Positions 1-64,000 of a DNA stretch of 64,000 bases are shown here, piece by piece. Numbering within the stretch: the first letter of the stretch is position 1; each line of letters starts with the position of its first letter. This DNA is from Arbacia lixula. Its lineage: Eukaryota > Echinodermata > Echinoidea > Arbacioida > Arbaciidae. The DNA lies in the NCBI GenBank assembly GCA_963669155.1, contig OZ022577.1, forward strand, positions 26,939,865-27,003,864, in the 5' to 3' direction. The notes under the pieces were generated by a model. The model did not search any database. It had not been told where the DNA came from and worked only from the letters and a program-made list of their open reading frames with translations. The position numbers and the translations under genes are program-made.

Positions 1-134
1 CGTGTCTAGTCATATGATGGACTCCCTGAAGATTTGGCAGTTTGTGTTCACACACCCAATCAATTATAAATGTTTTGTGATAAACAAGTGATTGTTGTGT
101 GTGTGTGAGCATTCACTGATTATTTCTTTCATCA

Positions 135-605
135 GAGTTTGTCTCTCATTTCTCATCAGGAACAGTTCAAAGGCGCAATATTCTGAGAAGTTTCTGCCAG
201 TATGGGCATGGCTCATGATATATTGAATGATGTGCTTCTAAGTAACATGTTGTCCCTACCAGGGAATAGAATTCCAAGAAGCTAGATTTTGAGAAATTCG
301 TACCAATGTGGACAGGGCTCGTGCTGTATTTAATGAAATGCCTAGTGACATCTTATCTACTTCAACATTTCTTATCAGAGAACAGAGTTCCCAGAAGCAA
401 TATTCTAAGAAGTTTCTGCCAATGTGGACAGGGCTTATGAGGGTTTGGATGAAAATGTTAGTGACATCTCGTCTCTACTGCAACATTTCGTATTAGGAAC
501 AAGAGTACCGGTACTAAGAAGCGAACTTCTGAGAATTTTCTGCCAGTCTGGACAGGGCTTGTGAAGTATTGGATAAAATGTCAGTGACATATGATCCAGT
601 GAATC
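135..605. repeat. degenerate tandem repeat, unit about 106-124 bp, four copies, in an RCE1 intron
   Basis: The words gaagtttctgccagt, gtggacagggct and ttagtgacatct recur in order. The gagaagtttctg anchor starts near 185, 291, 407 and 531, so unit length varies between about 106 and 124 bp. Copies differ by many substitutions, so the array is old. It lies upstream of the RCE1 exon at 1005 and is therefore probably intronic. Short open frames through it are not conserved between units. Confidence 0.75.
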
Positions 606-1004
606 CGATTAGGAACCAGATAGTGAGGGGCGCTGGCTGATCTATTGATTTGTCTGGGGATGCGAGGGTCTGAACAGGAGCCATACACTACTTGATATCT
701 TCTGTAGAGGCTCCTCGTTTCTTGTCACTCTTAAAGCTGCTAGTTAGCATCATGATCTGGTCATAATCTTTGCTTTATTGATATCTTTATATTACATTCT
801 CATATTAAGGATGTAAAATTATGTTCGTATATATATATATTTTTTTTTTTGTTAATCGTATTTTCTTGAAAATTATGTTATTTCTCATAACTTAACCATC
901 ATGTATACCATTTCCATGTATGATATATACCATGATTAACAAAAATTTACTTTCATTTATGTTTAATTGATGTGTCCTTTCCACTTTTCATTTTATTACA
1001 ACAG

Positions 1005-1067
1005 CTTTCCAGTCTTGCTACACAACCATTTTTGGTGCCTATTCAGCATTCCTGTTTGTGAGAACCG
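1005..1067 (+). CDS. RCE1: RCE1 CAAX prenyl protease 2, penultimate coding exon
   Basis: RCE1 is a multi-pass ER-membrane endoprotease that removes the last three residues of prenylated CAAX proteins such as Ras. This 63-nt exon follows a pyrimidine-containing tract ending in acaacag and is followed by the donor gtgagt. It is read as CT, then 20 codons, then G, and contains FGAYSAFLFVRTG. From memory, vertebrate RCE1 has FGAYTAFLFIRTG at the same place, directly before the HLxGPxxCHxFCNYMGFP block. The final G joins the next exon to make Gly, so phase is kept. Earlier exons with the catalytic Glu and first His are not in the window. Confidence 0.9.
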
Positions 1068-2015
1068 GTGAGTGGTGCCACTTCCTGACCACATTGTCTT
1101 AAGAAATCAGACGATGAATTTTCAAAGCTTGTATTTTGCATCTGAAATGTATATCAAAATATAAATACATAGATTGGCATGACTGTTAATATATCTGAAA
1201 GGGCCCCTGTCAACCAAATATTTCTGGTCTTTAAATTGCTTAGACATGTCATATTAACAGCTTTTCATATTTTTTTTTTCACTTGAATATATCGTTAAAT
1301 GACAGAAAATGTGATTTTCCGTCAAAAATAATAGCTATTTCAGAGTTTCTAAGCCCCGCCCATAAAACAAAATCAGTTTCATGCGATCGCTGTCAATCAT
1401 GATATCACGTGACAAATTTCGTCACAGGGGGAAATTGACATCCGAGCTCTGTGTTGAATGCTCGTGTTTTGTATTGCTGTGTCGAAGAGTTGGCCACGTA
1501 ATTTTCCCCCAATTGGAAGAATTCAAGAGAAAATGCAAAGAGCTGCATAGTGGGAGGGTGAAGTAAAAAAAAATAATATTTTGCTTTGATTATTTGTAAG
1601 TAGTTTTATGTTATATTATGAAATAGGAATTAAGACTCTGGCTCTATAAAGGAATTCATTTACATTGATTACAACAACCTCTGAGAAGAGATAAATGTTG
1701 GTTTTGTATACCGGTAGTGCCGAAGCATCTTGGAAGCATTTTTCCATTTTTGGAGCTAGCGTGCCTTATGTGAATGTAAGGAAGGCACCCTATGAACTTC
1801 GAGTTCGAGTGAATATTTGTAATAATGTGTTAATTTTTTCTTATGTTTTCTTTTTCTACATGATGCCTATGTATACAGCAACAAATGTTTTGCAATATCA
1901 TATGTATTGAAGCACATGTGCTATTTTTACTTTTTGTAAGCAAAGTGAATTGTTGTGAATGGATGATAAATGATGCGATTAATTTTGATCTTGTCATTCT
2001 CCTCTTGCTCCACAG

Positions 2016-2257
2016 GCCACCTCGCAGGGCCGTTCATCTGCCATGCCTTCTGTAACTACATGGGGTTCCCAGAGATCAACCAGGTGTTCAACCACAGCCC
2101 CCGGCAGTGTGCCGTCATCATCGCCGCCTTCATCCTGGGCTTGCTCTCCTTCCTCCTGCTCCTCTACCCCCTGACCACGCCCGCTTGGTACGCCAACAAC
2201 ATCTACCCTGAGGGAGGGGTGCTGGCCACAGAGCCTGAGGCCACGCTGGACTTCTGA
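2016..2257 (+). CDS. RCE1: RCE1 CAAX prenyl protease 2, last coding exon (C-terminus)
   Basis: The acceptor is ttgctccacag and the exon starts with GC, which completes the Gly codon from the exon ending at 1067. It encodes GHLAGPFICHAFCNYMGFP and about 60 more residues to TGA. CHxFCNYMGFP is the fourth conserved motif of the ABI/CAAX-protease family. Its His and Asn (H and N of HxxxN) correspond to residues needed for activity in yeast Rce1. A hydrophobic stretch, CAVIIAAFILGLLSFLLLLY, is the last membrane segment, followed by a short acidic tail ending EATLDF. GC content and codon use are clearly higher than in the surrounding intron. The 3' UTR end was not located; the first AATAAA words outside transposon sequence are near 3811 and 4881. 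Confidence 0.95.
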
Positions 2258-2512
2258 CAGGGTGTGTCCATGTGCGTGTCCATGTATGCGTGGGGGTGTG
2301 TAATGGATGTGTGGATTTATGTGATGTGTCTATCTGTAGGATGCAATCTGTGTATAGTGTCAGTTGTTTTCTTGAAGGTCTTTACTCTACATATATTCTC
2401 TGTGTCGTCCAATGTACTGGAATTGGCATAAGGGATATGGTCTCCATCGTCCGATCTACTGAAATTGGTGTAAATTATATGCTGTATGTAGTCTGATATA
2501 CTGGACTTGACA

Positions 2513-2627
2513 TACACAACAGCTCAAAGGAATTGGTGTAGGGAAAGGGAAAGGGAAGAAAGGGAAGGTGCCGCAGTTTTGAACAGCGGTATATTCCCAA
2601 TGCCAATTCCTTTGAGCTATAGTGTAC
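2513..2627. mobile_element. short hairpin MITE, internally deleted relative of the element at 4953
   Basis: It starts tacacaacagctcaaagg and ends cctttgagctatagtgta, so the termini are inverted copies. Inside is a GGGAAAGGGAAAGGGAAG purine arm and the word gcggtatatt, both shared with the element at 4953-5188. The right purine arm is missing, so this copy is about half the length. It lies about 260 bp after the RCE1 stop and may be part of its 3' UTR. Confidence 0.75.
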
Positions 2628-2934
2628 CCTGGAGCCTAATTAAAACTCATCTGACCAAGATCAAAGCAAGACGGTATGTGTTCATGCAATGCACAAGCTA
2701 GCTATTTGGAAAGTTATAAGTTGGCTCCACTGTACATTTTATGCCCAGCATCGCCTGATCTACAGGAATTGTTGTAAGTTTTTATATGCTCCTCATCGAT
2801 AACAGAATCAAGCTTTAGGTAATTTTGGTTTGTTAAAATTCTGTTCACTATCCTGCTTGGATTGTTGTGATTTTGGCATTTACAGGGCCATCTGTTCAGT
2901 CTGACATGTTTCCTGATCAATGTACTTGTTTGCT

Positions 2935-3711
2935 TTAACCCTATCTAGCCCGGGGGGGGGGGGGCAAAAACAGCCCCCCCCTCGACATTTTTCGCAATAA
3001 ATTTGTAACGCGAAAAGATCGCGTCGCGACATTTCATGACTATTTTCCTTCAAGTCTCACGCAACTTTTAAGACCAAATTTGCGACGCGGGGGTACACGG
3101 TTCCGAAGTTACATAACATTTTGTATGTGCATGTCAGACCAAAAATTGCTCAAAAACGTGATTTCATGTACAAATCCAATGCAAATTCTGTATCTAGCCA
3201 AAATTCATAAATGTATCATTATTTGTATTATTACTGATAAAAAACAATAAATTTCATGTTATTTATGACTGAAATAGTGTTGCCAACGATTTCCATCGAA
3301 AAAACAATGAAAAACATAAAGTCGAAAAAACACGGAAATACATAAGAAATTCAAAAAAACAATAAAATACATAAGAAAAACTTTCATATTTCCATTTCTT
3401 TAAATCCTAATTTGATAATAATCATAAGAAGAGTGTCTGGACTGATATCTAGCAGTTTGGGGGCTATATTTAAAGATTTACAACCAAATTATGATTTTTA
3501 TGCATTTAATTAGCATAATTAATTAATTAAAAATAAATTTGAATAATTTTGATGCAAATGACGATTGAATTGTGGACATTACGTCATGGGTGACGTACGT
3601 GCCAATTTTCGTCGCGATCGCGCGATCAACGGTCGAGATCTTAGGGGGGGGCTTTTTTTGCCCCCCCCCGGGCTATGCGATTTCAAAATAGCCCGGGCTA
3701 TATAGGGTTAA
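2935..3711. mobile_element. piggyBac-like non-autonomous element with TTAA flanks
   Basis: The element is bounded by TTAA on both sides. The left end reads TTAACCCTATCTAGCCCGGG and the right end CCCGGGCTATATAGGGTTAA, an inverted repeat of about 20 bp with one or two mismatches. TTAA target duplication and termini beginning CCC are the piggyBac hallmarks. A second inner inverted pair (a G-run followed by gcaaaaaca on the left, gcttttttgccccc on the right) extends the symmetry. The interior is AT-rich with no open frame, so it is non-autonomous. A 129-bp deletion derivative occurs at 25286. Confidence 0.8.
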
Positions 3712-4952
3712 GGGTAGTTTTTGTTTTTCCCCTTTTTGCAACAAAAGGCTAAAAAACTGAATGTATTAGCATTCGTACACATTGATTGCAATCCCTGACT
3801 GCAATTAATTCAATAAAATGAAATCCGTTCCATATGTTCCTATGATTGCAATCACCAACTGCACTTGATTACTGCATTTGATACTAGTAATGCATTTTCT
3901 ATTTCCATTCATCAAATGGAATGTTTGATAATTATTTTTTGTTTAATATTTATTTTTAGTGTTATAATTTACATTTGATATCAATCAATGGATTGATAGA
4001 TGAGTCGTAGCTCTTTGTGATGCGGGCCCTTGAACGTCATACCTGTTGACCAACTATGTTCAGCTATGTGCCCTCATAATATTCTCAGAAGTTGAGGCTA
4101 TCTTGTTTGCAGTGCTGCGTACAGCTCATAAACATGTTCCGCCAATTTTGTGTGCAATTTTCTTCTCTCTAAATATGTTACGTAAATGATGTGTAAGGGC
4201 TGTTGGTGTCATATTGACATTGTACTTGAGAATCTCTGTATAAGCCATTTCTCGATGTAAAATAATGGTTAGCAACATATGATAAGTCAACATTTACCAT
4301 TTCATTTGGAGGATAAAGAAAAGCAAGGCTAAACAAGAATGAACTTTGATGCAATTCATGAAGAAAGTTAATATGCAGTTTATATGCAAATCACTCGTCA
4401 GGGTCTAAGGAAGATAATAGACCCAATTAACAGAAGCTTACAGGAACCTATAACAGGTTAATCTCCTGATTTTATGAAAAGAATGTTTTCATAAGTTTTT
4501 ATGTTATTTAAGCTTGCAAATGTTAGCAATCGTAAAGGTTTTAATTTGTATGTATGTATGTAACATAGGTTGATGTACCATTAAGTTTCCTAATGTATCC
4601 GTGTTTAAGTGGAGCTGATTTTGTATGTGCTGTTAAGGTTGTAAGATAAAAAACAGAACAGTACCATGGAAGCATGTAAAGCGTTATGACTTGAGAATTA
4701 GACATAATCATGAATAAGAGCTTCATACTTGCAGAATCTGGTACAGTATTCACACATAGATTGGACCTATAGATTTGGGGGAAAATGAATGGATTCGTCT
4801 ATCTGATTTACGTCAGAATTATACATGTATTTATGCCTTGTCTTTCTCCAGAAATGTGTATATTTCCAGAGTAAAATGGCAATAAAAATATTAGATGCTT
4901 GTCTGAAAGAAGTTAGTAGTTAGTGTATCAGTTGTTGTAAAGATGTTGGATA
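3712..4952. other. AT-rich gene-free stretch downstream of RCE1
   Basis: No exon-like open frame and no recognisable protein or RNA motif was seen. AATAAA words near 3811 and 4881 are candidate RCE1 polyadenylation signals only. Confidence 0.4.
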
Positions 4953-5188
4953 TACACTCCAGCTCAAAGGAATTGGCATAGGGAAAGGGAAAGGGAAGAA
5001 GGGGAAGGAACCGCATTTTTAAACTGCGGTATATTTTGTCTAGTTCAGCATGAAACATGATGCTTTTTAGGCTAATGCATCGTGTTTCATGCTGAACTGG
5101 ACAAAATATACCACAGTTTAAAACTGCAGCTCCTACCCTTTCTTCCCTTTCCCTTTCCCTATGCCAATTACTTTGAGCTGTAGTGTAT
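4953..5188. mobile_element. long palindromic MITE (hairpin of about 235 bp)
   Basis: The two halves are near-perfect reverse complements: ctcaaaggaattggcatagg and a GGGAAAGGGAAAGGGAAG block on the left, and the complementary block with ttactttgagctgtagtgta on the right. The middle contains tcagcatgaaacatgatgc and its inverse around a short loop near 5075. Flanking TA dinucleotides suggest a TA target site, which is an inference. An (AT)n run at 5190-5213 follows directly. Confidence 0.85.
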
Positions 5189-6109
5189 GCATATATATAT
5201 ATATATATATATAGTTTACTCTTACATTCTTTTAAATAGTATGGACCAGTATGTCCAACAGAATGTTTAACATAGGAAGATAAGAATCAGAAATATTTTA
5301 TGCCAAGTCTGTATATTGAATCATTATTTTTAACATTGAACTATGACAGCAGTATGTGATAGAAGTGTGAGGATTAGTATACCATGTTTGAATTTTAGTG
5401 AATGAAAGTGCTGTATAAATAGTTTATCGTGACCATTGTTTTGATTGTTTTTGTCGAGTGAACTAAATTATCAGCAGAAACTATCAATATGTGCCTCAAA
5501 TTTCTATCTTTGTGTTCTGAAAATATTGATAAATGTGTGTATAGATCTATGCACTAGTTTGTGTTAGTAAAATGAAACATGAAACCAGGTGCACAGATAG
5601 CAGCAAATGTAAAAACCTGACGTTATGCAAGTGATTAGTATTGATGTTTCATACTCACATTCATAATTTTTTGTTCTGGGCGTATTGGCAGTGACATGGT
5701 GTAGTGGATTGCTCCTCTAATTATACCCAGCAAATGCCACTTGTAATGCACAGCCAATCATGAAAAACATTGTTCTTGCTGATGAGACCTCACTGATAAA
5801 TCATGGAAATATTAATGGAACATATGCAGAGGAAAGGTGCATCTTTAAATATTTGAAATGTGTGTTCGTTTATTAGCATACCAATGATCATCTCCTTGTT
5901 TTCCCCCCTCTTTTTTTGTAAAACTGGTGCAATTTAGTTCCCTCATAACATCTCAGTATTTACACAAAAATGTAGTTTTGTAATGAGTTCAAAGAAATTA
6001 AAAAATCAAGACTGCTAATGAACATGACAATTTGGGTATGGTGATGTATTTATTGTACCCTATTTGTTCATTGTTGACATGTCATTTTCTTTAAACACTC
6101 AATAGAGTC

Positions 6110-6220
6110 TGGGGTCATATATATGAGCCTTGCCAGCCTAGCTGGTTGCTAAACATTAATGCAGCTGAGTGCACATTAGCAACTTGCTAGGCCTAGCAAG
6201 GTTTCATGAATATGACCCCA
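6110..6220. mobile_element. palindromic MITE with 24-bp terminal inverted repeats
   Basis: The left end tggggtcatatatatgag is matched by the inverted right end ttcatgaatatgacccca. Inside, gccttgccagcctagc and gctaggcctagcaaggtt form a second inverted layer, as do gttgctaa and ttagcaac. The whole 111 bp can fold as one stem with a loop near 6165. No coding potential. Confidence 0.75.
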
Positions 6221-6455
6221 TGTTGTTATGTCAGATCACCCATAAGAGGTTCACCTGTACATGTAGTAGTGTCCAGTAAACACGGGTGTTTTAAGTTATA
6301 TGCCAAAATGTCCTTTTGATTTTTTTGATACAGAAATTAATGTATCATTGCAGTGTTGGTTTGTTCTTTTCGTATCCCCATAACCTTGGTACATGTATGA
6401 ACGTATGGAAGATTAATACATGTACAAGCTTTGATTTACTGCTACTCTTCATAGA

Positions 6456-6526
6456 TTAACCCTTTGTATGTCATTGAGGCATTTTTGCACAACTAATAGA
6501 CACAACTCACATTGAGCAGCTGTTAA
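6456..6526. mobile_element. short TTAA-flanked MITE (85-bp family), copy 1
   Basis: It begins TTAACCCTTTGTATGTC and ends in TTAA. On the reverse strand it contains gctgctcaatgtgagttg and gtgcaaaaatgcc, the core shared with the copies between 37 and 61 kb. Confidence 0.65.
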
Positions 6527-6679
6527 TCTGGCATAAAAAGATTTTAAAAAAAATAAAAAGAGAAAGGCATGGGCAGCGCCAGCTAGTGTTGATATGACAC
6601 AAATGATTTTGCAATGTCAGAATCACTGATCTCCCCACTAGTGTAGGGATCAGTGGTCAGAATATGGGTGGAGGTAAAA

Positions 6680-6713
6680 CCACAGAAATAGAAGACGTCT
6701 TCTATTTCTGTGG
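6680..6713. repeat. perfect 34-bp palindrome centred on GACGTC
   Basis: The arm ccacagaaatagaagac is followed immediately by its exact reverse complement, with no loop. Both sides are flanked by ggtaaaac-like words, so the palindrome looks like an insertion between short direct repeats. No mismatch occurs in the 17-bp arms. Confidence 0.9.
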
Positions 6714-6839
6714 GTAAAACAGCCAAGAAGCGCGGAGAGCAGTGTGTGTGTAGCCTCGGTCCAAGGCTGTGGATTGTGTAGATGCTCTGACTAAGCACTC
6801 CTATCACAACAAATTATAGACTAATAAAGGACACACCAA

Positions 6840-8340
6840 CGGAAGTATCCTTTTACCTTTGCTTTCTTCTCTCAAGCCAGAGAGAAAGTATTGGCTCAAG
6901 TGTCTAGACTTCGTTGTGGTTACAGCAGTGCATGATAGCAAAATCAGCCTACCAATCTAGAACTTAGGCTAAACAGCGTCCTGCCTGCCAACTTTGACAG
7001 GAAAGATTCATGGATCACCATGTATGAGTAAGAGGGGTTTAGAGCAAATTATCGTTTTCTATTAAGGGGATCTATTGAGCTCTATGGTGCGCGGACTTAT
7101 GAAAACATGATAAAACTGCTCTGTTTAATATCACACATGTGTACATGTACATTTTACCATTTTTGCTGCATTAGGGAATTGAAGGGGTGGGTTACTAGTA
7201 GTTTGGGTAACGCATATGGGACTCGTGTCATTGGAGTGATTATGGTCCCATGCTTGTTTGATTTCAGGATACCTGGAAGGAATCATCTCAAAATGTCAAG
7301 ACTCGCTGATTAGGGCAGTTTGGTTCTGATATGGTAATGGACCGTAATCGTTACTTCTACTACACATAACGTTAAACCATGGTTGAGAAGTGAGGTAGCA
7401 ACTAGCTCAAATTGACATCTTTGCATAAACATGTACATTTGTTAAATTGTTACGTTTGTCTTGTAGTTTTCCCTTTATCGCCCATTGTCCTTCCGGTTAA
7501 TTGCGCAGAGTAAAAGAAAATATACATATATCGGTATACAAGAAAAGTATCATTCGAAACTTAACAGTTGACATTTCAAAATGAAAATTGAAGCTAACAA
7601 TGATATCTTTCATTTCCACACGTAATCACATATTCGCGCAAACTTGACACAAAAGTGTCTGCGTATCGCATCATTCTAATTGAGATGTTAAAAATGAAAT
7701 TGCCAGTGTTAATGTCTATACCTTTATGTGACCTGCTTAATAATCCAATCGAAATTAACAAAAATTAACAATGACACTTAGTTATCCATGTCTACATTCT
7801 CAGGGAAGTTCCTAAACAATAGTTTATTATATATCGTGTGTTATTTACACACATTTTCATTTCACGACTGTAAGAGGAATATACCTCCTTTAGTAATAAA
7901 ATGTGCTCGTTTGTGTGATTGTGTTGCTTAAAGAAAAAAGGTGTGTTTAAGCTCCCTCCATTTTATCGCACCCATTCACCTCTGCTTGCTACATTAAATA
8001 CCTGTATTATTCTGGTATTACACTACATTTTTCTGTATTACAATGTTACATCATTATTTATGTTTAGATATCGATGGACACACGATCAAATCGGGCTTTA
8101 TGCAAAACATGTGTTGTGATAGTATTGAAAGTTGATATATTTCTCTAGATGTAAATAAAATCCTCTCAAAGGAATATGACACTGTTTCTAGTTTCTTCAG
8201 TTTCTGTGTACATGAAGTTTGGAAGTGTTGCTTTGATAGACAATTTCCTCTTGTGTTTATTGTCACAAGAGTTAGAAATCAAAGATACATTATTACACTT
8301 AAGATGAGATTTAGCTGAACGGGGAACAGGATGAAGAACG
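6840..8340. other. gene-free intergenic stretch
   Basis: AT-rich sequence between RCE1 and the pseudokinase gene. Only short chance open frames are present; none has a recognisable domain or exon-like splice context. Confidence 0.4.
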
Positions 8341-8350
8341 AGAATGGGAA

Positions 8351-8352
8351 GA

Positions 8353-8411
<59 letters not shown>

Positions 8412-8414
8412 GGG
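8351..8414. repeat. (GA)n array ending in a run of 14 G
   Basis: Homopurine tract of about 50 nt of GA followed by poly-G. The Arg-Glu and Ser-Leu open frames across it are artefacts. Confidence 0.95.
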
Positions 8415-9299
8415 CGTGATGAAAGGGAAAGGAAGGGAAGAAATGTGGAAAGCATGATGACATTTTACAATCTTACTGCCACTCATGTCGCCGACCGCCT
8501 ACACACCCCTATCTGTCCTTTATCGTATCTAAACATCTACATTTTCCCCAGTACACGTTATTTTTGTTATCTATTCACCATCCATCAATTTGACAAGCAG
8601 TTACCAATGTTACCATTGCATCATCCCCGTGATGTCATCATTCCGTCATCCATCCCAGACCGCCTTCTTTTACTTCAATACATACGAGTCGGAACTTTGG
8701 TCATCAACTTACCTCTTTGCCAAACTTCATGGTACTGTGGAAATCAATAATTTCCGCATGAGTCCCAATCGCTCATGCAATTATGGAACCTGAAAGTGCA
8801 TGCAAGTGACAAGCCGTCTGAAACGTTAGCCGTATATATGTTCGTTTTATTCTGGTCATTTGCATTCATAACATTATACATGTATACACATCTTTTTGGT
8901 TGAACGTGATCCAAAAGTGGGATTAATTGTGAAATATTATTGGATCTCCTGTGTTATGTACCTATAACGTAAACAAGCGGAAGTTTCTACCGTTCGAATT
9001 ACAGTAAATCAGCATACTTGGATTATAATTGTGATTATGTTTTAAGAATGCTGAACAGTATCAAGAATTTGAACGTGGAGTTAACCATGTCCACTTGTTA
9101 GTTCCCCCGCCTCGTGCAAATGCAATTTACGCTTTCGACAGATAGCTTGATCTCATAAGTATGTACACGGATATGAGTACACTTAAATGGACTCCAACCG
9201 TTGATCTTTTGTCTATTTACCTTGGCTCATACATTCATTGGTGTCCGGGTGTACTTTTTTCAGTGAGTTTATTTTATTGAATAGAGATCGTGTGCCTCC

Positions 9300-9960
9300 T
9301 GCAAGGCTCACCCTATTATCATACGAAAACTAGAGCGAACACTCGATGGGGTACTTGTGGTCGAACAATGGACTTTCGCCTTCGCGTCGTTTGTGCCTGG
9401 CCCAGGCGACCAATCAGCGACTTCCGTCTACCGCATAACAATAACCTTCCGTGCTGCTAATTAGCTGACCTCCGGCGGGGCGCTGTATTTGAATCTGTCA
9501 GCAAGCGGAAAAGCTCGCCGTGGCCGCTGTAGTGTACTGTTAGCGAGTATCACACTTTTGCACACGCTCGACGCGCACTCTTTCTGTGCACTGTGATATA
9601 CCGCAGTAATAGTATACTGCATCATCGTAAATATGTGTAGCCAAGCGAGGATATGAGCAGCTGATCGTCTAAGGATGAACGGATTATAAAGAACCTGTCA
9701 CCGAGGAGACGCAGAATTAGTCATTTCTACGCCCTTTCCAGGATTTCTGACACGGCATCCACGCTGTTGTAAACATTCCGCGGAGAGCTCTCCTGCAAGA
9801 GAGATATACTACTACTACAGACGTGAGCAAACGTCGCTAACTGTGGACATTTCGCACAAATATTATTTCAACATACGGTTATAATTCGCCCGTTGATCAG
9901 TGTGTCTTGTTTAACCAATATATTTGTATCGCTACTTTGTGGACTACCCATCTTTTCGTC
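9300..9960 (+). promoter_or_regulatory. probable promoter and 5' UTR region of the pseudokinase gene
   Basis: GC and CpG content rise sharply from about 9340, with words such as ggcggggcgc, ctcgccgtggccgc and cgctcgacgcgcac, and stay high into the coding region. This resembles a CpG-rich, TATA-less metazoan promoter. No TATA box at a sensible distance and no clear initiator could be fixed, so the transcription start is unknown. This is inferred from composition and position. Confidence 0.4.
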
Positions 9961-11184
9961 ATGAATCAATACGTGGAAGTGGAGCAGCTCCGAGCGGGTT
10001 ATTTCGGCACGGAGCACAGATACCGTGAGAGAGGCATCAACGGCAAGGAAAGGTTGGCTAAACTCGTCCCCGTCAGCAAACGGGGCAAAGCAAAATGGGT
10101 TCTGGAGCAATATTACCGCAAGATGGTGCTCAGGTTGCCCCAACACGACAACCTCGTCAAAATCAAAGCAGCATTTATGCACAGCTCTTCGACGAATGAT
10201 GATGATGAAGATGAACACCAGGACATGTATCTGTGCACGGTTTGGAAAATGTATAGCGAGAGCAATTGCATGAATCTGAACGGGTATCTGTTGTCGAGGA
10301 GAGACCGGCTGAACGACGATGCCTACAAATCGTTGATGGTGCAGCTAGCCAATGCCATGGAGCATCTTCACTCACACGGGACGGCGCATAATGCCCTGAC
10401 ACCGTACAGCGTGATGGTGGTCGAGGGTACAAAGGGACAGGCCGTGGTGAAGGTGGGCGACTACGGGCTCACGCAGGTGTGCGGCGCGGCCTGCAACGAC
10501 AAATATAAAGCTGACGGCCAGCTGCCCAAGAGCCTGGACTTCTACCTGCCCCCGGAGGCTCACGACGAGTCATGGGGACATCCCGGCCAGGCAAACACAA
10601 CCGCGGATGTCTTCATGCTGGGGCTGCTATTCAGCGCCATGGTGGAACATTCCGTGGTCGAGGGAGCGGACCAGAACGAGGAGACCATCATTGCCCCGTT
10701 CGTGCAGTTCCCTGGATACGGGACGGTGCCAGTCGGCCGATTCCTCCGAGTAAACCCCAGCATCAGCCTGGACCGACAGCTCCACCGCAAGCTCAGCCCC
10801 GAGCTTCGCAGCCTCGTCAGGAGAATGACGCTCATCGACGCCGACGCTCGCCCGCCGGCCAACGGCGTCATTCACATGCTGGCGACTTGCGATACAATCC
10901 GCCGTAGCGACCAGTCGACATCGTCTGACGACGTCGACGCCACCACAACGACGACCACTACCACTACCAAATCGTCGACACTGACTAGGAAGCCGAGCGC
11001 GAGGAAGAGAGCGGCCAACCCGGCGATGTTCAACCCGTGCGTGTCCCCGCCCCAGATGCCGAGGATGTGCTCAGCATCAGTTCTCAAGCCCCCGGTTGAG
11101 AATAAGACCAATTTCATCAGGAGGGCGTCGATGAGAGCCAGCAACTACCTGCGGAGAAGCCGGTCCGTCAAGATATCCAACTAG
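9961..11184 (+). CDS. STK35/PDIK1L-family protein kinase-like protein, predicted pseudokinase, intronless
   Basis: The 407-residue protein starts at ATG 9961 (G at -3). The frame opens further upstream but only from a non-ATG codon, so the shorter start is chosen. Residues 1-310 form a kinase fold: a degenerate glycine loop (RAGYFG, 12-17), MNLNGYLLSR (104-113), the catalytic loop HNALTPYSV (143-151), DYG (167-169), FYLPPEA (194-200), TADVFMLGL (214-222) and VPVG (256-259). MNxYLLSR, KVxDxGLxxVC, the FYxxPE block, ADxFxLGxxxxAMxE and VPVG followed by a bulky residue match the STK35/PDIK1L group as I remember it. The loop reads HNALTPYS where active kinases have HRDLKPxN: the catalytic Asp is Ala145, Lys is Thr147 and Asn is Ser150. 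The DFG Asp is kept (Asp167). Phosphotransfer is therefore unlikely; a scaffold role is inferred. The tail has a nine-Thr run, basic stretches and RRAS (387-390), a PKA-type site. Codon use is GC-rich and the frame is clean, so it is not a decayed retrocopy. Confidence 0.85.
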   Translation: MNQYVEVEQLRAGYFGTEHRYRERGINGKERLAKLVPVSKRGKAKWVLEQYYRKMVLRLPQHDNLVKIKAAFMHSSSTNDDDEDEHQDMYLCTVWKMYSESNCMNLNGYLLSRRDRLNDDAYKSLMVQLANAMEHLHSHGTAHNALTPYSVMVVEGTKGQAVVKVGDYGLTQVCGAACNDKYKADGQLPKSLDFYLPPEAHDESWGHPGQANTTADVFMLGLLFSAMVEHSVVEGADQNEETIIAPFVQFPGYGTVPVGRFLRVNPSISLDRQLHRKLSPELRSLVRRMTLIDADARPPANGVIHMLATCDTIRRSDQSTSSDDVDATTTTTTTTTKSSTLTRKPSARKRAANPAMFNPCVSPPQMPRMCSASVLKPPVENKTNFIRRASMRASNYLRRSRSVKISN

Positions 11185-11530
11185 TGACGTAAGAATCGCT
11201 TGAATTTATGTCCGCTCCCCCTCCACCTTAGCCCTCCCTCTCTCACTGTCTTTCGCCCTGCCGCGTTTTTCTCACTATCATTCTCTCTTTCCCTCTATCT
11301 TTGTCTCACTGCCTACACCCCACTTTCTCCCTACTAATGTTTGTCTCTCTCCCTGCCCTCCCTCTTATATATACATTTATATGCATGTACCCCCTCCCTA
11401 CCACCACCGCTCCCGTTCTATGCATGTTCCTAATTATTTATCTATGGATTTATATCAATGCCTGGTATGGAGCTGGGTTGCCAAGATCTCCAACTAGTGA
11501 GTTAAGAATCTCATGGATTGATGCCGGCTC
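11166..11530. repeat. partial duplication of the 3' end of the pseudokinase gene
   Basis: The segment around the stop codon (tccaactagtgacgtaagaatc, split here by position 11176-11198) reappears about 310 bp downstream at 11486-11510 as ccaactagtgagttaagaat, followed by similar words (gaatttatgtccgctc versus gattgatgccggctc). Later words (atttatctatggatttatatc near 11438 and tttatttacggattgatatc near 11656) continue the match at lower identity, so the duplication is old and tandem. Confidence 0.65.
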
Positions 11531-12472
11531 ACTTGTTACTCATCTCTCAGTTCTGTCTCCCCCTGCGTTCTCTCTATCTTCCTCTCTCTGTCGCACCCCC
11601 CCCCCCCACACACACACACGTACACACTATTATTGTAATTTATATATGCTCCTTTTTTTATTTACGGATTGATATCACTGGATATTTACACGAAATGGAC
11701 TGTTATACCTAAACTAACTCGAAGTCGAAGACCCAATGTACACTCTGATAACAAATTGCTGAGTATGATAGTTGACATTTTGAACTAGCATAAGCAAAAT
11801 GACATACGAGGAGGTGTGACGTATTCTTTGATAATATCGCATACCTATAAAAAACGAGAATGTCGGTTTGTGCCCATATTTATTTTCATTTGCAAGAGAA
11901 TGAAATCACTGAAAATGTTTGTTATGACCAACTCTTTCCTCTTTAAATGAGACTTTCTGTAGTCAGACGACATGTATTTACAATTTCTTCGTTGTTCTTT
12001 TCCTGTATTGTTTATTTTGTTATCTTTATTCGTGATTTTGCACGTGTTTTCCTGTCTTCTTATCTGTCATACAGGTTGCAAAAAGAAGGATCGAGTATTG
12101 TGCGAAACAGGCAGAAGTCCTCTTCCTTATGTGCCTTGGCTTGATCGATGACAGCACTAAAGACGGTAACGAAAGTCAAAATCCGGCCCACTCACTCTTA
12201 ATACGGGCAAACGGGTTTTGATCTTCCATTGTGCAAAGCGTGACAATCGACTGACTTCCTTGTAGATTTCAAAGCGTCTTGTCAGACAGTGTCCCGAGAA
12301 AGCGCCTTCCAGAATCTGACATTCGTCATATCCCCGTCAGGGGCCAGGATGCAGGAAAACGGCCAAAAGAATCATTTTCCTGCCGCGCGATTTATAGTCG
12401 AGTCGCGTGGGATTGTGTACAGAGGGACCACGATGACAATAATGACACTTCCTTTCTTGCCCGTACGTGTAT

Positions 12473-12627
12473 AGGCCACAGAAGACCACACGATCCGATC
12501 AGTCCTGCGACTGGCTGAATAGCATGACGCGGTTATTGGATTTGTGCAAGAGAGTGACGTCACATTTAGACTCTTTTGCCCTTACAACTTGCAGCATCGT
12601 GGCAAAATCGTGTCGTCTGCGGCCTTA
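12473..12627. mobile_element. 160-bp TIR MITE with CRE-like core, copy A
   Basis: The left end aggccacagaagaccacacg and right end cgtgtcgtctgcggcctta are inverted repeats. The interior holds ttggatttgtgcaagaga followed by gtgacgtcac. It shares ends and interior with copies at 25131, 54118 and 57415. Confidence 0.75.
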
Positions 12628-14904
12628 AATGTTTGTATTTTATAAGATATGGGAAACGTTTAGGTAGCAACTGCTAAAGGATATTACACCTGTATATATA
12701 ATTATATTTTAAACTTTCTGTTGAAAACTTTTCACTTTCGTATTATCTGTACAATGATGTTAAAGTTATTTATTTTCTGCTAAGTTTCGTGTTCCGCCAT
12801 CACTTTCATGTGCGTATCGGGGATTAGGGGTGGGCTGGGGTGGGGAAGGGGGGGGGGGGGGGCAGGGTTACATAGGGTATAAGTGCTTTGTTTTAAATAT
12901 CATCTTCTTAATTGTTTACTGAGCAGGGGTAGGGTCCCGAATTACACCTCGGGCACTGTATGTATTTATTATATGCAATTCTACCCACATCGTCTTTACA
13001 CATTTTTTTAAAGCGAATATCATTTCAATCGTTCCTCGATCGTTTGGAGATATCGGCTCATTGAATTTGCGTATATTGCGTCGACCATTGCGTGTAGTAT
13101 TTCATTTACACATACAGATTAATGTGCGAATAACTAGTATCTTCGAAATGTTCCTATCTCGGATAGTGTCTAATATGTTCTGTACATAATCTGGTGTAGT
13201 ATACATGTTTACGTACACTTAAGTTCATTTTTTTGGGTACATTATTTAGAACATGTACAGCAATAGCTTCCAATTGCCTAGAATTGGAACATTGTACAAA
13301 AATACCACGACTGAGAAATGCATGTAAATATACGTGAATAATAATTTTGCAGAAAGAATGTTGAATTTTGATGAAACATTAGAATCCAGCGGAAATTCTG
13401 GATTTAGGGGCTAATCTACTTGCAGTGACTAAGAGCGAAATATTTTGTTGAATACATAATGGGCTTAACGACCGAGTTGTAATATAATAATCCATGCAGG
13501 GCTGCACACGTATTACGGTTTAATCTCCTGGCAGCAGGTTGCTGTCTTGGCAAGTCGCAATCTTTCCCCAACAGCCCCTCAACGTGAGTGTATTACAGTA
13601 ATGGATTTAATATATCGTTATATCCGCAGTGGGGTGGCTTTCACTACGCCAAACCGAGGCCTGATTCTACAACTTGCGCTAATCGTAATGCCAGAAGTAT
13701 ACAATACATCCAGATATGGTTTTCAAGCTATTTGCGCAGTGTTTTTTGTACACATCCGACAATTCAGATATTTCTACATGTATCATGAACCCAAAAGGCA
13801 ATTCGTTAACATGTAAAGGGTTGCAACGCGTGCCTGCACACACAAGACTATACCATTTTCAAACGTTAGCCTCTTCGTCATATAATTAGAGCTACTGCAC
13901 AGTTCTGAGATATTTTGTGAAAGCTCCATATTTTCTATATGCATGTCGACGCATATTTACATATATAGTCACGATATAGTTATACGGTGTACCATAGACA
14001 TGAACTAAATAAACATGCAGTACACTGCAATTTGTACATTTATATAGGAAACATGCATTTTTAAAAGTCATACAAACGAAACATGGAAAACTTGTACTTG
14101 TGGTTAGATTGACCTGCTCTCACTATCTGCCCCTTGCATTTTCGCAAATCTGCAATTTGACAAAGGTATACCCTATAATGGCTCCATATTTAACATTTTA
14201 TGACACAGCTATGCGTCTGCATGGGCTAAGCGTCAATGTCACAGACGTTGCGCACATTTCAAGTCTTATAATTGTTAATAAAACTTATTCAAAACTCGGA
14301 CGGCAGCTGTCCGTACTTGATTTGAGCATCCTTCGTGTCCTTTTCCGAAATTGCAGGGTCACGATTACGAAAGCAAATACATGTATTTACATCGTACTGG
14401 AAAGCATTTTGCTAGTTTTTTTTCCTCGCGCAATGTTAATCGTGGGAGTACGACAAACAAAGTTACGCGCTAGTTTTTAAATGCAATGTTGTACTGTAAG
14501 TCTTTTGCCCATAGAAATTTTAATAATTATTTATGACCGGATTAAAAATGCCGACTCTGTACAGCTTAGTCAAACCATGCGTTCTGTTTCATTTTTTGGC
14601 CCTGCCGACATGAGTTTTCGTGTTACAATGAAGGGTGCATGAGTGGGTGTGAGTGGCTAACGCAAAACAAGAGGGCGAGGAAACAGATGAGTGATGAAAG
14701 AAAGAAAAGAGAAGGAGAACGTGAAATTATTAAAGATGGCGCCACAATGATGCTATAAGAGAGGAGTGAAAAGGTGAACCACATTTGTTAACAGGAGATG
14801 AACAATATTTAATCTTCATTCCCAGAGCCAAAATTCAGTCAATAGGCATTTCCTGTATGAAGTCACATTGGTTTCAAAGCTGTTATGGATTTTCCACAGT
14901 CCGG
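12628..14904. other. gene-free intergenic stretch downstream of the pseudokinase
   Basis: AT-rich, with a G-run at 12849-12862. An open frame at 14100-14480 has no recognisable domain, no homologous motif and ordinary AT-rich composition, so it is not called. Confidence 0.4.
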
Positions 14905-15540
14905 GAAACACAACAGAAAAAGTAAGTCCCCCTCTTTAAAAAAAAAAAAAAAAAAACACGTAACTTTTAAACAACGGTTTGAGCAAAATAATTTGGCAGG
15001 GGTATTCCTATACTCATTGACTAACCTCGGTGTGAAAATGTGATTGATCCGTCAAGTCATGCATGAGTGAGCACATATCAATGGCAAAAATGTCACTTTT
15101 CAAAATTCACAAGGGTCGTTATGGGGGAATTGTGATACAGGATTTCGAACAAATCTGTTTTGGGTGAATAATTAAGTGCTATTTATAATCCGAAATCTGT
15201 GGTTATTTATAGCTAAAAATTAAAACAACACGATTAATGAAGGTTTGATGAACATCCATCAAAGGATAATAAAGTTATGATTTTATTTTATATGTTTTGA
15301 TTTTGTGACGTCACATGCGAGCTGCTCTCCCATGTGTTATGTGCTATGTGATTTGATAAATTGCCCCTTTTCTGTTTTTTGATGAAGAAAGAATTATTTT
15401 CATAGAGGTATGTGTGTCAAAACCTGTATCTAATGATGCAGAGGTCAAATGAGATATATCCCTTTGAAAACAGGGAGATTTAAACAAAATTAGTATCTAG
15501 CTCATGGCTCGCATGTAACGTCACAAAATTAAGGATGTGA
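14905..15540. mobile_element. relic of a foldback-type element, related to 30400-31144
   Basis: It carries aagtaagtccccc, gcaaaataatttggcagg, attgactaacctcggtgtga and aaaatgtcacttttcaaaa in the same order as the left arm at 30416-30600. Further in, ttttgtgacgtcacatgcgagc (15301) is matched by an inverted gctcgcatgtaacgtcacaaaat (15508), giving a second inverted pair. Confidence 0.6.
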
Positions 15541-16473
15541 AAATATATAACTCTGTTTTCCTTTGACGGTTTTTTGTCAACCGTTTACTAATTTTCCTCC
15601 AACCAACTCAACATTTCCTTAAATGATAATGAAAATGATAAAAACTGGGACACGATACCAATGTGAGACGTTGAGATGATATAGTACCCGCTACATGATA
15701 CCATGTGGAAGCAGGTGACGGATTGGTGGATGAATATCGACACCAGTGAGCGAATGACAGGACAGTGTGGCATACCACTTCAAAACTGGTCCCGCCCGGA
15801 TTGTATAAATGAATGTGATCAGGTGATAGCGACGGCCATGATGATGTCGTCTTAACAAGATTATTCCCTAATTATGTTTGCCCCATGGGTAAACTGGTCA
15901 GGTTTCACGATATAAGAAGGGATGACCTATTTCTAAAATTTTGTAATGTATTCACAACTTCCCCCCGAACTGCATAGTAACGCGTTATTCCATTAACCTG
16001 TTTTTCGTAAACCAGTTTTAATGGATGGAACACACACTGAATATATTAGCTGTTGCTACTCAGGCAAACCTCGCACAAGCTGTGGGGTTACCATTAATAC
16101 CGTATCGATTGAACGACGTGAATACAGTTTGCATTAATTGTTAAAGAATGCGAAATAAAAGAAACCCAGCTCATGTAGAACATCGAATACATGAACCAAT
16201 GGCTCAAGAATAGAAAATGTATGGGCGCCTTTTAATAGCCAAATTGCCCATGATATTATAAGGTTTGTATAGACTATCCTATTCGAGAATTATCACTCTA
16301 TCTGATAGATACATTGACCACTCCCTTAGAATATAGAAAGAGAGAGGAGATTAGAAAGACAGGGAGTATGTATTGACAATCGCAGTGAGAGGGAGGGAAG
16401 GGGAGATACACAGACATACTGACAGAGACATGGGGTAGAGATATATACATGTCTATGGTGAGAGGGGTGGCAC

Positions 16474-16474
<1 letters not shown>

Positions 16475-16537
<63 letters not shown>

Positions 16538-16613
16538 AGAGATGACGGGAGGGGGAGAGATAGAAAGAGAGAGAGAGAGATGGGGGAGAGCGAGATGGCG
16601 GGAGGGGAGAGAT

Positions 16614-16657
<44 letters not shown>

Positions 16658-16660
16658 GCT
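16475..16660. repeat. compound (GA)n arrays ending in poly-G
   Basis: Two GA blocks are separated by imperfect GA-rich sequence with a repeated gatggcgggagg/gatgacgggagg spacer, then a 12-G run. Homopurine on the + strand. Confidence 0.95.
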
Positions 16661-18900
16661 TTCAATAAAATGACAAGTACCCATTCAAATTGGTAGTTTG
16701 GAAAATTTTGAGGGCATGGAAATAATAGGATGATATTAAATCTTTCAATAATAGTTATACAGAAGTTAACCCCCTCACAGTAAATCTACAGTGGCACTCT
16801 CTAATATAACCAATCGTTATCATGATAATGTGTCATTTAAATTCAGAATGCAGTCTGACATGCAAATAACGTACGTGGCTTCTCCTCACAATGAACCCCA
16901 TGTGAACCAGACAAAATGACGCTCTATGGTATTTATGTGCATTAATATTGAAGAAAATACACATTGGGCCTAGAAAGAGATAAACTCAGTGCATATATGC
17001 AGCTGACCAATACTGTCTCCAGAAAAAACACGACATAACAAATGACAATCCGTGAGAATAGTGCATGTGTAGATTGACGCAGTCGTATTTTATTCAATCA
17101 CAAACAATACATACTAACCACTCCACTTCAATGATGTTATTGCCTTGAGTCCTGATGAGTCTCATTGAAGACGTGATGATAATACGAGTGACTCACATAA
17201 TAGTAATCCTAATCTTACTCCTAATCCAAGGTGATTCATTTTCTTTAACGGCGGTCATCCCCAAGACGAGACACACTGTCACTACGACGGCCGAAAGCAC
17301 GCGACAGCACGTACGCTCATGTAAAATCAAACTATCAATCAACAAACACGACACATTCAAAATATGATAATTGTTTGAGTAAACACGGCAGACTTCGGCA
17401 TACAATAATTATGCAGATTCAAGTAATTAAATCAGCACATTGCATTTAGACGGGTAGTTGATTTCAGTGACATTATATAATTTACGACAAATTCTAAAAA
17501 AAGATGATTACATTGTACATGTAATTTGATTTGTAATTTCATATGTTGTGTTACTTTGAAATGTTTCTGATTTCATATAATAAAACATGTTTTCTTACGT
17601 TGAAAAAAAAATCAGCTTTCCAAAATATGTGTTGTTATTTTCAATCATTCCTGAAATGTAGCAAAATGGTTCATCTCATATCAACTGTTAGGATCACAAT
17701 AAGCATGGTAAGTAACGTGTCCTAAGATGAGGCCCATTCAGAAGAAAAATATGATTTCACAACTAAATTAAAAAAAAATCATCACCGCAAATCAAGTCAA
17801 AACGTAAATATTTTGAAAAAAAAAGTATTGTACAAGGTGAGTTGAATTCTACAGAGTCTCAAAGCGTATTTGAAACGTATTCGAGGCCGATGTACAAAAA
17901 ATGAAGCACGCCTGTTTTAAAAGATTGACATGTTCTAAAATATTTGACCCAAAATTTGTCGGCATAAATTACATCATCAGACTACTCTATGTAATGCATG
18001 TGTATTCAACATTGTAGATCATTTGTCTTGTACGATGCAATCAATATCAGTTTAATCAATAGCGCTGTAATGAACGTAAAATATTTTTCCAAGCAAATTA
18101 ATTTCAAATACATGCGATCTATCAATAATAACTGCATTCTTTTGTGCGATAACAGTACCATCATTATACGATTTTGATTTATAACTAATCAGCTTATTAA
18201 TTAGTTACAGTATTGTAACTTGGGAATGATTCGGTAGGTGCAATAGTCAACTACAATAGTGCATGTATATCAATTTCTTCTTTGCAACAACATTACACAT
18301 CAGTAGTAAGTACATACAAACTTCAATTAAGTTTTACGAACATTGCTATTATCCTGTATATCGTGTATAGCTGGACAGATTTGCTTCACCACATTTCGAA
18401 AAAGGTTCTTGACGTTCAAGAAATATTATGCTTCTTGGGGTACAAGTATGTAAGGGATTTCAAAAATCTCGAAAAAAAACACTATTATAACAAAAAGCAC
18501 ATTTCGTATCTTATTATACATAAGTTAAAAAATACGACCTACACTGCTTTTGTCGATAGCTAGTAATATTCTTTCCCTAACAAAATCCTATTTTTGCATC
18601 ATATTGAATGGTTTCAACTACATGCAACCTCGGAAGCCGTTATTTCACATGACATTACTGGTTTAAAAACACAATTTGTCCCTTTATGAGCGTACATATA
18701 TACACGATATCAATTCGGTAAATTTATTCTTGCAAGATTTGCAATAATTCAATGTACACATTTTCAGAAGCAGCAGGCAGAACATTTCCCTTTTATACTT
18801 ATGATTTCTCACCGCCGTTTCATGATTTGTCCCCCTCTCTTCTTGTGTGTTCCCTCTCTCAGACTCATATTAACATAAGTTATATTCTAAACCCAGAGTC
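16661..18900. other. gene-free AT-rich intergenic stretch
   Basis: Only short chance frames; no splice-bounded exon, RNA gene or named repeat family was recognised. Confidence 0.4.
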
Positions 18901-18907
18901 TCTCTTT

Positions 18908-18910
<3 letters not shown>

Positions 18911-18974
<64 letters not shown>
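18911..18974. repeat. (CT)n-(CA)n compound microsatellite
   Basis: About 33 nt of CT directly joined to about 30 nt of CA, followed by CA-rich and CT-rich degenerate sequence to about 19200. Confidence 0.95.
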
Positions 18975-18976
<2 letters not shown>

Positions 18977-19833
18977 GCACAAACGCGTGTACACACAATT
19001 TACAAAGTGTCTCACAAACATACTTTTAACGCCCCCCCCCCCTCTCCCTCACACTTACACACATATTCACTCACTCACAAAACAACAAACAACCCATACA
19101 CACCACATACACCCTCTCTTTCACTCGCTATGCATTCCCTCGTTTGCTTTCCCCCTTGTCATTTTCTCTCACATCTCACTCTCTCTACCCCATCTCTATT
19201 CTCAGCCCTGCCTATCCTTTCAGTTTCTGTACGAAAAAAATAGCATCTAGGAAAGCCAAATATCCTCCATGCTACCGTTAAGTATTGCTGTTGACTGCAA
19301 AGTCTATTCTGCCTGCATTTTTTCCTTAGTTATCTCCTCCACTTCCAGAGAAACCAAAACTAGTCACAAACATATCTGCAAAACAGTAAATGTGTATATA
19401 CAAAAGAAAAGTTTACTGCATTCTGAGGGAAGCCCGGGGAAAGCTTGAAGTTTAACATTGAAATGTTGATAGAATGATGTTTAATACAGTGACGGAAAAG
19501 TTGTTTAGCACGCGTTTTCTCATATGCAGGCGGTCCAATCCACATCGACGCGGTGCAAGCTGAACGCGACAATATAACGACAACCCTCTTTATTTATGGA
19601 CGATAGTGTACATGGCTAACGAAAGTTTCAGCCACAACAATCTCCCGTGGAATCTATATGTCTTTGATAGAACTTTGTCATATAATTATAAACCCATGGG
19701 TCCAACAACATGCTGGGCAAAGAACGACGTTTTATCGCACGTGTTTCGAGCAGGCTCATTTGACATTGCCGGATAGAGAGTGCGAGGTACGTTTTTGGAA
19801 AAGTATGCAGCTTGAAGAAAAAAAAACACCCTC

Positions 19834-19835
<2 letters not shown>

Positions 19836-19870
<35 letters not shown>
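19836..19870. repeat. (AT)n microsatellite
   Basis: About 35 nt of uninterrupted AT alternation, self-complementary and able to extrude a cruciform. Confidence 0.95.
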
Positions 19871-19872
<2 letters not shown>

Positions 19873-22499
19873 CCTATAATTATAATATGTACCCTGAAAT
19901 CCATTCATAGAGTAAAGTATATTACACACGTATTCAAACTCCACATACAGTAGATCTAAACTTCACATAACCTTATCTCTGGTAATGATATATATTTGTA
20001 TGATTCCGAAAAGATATAAAATGGCTGCTCAACATCATTTGTTGCTACGTGAAGCAGCTCCGCGCATTTTATGAGCATCATTAGGTAGTTTCACACATGC
20101 ACCCACATTCTTGACTTATCCGCACCGTCTGGTACACATTGATAGCAAGAAGACGATATGTCTACATCCCACACTGCAAGGCTTACGTCCTAAACATAAC
20201 TGAAGTATCCTCCTGTCCTTGGCTCGTACGTTCTTCTCTCAAATCAGGAACATTATCTAACAAGACCGCTGGATGGAGAGTCACAGTTGCGCTGAGGTAG
20301 TGCTACAGGGAAAATACGTACATACATACACACATACACATCACACATGCATCCTCGAAATAGACTATGCTGGTTGCTGTCTTTACATACATGCATCGTT
20401 GACCCGAAACCTGGCTATGATTTACTTGTGCAGTGATGATGGTATACTGAACGAAGAAGTTAACATACGAGTCACTTTCGAAAGTTAGCCAAAGAGACAA
20501 TTTTAAAGACATTTATGAATTCAAATATTTTTTTTCTCGGTATTAGTTCCACCATTGTCATATTCATTTTCAAATACATTTATCTTTTCTATTCAGATGG
20601 ATTTGTAATAATTTTTTTCGCAAATAAATATGAGAATTTTGGTTTACCTTAATTCAAACTAACAACCTAGATGTTGTACTCATCACATGTATGCAAAAAG
20701 CAATGCAATTACAATAATCTAGTATTTCATTTTGGTTCTTATATCAAACTTGAATTGGATATCCTCGAAAGCGAATCAAATCTTAAAACTTATCTTAAGT
20801 CTTCTATCACTAAAATAAGTATATTACAATCAACTTTATACAGCAATTATTCAATCTATACCTCCTCTCATATAAAGAAAATGATTAATTCTTTCCAAAA
20901 CACATTTAATGAAATTGATAAATAACATGAACAAAGGAAGTACAAAATATAAAGAAAAAAATAATTTATGTTGCAGCATTCATTGATTGCTCTGTCTACT
21001 ATTTCACGAATTTCATCAGAATATTTTTTTTATTAAGTAGCTTGACAGGCATATAAACTATGTTAATACAGTAAAATCTTTTTCCTAAATGTGCAATCAT
21101 CCAATATTCTAACAGACCCTATTTAGTTTGTAATTGGATTATTCAAAAGTCAATTCACGATTATTTTTGTTCTTGGTTGTTTTCAGATATTCTAAACAAA
21201 TTCTATAGTTTTTCGCCCCAACCAGCCGCAAGTATAATGCAACAAATAAAGTGACATAGCATCTAAACTAAAAACAAACACATAACCAAACCACAAACAG
21301 CGGAATTCTCGTGTATTTTTACAAGTTGATGCGAGATTGTTACCCATATCAGAAGCCTCTTCTTCGCGGGATACCTTCGATTTGCATACATATTCCAGGA
21401 AATCTTTTATGACATTGGGGTTTCATTCTGGTTTTGGGCTCATAGCAGCATGCATGCATGGATAGAAAACACACACAGTACACGGTAGGAATGTCCAGGA
21501 TTATCGTACAATGTATCATGCTTACGTCATAACAAATCATTAGCATACCTCCTAGATACAAGAAAGAAGTACTTTTTGTTTACGATCACCATTTCACATA
21601 AAAATTTCTTCACTTTACCATGTGATATCATTGCAATGATCCGGAGAAAGACATTAAGAGGATGACACATAAACGTAGTAAGAAAAGGACGGGGTAATGA
21701 TCTCCAAGCAACTGGACTAACATTCCAAGGACCGCTTACCGTTTGGAGTCTAAACCCATTTAGTCTGTGTAGCGTGTCGCCAATATACACGCCCATGTAG
21801 CAGTGTAGTACCAATCTGTAGCTGTATATGAACTATATGGTTGAAACAAAACAAGCGGCTTTGACCGTTCGGTTTTAGACCGTATATGGGTATGTCTGCA
21901 AAGTGGATTTCAGCAGATCGCGTTCAAATACACCAAACTGACAATGATTAATTAATGCTCTTTATAAATAATCAAGTGACCGTACATTGTATATTAAAAT
22001 TCATACAATGTCAGATAGCGAGTGAAATATGAAACAGTACACTAACTATGAACTTGACTTAAAACTAGTATTGCTCTTGTTAGTTTAGTTGATGAAAGAT
22101 CTCTGATCTGATCAAAATACACGATTAATATCAAATCATGACAGTATTCATATTTTTGTTCACCTTAGTTCGTCCTATCTACAGTGTAAGTCTACAGCTT
22201 ATTTTGTATTAAGAGAAAAACGTTGCAGATCATTTTCAAGAAAGATTCCCGGTGTATGATGATTTGTGTACTGTCAACGATAACGTTGACTGGCTTGATA
22301 CGGACATGCACGTGGGCAGGTAGCGTAGAGGGCAGTGGTTGGAAATACATGTTGCATCGGTTCTGAAAAGGAAGGGAAGAAACGGTAATTCACTGACAAG
22401 AATTGGATATCCATGAATTCGGTGTATGGATTGATAACCAGGGTGTTCCGTCCGTCATGCACCCGCAACGGTTGGGTCAAGTGGAAGTATTAACCCGAG
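19871..22499. other. gene-free stretch and presumed 3' UTR/downstream of the transporter gene
   Basis: The transporter is read on the - strand and its stop codon is at 22500, so its 3' UTR lies in the right part of this stretch. No clear AATAAA on the - strand was found within 500 bp of the stop; one occurs near 21031. An AT-rich frame at 20671-20925 has no recognisable features. Confidence 0.4.
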
Positions 22500-22730
22500 T
22501 TACACCGTGTCGACGACGTTGTAGGTCTGAATCCCGACGGACTCTGCGTAGGGCGGTGGGGGCATATCGGGTCCACCATTGCTGTTCTTGATCATGACGT
22601 CATCGGCGCCCTCTTTGCCGCCTAGTTCGAGGCTACTGAAGCCGTTGTCGATGATCTGCGGCGGGCCCGAGGGGTTGACCGACTCGCTGCGGCAATGCGG
22701 CAGGTAGGGCGTGGTCAGGATCCTCCATCG
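22500..22730 (-). CDS. SLC6 transporter, last coding exon (cytosolic C-terminal tail)
   Basis: The acceptor on the - strand is aaatccacag, and the exon runs 77 codons to TAA at 22502-22500. It begins RWRILTTPYLPHC, continuing the penultimate exon's QGSIVE into VERWxxLTxP, a juxtamembrane motif I remember from SLC6A8 and relatives. The tail is hydrophilic, has the proline motif PPPPY (a PPxY-type WW-domain ligand) about 20 residues from the end, and finishes NVVDTV, which fits a class III PDZ ligand (Asp at -2, hydrophobic at 0). Such C-terminal signals commonly control surface stability in SLC6 proteins; their use here is inferred. The tail sequence itself is not conserved with any protein I recall. 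Confidence 0.85.
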   Translation of the reverse strand, partial: RWRILTTPYLPHCRSESVNPSGPPQIIDNGFSSLELGGKEGADDVMIKNSNGGPDMPPPPYAESVGIQTYNVVDTV

Positions 22731-22799
22731 CTGTGGATTTACAGGGAGACGAGTAGTCAGAACATGGAGTTAACTCTAGGTATACAAAAGACTGCTTCC

Positions 22800-22915
22800 G
22801 GGCCCCCTTTTATAAAGAGTTGTGAATGGTCTGAATCGATCACATGTCTAATTCCCTATCTCTAATGTAAAGAGTTATGATTTATATCAATTGTAAATCT
22901 TTATAAGCCAGGAGC
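22800..22915. mobile_element. palindromic MITE (ATAAAGAGTTG family), copy 1, in a transporter intron
   Basis: The left end gggcccccttttataaagag is inverted at the right as ctttataagccaggagcc. The interior repeats gagttgtgaat, gaatcgat and gagttatgattt in symmetric order. The element lies 70 bp from the acceptor of the last coding exon. A better-preserved copy is at 53151-53289. Confidence 0.6.
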
Positions 22916-22998
22916 CAAATGTTAAAAACATTACAGTGTTAACGTATCCCCTTTCCCTCCCTCCCCTCCCCGAAGACCAGAGATATTATTTTATTTTT

Positions 22999-23046
22999 CG
23001 CGATTGATCCTTGAGCTTTGAAGGACCACTGCTAGAAGAAGAAGGC
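22999..23046 (-). pseudogene. decayed duplicate of the 3' end of the penultimate SLC6 exon
   Basis: Forty-eight bases match the exon end at 23119-23166 at a constant offset of 120 bp with about six differences. Read on the - strand it resembles [15 protein letters not shown], but the Tyr codon is TAG and the GAG|GTAAT donor is lost. It sits in the intron between the last two coding exons and is a non-functional fragment. Confidence 0.85.
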
Positions 23047-23115
23047 AATATAGCAAACCAGCCCCATTCCCTCCCCCCTCCACCCCCTCCCACTATACCA
23101 GAGAAAACACATTAC

Positions 23116-23289
23116 CTCCACGATCGATCCCTGAGCTTTGAAGAACCACTGGTAGAAGAAGAAGGCGGGAATGTTGATCATGGTACAGAGAGCCAGGAGC
23201 CAGCCAATCATGTACCCCCACCACGGGTAAACGTAGGTATTGTTGTAAGTAAGGGGCTTGTACTTCACAAGGCTGAAGACGAAAATGGC
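23116..23289 (-). CDS. SLC6 transporter, exon with end of TM11 and TM12
   Basis: Acceptor cattttatag, donor GAG|gtaat, 58 codons in phase 0. It encodes [19 protein letters not shown], then [16 protein letters not shown] and [16 protein letters not shown]. The extracellular loop [15 protein letters not shown] and the following GW-LAL-S/T-M pattern are typical of TM11-TM12 in the GABA/taurine/creatine SLC6 group. NNT is an N-glycosylation sequon, but it lies close to the membrane. Confidence 0.95.
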
Positions 23290-24126
23290 CTATAAAATGT
23301 GATGAAAAACAACAATCATGACAATTATGTATAAAGCTCTACATTTCGTGTATTTCCAAGATGAACAGGGTGTTTATTGAAGTTAATAATTTGATGATAT
23401 CGATAAAATATCAATATCATCGAAGGAGTCTTCAGGAGCACTCCTGAAGACAGGCAGTCAACCTGCCCGAAACGTCGAGTCTACTCCTCTACTCCTCAGC
23501 TCTTCACTCCTTCTGGTTTACAGTCCTTTTAAGGACTATACTCATTTTGAAAGAATACTCTATTTTCAAATCTCTACTTTCTCGCTTTTCCAATTCACCT
23601 CCAATTCTATCCACTTTTTCTTTTCTCATTTAGTCCTTCCAGGACTTTACACATGGTGTACCATAAACCTCTTCAGCGATTGCTCATACCTTCATGCAAA
23701 CCTCCAAACATCATATGATCATTTTGTGGTTGATAGTTGGGGTTGTCGGATTGGATGGTGTGGACTTATAGATCACAAAGCTTATTACCTGTGGAAAACA
23801 AGATCTCAAGAACTTACCAAAAGTTTTTAGCGATTGTCATTCCAGCTGAACAAGAGCATATTTTTTTTCGGAGTGCGTTTACAATGTTCTTGTCGGACAG
23901 CTAGTGAAAATGTCGTGATATCACTGTTATTGTACATATATCTTCTGCTTCTCTATCAATATCCAACTGCAATTTCAACATAGGTAGCAATTCTTTGTAT
24001 CACGTTAGGACGGACGGTATGGTCAATCATAGTTATCATATATGTGGCGTGCCTGGGAAGGGGGTAAAGGAGGAGGGAATAATGTGGAGGGGGGATGAAT
24101 GGGTAGGGGGGGGGGGGAATACGTAC

Positions 24127-24230
24127 CGAGGTGAAGAGGGGTGACAGGCAGATCCAAGCAGTCACCATGTAAGGGGAGATCCACTTCACTCCAGACATCT
24201 CAGTCACATTCTTCATGAACTTCTTCCCGC
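24127..24230 (-). CDS. SLC6 transporter, exon with TM10-11 loop and TM11
   Basis: Acceptor cgttctgcag, donor CTCG|gtacgt. The exon begins with GC, completing Gly from the upstream exon, followed by 34 codons: GKKFMKNVTEMSG, then WISPYMVTAWICLSPLF. The pattern RFxxNIxxMxGxxP-xxWxxxSPxF of SLC6 proteins is visible but diverged. In particular, the usual 'DRFYDNI' is replaced by GKKFMKNV, making this the least typical exon of the gene. Confidence 0.85.
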
Positions 24231-24451
24231 CTGCAGAACGGTAGCAATGACTGTATTAAGGCACTAATTACTATCGATATAACAAGAGTAATGACCATAT
24301 TAGGGCATATAATCACTATAAATATGATTAGACTAATTATCAAATTCTGACATATAATTACCATTGATTTAATACTTTTGTCATCGGTCAGACGGAACCA
24401 AGAAATCCTTTATATGACTAAACACGAAGTCATGGTAAACGCAATAAACAA

Positions 24452-24483
24452 ATACTACTACTACTTCTACTACTACTACAACA

Positions 24484-24557
<74 letters not shown>

Positions 24558-24575
24558 ATCTACTATTTCTACTAC
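24452..24575. repeat. (TAC)n trinucleotide array in an intron
   Basis: About 120 nt of nearly pure TAC/CTA units with a few interruptions. Open frames reading poly-Tyr on one strand and poly-Val on the other are artefacts of the array. It lies within the intron between the TM10 and TM11 exons. Confidence 0.95.
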
Positions 24576-24869
24576 TGTTACTAATGATAATAATACTACT
24601 AATATTAACAGCGTCACATCATTTGGTCATAGCAGCATACATTAAACTTTCATAAAGTTTCGGCAATCCTGTTTCTTAGCGGGATACATCATTTTAGGTT
24701 ACTAACTTCTGCCTAAGGGTTACATTAGGGTTAGGGATAGAATGTCTTAACCCTAACACAAACCCTAACCATATGCCAAAGTTAGCAACCTATACAATAA
24801 TTTATCCCCCTGAAACTGAATAATCTCTTTCCTGTTTTGACAGATTGGCTCGGAACCTGTCCCACTTAC

Positions 24870-24972
24870 CGTAGCCCCACCCGATGCAGAAACTCTCAAA
24901 CATGGAGACCCAGAGAAGCACGAACCCACTAGCAGCATAGTAGTCAAACAACTGGAAGATATACATCCCTCC
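24870..24972 (-). CDS. SLC6 transporter, TM10 exon
   Basis: Acceptor gtatcatggcag, donor TACG|gtaagt, 34 codons plus one base. It encodes [16 protein letters not shown], then [18 protein letters not shown]. GGMYxFQLFDYYxASG is one of the strongest SLC6 signatures and forms part of the extracellular gate (the FDxY Asp faces the TM1 Arg). The split Gly codon leads into the TM11 exon. Confidence 0.97.
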
Positions 24973-25130
24973 CTGCCATGATACAAGAAAATAGTTCGTA
25001 ACTTCAGCATCTATACACCCTGTCAATGCCACTCAAACTCCACGGAGTAAGTTTCTATTTCAAAAAATGTTGCCAACATATTTCAAAAAGTGTTGCCAAC
25101 TTATTTGATAGTAAAATGACATTACATGTA

Positions 25131-25288
25131 TAAAGGCTACCGAAAACGAAACGATTCTGCTGTCGAAAGGGCGTACGACTAGAAAATGTGACGTCACCTT
25201 CTTGCATCTATCCAATGACCGGGTGCTGCGATTTAGCCATTGGGAGAGTCGTATGACCGATCGGATCGCGTCGTTTGCAGTGGCCTTA
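25131..25288. mobile_element. 160-bp TIR MITE, copy B, with a piggyBac-like element inserted at its end
   Basis: The left end taaaggctaccgaaaacga pairs with the right end tcgtttgcagtggcctta. The interior contains tgtgacgtcacctt and ccaatgaccgggtgctgcga. The right terminus supplies the TTAA used by the element that follows at 25286. Confidence 0.75.
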
Positions 25289-25414
25289 ACCCTATCTAGC
25301 CCAAGGGGGGGGGGGGGGGGGGGGGAGGGCAAAAACAGCGCCCCCCTCGACATTTTTCGCGATAAATTTGTGACGCGAAAAGATTTCAAAATAGCCCGGG
25401 CTATATAGGGTTAA
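25286..25414. mobile_element. piggyBac-like MITE, 129-bp deletion derivative of the element at 2935
   Basis: TTAA-bounded, starting CCCTATCTAGCCC and ending GGGCTATATAGGG. The left 90 bp match the left end of 2935-3711 up to gcgaaaagat, after which it jumps to ttcaaaatagcccgggct from the right end. The junction has a gat microhomology. The G-run here is longer than in the 2935 copy. Confidence 0.85.
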
Positions 25415-26920
25415 AACTCCACGGAGTGTGTTCATGTTTCAACAGGGTTGCAAAGATTGATATGATGGTGACATGACAAAGAAGCTTTAATATATACATA
25501 TATAGGTATAATATTGTAACATATTGAACGCATACAGGCACTTATTATCCCTTTTTTACTACATTATCAGTCGTTCACAAATGTGCTTAGAAAACTGTTA
25601 ACATGAATTTGATTAGTAATTTTACAGCTTTAACCAAGACAAAAAGGCCGCATATCAAACAATATTCAAAGCATTTTGCCTCATGTTCACTATTTTATCA
25701 TAGACTTCATTTAGACGAGATTTTTCCTTAGTAAACTTAATTCATAACAAACGATATCAAACATTACTACTAAATAATGATTTATTTTTTAATGACGTGA
25801 TACTTCAATTGTTACTGTACAGTCATTTCTAACAATAATGCACTTTCCAGTGTAATATCACTGTCTAATATGAAACATCGCACTACTTACAATTTCTTTT
25901 TCTCATCTCAATTTCACTTCCCATTTCTCATCAAATCGACGAGAAAAGGTGCAATAAACTTTACTTTTCCTCCGATTTCAAAAGAGACCCGACGGATAAA
26001 CGTACATCCCCTACCCTTTCATGAAAACACCGATGATCAGACTTTGGTCATGAAACGATCCCCCATGTCTATTACAAAATCAATCCCAGATTTCTGAGTC
26101 AGTGCATATTGAAAAAGCGAGTATAAAGGCGGTCGCATTTCGTTCGTATTTGGTTCGTGCTTTTGGCTGGGTCGAACGGCCCGACATGACAGAGGTAATA
26201 ATTTCCAGTGCCCAAGGGCGGATCAGATTTCTCACACCCCGCGCGAGCGTTGTATCCCATCCTTGCATCTCTCACATTCCATAATTCATTTTTGTGAAAA
26301 TTATACCGGGAATCTAGACTACTGAGGTGTCATTTAATCCATTTTGCCTCTGTCACTGAGATATCTGTGCTGTTGGACAAAGTGATATATTTAGGTTTTG
26401 TATTGCCCACAGATTTAATTGCAAGTTACAGTAGGCAATTGGGATAGGGGTAGAGAAACGTCAGTTCCTGTATGTATACATGTACTGGGATAGGTTCATG
26501 GGCGTTTCCGAGGCTTATATGTCCTAATATTGAAGGGAGGAGGTGGAGGGGGGGGGGGGGCGGTTTGGGTGCTAGCAACTGTAGCTGTAAACACCATTGG
26601 GTAATTCAGGCATGTCAATGTACATGTATACTGTTTCATTATTGTCCTTTGCTATTGATTTGTTTACTTGTTAATATCTTCAGTAACACTGACTATTATG
26701 TGGCTATCATGTATTGTTGTTTTTAAAATAAGCGACACTAGATTAATTTGCAATTGAACGTGTGTGTTTTTGTGTGTGCGTATGTGTGTTTGTGTGTGGG
26801 TCTGTATATGTGACGCAGTGAAAGATATATGTCTATGTGTGAGCGTGAGTGTGCGCATATGAGAGAAAGAGAGAGATGTGTATGTGTATGTTTATGTCTG
26901 AGTTTGCGTGCGTATACGTG

Positions 26921-26921
<1 letters not shown>

Positions 26922-26964
<43 letters not shown>
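26922..26964. repeat. (GT)n microsatellite with degenerate flanks
   Basis: Pure GT for about 43 nt, with degenerate TGTG-rich sequence from 26760 to 27015, ending 25 bp from the splice donor at 27039. Being this close to a donor, on the - strand it is a CA-rich intronic element. CA repeats near donors can bind hnRNP L, which is a possibility only. Confidence 0.9.
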
Positions 26965-26969
<5 letters not shown>

Positions 26970-27039
26970 GTGTGTGTGAATGTTAATATGTGTGTGTGTG
27001 TGTTTGTGTGGGAAAAGAGTGAGAAGGTAGCATACTTAC

Positions 27040-27177
27040 ATAGGTACACATGGGTATACCGGCTAGGCAGAAGAATCCACAGACAAACACACAGAAGATC
27101 TCCCTGCGGTATCCCTTCAGGAGCTGGTCAGGGAACAGGTCTACTATGGTGGCCACGAAGCCCTCCACTCCCACGAA
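27040..27177 (-). CDS. SLC6 transporter, exon with start of TM8b region, intracellular loop 4 and TM9
   Basis: Acceptor ccgtcatgcag, donor CTAT|gtaagt, 46 codons in phase 0. It begins FVGVEGFVATIVDLFP and continues KGYRREIFCVFVCGFFCLAGIP. With the upstream exon it makes GIDSQFVGVEGF. The RRExF stretch is the conserved cytosolic loop before TM9. From memory the Gly in QFVGVEGF agrees with creatine transporters, while GAT1 has Thr there; this bears on substrate but does not prove it. Confidence 0.95.
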
Positions 27178-29007
27178 CTGCATGACGGGAAGAGAAACGC
27201 CAACGCGCAGAGAGATGGCGGATAATTAGTGTGTAAATTAAGAATTCCATTAATAAGTTAATACACTATATCCTCCATACCGTTTTTGCAGCCATGTACG
27301 CTTCCGGTGTAGAACATTAGAAATAGGAGGGAAAACGCAAAAGGACAGATACATTAATATGGAAATAGGATTATCTATTAACTCTGTGGGAGTTTAAATA
27401 TTTTTCTTACATTTCAAAACGATCTAATTGTTGCGGAAAGGACATATTTTGCTGAAACAAGTTTGATTATTATATAAAGATCATAAACTTCACGTGCACA
27501 AGACCCAGCTAGATGATAATCCGGAAATTCCTCCGAAGTCAGATCACGTACTTAGTTATTTCAAAGACGTTGAATGGTCTTAGCTAAATACCCATGCTAT
27601 CCATACTTTATTTGGCAAGGGATACAAAAGTGGCAGACTGAAGTTAAATCATGATATTGACTGTTAAACTAGCATGAATTTATGATATAGATGCCTTACA
27701 GTGTTGGACTCTTTGGGTTTAACACTGCATGATGAAAAATATATGTGGACAATATCCACAGATAGAGTAAGTTTATGAGAACAAATCTGGGGCATGCTCT
27801 TAATCTCTTTACATTTGAAAAGTATTTTCTCAGAATAATCATAGATGGATCGGTTGGGAGAAACGCATGGGACATTGTCTTTGCATTCTAAACTGTGTTC
27901 GCACTGCAGATTGCAACCATGCTTCAAATTATTTCTAGAAATGAGTTGTAAAAGCCATATGATATGACAAATTGAAATGAATAAAAACGCAATCAATCAA
28001 TTCTAATTAAAAGATTCATAAAACAAAATATTCATGATTTAGAGGGAACAGAAAACCCGTGACTTTCATCATACATATTTCTCCGTTATTATATGGTGCA
28101 GGTCTCAACATTGCTCATAAATAGCTTCCTGAAGATCACATGTACTTCATTTATCAAATACGATCTCAAAATTACCCAGGATTGAAATTTGCCCTTAAAA
28201 CAACTGCTCTGACACCAATCTACGTTAAGTAATAGGTTAACAACGCTTTAAAACTTTCAAAGAAGAAGTATACATGACATCCTGTGTATAGTTTGAGAAC
28301 AAAATGTAAAAATGTTAAAAAATAAAACTAGATAAAAGAACCAGCTGGGATATCGCTTTTACGTTAAAAAAATATTCAAACATCCATCTATGTCTTTTCT
28401 TCTCGTTCCTTTAACTCCAATCTCGGAAGATGATTTGTGCCCGCAAGATGTAAACAAGACATTTTGTGTCTGAACAAAGAGATGTTAAGTGTTCTGGTCC
28501 GCATGTAACACCTCCGACCTGACAGCCTAGGGGGTCACCAAATATTGGTTCGTTTCTCAACCCCCTATAGACAGACATCTCTCTTTATCACCCGAGGAGT
28601 CGGGTCCAACGGTATGCCACTATTTTGACGTCATCGCACTCCTAAACTTTCCTCCTCCGATCGAGAGTGTGAATATCTTCAGGATAGTCAGAGATGACAA
28701 GCGGAGGGGTGATGGGAAAGGGGGGCCTTGGAGAGAAATTTGGTAGTGCACTGTATTCTCATTTTAAACAGACAAGTACATCCAACACATTATGGAGAAG
28801 AAGAAAGAGAAGGCTGTAAAAGCATTAAAAAGTTTTAAAAACGGCGACCGGGCTTGGGTGGGAGTGGGGGAAGATGGACATACAGAGAAAGGGGCTGTAT
28901 ATACAATGTGTATAGGAGGTTGCGGTGACGTTGAAAATGTAAATGCAACACAAACACATCGAAAAAAGACGCCGGAGAAGTATTCCAATATTTAAATATA
29001 TATTTAT

Positions 29008-29026
29008 TGAGAGAGAAAGACAGAGA

Positions 29027-29072
<46 letters not shown>

Positions 29073-29098
29073 GGGGGGAGGGTGGGGGTGGGGGGGGG
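29008..29098. repeat. (GA)n array followed by G-rich tract
   Basis: About 55 nt of GA then about 30 nt of G with few interruptions, the same GA-then-G order seen at 8351, 16475 and 32897. Confidence 0.95.
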
Positions 29099-29699
29099 AA
29101 GAATACGATAAACGATTGTTTTGTAAGGGTAACCATGATAAGGAGAAGAAGGACGAAAGGGAAATATAACAAGTACAACCAAAAAGTAGGATGATGGCAG
29201 AAGTGTGGAAAAAAAGACGAAGAGGAAGACATTTCTGAGAAAGATGGGAATACGTCTTTTCATCTTGGCCAAGTAAAGCGCAAATCTAGACCGAGCAATC
29301 ATGTTTTAAGACAAGCCCAATGAATGGGAGAAGAGACATTATGTTTGTGTGTAGGTATGAGTGACGCGAATGTGAAGACTTTATGTCGACAGTATGTCGA
29401 AGGGTTGTTTATAACATGTGCACCCCCGTCAAGTTGTTAGACCACAATTAATGATGGGACTCCGGCTATGAACCCAGAAATGGAGTACGTTGCATGCCTA
29501 ATCGTTATGAATGGAGTGAGTGAGAGAGAGATTTATCATAAACAGAAGCACAAATCATGTCGCAGTAAGCCAGAGAGATATCTGGGACGTGTTTACGTCT
29601 CTGCTTTGAGAGATAACACAACTCGTGGGGGCATATCATCCCTATATACGCAGCAAACCGTAATCACCAGGGTATGATCTTGGTCTCTATTCCAAAATG

Positions 29700-30045
29700 G
29701 TGACAGCGATGGATGAGTCTCAATCACTCCGAAGATTCATTATCACGAAGATTCGTTATTCCGAAAACACACGTAATGTTTGCATGGGGGTTCATTAATC
29801 CAAAAAAAAGAAATAGCGTTCATTCAACCGAACACTAATTGCTGCTTTAATCCGGAGGTTTAATATTCCGGAAGCTCATTATTTCAACGGAACGTTCGTC
29901 AATTCCAAAGTGAAATAGGGTGTGTAAATCCGAAACTGAAATAGGGCTTGTTAATCCAATATTGAAAGAAAGTTGTTAATCCGAAAATAAAGAAGGGGTC
30001 GTTAATCCGAAAAAGAAACAGCGCACAATAGTTTCGAAAATGAAA
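29700..30045. repeat. degenerate tandem array of TTAATCCGAAA-type words
   Basis: The phrase gttaatccgaaaatgaaatagg and variants (attaatccaaaa, taatattccgga, gtaaatccgaaactgaaat) recur about ten times in 300 bp at 20-35 bp spacing. It lies in the intron just downstream of the donor of the TM8 exon. Confidence 0.7.
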
Positions 30046-30187
30046 AAAAGTGAAAGTAATTAAACGAAGGACTTTTCTTCAAACATAGGCCCAATAACTG
30101 GTGGAAATTATGGTTGGGGTGGTGGTGGTGGGGTGGTGGTAGTGGGGGTGGGGGAATCATTGGGATTAAAAGCCTGAAAAAACTCAC

Positions 30188-30300
30188 CTGACTGTCAATG
30201 CCGAGAACCAACAGACAGAGGAAGAAGAGTACAGCCCACAGGGTAGAGGCAGGCATCTGAGTGATGGCCTCGGGGTATGCGATGAAAGCCAGACCAGGGC
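30188..30300 (-). CDS. SLC6 transporter, TM8 exon
   Basis: Acceptor cttttttgtgtag-type tract ending tgtgtag, donor CAG|gtgagt. The exon begins with GC (completing Gly) followed by 37 codons: [16 protein letters not shown], then [18 protein letters not shown]. [16 protein letters not shown] and LxxLGxDSQ are near-invariant in the SLC6 GABA/taurine/creatine group. The Asp and Ser of GIDSQ correspond to sodium-site residues (Asp395 and Ser396 of GAT1). Confidence 0.97.
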
Positions 30301-30399
30301 CTACACAAAAAGAAAAAAACACGTTTAATTTGTTTACAACTGAGTCGTTTACAAACATACATAAATTAATGATATGGATAATCATTGTGAACAAAGATA

Positions 30400-31144
30400 A
30401 ACACAACAACAAAAAAAGTAAGCCCCCACCCCCTACCCCTAAGCAAACTAGCATAACTTTTTATCGAAGAGGTTTTGGGCAAAATAATTTGGCAGGATTG
30501 TTCCTTAACTTATTGACTAACTTCTGTGCGAAAATCACATTAATACAATTAGTTAGTTAGTAAATTTTAAAGGCAAAAATGTCACTTTTCAAAAGTTACA
30601 AGGGCAATTGTTTATGCCGTCTTAACAATACATTTTGGCATTTCGTGTGCGATTTTTAAAGTGTTTTCACTTCTTATGTTTACATAATGTTTACATAACA
30701 TGTCATGTTACATCTTTGTCAAAATATCCAGAGTTTTATTTTTTCACCAAAATAAAGGGTTTTTAAAAACTGCAAAATCAAGAGGGATGAGTATTTGTTA
30801 AACGATGCTCACTCAACCAGAACAATGTGTTAAGTGTTGGGATAGATGTAAGTGCATCGAGAGATGGATGATAATCATTGAAATTACATAAATTATGCAC
30901 CAAAAATGGAATTCATCAAAAATTCATATGACAGAATCCCAAAATTAAAAAGTGACATTTTTTCTTTTAAAATTTGCCCACTCATGCATGACTAATTGGA
31001 TTAATGTGATTTTCACACATAAGTGAGCCAATAAGTTAAAGAACAATCCTGCCAAATTATTTGCCCAAACCCCCTTTCATACAAAGTCATGCTATTTTCC
31101 TTTTTGGGGGGGGGGGGGGGGGGATTACGTTTTTGTTGTGTTTA
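30400..31144. mobile_element. foldback element with terminal inverted repeats of about 200 bp
   Basis: The left arm has acacaacaacaaaaaaagta, a C-rich tract, gcaaaataatttggcaggat and aaaatgtcacttttcaaaa. The right arm carries the same in reverse complement, ending tacgtttttgttgtgt. The arms differ by about 15-20 percent by eye. The roughly 340-bp middle has no open frame. Confidence 0.8.
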
Positions 31145-32323
31145 TTTCATGACATCAACAAATACCTATCATGTAAAGGGAAGAAATATATTTGAAATAT
31201 TTAAAATAATATATAGATATTAGGAACGTGTCATATTCACTCACTTCAATTACATTACTGATCCATTACTGCCATCCTAATTCAATTAGATAAAGATATT
31301 TTACCATTCACTTTCCTATTTGTCATATTGTCTGTCGACATTTCAGGCAAGTATGAACCTTTTCTCAATTTTTATCATCAAATAAGTACATTTTCCGATG
31401 CTGTACGTTCTGAAATAGTCGTTAAAGCAGTTGTCATGATTACGTGTTACCGTGTATGTGTGTGTGATGTTACTATTACGAGCCAACACGATGTCGAAAT
31501 TCGTGCTCAAATCAAGAACCGAACTGATCGACTCTTTATCTCCGTTCGCTCCTCTTTGGGAATCGGATCGAGGAGGCAATCTTTCCATCGCACTCCGCAA
31601 ACAGTCTTAATCTCAATCTTTCTCTTGGAGCACCAAAAGCGCCTAGATTGTGAAGATGACGATGAGAGTCGTGCGTGTAAGAAAACCCGACAGACTACCG
31701 CCATAACGACATTACGGAAGGCTCACATTTTTGTGCCGCGTTGTCGGAAAAGTTAGATTGACTTGCTATTGCAATCGAACATGAAGTATAAAGTCAACAA
31801 TTCCGAAAATGAATGCAATATTTTGATGATTCTGTCTTGCTCAGATGACCGTCATCATGAGGATTATTGGGAGTAAAAAATTGGGCGTGAATTATGGAAG
31901 TCAAATGGTGGTCACAATCCCGTCTCATTAAGATCGTTTGTCGTTGTGGTAAAAGGAGTGGTGTGGTGTGGTGTGATGGGAAGGGGGGGGGGGGGGGGGT
32001 GCATAATCCCCTAAGTCTTCGCATCGAAATGAGGCATTTTTTTCACCGAATGTGTTACAGTGGCCAATTCTGGGAGACAGAATTCCACATACCCAGCAAG
32101 TCACCAGTACTACTGAGAAATACACCTCATGAAATATTCATAGTGCAAGACCCAGTACACTGACACAGTGGGGAAGGGAAGGGGGGGGGGGGGGCAGTGC
32201 CTGGTTGAAGATGTATGTAGTCATCGGTTTCTAACCGCGGGTTACATTTCTTTTCAATTTCCGTTCTTTGTCATTTGGGGTAGATGGAAGATGGGTAAAA
32301 TGGAAAATGACCGGTCCTTTTTC

Positions 32324-32327
<4 letters not shown>

Positions 32328-32377
<50 letters not shown>

Positions 32378-32378
32378 T
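32328..32378. repeat. (CT)n microsatellite
   Basis: About 50 nt of CT with one TTTC interruption, followed by poly-T and a GGTGGTGGG tract. Confidence 0.95.
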
Positions 32379-32730
32379 TTTTTTTTTTGGTGGTGGTGGG
32401 GGGTGGGGGGCGATGTTGAAGTGCATAATCCCGGGTTTCGTCACTAGATATGCCTGAGTAAAGGCAGTCGTGACAACCCATCTCTTGGCTTGTTTGATCT
32501 ACGGTCGGCAAGTCGTGCTCGTGCTCGTGTGAGGGCACGCTAGCTGGGTAGACATGCTCGACCCACCACGCCACCAACCCGTGCGTACTAAGCATGTCCG
32601 GAGGACGATCGATGGCGGGGAGTGAGAGACAGGGAAAGAAAGAGAGAGGGGATGGGGAGATGGGAGGGGAAAGAAAGAATAAATCACAGACATGAATGCA
32701 TTAACACACGTACACTTCTTAACATACGAA

Positions 32731-32757
32731 TACACACACACACACACACACACACAC
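32731..32757. repeat. (CA)n microsatellite
   Basis: Pure CA for 27 nt inside a longer degenerate CA-rich tract. Confidence 0.9.
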
Positions 32758-32893
32758 TCATGAACACACATACTCACACCTAAACTACACAAGCACAAAC
32801 ATAATCCTTCTTAACGCCCACGTGTTCGTAACATAGATACATACATACATACATACACGTCTGCCATGACTACATAAGGAGTGACAGAAAAAT

Positions 32894-32896
<3 letters not shown>

Positions 32897-32944
<48 letters not shown>
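32897..32944. repeat. (GA)n array ending in poly-G
   Basis: GA for about 38 nt then ten G, followed by ggga-rich sequence. Confidence 0.95.
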
Positions 32945-33669
32945 AGGGAGGGAGAGGGAGAGAGCAGACGCAAATTCCCACACACACACAAAAGAAACTG
33001 ACGCCTTATCACCCACCCTGTCTCTCAAACTCTAGCTCCCCCTTTTCTAACTCCCTCCTACCCCCATTTTCACCTCGGACAATAGCTCTCTCCGTCTCCC
33101 TCCTTTCACCTGTCAAGTTTCAAATTAGTATTTTGAGTTTACATTTAGCGCAATTTGTACAAGCTGTTACATTTGATATGATTACAAACCTCACTTAAGT
33201 TTCCTTTTCCTAGTATGCATATTTGTATCCACAATTTCCTTAATTTATTTGAGTTGCTAATCATTTTCCCGAGAATATTTGCATTCCACTTCCTATAAAA
33301 ACTCGAGTCGTTTCATCAGTGCACGATTCAACACAACCAGAGAAGCATAAGTTCTTCAGGTTCTTCAGTTCTTCAGGCCCCAGCAGTACAGGGGGCCACA
33401 ATGTTACACTCGTGCCATCATTCATGAGCTTTACGACAGATGGCGGTAATCTTCTTTAAAGATATGAGGGGGTGAGCCCCCCCCCCCCTTCTCCCACCCC
33501 GCCCCTTCTCCCACATGAAATCATACTGTACACTAACTAAATTGGGTCGGCGTAGTCTATGTTCCGGTAACATCACGGTGATGCAAAGCAATTAGGTGCG
33601 ATGTTTGTGTCATTAGGGAGTAATGGGGGAACGATATGATGGGAATGGCAGATGAAGGCAATACAGCAC

Positions 33670-34050
33670 GCCGTTCAATCTTAAAGAAACAGATGAATGC
33701 AAGGCAGAGCTACCATGCTTCCCCAACATTCAATCTTAAAGGAACGGATGAGACAATACAGCACACAGCGACCATACATCCCCACCGTCCAATCTTGAAG
33801 TAACAGTTGAAGGCAAGACGGGAAACAGCGACCAAACTTCCCCATAATTCAATCTTCAAGTAACAGTTGAAGACAAGACAGGACATAGCTATCAAACTTC
33901 CCCACCGTTCAATCTTAGAGTAACGGATGAAGACAATACAACACACAGCTACCATACCCCCCCCCCCCAACCGTTCAATCTTTAAGTAAAAAATGAAGGC
34001 AACGAAGGACACAGCTACATGTTCCATGCTTCCCCACCGTTCAGCCTATG
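33670..34050. repeat. minisatellite of about 60-bp units, six to seven copies
   Basis: The phrase ccgttcaatcttaaagtaac, then gatgaaggcaa, acacagctaccat and acttcccc, recurs with starts near 33674, 33729, 33788, 33848, 33908, 33974 and 34040. Several spacings are 59-60 or 66 bp, multiples of or close to three. A reverse-strand frame therefore stays open with a repeated KIERWGSLVAV-like peptide, but indels, poor context and no homology argue against a gene. Confidence 0.85.
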
Positions 34051-36300
34051 TAACAGACTAACGCTCTACATGCCAGCGCCGTTTTATGCACAAGAATGAT
34101 AAGTAATATTCTTTAAACATAATCATGTCTAAGCCAATAATATATTGCAAATGAATATGACTGTTTGTAACACAATATAATTAATCACGGTGGTGATGGC
34201 AACAAATCAAATTATATTAAATTCTTGTAAGTTGTAAATGGAGGCTAATAACAAATCAATTCAATTCAAGGACAAAACACTATTCGGGCGCGACAGAAGT
34301 TCACAATAATACCTCATTGAAAGTACATGACCCCTTCATTACGTATGGCATGGACATTTCTCGGTGTGCTCTTCTCGTTTGAAGTAGTAGACGTGATGGT
34401 GTTAACAATCATTGACAAGCATTTCAAAATGCGCGAATATCTTGCGTAGAGGAACCCGTGTGCCATGCATTGTACACCATGTATGCCCCTGAAAGCGGTC
34501 GATCATGAATTTGTCATATTAACATGATTCATGTGTAAAAGGACATTCAGGACCCTGTTTTTTTTTTTTTTTTTTGGTTTTTCTCTCAAATTAAATTCAT
34601 ACAATACAGTTCACAAAGTGACAAGTGTAAACAAAAACAATTCGAACAATTTACTTAAGCTCTTATATATTATACACATGAAGCATTATTCGAAAATACT
34701 GTATAGTACGAAATGAAGTATCACAATGTGACTAACAAACATAAAAATATCTGAGAGAAAAAAATCTGAAATACAGAGATCAAATACAGAGATCAAGAGT
34801 TGTGATCGATTGGAATTTGACTTGCGATTGGTATCGATCGTAAGTCGTTACAATATGGGGATCAGATTCTCCATATACGCAGATGGAAAATATGCGAATC
34901 ATGAACTCCCGCCATCAGGTACGCGTAAGTCTTGTGAGTTGCTGATAATGATGTCTTCACTCAACCAAAACATAAGTCCACCCTTGCATTTGTTTCATAT
35001 ATCTGTAGAAGTATTTTATCGCTTTTGACCTTCAGAAGGTAATAGCAGTTTATAGTATGTCTCTCCTTTGTACTTTTACAATGAATACAAGTGATCGATA
35101 AGGGATAGGTCAACCATTTGCTACGATCACCTGGGATGCTTCTTCCGCATACTGTTGATCAAAGTTTGTACGATCAAGGTTCGGCCCAGGCCCTCTGCAA
35201 AAAGGGCTGGCATTCCCCCAAAGGGGTATCGTCCTTCATCTTCACGTCTGCTTTCAAGTATAGAACACTTAATTCATGTGGATGCTTATTAACCCTTACA
35301 GTACCGGGCCTTGGAAATCCCCATTGGCTTATTACACATCTTCATGTAAATGGTAATGCGAGGGTAAAAAGTAAAACGTAGAGTGGCATGCAATAACTTG
35401 TGTTTGCATTTTCAGAAAAATGCGTGATTTTTCCCAAATCAATTATTTTGACATGGACGCCCCTATAAGACATTACCACATGTAAGTAAAGGCGCAGCCG
35501 AAGGCAGACGATGGTACAAGAAAGAGGGCTCGGTTTGCATTCTCGTGGCCTTTGCTTTTCGCTCGGTGGAGCAACATACACCGAGCTCGGCCATGTTGAA
35601 ATAGCTGCCATGGGTCTCGGGAGCATTGCTGTCTTCGCCGATAACAGCCAGACTGAGATAGCTACTAAAAACAGCTCGCTCCTAGCGCCCTGGTCGTATT
35701 TGAACAGCCGGGGACGCCTTGCCAGCGGTTTAAAAAAGCCCTCAAAACTAGAGCACAGGCACTTTTTCGTTTGCATTCAACCTCACACCAGTTCCTTCTC
35801 CTTGAGAAGAACGGAAGGGGTAGAGAAATCAAGCAATTCCGTTATAATTTTTGGCTGTATTTGAATTGGCGGAATTGCGTTCTAGCGCGGGTGAATGTAA
35901 TGGGGTTAGATTACGAGATGGCAACTATGAAACCAGTGTTTGAGAAGGTAGTCCCCAGTGATGTGTTGAGGGGCGATGCAGAGGCATGCGGCGTGAAAGG
36001 AAACATCCCCATGTCTGTGTGAAGTAGGGTTATGAATGACGACAGAATCGGGCGATTTAATCAGTGAAAGTTGTCTCTGTTTGCTTTCATTTTCGCATTT
36101 TGGGTCGCAGCGACGCAGGGGTGTTAACTGGTGGGTGTGCACGGATTTGTTTTCCACACCACGCGAGGTTTTGACGTGCACGAGAGAGATAGAGACAAAA
36201 GGAGGGAGAGGGGGATGAAGATGGAGATGGAAAGGGAGAGACATAGAATGGGAGAGGTAGAGGGGGTGATGGGGCGAGGGAGTGGGAGAGGGAAATGAGA
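34051..36300. other. intron sequence without recognisable exon
   Basis: A partial copy of the ATAAAGAGTTG palindromic family may lie at 34795-34856 (gagttgtgatcgattgg and its inverse). A GC-richer island at 35500-35900 holds overlapping frames on both strands with no recognisable domain. Confidence 0.4.
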
Positions 36301-36307
36301 GAGGTAG

Positions 36308-36310
<3 letters not shown>

Positions 36311-36348
<38 letters not shown>

Positions 36349-36367
36349 CGCGAGAGAGAGAGAGAGA
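36311..36367. repeat. (GA)n with CG interruption
   Basis: GA array interrupted by cgcgcgcg, within a broader GA-rich degenerate region from 36180 to 36700. Confidence 0.95.
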
Positions 36368-37426
36368 AATAGATGCAGAAAGAGACTGAGAGTGACAGGG
36401 AGAGGGAGATTGAGATGGAGAGATGGGAGATGGAGGATGAGAGTGAGAGTAAGAGTGAGAGAAGAATGAGATAAAGAATCAAATACATGCACAGAGAGAT
36501 AAAAACAGATAATAATAAAAAACAATAAAAACAAAATAGTCAAGGAAAGAGAAAGAGAGAAGGAAACAGACATACTGACAAAGATAGAGGCAAGAACATA
36601 AAGAGATAAAAAGACTGGAAGAAAGGCGAAGAATGACAGAACAGAAACCGACACCTGGTAAGAAGGAGAAAGAAAGGAAAGACCGTTTTCCTGAAATATG
36701 CCAGCGTGGTACATATCAAAAAATGTTCTGCATTTACGACCTTAATAGCTTGAGGTTTGACCAACGTGGTAACATCGAATGTATACATGCACCAAAATAA
36801 ATGACATGGTGCAAAATGAAAAGCAATGGCGCAGAACATGTGAACGGCATCGCTGGTCTCTGAGCAGCCACATAATCTATTTAAATGTGTCGAGTGAGAA
36901 ACACGGCGGGAAATTGACTGGAGGACGGTGGTTTTACGGTATGCGGTCTGGTGATCGATGGCCCTTGTACAGGTGTTGGTGGTTTAGGCCTTGGTGTGTG
37001 TGATGTCATTACACATTCCCTGCCCGTCACCTTCAATTTTACTGCTGTTCCTTAACACTTTTCATGCTAGACATTGTTCTTCTTGATAGCATGTTTACTT
37101 ACAATTTGTAATCTACGGTTTAAAGTAGGAATGTACTATAATTTTTGTTGTACTCTACGGGTTAAAGCACCAATCTCTCATCATGGTTTAGGGTGTGAAA
37201 TAATGCGCCTCGTTAGAAAAATTTTAGAAATCCATGAAGCGAGGCACCGAGACATGTTATCATGTTTTTTTCGGGCGAGGCGTTATAACAAATCAACAAG
37301 AGACACTTAAATAGATTAGGCGTGGAGGGAGGGAGGCAGAGACATATAGAAGATGATGTATGATGTAAAGTGAGAGAAGGATCGAGAAGGGGAGAGGGAG
37401 GGGTGAGGAATGTATCCAAATGAGCG

Positions 37427-37428
<2 letters not shown>

Positions 37429-37480
<52 letters not shown>
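37429..37480. repeat. (GA)n microsatellite
   Basis: About 52 nt of GA, purine-rich on the + strand. Confidence 0.95.
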
Positions 37481-37483
<3 letters not shown>

Positions 37484-37669
37484 AGAGAGAGTGGATAAAG
37501 GGGGCCGTTCAGGAGGCGAAGCATACACGAAGAAGAACACAGAGATAAACAGATCATTGTGCAGAGTACGTCTCTCAAACTTGAGGCCCTGGGTTCAAGT
37601 CCATTGCAAATGAGCCAACCTACAAGGCTGCTCGGCCTTTACAAAAGGTATTGCACGGACACTAATTGT

Positions 37670-37759
37670 TTAAGTACCTTGTGTGTCATTTGTAACCAGT
37701 ACAGCACGCAGATCTCACAGAGCAGCACGTTGTATGGCACAGGAAGGATTAAAGGGTTA
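37670..37759. mobile_element. short TTAA-flanked MITE (85-bp family), copy 2
   Basis: On the reverse strand it reads CCTTCCTGTGCCATACAACG followed by TGCTGCTCTGTGAGATCTGC. The left end has TTAA at 37670; the right end is TTAAAGGGTTA with the TTAA three bases in from the usual place. Confidence 0.6.
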
Positions 37760-38076
37760 CTAAATTAGAAAAATTCAAAGTGCATTCCATCCATTGAATC
37801 TGAATGACAAGATACAGGTGAATGCAATAACCGGTTACCAGGCAGTTATAGGGGGAAAGCTGTGAATACATTACGAAAATGGTCTATTGTTGACTTCCGT
37901 ACAATCTATGGAATTTTAACTTCTCATACGTCACTGGAGGCGTGCGTGTTTTTTTTTCAAATTTTCGTCAAAATTAGACTTTATTGCGGCAAACGAATGT
38001 GAAATTCGTTTTTAGTGGATAATTTTACATAGATTAGTAGGAACTTATTTTTCTAATTTAGTAACCCCTTCAAGGG

Positions 38077-38156
38077 TTAACTCTTTCAGCACCAGATCAA
38101 CTATTGTTGTATGAGATCTATGTGTACCACTTCCGCCAAAATGTGACGAGGGTATT
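38077..38156. mobile_element. short TTAA-flanked MITE (85-bp family), copy 3
   Basis: Starts TTAACTCTTTCAGCACC and holds the core attgttgtatgagatctatg and ccgccaaaatgtgacgaggg. The right TTAA is degenerate. It lies within 70 bp of the TM7 exon's donor. Confidence 0.5.
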
Positions 38157-38223
38157 TCATGGGTCAAAAATGTCATACGGAAAGAAAAACACCACGGTAA
38201 AACCAACGAGCAACCTTTCTCAC

Positions 38224-38348
38224 CTGACTTGGCGACGACTCCGACGTCGACTCCCTGTTGGCCCGCCATGAACCCGAGGACGGCGAAGATGACGAAGCCC
38301 GAGTACAGACTGGTGCCGGAGTTAGCCACGGAGAAGATCAGCGCATCC
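38224..38348 (-). CDS. SLC6 transporter, TM7 exon
   Basis: Acceptor ggtgtttgcag, donor TCAG|gtgag, 125 nt read as one base, 41 codons, one base. It encodes DALIFSVANSGTSLYSGF, then VIFAVLGFMAGQQGV and VVAKS. Asn and the last Ser of NSGTS match the chloride-site residues Asn327 and Ser331 of GAT1, so chloride dependence is expected. GFMAxxQGVxxxxVAxSGPGLAF across the junction is diagnostic for this SLC6 branch. Confidence 0.97.
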
Positions 38349-40240
38349 CTGCAAACACCATGGCAGCAAATACAAGAGAGAGAGAGAGAGATTAAAAAAA
38401 AAATCATGGATATGTGCATGGTGAAATCACAAGGCATTTTCGGACAGATTTTCATTTAATGTCAATTCAATCAACAATATAGTAAATATGGAGTTGGGCA
38501 ATGTCTGGAATCATCTATCTATATCACAAAATATTCAGCATGTATTTTGATAAGGTACCCTGCAGAGATGATTATGATTTTTGTATTTGAATACAAAGTA
38601 TCCGTATCCTAACAAAAATACATAAAATACAGAGAACTTTCAATGTAGAGAAACAACATTTAATTGCAAGACCAGTGTATTGTAAAGTAATGCTCGTCCT
38701 ATCTGTATTCGTACTGTAAATTAATATAATTTTCATTGATTTTTTCATTGTTTGTCATACGTATGGTGATGTCAATCCGTGTGTATGTTATGATTGTGTT
38801 TATTGTGTATTTCCACGAACCTCATTTGATATTTTCACATGTTATTATGCAGATTATGGAGAGCCATCATGGATGGAGAATGCAACTCGAACCAAAGAAG
38901 CGAACTAGGCATTTAACTAGTCATGTTAAATTATTTACAATTTTCATCTGTAAAGGATTATGTATTTCAGCTGTGGCTGCCTTTTAATCAGCATTAGAAT
39001 TGAAACTTTATCAAATTGAATGGCATTGCATGTATTTAAAAGTAACCCCCCCCCCCCTTCTCCCCCATAGTGATGCCAACATCATACTTGAAGCTAAGGA
39101 TGAAAATGCGCTTTTGTTTCCAACAGCTTTTCCACATGTCATTGATGCGCTGTGAGTTCACCTAAGTTCAAGCTATCTAAAGGAATAAGCGGTCAATTAT
39201 GTGGTTTTATAGTTACCAACGGTAGAGGGAAATGGAGGGTAGTCAATTAATACGTTGGCGACACTGTTAAGTGGCCATTTCGGGTTCAAATAGCGACACG
39301 TGAGACTCGACCAACCCGCTCTTGACTTCAAGGCTTTCACGGGCACGCGCGCTGGGGCGAGCTGGGTGGCGTGTGCTAACCTCGTGTATAGAACGGTACA
39401 TACGCACGGGCGCCGCAATGGGGAAAAAAGTCCGCCTGCCAGTTTTTTTTTTTCTTACTACCCCTTTAAAACTATTAGTATTAGTACTACATGTACTACC
39501 ACGCTCAGATTCCGTATTCTAATAGTGTGATAAATGGCGCTTTTCAGCGGCGCGGACTCGGCATGGATGCCCTATTGGGACTAGACCACGCGAGAGAGTC
39601 AAGAACGTAGGGTTAGTGTATCGCTGACATCTCGAATGACTCCTTTAAGTCTTGCCCTGAGCAGACGGAGTGTGAGGTGAGTTGTAGGGAAATTTGTCGG
39701 ATGAAAAGATCCATGTCAAGAGGGAGATCTTGGTGAAAGTTGCTAAAGATATCGCCCACGTTTCCCACCTCGGCCCTTGGCTTTAGCCCTCTCATTATCA
39801 TAGGTTCATTCACTGCGTTATACATCAAAGGTCGCTTCACGACTAGGAACTAAACGGGTTAAAATTACTACAAGTAGATGATGCGAAAGAAAATCGTTAA
39901 CCCCTCTTGGCCTGAATTCCTTTAACATCGAGGAATTTCCTCACCACACCTGGCCTTTACTGTAGTTTGTTGTATTTAAATAGATAGTGATTCATCGTAG
40001 AGACCTAACATGTGAGACCTTAATATTGTTTTTTTTTGTATATTTAAAAACACGTATGGAACGGTGTTCAATTCGTAGAAATGTTGTCTACGGTACATTA
40101 GTAGACTTCGACCCCATGTCTTTCAAGTTCTTTAGTATAGAATGAGTGCATATCTCATATAATTTTTTTTTTCACTGCTCACAGGTGAAGGACTAGTAAT
40201 ATGAAATATATCATCCCCACCGTAAAGAAGAGAAAGTCTT

Positions 40241-40375
40241 CACATGATGCAGCGCGCAGCCACATGCTGAGTTTGTTTGCAGTCATGTCCACTTCCGGTA
40301 CTAGTGTATGAGACCGGAAGCATGCCATGATGACTGCAATCTAAATCTGAATATCGCTACGCGGTGCATTATGGG
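40241..40375. mobile_element. palindromic MITE (CTTCCGGT family), copy 1
   Basis: The left half has acatgatgcagcgcgcag, gtttgcagtcatgtcc and acttccggt. The right half has the inverses accggaagcatg, atgactgcaat and gcggtgcattatg around a short actagtgtatg loop near 40305. Confidence 0.7.
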
Positions 40376-41696
40376 CCTACTTTCCCTATAGAGAACTGAA
40401 CGTACTTCTCTGGTAAAGCGAGTACCCGCGGGATAGCAGCTACCCGTGTTATTAAGCACCGCTTGTTATCGATAATTCTATACCTCTCCTCGTGCATGCA
40501 AGAAGTCGTTTTACGGTGAAGAGCCCTCATGCACGCTCTCTAAGTTCAATATTCCCGTGAAATGCATATAGGCCTACCATTCCATTAGATACAGCTCCTT
40601 CAGGAGAATATCTGTAGTAAGGACCTATCAAAATACAGTCCTTGAGCTCTTGTCAAAAGGGTTAATTTATATTGAAGGAAGAAATTGCAAGTGGGGGCTC
40701 AAAAACATCTAGGGGGCGCCGCTGAGATAGTTGTTTACGAGAACTATGGGCTATTTTCTTTGTAGGGGCCCCGCACGTGTGAAGTTGATTTAATCACTAT
40801 TTAAGTTGATATTAATGTTTAATTGGCAATAATTTTAGGAAGGAGATTGCAAGATCATAACGCGTGGTTACAGGGACGCCGAGGAAACAGTCATGTGTGC
40901 CGGCTGTACGACCAAGTGTCACCTTAGCACAGTGCAGTTAAACCTGTCTACCCATTGTAACGGAATGTTTTGAAGGAAGAGTAATTATACAGCGCAATGA
41001 AAGGCAGAATCCTTTATCTATCTTATCTGATGTAATATAACTGGATGTGAAAAAATTGCCTCTTTTCACAGTGACAGGTGATAACAACTATTTTGGGTTT
41101 GAAATGATTGAGAATCAATGGATTCCACATTCAATTAGAGTCATAGAGTGACGTATAGAACGAAGTGAGCAGGCTAGTCAGCAATGATTGTCATGCTTGC
41201 ATGTATAATCTGGTATGGGTGTGTAAGATCTCAGGGAGGAAATAGATCAATAAATCGTTGGAGGAGACAGGGAGAAAACAGCAATGCCTGTAATCGTCAT
41301 TCTGAGTGCGTTCGCACGCCGTGCGTTATATTGCCCTGTTCATTCATGATGTCGATTGGCACGTGAATGCGCCACGTCTAGGGTATATAATCCCATTGGT
41401 GATAGTACTGGAGGAGGGGAGGGGGGGGGGGGGGGGGGAAGCAGGAAACGTGATGAGATGGGGTGGGGAGAAGGGGTGTGTATGGTCCGAGGGGCGTAGT
41501 TGACCATAAAAGGGAGGAGGGAGTTAAAGTGCGCCACGTTCCGAGCATAGACTTCAGTGGTAAGAGGGGGTGACAGGAAACTCGTATAATAAAAGAGAGT
41601 TAAGTGGGGACAGGGCACGGTTGAATTGGGAGCGAGAGTAGAGGGGGAATCGGTTAAGGGGAAAGGGGGCAATTGAGATAGAAAGGGTAGCCTAAT

Positions 41697-41723
41697 GAGA
41701 GAGAGAGAGAGAGAGAGGGAGAG

Positions 41724-41773
<50 letters not shown>

Positions 41774-41780
41774 AGAGAGA
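41697..41780. repeat. (GA)n array
   Basis: About 80 nt of GA with small interruptions (ggga, gcga, aaaga). Confidence 0.95.
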
Positions 41781-42828
41781 ACGTAGCATCATAATTTCGT
41801 CGCAGCAGGGTACATAATTATAAAGACCATTGACAACTTCCCTCTAAGCCTAAAACGACCATCCGCCAAAAAAAGAATGAAAGACAATTATCATGACATA
41901 CACAATGTCACATTAATTGTTTCATATCACATGACCTAGAAACAAAAATCATATAAGACTTGATTGTGTGTATTCCTCTCTACAACATCAAAACGCAAGA
42001 GCACAACTATACATCTTCTTCTGAACTGACATAAGCTAAGTGCCGTCTTATGACGTCAGCAAACCTAACCGGAAGGTAAAATTTTCTAGATTGTTGTTGG
42101 TCCATTAATAACCAAAATGTAGGTCACCAAGGACTGTCATCTTCTAGAACTCACGGCAAGCATCAGACCTCATCTTAATGATGCGTGCAAAATTCTCATC
42201 ATCATGTCATTCCTCTGGGAAGCTGAAGGTACACCTTTAAGGCGCGCGTTTATCGCAATGAAATTAATAAGACAATAATTATTATGACGGCAGCTTCAGT
42301 GAGGCCGCAGAGATCTCGTAACCAGCCAGCCGGCGCTTTTTGAGCCGACAGATGGCTCGTCCTGACGAATGTGGATCGGACGTGGAACGTCTTGTGAGAG
42401 GGGATGAGGGGGTATAGGGAGAGAGAGGGAGAGAGAAGGCAAAAAGAGACAGAGAGAAAGAGGGAGACAGAAGGGGTGGGGGCTAAGAAAAAAATATCTG
42501 GAAAGCACGACAGAAAGAGAAAAAGAATAAAAGAGACAGAAAGAGGGGAACAAAGGAAAGGGGATAGAAATCGACAAACAGATAAAGAAGAGCAAACGAA
42601 AGAGATAATATGATAAAAACAGGTGAAGACAGTATAGAGGCAAAAACAACAGAGAGAACAGCAAAATATGAGCGATTGAGAGTGGCGAGGAAAGAGAGTG
42701 AAAATCAATTCCAAACTTTAGACATACTCCATAGATCACAGTCAGCGTTCTAAACTTGACAAACGAGAGGTCCCGTCTTCAATAAAGCATCCTACACATT
42801 TCTCCCACCTCATTTCCGCCGGCCAGTG

Positions 42829-42896
42829 GGGCACTTTTGCTCAGTAATACACACAGATCATATGGAGCAGCGCTTCGGCTGGTACGGAGAGGGTTA
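42829..42896. mobile_element. short TTAA-flanked MITE (85-bp family), copy 4, partial
   Basis: Reverse strand reads CCCTCTCCGTACCAGCCG, then gctgctccatatgatctgtg and gtattactgagcaaaagtgc, matching the family core. The outer TTAA words are degraded. Confidence 0.5.
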
Positions 42897-43999
42897 TACA
42901 ACAGTCAGGACGCGGCGCGCCACGAAGGGATGCCAGGGGTGGTGGTGGTGAGATGGAGGGGGTGACGGGCACGAGAGAGGGGTATGAAGGTAAAGTGTGT
43001 GTTGTGTGTGTGTGTGGGGGGGGGGGGGGGGAGGCGGTCACTTACCCATATCCTTAATTTGCCTACCCTTCTACTTCTACGTACATACATGTATGTCTAC
43101 AGCGAGAATGCTTAACATGACAGCAATGCACCACTGACCTCGTTAAACTAGATCCGATGCTCATTACTAAAGACATGTCCTCGTTATTATTTCCTGTTGG
43201 TTTGTAAACATGTTTAGCGCTCGTGATAAGTGGTTTTCCAGAAAATGATGTAATGTGAACACAAGCACTCACTGTACTGTCTATTCAAACAAGTTAGTAT
43301 GCCTATAGTTAAATCCTTCTTGCTACACACTGAGTTACCTACCCAATTTCGTATATAACTATGTACAATGTATGCAGAATTACCATATTTAATGTTTACA
43401 TTTGATTTTTATACATACTGACGACGTTTGTAATTGTCTGTCATGTTTCTTTTCTTCCATAGACGCACAATTTTTACATCATTGAAACTTCAATTCTGGA
43501 GCACTTTTCCACACAATGCGGAGTCTATGTAAATGAGCCTTTATCTGAATTGATAAAAGAGTGCCAACTGCCCAGCCCATGCAACTCAACAGGAAGTCCA
43601 TTCTTCCAATGTCTACAATCGAGAATCGATATTGCTATCTCAAATTACTCGTGACCTTTCTTCTTGTATTTGTGTCTGACTCAAATTCCCTGGTGTTTTC
43701 CAGTCAAAATAATCTAACGTTTCCTTTCTTGAATATTTGCAAGTCTCAATCGTTTGTTATCAGTGGAAGAGAACCAAAAAGTGTTGAAATCATAATAATC
43801 CTGCTCACTATTATTGATGTCATATTCTTCATGAGTAATTATGGCATAGATGAGAGTACGGAGAAGGTATGGAGATATTTGTATCTCTGCAAACGATGAT
43901 ATTTTCTTCCGATTTTCTTTTCGACTTTCTTCATTAACAACACCATCACCATCTTAATAATCATCAGTATCAACTGTTTTCCTTTCTTCTTCTTAAATT

Positions 44000-44049
44000 T
44001 CTTCTTCTTCTTCTTCTTCTTCTTCTTCTTCTTCTTTCTTTCTTTCTTT
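44000..44049. repeat. (CTT)n microsatellite
   Basis: About 37 nt of CTT then a CTTT run, within a pyrimidine-rich region from 43910 to 44170. Confidence 0.95.
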
Positions 44050-44849
44050 GCCTTCCTCTTGTTCTTTGTATTTTCTCTTCTCCTACGTTTTCTCCTCCTT
44101 CCGTGTTGTTGCTTCTCCTCCCATTTGTCGTCATTTTACCTAACATTCGTTCGACCCCTTCTCCTTCAGCTCACTGTTATTTTGTCTACCAAAACACCCG
44201 AAAAGAACACTTTCAACATGTTCAACGAAGGCGCCAAAGCTGTGCTGCTTGTAATCACAACATGACATATCGGAGACGAGACGAGACTGTACTCTAAACC
44301 GAATTTCCTTTTTCTGAAACAAAATCCAGGTCAATCACCACTGTCATATTACTCTTACTCCCCAAAAAGTCTAACCTGACCCTATCGTTGAAAGAACAAG
44401 ATTTCAAGTTGTTCATAACTTTGGAATCAATGGGAGTTTGTCAAACTCATTAAGATCATGCCGCCATCGATTGGTGAGGAGTGTTATTTTGATAGCCTGC
44501 TCAGTCAGACGTTGACTCGCACGCAAACCTAGGATAAACACTGTCACCTTTTAGTATTCCATAGAGAACGAAAGAAAATGAGGAGTACGGATTGAAAGAG
44601 AGAGAGACAGAGGGAGATGGGGGGGGGGGATGTGGTAGGAAGGGAGAGGGAGTGAAAGAGAGGGTACGTGGGAAGGAGACAAAGACAGAGAAAGGAATAA
44701 TTAGAGAGAAGGGAAGAGATGGGTGAGAAGAGAGGAGACAGTAGGAGAGGCAGAGGGCAGAGATATATAGAGATAAAGAGGCAGAGAGACAGAGAGGGAG
44801 GGAGAGTGGGAGAGACGAGAGAGACAGAAAGAAAGAAACGAGGAGACAG

Positions 44850-44856
44850 ACAGAGA

Positions 44857-44913
<57 letters not shown>
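44850..44913. repeat. (GA)n array
   Basis: About 60 nt of GA with one TA interruption; GA-rich degenerate sequence extends left to 44590. Confidence 0.95.
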
Positions 44914-44916
<3 letters not shown>

Positions 44917-47900
44917 CATTAGGAAGAGGGAGTGGTCGTGAGGCCGTCTACGTATTTCACAGGAAAAAAATCACCGCGAATAAAAAATGAAGACGGTGTT
45001 TTCTTTTAATCTCTATCGATTGGGTTGAGGTGGAGGATAAGGCCCAGGGCTCAAATCAAGCGATCCGTCTACCGAAGATTAAAAAAGGGTAAAGAGCTTA
45101 GCGCTAAACGGCCATCGGCCATCCGCACGTGATCACGATGCTTACGTGGTCTCGCTTGACTTCAGAAACCACTTTCAGAGAAGGTAGGGGGGGGGGGGGG
45201 GAGGTGCACCGCAAATTAGTTTGAAGTTGGTATCACGACTTGGAGAACAGAGGATCTCCTCTCTATCATCGGCATCTTCAATTGTCTTTTATATTTGAGA
45301 TTATTATGAAACCCAAAGGCAGGATCACGTCATCGAGATAATGTTTAGTCTAGAACTTGACAGTTGTCTTATGTTTTGAGTCGGAGATTAAGTACCCCAT
45401 GGTCGATTTCTAATCGTCGTTATTGGCGGGCGATTAGCATACCCTACTCTCTTGCTTGGTTGTGCCTCGAGAATCCATTCCAGCCGCAGGTTATCACGCA
45501 CCGGGACAGGGCGCAGGGCGCGCGCACATTAATTAATTCTATAAGTTTAGGAGCGGGCGACGGAAATGACTTTTTAGTCACCGCGGGTTACATGCAAAAC
45601 ATGAAAGAGAGCATTTTCCTCTTGAGTAAAGTTTTGTAATAATAATGATAACAATCAGCATTTAGAGACGCCTTGCATAGTAGCGTTGACGATTTCGAAT
45701 TACAATTACTTACATTAAATAAAGTATAGCTGCATCCTATTGCTTGGAATGATTAAATAGATACTTACAACCTTCATCATGCCAATAATACTTTCTTACG
45801 GCTAACGTGGAAATAAAAAAAAATATTGACATTTCAAACCAAAATTTAGTAACTTTGGTATTCAGTTCTAAGAATAGCTCTCTCGTTAAAATACTACTGT
45901 TGCAAAAACTTATACACTATGTGACACATTATCATTTTCACAAATTGCACTGTTACTACTTTTATTACAGCTTTTTTATGCGATCGTTTATTCCAAACGA
46001 GGCGGAAACAACCATAAAAATAACCTCACAACAAATTTTCAACTACTTGAGATAAAGTCGACATCTCGTAGAGACAGACAGTTCTAGTACAATTATCCTC
46101 CTTCTCTTCAGTTTTGAGTGAATTTTCCTTGTAATCAAAGACCTACGATGACAATACATTCACCATCTGTCGTTTCATGGTCATTCTAAAATTACCGTCC
46201 TTGGCCAAACTGCTATCATGGTTTATCATGTCAGAGAGACAAGTCTACTTGTTAACATACGTATTTAATGCAGTTGAAGAAAATAACGTCTATAGACAAA
46301 TCCCGGCAGCATAATGTTTGATACTGGCATATCATACGTGGGTGTGTTTATGTGTGTGCTTGTGTGTGTGTGTGTGTGTGTGTGTGTTTGTTTGTCCTTA
46401 CAAGTGCATGTACGTACCTGTATATACGTGTGTTCATGTGCGGGTGTGTGATGGAAGAAATGGCGATAAAGCATTTTCTCCAATAATGCCGATAGTTTAT
46501 GCATGTAGCGGTGAAAAGGATTTTTGTTATGTGTGACAATCAGTTTAAGTAGGCCAGTTGCCCTCACTGGATTGACTTTTCTTCTAGAGACATTCAAGTA
46601 GAATACAATGTCACCCGTGACCTAAATAATTAACCTATATAAATAGGAGTCGGAGTGCATCATACGGATCAGATCCTCACATCCAGTGTGTGTGTGTATC
46701 CATATATATATTATAGGAGTATGTGTACGAGTGCATAATGTGTGCGTGCGTGTATGTCTGTCTGTATGTGCGTGTGCATGTGCGTGTCTGTGATTAACTA
46801 CAACTGGCGTATGTTCCTTATGATCAAAGAAGCTATATTCCTTCGCAATGAACCAGGATTCGTCTTATTGATATTTCTAAAAGCTCCAAATTTCAGCAAA
46901 CACGACATATCCTCTTGGAAACGCGCCTTTACATCACTACCTAATGAGGCGGAATTGTTTGAGTGTGCAGGAAGAGGTAAACAATTACTCACGAGCCGAA
47001 CAAAGCCTCATTTTCCTATCGAACGCAAGACTCATGTTTTCCTTGGCGCATAATTTCTACCCTCTACGCCACCAATATGGCCAACATATGCTATCTACAT
47101 TGCACCGCTCCGCTTCACCCTCTTAGCCTTCGCCCGTATCCCCTCATTATTCTCGCAGAAAATTGGCCAGCGCGCGCGCTTCCACTTTCACGGAATATGA
47201 CAACATTTTTTCGGAGCGCATAAATAAATTTTCTCAGAGCGGTGTAGCAATTATATGAATTGATAGGATTGTGCTCAAAATCTCCCTCTGTGCGCTTCCT
47301 TTTATTGGGGGCTTCAGAAAGTCGCTTGGGTGATTGATTTTGATGCTTTGGCCGTCGTCTATGCAAATCAGAATACCCCATCCATATCTCTTTTTGAGAA
47401 GGAGGACGGGGTGAGGGTCTAATGTGGGGGAAACTCAAGACTGGCGCCACTGGTCGTTTTCTGAATGCTGTCGCGATAACATGCTAGGAAAAATCAAGTG
47501 TGAATACACTGCCAAAACCTTTATCCGATAGAAGAAAAGCAGCATATCAATACTGAACATGATTGTAATCGTGTGGAAATAAACTTCACGTCAATGCGCA
47601 TTGAGCGGAGGAGGAAATGGGTGACCGATCCGGCACTTTTGGGCAACACTGTTCAGGAACCTCCCCTATGTTTCGATGGAAAGAGCACCTAGCAGAAGGC
47701 AGCTCCATAACGAGGGATAGAAGAGAGATGAGATTGCTGGTAAAGGAGAAGGGGTGTATTATTACACGGGGGGAGATATAGGTAGAGGGAGGGAGAGAGA
47801 ATTACGAAGAAAGGGGTTGGTTATGTGAGTGAGACATATGTGAGAAGAAGGAGCAGGAATATACAGGGAGAAGGAGAGAAAGAGACAAAAAAAAAAAGAA

Positions 47901-48105
47901 AGAGAGAGAGACATACATACAGACAGCGAGACACACAAAAACAAAGAGAGAAACAATATATATAATATTACACAAACGCACACAGAAAAAGAGGCAGGCA
48001 GACAGAGAGATACAGGCAGCTAGAGACAGACAGAGAGACAGAGATGAAAGCAAAGAACCAGTGGAGTTATCCAGGAGGTGATGAGCCACGCCAGGCCGTG
48101 AGCTC

Positions 48106-48129
48106 GAGAGAGAGAGAGAGAGAGAGAGG
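48106..48129. repeat. (GA)n short array
   Basis: About 24 nt of GA ending in ggga. Confidence 0.9.
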
Positions 48130-49040
48130 GAGAGCAGAGAGTGGAAGATGAGGAGAGATGGGATGAAAGCACTCTTCAGAAAGGTCACGATCAAGTGACA
48201 GGCCGGGATGGGGTCTAGCTGACAGCCTCCCCTGCATACAAACAGACCCCCAGCAGCCTTTCTCTCCACGCGCAAGTTCGTGCATACACCGGCCCGGGTT
48301 CACGCATTCATCGCGTGCGTGCGTGCCTCGGTGTTGGTGGTGGTGTCGCTTAGTGGTAGATTCCATACCCTCCTCCAATTTGCTCTACCGAATGTCAATG
48401 GGAAAACGCTCTTGGACCGATCAATAACTCATCTCAAGTTAATGCACTTCAAGGTGAGAGACATAGACATCGGGTTAGGGAATTAGAAACAGGGGGAAGA
48501 GCTCAGCGCAAACTTAAAGACGCTATCATCCCTCATGCGAGAAACACGGGTTGACAATTTGTCGCGGGGTACACATCCGCGATTTGCATCTACAGGGATC
48601 CCGATAATAAAAAGCGCACCGAAAAATTGATTAAACATGCGGTGACTCAATAAGTCTCACCGAATAGACCGTCTGCGAAAATACGTTCGTTCCGCTCACC
48701 AAGTTTAGTGGAAACGATGCATCTATATATTACTTTGTAGCCATTCTCACAAAGTTTTGGCTGCAGCGAGTCACGTGGTTGGGAACTTTTTAAGTTGTCC
48801 CCGAGCCAATCAATTCGCGCGGGAAAATGGCGGTGACAAATTGGGCAGGACGGAAAGGCATCCATCACACTACAGTGTTCGCTAAGGGCGAGCATTCCAT
48901 CTTCCTCATCTTGTCAGCTCTGTTCTTCTTCTTACATGTATAGAGCATAAAAGAATGGTTAGGTCATATTGATACACTTACAAAACCAGTTCCTTTTTTT
49001 CAATACAATGTCATGTTTGATAACAAGACGCTCCGCCACC

Positions 49041-49042
<2 letters not shown>

Positions 49043-49092
<50 letters not shown>
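49043..49092. repeat. (CT)n microsatellite
   Basis: About 50 nt of CT with one CTCG interruption. Confidence 0.95.
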
Positions 49093-50820
49093 TTAACATT
49101 CACCTGCCGCCATAAAAGATCACTAACCTTTCCGCTATTTTCCCGCCACAAAACTAGCTGTTCACGAACACTACAATGCACAGCCCGCATGTAGCGGCCC
49201 CACACGTTCAGTGTTTTCTTTATCCCTGAAAACTCTGAACAGACCCATGGCATCACGTAACTAGAGGGCTAGCAAATTGTTTACCCCGGTCGTCATGGTT
49301 GCTAACCTCGAGGTGAATTCTTTGGAGTCAAAGGTCCCTACCACACGAAGGTGGAAGCGCCAACTTTGAGAGGAGTGTACAAAGTACCCCGTTCCATTCT
49401 TTCAGTCACATGACCTGCTCGTTTTTGTAATAATAATACGCACGTAACAATGTGTTGTTTGTTAGGAGAGTCAAATGACAATACCTAACAAAGAGTATCA
49501 AATCGATGAATCAATAATGTTGGTATGTGGAGGAGATTACATGATGTGAGTAGATGAAAAGCAGGAAGAATTGCTGCAATACGGAAACAGCGTTAGCATA
49601 TTATTTGCTCATGTGTTGTCATGCATAGTCTGAGAAGAAAGAATGCCAAATTGCTCATTTAGTATTCATTCAGTGGTATCAAGGCGTGAAGAGGGTGGAT
49701 TCTTAGCATGCGGTAATGTATAACATTTCGCGCAAATATCCTTTCGTATTCAACGAATTTAATCTGATACAATAGTTTAACGTAAGCTTTAACTTAAGCC
49801 TATCCCTTACCCAATATTGACCTTTATCCTCACCCAAGGTCTAATTTCCGCAGTTTATTCGTCCAAAAACACGATTCCTCGGTCACTTTCAAATCGGCGT
49901 CGCAGCGTTCGCTGGTGCGTGGATAAGTGAATTTAATTGATTATTCATGTTTTTCTTAAAGACAACCCAATTCTAGTAAAATCTTTGGTTTGTTTTTGCT
50001 GTCACTCTCACTGATTTCGAGGGCTCAAAGTTAGTATAGTACGCCTGCAGCGTTTTCTTTATATCACGGGTATAATGACTTCCGAATTCATTACCGCGAT
50101 CATTAAAGGTCGTTTACACGCATGTTGATTTGTTGAGTACAACGGTACTTTTTCTCTCGCGATCTCTACAATATATAGATCTACAAAGGCAAGCGCAGAA
50201 TAATACCTCTCGAGGACCCCGGATCAACGAAGATCATTACTGCTAGACAATCCGTCTCCTTGATCAATCGTACAACGAACTTTACGATTATGTTTGCTTC
50301 GATCATGTCGATGCTGAACAATAGGTATTTTACCCACGTCAATTTATTTTTTTTTACATGTGAGAGTACACTATTTGTATCTATCTATTGTGTCTATCGT
50401 AAAATCGTTTTAGCTATTCTTGTCATTCATAATGTTGTTGATCTGATAAAGATGAATAATACAAAAATTTCTTTTTAATTTATTATTGAGTCAAGTATAA
50501 ACTGATATCTTTATGTATCAAGTTGGTAAATATTGCGTGATGTAAATAAAATCATTGTCTTATTCGACTCAATGTTAAAATGAACTCTGAAGTGCATATT
50601 GATTTGGGAATTGTTTTGTACAAGTACTTGACGTGCAAACACTGCTTTAAATGTGTGAATGAGGGCTATCCAGCTGTTTGTAAAATATGTTTGTTATATG
50701 CTATATAATTACTTTGTAAATAAATCAATGTTCGTGTGATGATTTTAAACGGCGATAAGTACAATTAAATTCAAGACATGATAACACAATTCTCCGTACC
50801 ACTTAAACGGGAACGTCCTC

Positions 50821-50942
50821 CCACAATACATCACGCAATCACATTCGGATTTTGTTTGTAGTCATGTCCGTTTCCGGTCTGTGAACTAGTGCAAGAGACT
50901 GGATGAGGACACAACTGCAAATACGCGGTGCAATATGGAACG
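50821..50942. mobile_element. palindromic MITE (CTTCCGGT family), copy 2
   Basis: Shares ttgtttgtagtcatgtcc, tttccggtct, actagtg and acgcggtgca with the copy at 40241. The right arm is more decayed (gactggatgaggacacaact). It ends 52 bp from the TM6 exon's donor. Confidence 0.65.
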
Positions 50943-50993
50943 GCATCCCTCTATTTGCGATATAAATAAGTTTGATAGCACGCGGAAACTGAC

Positions 50994-51097
50994 CTGATGA
51001 AGTTGTGTTTGTGCTTGTTGTAGCTTCCCAGCGCGATGAGCACACCTTGTCCTAAGGAGTAGGAGAAGAAGATCTGCGTCGCAGCATCCATCCACAC
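50994..51097 (-). CDS. SLC6 transporter, TM6 exon
   Basis: Acceptor cttatcttggtag, donor ATCAG|gtcag, 34 codons plus two bases. It encodes [18 protein letters not shown], then [16 protein letters not shown]. [26 protein letters not shown] is the substrate- and ion-binding TM6. Gln and Ser of QIFFS match chloride-site residues Gln291 and Ser295 of GAT1. The residue after SY is Ser where GAT1 has Gly. The AG|G junction gives Arg in HNFIRDALI. Confidence 0.97.
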
Positions 51098-51837
51098 CTA
51101 CCAAGATAAGATCAGACCAGAATGTGAACACATCGTTGTGAAGTTAATAATAATGATAATACGCATTCAGCCGTTATTCATAGTACAGCTAAATCATTTC
51201 GTTTAAAATCTCACATAAACACACGAATTATCTCTGCCTTTCTTCTCTCCTTGTATCTCTACCTCACTCTCTCTTCCTCTTCCCTCCCATCCTATCTCTC
51301 CATCCATCTCTGCTCCCTCTCTACCTCTTTTCTATCTACAACCCTCTCTGCTTATCCCTCTGTCATTCTCTCTTCCGATTTCTTCCTTCTCTCTCGTGTC
51401 CTCAATTCATTTTTCTATATCTCCCTTGTTGCACTCCAAATCAAATATGGGTAAAGATAATTACAGTCTGCAGGGGAAACAAACAATAGATTAAATACAG
51501 ACAGAAACATTAAATGGAAATCTTTTCTACAAGACAGAATAACGCGGTTAAGCATATGACAACGAAATAAAAGAAACTAAAGGAGAGAGGTTATTTCTTC
51601 TGCGATTATCTTGCTAGCAATCCGGTATTGCTGTCATATCTATCATCTAAACCAATAAGATCGGCTCCAAAAAGGATTGTTTATTGGCATGAGGCTGCAG
51701 AAAAGTACGGACAGATCCGATATCCCATCCTATCCCCTACCCGAGTTATCCGATTCCAATAACTGCGCCACGCTGAAAAAAAGGGGGTCAGGATACTCTA
51801 TAAATATGCATGGTCTTCTTTTCGGAGAGAGATTTTA

Positions 51838-51919
51838 TTAACCCTTCCTGTGGCAGATGACATGCCGCTCTATGGGATTTGCGTATATTAATGGTGCAAA
51901 AATGCACACAAAGAGTTAA
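51838..51919. mobile_element. short TTAA-flanked MITE (85-bp family), copy 5
   Basis: Best-preserved copy: 82 bp bounded by exact TTAA, starting TTAACCCTTCCTGTGGC and ending CACACAAAGAGTTAA, with the core gccgctctatgggatttgcg and gtgcaaaaatgca. Confidence 0.75.
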
Positions 51920-52073
51920 TACAGTCTTCAATGATCCGTTTTGTGGCTCGGTCGTAGCATCGCATCACGGAGAAAAGACGGATTATTAAACTCACAAGGC
52001 ATAACGCGAAGGTGAAGTACAGGCTTAGGAAACAAAGGATACAACGAAAGGCGGGATTATGGGGGAGATGAAG

Positions 52074-52168
52074 TTAAGTCTCTGAGTGTCATTTATGCGT
52101 AGATATTCAACATTGATGTACACAAATCACATAGAAAGCAGAATATTGTTTGGCACACAATGGGTTAA
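52074..52168. mobile_element. short TTAA-flanked MITE (85-bp family), copy 6, inverted
   Basis: Bounded by TTAA. The reverse strand reads TTAACCCATTGTGTGCC, then attctgctttctatgtgatt and tgtgtacatcaatgttg. Lies 155 bp from copy 5 in opposite orientation. Confidence 0.75.
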
Positions 52169-52917
52169 GACGCGGAAAAATGGTGTACAGTGAGGTAGCA
52201 TTAGATGATAAACGTACAGCGGTATACATTCAATAAGTAATATAAAGGAAATGCACCAATTTGACCAATACTTCATCACAATAAGGGAGGAACATGGGAC
52301 TATGAACTTGGTCAAAAGGAAAGACCGAATTGAATCATCCTTTTTTTTCTACCTGTTCTAGGATGAACGCACTTTGACAACTACCATAAATCACGTGACG
52401 TGTCAGAAATGAAAACACCAATGTCAAGAGGAAAGGCTCTAAAAGCTGCGTCCCGGAGGAATGATGTATGCGGAAACATATCAGGGAGAAGACACAGTTT
52501 GGCAGGGTAAAGCTAGATTAATGGGTTATTGCATACAAGGGTCAACTCAAAGTGAGCACGGTAATCTACGTTGAGACTGATTCAACGTGACGTAGTTTTC
52601 CGGTAGAACACGTCTAATGAAGATTTAAACAACCACGGCATGCTGAGAGCATCCTTTTCAGATATATAATCGCATTCCTAACCATGGACATGCCTAATGA
52701 AATTATGGATATTCATTGACACTGTACAAATATTTAACGTGTACGTTAACTTGTTTGTCAATGGTGCTATACACAATACATAGTATATTCGGGGTCCAAT
52801 ATTCACAAGCCCTGTCTCTTTTTGGAGCCCTCCACAGAAAAAGTATTTCTATCAATAAAGTGAGTTTATCATTTCTTGTTTGTTATTTCAGTTCATTGTT
52901 TCTGAGCTGAATGCATG

Positions 52918-52959
52918 TTTTTTTTTTTTTTTTTTTTTTTTTTTGGGGGGGGGGGGGGG
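52918..52959. repeat. poly-T followed by poly-G
   Basis: About 27 T then 15 G without interruption. Confidence 0.95.
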
Positions 52960-53150
52960 TTGAACTAAATTGAGTCTTGAATTTTAAATGTAGGCAGTAT
53001 TGCGTGTCCGATGTTCCGTGAACGTTAATAAGACACTAGACAGATAGACAGAAATGATACACGGCGTGTAAACTCATTCATGTCTCAATCTATGACGGTC
53101 AGGTCATCGAGACTACGCCCTGATCACGCTGATGTGACATAGCGTCTTAA

Positions 53151-53289
53151 TCCTGGGTCCTGTCTAATAACGAGTTGCGATTGAGCTGAATCGATTGTAA
53201 TTCGAATCCCCTAATCTTCAATGTACAGAGTTACGATTGATATCATCGTAAGTTGCAATCAATCGTGATTCTTTATGAGACAGGGGCCA
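53151..53289. mobile_element. palindromic MITE (ATAAAGAGTTG family), copy 2
   Basis: The left end ctgggtcctgtctaataacg is matched by the inverted right end ctttatgagacaggggcc. The inner pairs gttgcgattga/tgcaatcaatcg and gaatcgattgtaat/gattgatatcat repeat the symmetry. Confidence 0.75.
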
Positions 53290-53386
53290 CGACAAAGTGT
53301 GTCAGATGAAGTCGCACTATTTCAGGCAGTAATAATGGTATGCAAACTATAGGGAAACGTGCTTCAGAATCTTTCACGTTTCGTGT

Positions 53387-53471
53387 TTAACTCACTGTGT
53401 GGAAGATAAATTGCTGCTATATTGGATTTACGTGTGATACTTGTGCAAAAAAGTGTCGGATAAAGGGTTCA
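53387..53471. mobile_element. short TTAA-flanked MITE (85-bp family), copy 7
   Basis: Starts TTAACTCACTGTGTGG and has the core ttgctgctatattggattta and cttgtgcaaaaaagtgtc. The right end aaagggttca is one base off TTAA. Confidence 0.65.
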
Positions 53472-54117
53472 TACGTTGTGTGTAATTGAACATGGCGCCT
53501 TTCGGGTACTGGGAGCACTGTGGACTATATAGTAGGAGTTCTTGTCTCTCATTCTGGGTTCGAGCGAGATCTGATGCGTGACCCGTAGACAAGGGTTTTG
53601 GCTGATGGTTTTCACACAGATGTAGTAGGTACCTTGTACCAATACATAATTCCCAATTCAATGAGATTATCTAGCTTCTGACAGTGGTAGCTTAGCTGAA
53701 ACCAGAGTGATCACAGCATTGTAGATATCATACTGAAACAACTTTCTGTAGAAAACGAATAGTATCCGCAAATGGCCTATGATAATATTGGACATTTTCG
53801 AATAATCGTTAAGTCGAGAGAAACGCTGGCTAGTAAACAATTCAGAAAGGACATTAACTCCTCTTGTGAAGAGGCAGGATAATATAAAATTATTCCCCCT
53901 ACCCCCATGGCGGATTTTTTGGTCACGTGTAATGGAGTGGGGCTCCTTGAAGACACTCCGCGAGCGTTCAGTGTTTGCGCGGGATTTTGAAAGGCAATTT
54001 ACTTGTCATACGTGAGTCGTGTGTAAATATCGAAGCAAAGAACATCTCCATTTCCAAGAAATGTGGTCAGCCCCTCTCAAAAACGAAATAATACCGGGAT
54101 AGAGCGAGGATATTTGT

Positions 54118-54283
54118 GAGGAAACCGCAGACGACACGATTTGCCACGATTCTGCAGTCGTAAGGGCTAGCGACTGGAAATGTTACGTCACCTTCCTGCA
54201 CAAGACCAAATGACCGGGATCTGTGATCCTGCCAATGGCAGAGTCGCACGTCGAATCGGGTCGTGTCGTTTGCGGTGGGCTTT
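54118..54283. mobile_element. 160-bp TIR MITE, copy C
   Basis: Left end aaaccgcagacgacacgatt, right end cgtgtcgtttgcggtggg, with tgttacgtcaccttcc and accaaatgaccggga inside. Clearest terminal repeats of the family. Confidence 0.8.
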
Positions 54284-55378
54284 CTGCATGGCTGCAGTGG
54301 CTAAGCATGCTAGTGGTCAGAGGAATTATCCATCCAATAGTACAGTCATCTTCCGAAAACATGATAGGATGGGAGCATGGAATATGCTACGAGAGATGAT
54401 CAGGATAGTGGGGATACTTTGGAGTGGGTACAATTTTAGCAAATGCAAACTTTTCTTCAGAAATTATAGAAGCTTCACATCATTTTGGGAAAACGAGTGT
54501 TTTTTTTCAGCTGTAAGGTCTTAATCACGCGTGATTCTTTTTACTGCTTGAAATGGGGTGTTTATCTTTGTGGTGTTGTGGAGTGTGTGCGAGCAAGTGT
54601 ATGTGCGTTATTGGGTGTGGGGGGGGGGTCGCTCTAGTTCTACTTGTTTTAAGCTTCCTACTTATCCTACAGTAGCTTCCACTTCGGGATGACAAAAATT
54701 GTCAGGAGACGCTGGATAATTCGTAATTCGTAACACTGTCGCGCAACTGGAGCTCGACCAACCGCCGAGTATCCGTATTATCAGAGGACGAGACGGGTTC
54801 TTGTCAAAATGATATTACAAGCTTTTCAATTACTACCCTGTGAGACACCGACCATCATCAATTCCATTATGGAGACAGAGGGAGAGAGAGACAGAGAGAA
54901 AGTTGGGGAGGGAGAGGAGGAGTGAGAGGGGGAGAGAAAGGAGAGAGAAGGGGGGAGGGGGAGGGGGCATAGAAGAAGAGTTGGAAAGGGGAACAATGAC
55001 CAATCCGGTGTCACAGCGGGAAATCTCCAGGGAATCCCGACGGTACAATTCGACGATGTAGTCTTGATACTACAGCCGTGGGTGCTCTCACGGGCTCTTC
55101 TTTCCCCAGACAGCTAGCAAACCGCGCGGGGCGGACTAATTGTATTGTCATAACACCCAGTCATCACATTCCTAGATAAATATCGGCTCCTCCTCGTGTT
55201 GTGAGTGGACGTCGAATCGAAGAGGGATCCTCATGAATACAAATTGATTGTCACGCTTGGTGGCTGCACTTTTGTTTTCTCTCTCTCTCGGCATTGCTGG
55301 CAGACATAAAGTGTTGTATTCCCATTTTTGATGAAGTCCTCCATCATACTAGGCCTGCCGTCACAATGTTCCATACAT

Positions 55379-55462
55379 CTAACCCTTTATGCGCCACTGA
55401 TGTATTTTGCACAAGTATTACGCACACATATAGCAATATACTGTCCGGGGCACAATGGTTAA
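55379..55462. mobile_element. short TTAA-flanked MITE (85-bp family), copy 8
   Basis: CTAACCCTTTATGCGCC at the left, ggcacaatggTTAA at the right, with the core ttgcacaagtattacgcaca and atatagcaatat. Confidence 0.65.
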
Positions 55463-57414
55463 TACTTTTACACTATCTTTCCAAAAGTGGTCCCCCTTTT
55501 TACGAGCTCTTTGTCCTACGCGGAACCATGTTGACATATCTTGTACTGTATAATTGCTTTGTACTTAGTATATGAGCCGATAAAACTAAAAAAAATATTT
55601 GTGAGCTAGTAGAAAACATCCATTCTTTGTTCATTGGGAGGGGATATGTTAATATATTCAATCATCCCCCTCCTCATCCCTCTCAAGAATACGTTTACCC
55701 CTCCTTGAAACGGATTGACAGTATTGCCTACCACCGTTATCTCAATATTCATTTTACATTAAAATATCACATCTTTAGTATTCTCTACCGTCTTCTCCAT
55801 GTAATTCGGTGGTCTGTCGCAATCGGCAGATCACCTCTTAATTTCGTTAGAATTTGTTGTATTAGTTTTGCACATTCCGTTACTTCCTGCCCACGTGTAT
55901 ATACATGCCAATGTTTGCCAACATCTAAAAATACTCTCAAACAATAATCTAAAATAACACCACCACGCGACCTGTTATTCATGGAGCGCCCAAGGCAGAC
56001 CACCTCGTCATGTTGCGTGCACTCGAGAGGAAGTGAAAAGGTGAAATTTTGAAAGGGAAAGTGAGGCATGTGATGGCGGGTATATGGGGCACGGCGATGT
56101 GAAACGCTTGACTGGGGATTCGTGATCGGGTCGAGTTCATTTTCGCATCACTCACTCGCCTGCTGTTTTCTGCCTTCCACATCTGGCTCTGCAATATGGA
56201 ATATAACCCGTCTACCATACCAGGAGCGCGCCTCGTTCGTTATTATCTCTCCGTTCTCTCTGATGGGGATTGGGATGCGGGTGGGGGTGAGGGGGGGGGG
56301 GGTGCATGGCATCCCCCGGGGGCTGTTTGGCACACTCATTAATAGCTGCATTAACTCTCCTTGCAACGTGTGCAATAATGAATACGGAAGAGCTCAAAAA
56401 CATGTGCGCCAATTAAGTCGTTATAATAACTGTTACACATACGATATATTATCCACATCGGTATGATATTAATGAGCAGGGAAATTGAAACTATAATTCA
56501 ACAACAAAGTGAAGTATGCACTAAATTCTTAAGTAAACGAACCATTCATCGAAAAAATGCTGTGGCATACCAACAGTTGGAGGGAATTCATCCTCTGCCG
56601 ACAAAGCCGATCTAGCACAACTATGTGGGATCGAAGTTACAAATCTCTCCGGAAGGCGAGACATTGTATCGTATATATTTGTTTAACTTTGTCCTTCTCA
56701 CTCACTCCTTTTGTCTTAATATGTCTGTCTGTATATAATCATTTTTATTTGTCTTCCCCACCATATTCTATATCTCCATTTATTCTCATCCCCTTCTCTC
56801 CCTCTCTTGCCACTCTTTCCTACTCTCCCTCTTCCGCACCCTTTTTCTACTTCTACTTTGCATCGTCATCTCGTTCTCCATCTCCCAATCTATTTTAATT
56901 GTTGCTTTTGATATATCGATCTAAAATATACAGCGATCTCCATTCGATTCCAATGCTATTGTTTATCTATATCATCGAAAGCCTGTTACCGATCACTCAT
57001 TCAGGGTATACATACAGAAACGAATTCGTACGGCAGACAGGCCCGTAAGCTCCAATGTAGACATAGGGCTGCATTTTGGCGGGAAATAACAAACAATACA
57101 TCAGCAGTGGTTGAGTAGAAAATGAAGATGAACCGTGAGAGAGATTGCAGTCACAACAGGCAATCACGCTGATGGGCAGATGATGATGAAGCCGATTCAG
57201 AAACAGAAACTCGCCTTTGGGGCTGAAAGTGTTCGAAGGCAGACAAAATTGTCAGCTTAGAACCAAGTCTGAATCTGTAGACTAGACAGTACTCATGCCT
57301 CCTGGTAGACCAGGCTCACCTAACCTACAGACTCTCAATTTCTCAATATCGTCTGCATTACAGTACGACCACAATTAAAGAAAGGACGTAGAGATTAGTC
57401 TGGAAAACAGCACT

Positions 57415-57585
57415 TGAGGCCAGAGCAGACGACACGATCCGATCAGTCGTACAACTCTGCGACTGGTCAGCTGGTTGAATCGCAGGACCCGGTCATTGGG
57501 TTTGTGCAAGAAAGTGACATCACATTTCCAGTCTAGGCCCTTGTAATTACAGAATCGTGGCATTGTGTCGTAAGCGGTGGACTTA
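57415..57585. mobile_element. 160-bp TIR MITE, copy D
   Basis: Left end gaggccagagcagacgacac, right end cattgtgtcgtaagcggtgg, with ccggtcattgggtttgtgca and agtgacatcacatttcc inside. The CRE-like core is mutated here (tgacatca). Confidence 0.75.
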
Positions 57586-60402
57586 AGTTACGATTATCGT
57601 ATAGCAATTGTAATCATCCCATAGTTCATGATTTTTTTCTCACCGTCTTCTTCATAAAATTCTTCAAAAACGGGTCTGTGTGTGGAAACTATCGATGTTA
57701 GCTCGCGTGGATGGATGGGTGGCGGTAACGCCGCACTGCGCCGGGAATTGATATGAAAACAATCGATAGACCAGAACGTAGAAAGCGTTGAAAAGCTCTT
57801 CATCTGATTAGAGGGGAAAGATTGATATTATTTCTGAAATTGGAGGCACCCAACCGGAATCCCTAGGGCCTGGGGGGCTTTTTTGAGGCAGTGACAGAAT
57901 AATTAAGTTCCCTCTCGTTTTCCAAATGAAAGACCATGATCTCTAACTCCTCCTGACACCTTTGATAATGGTGATGTTCTACTTGAAAGTGACATTGATA
58001 TCGTGTTCTATATCCGTTTATATTTTTCCTTTTTACCCTCACAAGAAATCACGAATGGCAATTAGGCTCTTCTTGTATTATTTGATATATTATATGACTT
58101 ACGCGTGTGTTTAGAATCGCAATTATTATGTTTTTGCTTTCTACGGACCTTCAGCATGTTCTGATAATATGCTTGAACTAAATTCCAGACGGAATAGAGA
58201 AATTCAGGAAATTAAAATATATGAAATCACAAATAATATGTAAAAGTGCAACAACGACAGCAAAACCTCTCGATTGAGTTGGCGATCTACCGACAACTTT
58301 CTTATCGTCCGATTGTTTTCAAACCATTCTCTTTGTATTTTGGCTTTCATTGAGATGCAACTTAATGTTTTGACCGGATTTGCCCTTTAAATTCGAGCTG
58401 TGCACTAACTGTAAATGGTCGCATCGATCAGAAATGCCGCCAGATCCTGCAAGCGTATCCCCTCCCCATTGCCGCCGACAAGAGAAGCTTTCACCGAGCT
58501 TTTGCAGTTCCCCGGTGGCGATGTAAACGAGCAATCAAGGGAGAACTGCGTGAGAGGCACTTAGCCAACAAACACAGCGGGCACTAACATCCTCCCGATA
58601 AACCCGCCCAGAGTCACCTGCAAAGGAGGGTGGAAGATGGGCAAAGACACACGAGGAGGAGTCCGGTATGTCTTCGAGGCGCGCACGGTCCGATACCAAA
58701 GACCCCGGTACAGAGAGAGAGAGGGGGGGAGGGAGAGAGAGGTGGACATCGAGAAAACAACCCCGCCGCGGGATCGGCTATTTATTCTTCTACCTCTGTT
58801 GACACGCCGCTCTGCCATCACTCTGTAATCACATGGGGTGGGGAAGGGGGTGGAAAACTCATGCGCGGGGAAATTGGAGAAGGGTTGGAGGAGGGGGGCT
58901 TAAAAGTATGGAGAGAAGGTAGCGGGGAGGACAGACACACCTTAACCTAATACCTCTATGAGAAACATCGTAACACGCAGCGAGATAATGGCAAGACCGG
59001 CAACAGGCACGGTTTCAAGATGGCTTTGGATTACATCTCCTCTGTGCCAAACAGATTTATGCGGGTCTTCAGCTTCACATTAATACACTATTCTCGACAT
59101 GAAATCACTCTTCATCAAATTTGACGTTTGGCACGTTGCCAAGTTACCATATCCGAAACCTTTTTGCATGGTTGAAGTGTCTACGTTGACGTACGACACC
59201 TGTCACAACATCCATGTCTTGCGTGTATACGTTACGCGTTGGCTGATCATGCTGATGATCACACATGATTAATATAATACAGGGACTGTGATATTTCATA
59301 CAGCTCAGGAGCGAAAGTGAGACCGGTATGGACATTCCCGCGTAAAAGCGGGACCACTCTTACCTCTGTCTGAACGTAATGAAAACCGTCCGATGGAGCA
59401 TGCAATGCGATCATACTTATTAATTCAATAAAAACCGGGGCAAATCTCGGGTGATATTTGGCGGCGTCCCCGTAGACGTATGTGTGAAGAAATCTGGAAA
59501 CAAGACAGTACTTCGTCCTGATCTCTGAAATGTAATGTGTGTCCTCTTCGTGATCTAAAAGCACGAAACCCGTCTAACACTCCAGACAAATATGAATAGG
59601 ACTTGGGAATAAAATACTTCACTCGTCTCCATTGATGCATTAATTGTTAACGTCCGTCTTCTTCTCGTTGCTGGGTTGTGATCAGTGCGAAAGTACGACG
59701 CTTGTCGTGCATGGAAGCTTTAACGTGCCAATGATCGGTACTCCATTCCAGGAAATACATAACACTTGTCGACCTGATTTTTCATGGTATTCCAGGTAAA
59801 GCGTCGTGGTCACACTGTCAATATGATCGCGAAAGACCTCTTCGTAAGGGCAACGTATCCCCAATTAAATTACGGCGCCGTAAACAACCCGTAGGCAAAA
59901 TGTCGCGGACAGCAACAGCAAACTATGTAAAGGAGATCGTCATCTGATTCTTGACCCAACACTGGCATTGGACAGGGCCTGTTTTCCGTAGCTTCTTTCG
60001 TTAACGCCCTCATTACCATCCATTGATAGCCCCATTTCAATTTTACCTTAAAAACATACCATTGCCTATGGAATTGAGAGAGTGAATATAAAGCATAGCC
60101 GTATGCAAGAATGGCTTAAACGCTTTGATGACATTTTCTCACCCTGGGATGGGGATGAACTCTCCCCCGTGATAAACATGATTATGTCCTACCCCCATCC
60201 CCACTCCGTGGCTACGCGGCTTCTTCGCAAGGCCCCCACTCGATATCTAGAGTACCCCTACCCCTCTAAAGATATTTCTGAGTCAGACTTGACTTAAACA
60301 CCTGTTTTGGACTTGATTGATATTCAGTATTATCATGAAACACGATACTCATCAATCTAATTTTTGCTGCCACAAGAAATTTAATTTGAATTTGACTGTA
60401 GC

Positions 60403-60486
60403 TTACTTCTTGGTGTAATGGACAATCTGCTGCTTTATGGAATTTGTGTGTATTACATGTCCATGTATACTTGTGAAGAACGGGCA
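60403..60486. mobile_element. short MITE (85-bp family), copy 9, degenerate
   Basis: Only the core is clear: caatctgctgctttatggaa followed by ttgtgtgtattacatg. The terminal TTAA words are lost. Confidence 0.45.
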
Positions 60487-60605
60487 CACGTGGCATGTCG
60501 GATATAAATTAGATTGATATGCAATTCGATGCGCAACGCTTTGTAATTGAAATACACATAATAGACTTGTAGTATACAAATACGATTAATGAACAGTGTA
60601 ATGAC

Positions 60606-60664
60606 AGTCTACATGTCTACAGTCTACATAGTCTACAGTCTACATAGTCTACAGTCTACATAGT
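60606..60664. repeat. 16-bp tandem repeat (agtctacagtctacat)
   Basis: Three to four copies of agtctacagtctacat, itself two 8-bp half-units differing by one or two bases. Confidence 0.9.
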
Positions 60665-61999
60665 GGAAATATTTCCACTAATGATGAATTTCACGCTTGA
60701 TCATGCTGATGGCAGCATGCACGAATGCGTCTTTGCGGCCTCTCCCCTAAAGATTGATTACCTGCGGTTCATTCATTATGCCAAACGTATGAAAAGTACG
60801 TGCATGTTGAAAAGGAAAGATGGTATATTATTATAACTCAAAAATGATGGGCCATTCCCTTTAAAAACATAACAAGCACATACATGTACCAACTAACCAA
60901 AAAGTCTCTACACTTTCCCCGATAAAGCTTTATCACATCGCACTTTAGTGGATTTGAAGAGACATTTAAAAATATTACTCCCATGCCCATCTCTTCAATG
61001 GGTTTCCTAGTCATTTACCAAATACTTCCCGCGCCAAAATACGATGATGGTCAGCGGGGGGAATGAAACGGCGTCGTGCGGATCCAATATCTTTGAGACT
61101 CGACCGCGTGAAAACGGCAGCTTTCTCTCTCTCTCTCTGTCTCTGTGCCCCGGGGCGTGCCTTATCCTTGCCCTGCTCATATGGATATGAAAAATGCATT
61201 AAACATAATACCCCGTCACCCTTGGGCTCGTGAGGTAATTGTCTGACATTCGTACGCGATTGCCCTCCGTCTAACGTTACCCGCCATCTTCCCCGAGCCG
61301 CACGGCTGACCCTCCGCTTGGAGTGCAGAATAAAGGCGGAGGGAACAGGGGTCTTTGACGACACGTGGATACTTCATCAAGATGTAAGTGGAGATCCTCA
61401 TCTGTATAATGCCCGCATGACCCAGCCGCCAGATTTTGTGTCCTACATACAAATGTAGACTCTTATTCTTCACCCTGCGTCTCTTTTTCACCTCAGCACT
61501 TTCAATTCTGACTTTGCCATCTCGAATCTATGAAACCCAGTCTTACCTTTTATTACCTACACACCAACTTGGGTTCGTATAAGTTTCAAACGCAATGGCA
61601 AATACAACTATCAGGTAGCTAACAATAACATGTCATTTAAAATCATTGTTAATAATGGACGGTGGGAAACAATGAATACAAAAACACGGAATAGAGGAGG
61701 AGGGGCAAATGTATAATAAGAGAGAATGAAAGGGAGAGATATTTTGCTAACAAATTAACAAGGGAAAAGGATACATCACAAAGAAGATTAGAGGAAAGAA
61801 TATAGGAAGAACGAGCAAGTGGGGAGAAGGGGGGAAAGATAATAAAACAAGAGTTGAGACAGAAAAAAAGGGAAGAGATTATAAGAGAGTGAAGTTGGAC
61901 GAAAGAGAGAGATCGAGAGAGTTGGGATGGCATATACACACATACGGACAGACAGACGGATACACAGAGAGAAAGCAGCTGAATGACTGGTCATCTTAC

Positions 62000-62134
62000 C
62001 TGGCTGTCGGACAAGCGGGTGATGTCCGGCTTGAGATAGTAGATGATTCCCTCCAGGGCGTTGGGTAGAGTAGCCGCTCGGATCAGCAGGATGGTTAAGA
62101 GGATGTACGGGAAGGGTGCCGTGAAGTACACCAC
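62000..62134 (-). CDS. SLC6 transporter, TM5 exon
   Basis: Acceptor ctctctctctaccag, donor CCAG|gtaaga, 45 codons in phase 0. It encodes [19 protein letters not shown], then [19 protein letters not shown] and TRLSDSQ. VVYFTAxFPYxxLxxLLIR, TLPxAxxGIxYYLKPD is standard for TM5 and the following extracellular loop in this SLC6 group. Confidence 0.97.
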
Positions 62135-63976
62135 CTGGTAGAGAGAGAGGAACAAAACGTACACCCCATCCCCACAAAGTTAGATCTAACGTTCCCGATA
62201 ACCAGTATGAATAGCAGACTAGCGTGGTTGTGTTATGCGGTGGTGGTTAGTTAGGAAGGTGCGACATTGGTCATTTTCAGAGTGACTTTACACGTCATGT
62301 CGGAGTGATAACCGTTAACAATGTAAGATCTACTTTATAACACCCTAGACTTATTACAGAGTTGTCTACACAATGTTTACAAGAACAACGCATTAAATAA
62401 TTATCTACACTTAACAATGCCAGCTACTACCATATACCAACTACATAAAATCATGTCTTTATACAAACATAAAGCAGCTAAGTTCAACTGTCCAGTCCAT
62501 GGTATACATTTACACAATGCAATTAAATGGACATTTAAGTAATGGACATATTCATTGTTCTGTCAGTCTTTCGAAATAACGTGAATGTATAACTCCTGAA
62601 AGACGGTGCTTAAAAGCAATTCGTCTTGTCTAGCGTTCATGCACAAGTACAATGATCTTGCTAAGTAGAATTGTTATACATATCATCGTCCCTCTTTAAT
62701 TTCTAGCCCACTAACAAGGTTCGGAAAAATATTACTACTAAAGTGCAAATTGATGCATTCACATTGAATTTACATCAAAACCTGTTTTACAATCTATGGT
62801 AGATCGAAATACACCCTTGCTATACAATTGGAAGACTCAGTTAGTAAAATCCATTTACAAGTTACAATTTCTGATTGTGATACAAGAGCTGAATTCTCGC
62901 GTACGTGAGCCACCAATGTGGGTTCTGTACCTCACACGAGAATTCCCCGATGAAAGAGCATCATGAATGTACAATGAAACCGCCAAGCGCTTTAAATCTA
63001 CAGCATAAAAGGTCAACAGGAGGGCATATGCAAGCCGCACTTGTTTTAAAGCATAGCTTGTCTGTTTCAACTTGGTCGTATCATTAAAGCGGAAGTCCAT
63101 CTTTAAAGCTCAGTTTGGTACACAAACCATTTAAATGGTGTGCTGTACTTCTGCATAACACCTGTCGGTTTCGTTAAAGCACCCACAATACCTTTACAAC
63201 GTAAGAGTACATGAACATTTACAAAAAATACATATCAATGACAACAAATTGTACATCCAAGTTCTCGTCTCTTCCCGTACATGACTAAAACATTTAGAAA
63301 CCACATCGGCATACCATTCGCAAACGCCCAGCACAATGGCGATCGTTCAGACATTACCCCAAATCACACACACACACACACACACACACACGTATACGCA
63401 CACACAAACACACACACACACACACACACACATACACATACACACAAACACTGTTTGGGAGGCGCCTCCCGTTTAACCACAGGGGTTTGACAATCCATGT
63501 ACAAGTTATGTCAATGGCAAGTGTGACATCAGATAATTACACACGTCACCTTGATCGGGGTAAGAGCATGGTAACACTTCCCTGGCAACTCACGTGCCTG
63601 GTTTGGGACGTTACACTGCGGACATCTGTTAAAGTCGCTAAAACAAGGCATAGAGAGAAATGAGAGGTCATTGATTGTGCGTGATGATGAAGACAGAAAG
63701 GTGTACGTGCTGGGGAAATAAAACAACTACGTGTACAGAAATCCCTCGAATTTTGAGCATAAACCGACGATTAGCTGTCGCGTGTTGTATGTCTTGGAAG
63801 ACTGATCGTGAGTGACGTAACTGGCGAATGCTTCACTCTTGCAGGCTGGCGTCAGCGAAGTAGGTTGTCCGGAGAAGTAGCGCGGTCGTTTTTACATTCG
63901 TTGAATTATTACCCGTTATATAACATTATAAGTCTTGAAGCTCCGAACCCAGTTTGACACAATATCGCACCTATAC
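62135..63976. other. intron between TM4-end and TM5 exons
   Basis: No further exon seen. Contains the CA array listed separately and AT-rich sequence. Confidence 0.6.
63365..63450. repeat. (CA)n microsatellite
   Basis: Two CA blocks separated by cgtatacg, about 85 nt in total. Confidence 0.95.
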
Positions 63977-64000
63977 CTTCATGGTAGCCCCCAGAGAAAC
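63977..64000 (-). CDS. SLC6 transporter, 3' end of an exon cut by the window edge
   Basis: The last 24 bases, read on the - strand, give VSLGATMK followed by a gtatag donor. This fits the junction KxVSxGxxxK|VVYFTA at the end of TM4 in SLC6 proteins, in phase 0 with the next exon. The call rests on position and phase; the peptide itself is too short to be diagnostic. Confidence 0.6.

Follow-up and report, generated by a model that had tools for sequence, protein, structure and literature searches.

A single-frame gene for a catalytically degenerate kinase, probably related to the STK35/PDIK1L family

The window analysed here, a stretch of 64,000 nucleotides at contig positions 26939865–27003864, carries on its forward strand an open reading frame that runs from ATG to TAG at positions 9961–11184 and encodes a protein of 407 amino acids (stop-to-stop 9841–11184, 447 amino acids). 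This frame exceeds every frame in the simulations run, in which the longest stop-to-stop frame was 267 amino acids among 30 simulated 64-kb sequences and 312 amino acids among 500 simulations of 2.4 kb that matched positions 9301–11700 in composition. Pfam places a protein kinase-like domain (Pkinase, PF00069; E 2.6e-14, 53.7 bits against a cut-off of 31.7) at residues 8–304 (positions 9982–10872), covering profile positions 5–258 of 263, and the PK_Tyr_Ser-Thr profile also matches the protein (E 4.8e-12). Because this near-complete domain lies within one frame, a coding intron is unnecessary. An intron may be present in the 5′ UTR, as the region 9301–9960, a putative promoter or 5′ UTR on the same strand, contains an acceptor-like site, CCCTTTCCAG at 9732, the only one noted upstream; a scan of this region for bacterial-type promoters carries no information on an animal gene. 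Scans of the whole window with Rfam (gathering threshold) and for tRNAs gave no matches.

The other gene recognized in the window is a sodium:neurotransmitter symporter gene of the SLC6 family on the reverse strand, identified with a provisional GAT1 sequence as probe and with Pfam. Six matched exons lie at 23116–62137 and four more lie to the right of the window, so that the ten matched exons, with gaps of up to ~12.6 kb, extend to contig position 27017408; residues 30–565 of the probe are matched piecewise, with 398–440 unmatched. The SLC6 gene and the pseudokinase gene are convergent, and the last matched SLC6 exon ends ~12 kb from the kinase frame. Nesting of the kinase inside the SLC6 gene was considered and rejected, since that last exon ends at 23116 and the SLC6 matches at E<=1 include none to the left of the kinase. 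Pfam searches with ten other open frames of the window gave the SNF domain in two, both of them SLC6 exons; a low-complexity frame at 32257–32700 had two matches under the cut-off, and the weak matches of the remaining frames were likewise under it. Between two SLC6 exons, at 33674–33954, a unit of 60 bp is repeated in tandem (4.8 copies, 76% matches). Several retroelement-like frames surround the locus. From contig position 26920146 onward on the forward strand, ~26 kb to the left of the kinase gene, there is a LINE-like frame of 1111 amino acids with endonuclease and reverse transcriptase domains, and close to its start it contains a 2A-like stretch, ...LLLSGDVESNPGP; 2A-peptide-like stretches are known from LINEs of sea urchin and other invertebrates, so that the frame would fit an invertebrate deuterostome as host. 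A reverse transcriptase frame of 450 amino acids begins at contig position 27012359 on the forward strand, between two matched SLC6 exons and opposite to them, and overlapping frames of 544, 254 and 218 amino acids on the reverse strand at contig positions 27074797–27076942 have, by eye, the look of gag/pol remnants.

The kinase protein was compared with PDB structures and with a provisional sequence of human PDIK1L used in place of a database record, with STK35 and STK35L3 lying outside this set. Against the provisional PDIK1L the whole protein scored 56.2 bits (E 2.8e-14 when scaled to the PDB set); the best of 177,635 distinct PDB sequences reached 27.3 bits, so that solved kinases came to about half the PDIK1L score at most. 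For the C-lobe, PDIK1L scored 59.1 bits, followed by GCN2 (28.6), CDPK (20.8), ULK1 (19.0), MAPK6 (18.7), CDPK2 (13.3) and STK33 (10.4); each of the six PDB panel pieces is partial and falls short of the PDIK1L piece in length (most so for CDPK and MAPK6), a bias that favours PDIK1L, and the comparison with whole PDB chains, which is the fairer test, agrees with the panel. In shuffle tests against PDIK1L (500 shuffles each), residues 87–243, which include general kinase motifs, gave a z of 24.8. Two more specific blocks are common with the provisional PDIK1L: YLLSRR at residues 109–114 (10285–10302), which corresponds to YLLSRK, and a VPVG...NP...L segment at residues 244–304 (10690–10872; z 8.4, 500 shuffles). 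Both YLLSRR and VPVG..NP are missing from the panel pieces that span those places, which for VPVG is the ULK1 piece only. For residues 1–90 no likeness to PDIK1L above the shuffle mean was found (z 0.0, 500 shuffles). The first-pass annotation had described the protein as STK35/PDIK1L-like with intact family blocks; both descriptions hold for the C-lobe, where PDIK1L represents the nearest family among those compared and YLLSRR and VPVG..NP are retained, and neither holds for the N-lobe, which carries no PDIK1L signal. As judged by sequence likeness, the protein is probably NKF4-related and not a settled member of that family.

The alternative that survives best, although we regard it as unlikely, is that the protein is a diverged pseudokinase from a different kinase family, and that its C-lobe likeness to PDIK1L results from a small comparison set combined with a long branch. 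Besides the featureless N-lobe and the short panel pieces, this view draws on the PDB search, in which kinases of different groups (CDPK, MAPK6 and GCN2) were near-equal to one another at 26.6–27.3 bits with the whole protein, and on the reverse query, in which PDIK1L ranked ULK1 (85.0 bits), STK33 (81.2 bits) and CDPK2 (70.2 bits) above the window protein (58.5 bits); the latter ranking fits a fast-evolving family member and would equally fit a non-member. In an eight-row tree the window protein and PDIK1L were joined at 99/97, but with a window branch of 4.04 changes per column, four of the five inner branches open and some rows only half filled, the tree supports the grouping without proving it, and the placement is unsure. 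Excerpts from Goyal 2009 (PMC2737284) also state that sea urchin, lancelet, fly and worm have no genuine STK35L1 homologue. Against the alternative stand the twofold score of PDIK1L over whole chains and the two blocks held in common with PDIK1L. Searches of prokaryote and viral collections with six short peptide patterns yielded no close relative (11 pattern matches in one search, 0 confirmed), which is as expected for an animal gene.

The frame reads like that of a living gene, since its third-position GC of 0.744 equals that of the neighbouring SLC6 gene, a separate gene used as a codon-usage yardstick (0.738 in six exons pooled, 858 nt, with exon limits set by BLAST ends rather than splice sites, so that a few intron codons are possible); the GC of the remaining 1-kb stretches of the window is 0.32–0.49. 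When copies of the frame were allowed to drift neutrally in a simulation that modelled substitutions only, 305 of 2000 were still open at 5% substitutions, 30 of 2000 at 10%, 1 of 2000 at 20% and 0 of 2000 at 30%. The identity to the provisional PDIK1L is 25.5% over 290 aligned residues, and together with the rapid closing of the frame under neutral drift this indicates that most of the divergence accumulated while selection kept the frame open. Function may nevertheless have been lost very recently. The earlier argument for a living gene is thus borne out as far as the open frame and its GC-rich codons are concerned, whereas the CpG-rich upstream region added to it is a weak signal: CpG observed/expected is 1.24 at 9301–9960 against a window median of 0.82, yet in three further flanks outside coding sequence it is 1.05, 0.65 and 1.10, and the GC of the region is just 0.476. 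At the 3′ side, and counting against a living gene, neither AATAAA nor ATTAAA was found in 11185–14000, the only related signal being TATAAA at 11846. A direct repeat of 60 nt (11158–11217 and 11471–11530, 77% identical, 313 nt apart) places a second copy of the pseudokinase's final codons and stop region in the presumed 3′ UTR, and both copies are followed by CT-rich sequence.

A copy that died recently or drifts neutrally, be it a retrocopy or a relic, and has yet to gain a stop would account for the lost catalytic residues, the single coding exon, the lack of a canonical poly(A) signal over 2.8 kb and the adjoining duplicated 3′ end, and the LINE-like frame ~26 kb to the left means that retroposition machinery exists. 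We consider this explanation improbable. In addition to the codon composition and the drift simulation, a search of the genome (607 Mb, 590 contigs) with the whole protein, in which all 10 of 10 candidates were scored, recovered nothing beyond the gene itself at E<=1e-3; this search reads exon by exon and follows the best candidates only, so that an old, intron-split relative of ~25% identity could be missed, but a recent parent copy would not easily be. No run of eight or more A was found in 11001–14500, no 25-base stretch with at least 16 A in 11185–13600 (in steps of 10), and no exact word of 11–14 nt common to 8801–9960 and 11185–13600. An imperfect pair of 16 nt flanks the gene (8557–8572 and 12010–12025, 88% alike), which counts toward a copied origin; this two-copy pair is T-rich and can be due to chance. 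The 273,865 bp around the gene (~110 kb to the left and 163 kb to the right) hold no second copy, the sole other match at E<=1 being one of 26 residues (E 0.43) inside a stretch that by eye is retroelement-like, and a tandem family was rejected on this basis. Of the suggestion that the gene arose by retroposition, the recent form is to be set aside, as there is no parent at E<=1e-3, no A-tail and no exact flanking repeat; a recent retrocopy origin is unlikely. An old retroposition is possible, with no sign of it found, as age could have erased the parent, the A-tail and the target-site duplication. The one-exon structure is by itself no sign of retroposition, because single-exon genes are common in deuterostomes, with 2482 given for sea urchin in an excerpt of PMC3155783.

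The degeneration of the catalytic machinery is most evident in the catalytic loop, where the protein has HNALTPYSV in place of HRDLKPxNI at residues 143–151 (10387–10413). In four HMMER alignments to PDB sequences this stretch falls on the HRDLKPxN column (HKDLKPEN in 3is5), and DYG at residues 167–169 (10459–10467) falls on the DFG column with its Asp kept; the alignment to the provisional PDIK1L gives the same correspondences. The first-pass annotation had claimed both a dead loop with Asp, Lys and Asn replaced and a retained DFG Asp, and these alignments confirm the two claims. Relative to HRDLKPDNI of the provisional PDIK1L, six of the nine residues differ: His, Leu and Pro are retained, and the changes include the Arg, the catalytic Asp, the Lys and the metal-binding Asn. 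The loop codons (CAT AAT GCC CTG ACA CCG TAC AGC GTG) lie in frame between conserved flanks, so that the changes are substitutions and not a shift. Elsewhere in the alignment to the provisional PDIK1L, the first glycine of the P-loop is replaced by Arg-11, and in the activation segment the ...TACGT... stretch is absent and APE has become PPE. With the HRD Asp and the metal-binding Asn both gone, the protein lacks the catalytic base and one of the metal ligands, and ordinary phosphotransfer by it is therefore unlikely, as far as the sequence allows this to be judged. The reading of 9961–11184 as a pseudokinase gene is well founded.

Some kinases with odd motifs are active nonetheless, among them WNK, CASK and HASPIN, and the protein could in principle have kept or regained activity through an unorthodox set of residues. 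The retained DFG Asp is in keeping with this, as is Lys-34, which falls on the β3 Lys column in the alignment to 3is5. In that alignment, the one that covers the αC Glu column, this column holds Lys-54; the N-lobe part is weak, and against the provisional PDIK1L the N-lobe aligns no better than shuffles, the region of the β3 Lys and the αC Glu included. However, the HRD Asp is lost together with the loop Lys and the metal-binding Asn, there is no acidic residue within HNALTPYSV, and the P-loop and activation segment are degraded as well, which makes such activity very unlikely. That the loop stems from faulty assembly or sequencing, whether a frameshift or a single miscall, was rejected as highly improbable: nothing was found in its favour, the loop is in frame, its flanks match, and six of nine residues have changed with His, Leu and Pro kept.

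We thus favour, as reasonably likely, the reading of the frame as a living and old gene with a single coding exon for a catalytically dead kinase whose C-lobe goes with STK35/PDIK1L (NKF4). The protein ends in a basic tail, residues 335–407 (10963–11181), which is Ser/Thr-rich and partly low-complexity, with a run of Thr, and has a pI of 12.0 with 16 Lys/Arg against 1 Asp/Glu; it contains the basic Ser sites RKPS at 343 and RRAS at 387–390, in agreement with the tail and RRAS site described earlier. From these features one may infer a role as a regulated scaffold. The protein would transfer no phosphate by the ordinary route and would instead function by binding, through the C-lobe with its retained VPVG...NP segment and through the basic tail, where phosphorylation of RRAS and RKPS by other kinases could tune the binding. 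Its partner might be one that it has in common with STK35/PDIK1L; the phosphatase CTDSPL2 (SCP4), reported in an excerpt of PMC11362329 to dephosphorylate STK35 and PDIK1L, would be one guess. By occupying the partner surface of an active STK35/PDIK1L-type kinase, the window protein could, again as a guess, act as a non-catalytic competitor or scaffold for the STK35/PDIK1L partner complex.

No paper on a dead STK35/PDIK1L relative was among the literature matches listed. The resemblance of the window protein to STK35, PDIK1L and STK35L3, judged against the provisional PDIK1L only, consists of the C-lobe, for which it is the nearest match, YLLSRR/K and VPVG..NP, and a start placed about equally before the P-loop. 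In contrast to these kinases, its catalytic loop is destroyed, the first P-loop Gly and the activation segment are changed, the N-lobe is beyond recognition and there is a basic tail of ~100 residues. The gene has one coding exon, whereas NKF4 members have 2–4 exons in vertebrates and 9 in Ciona according to excerpts from PMC2737284, which also describe STK35 as a kinase of unknown substrates. The same excerpts treat a sea urchin gene, SPU_003710, that was once called STK35 and was rejected by Goyal 2009 with 10% identity to STK35L1. It is an echinoderm gene filed under STK35, and we would guess that it might belong to the same divergent lineage as the window gene; a divergent gene such as the window pseudokinase might be missed by a search of the 2009 type. 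A functional parallel is offered by KSR3 of non-chordate animals, a kinase-dead protein that, according to an excerpt of PMC10322840, activates RAF allosterically in sea urchin and in which the HRD motif is missing and the P-loop altered; KSR3 belongs to the KSR/RAF family, unlike the window protein, and the two are likened by description and not by sequence. By analogy with KSR and RAF it is conceivable, if rather unlikely, that an old kinase-dead STK35/PDIK1L branch in some invertebrate deuterostomes serves as a built-in decoy or scaffold for the complex of the active members.

Pseudokinase paralogues are a familiar kind, and one from a known family is unsurprising in itself, as is a single-exon gene, these being common too, and KSR3 exemplifies that a dead kinase can function without catalysis (PMC10322840, in excerpt). 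If the host is an echinoderm or a lancelet, the gene would also bear on the 2009 statement, in the excerpted text of PMC2737284, that denies these groups genuine homologues. A relative that keeps the C-lobe without the chemistry would mark the binding-relevant surface of the STK35 kinases.
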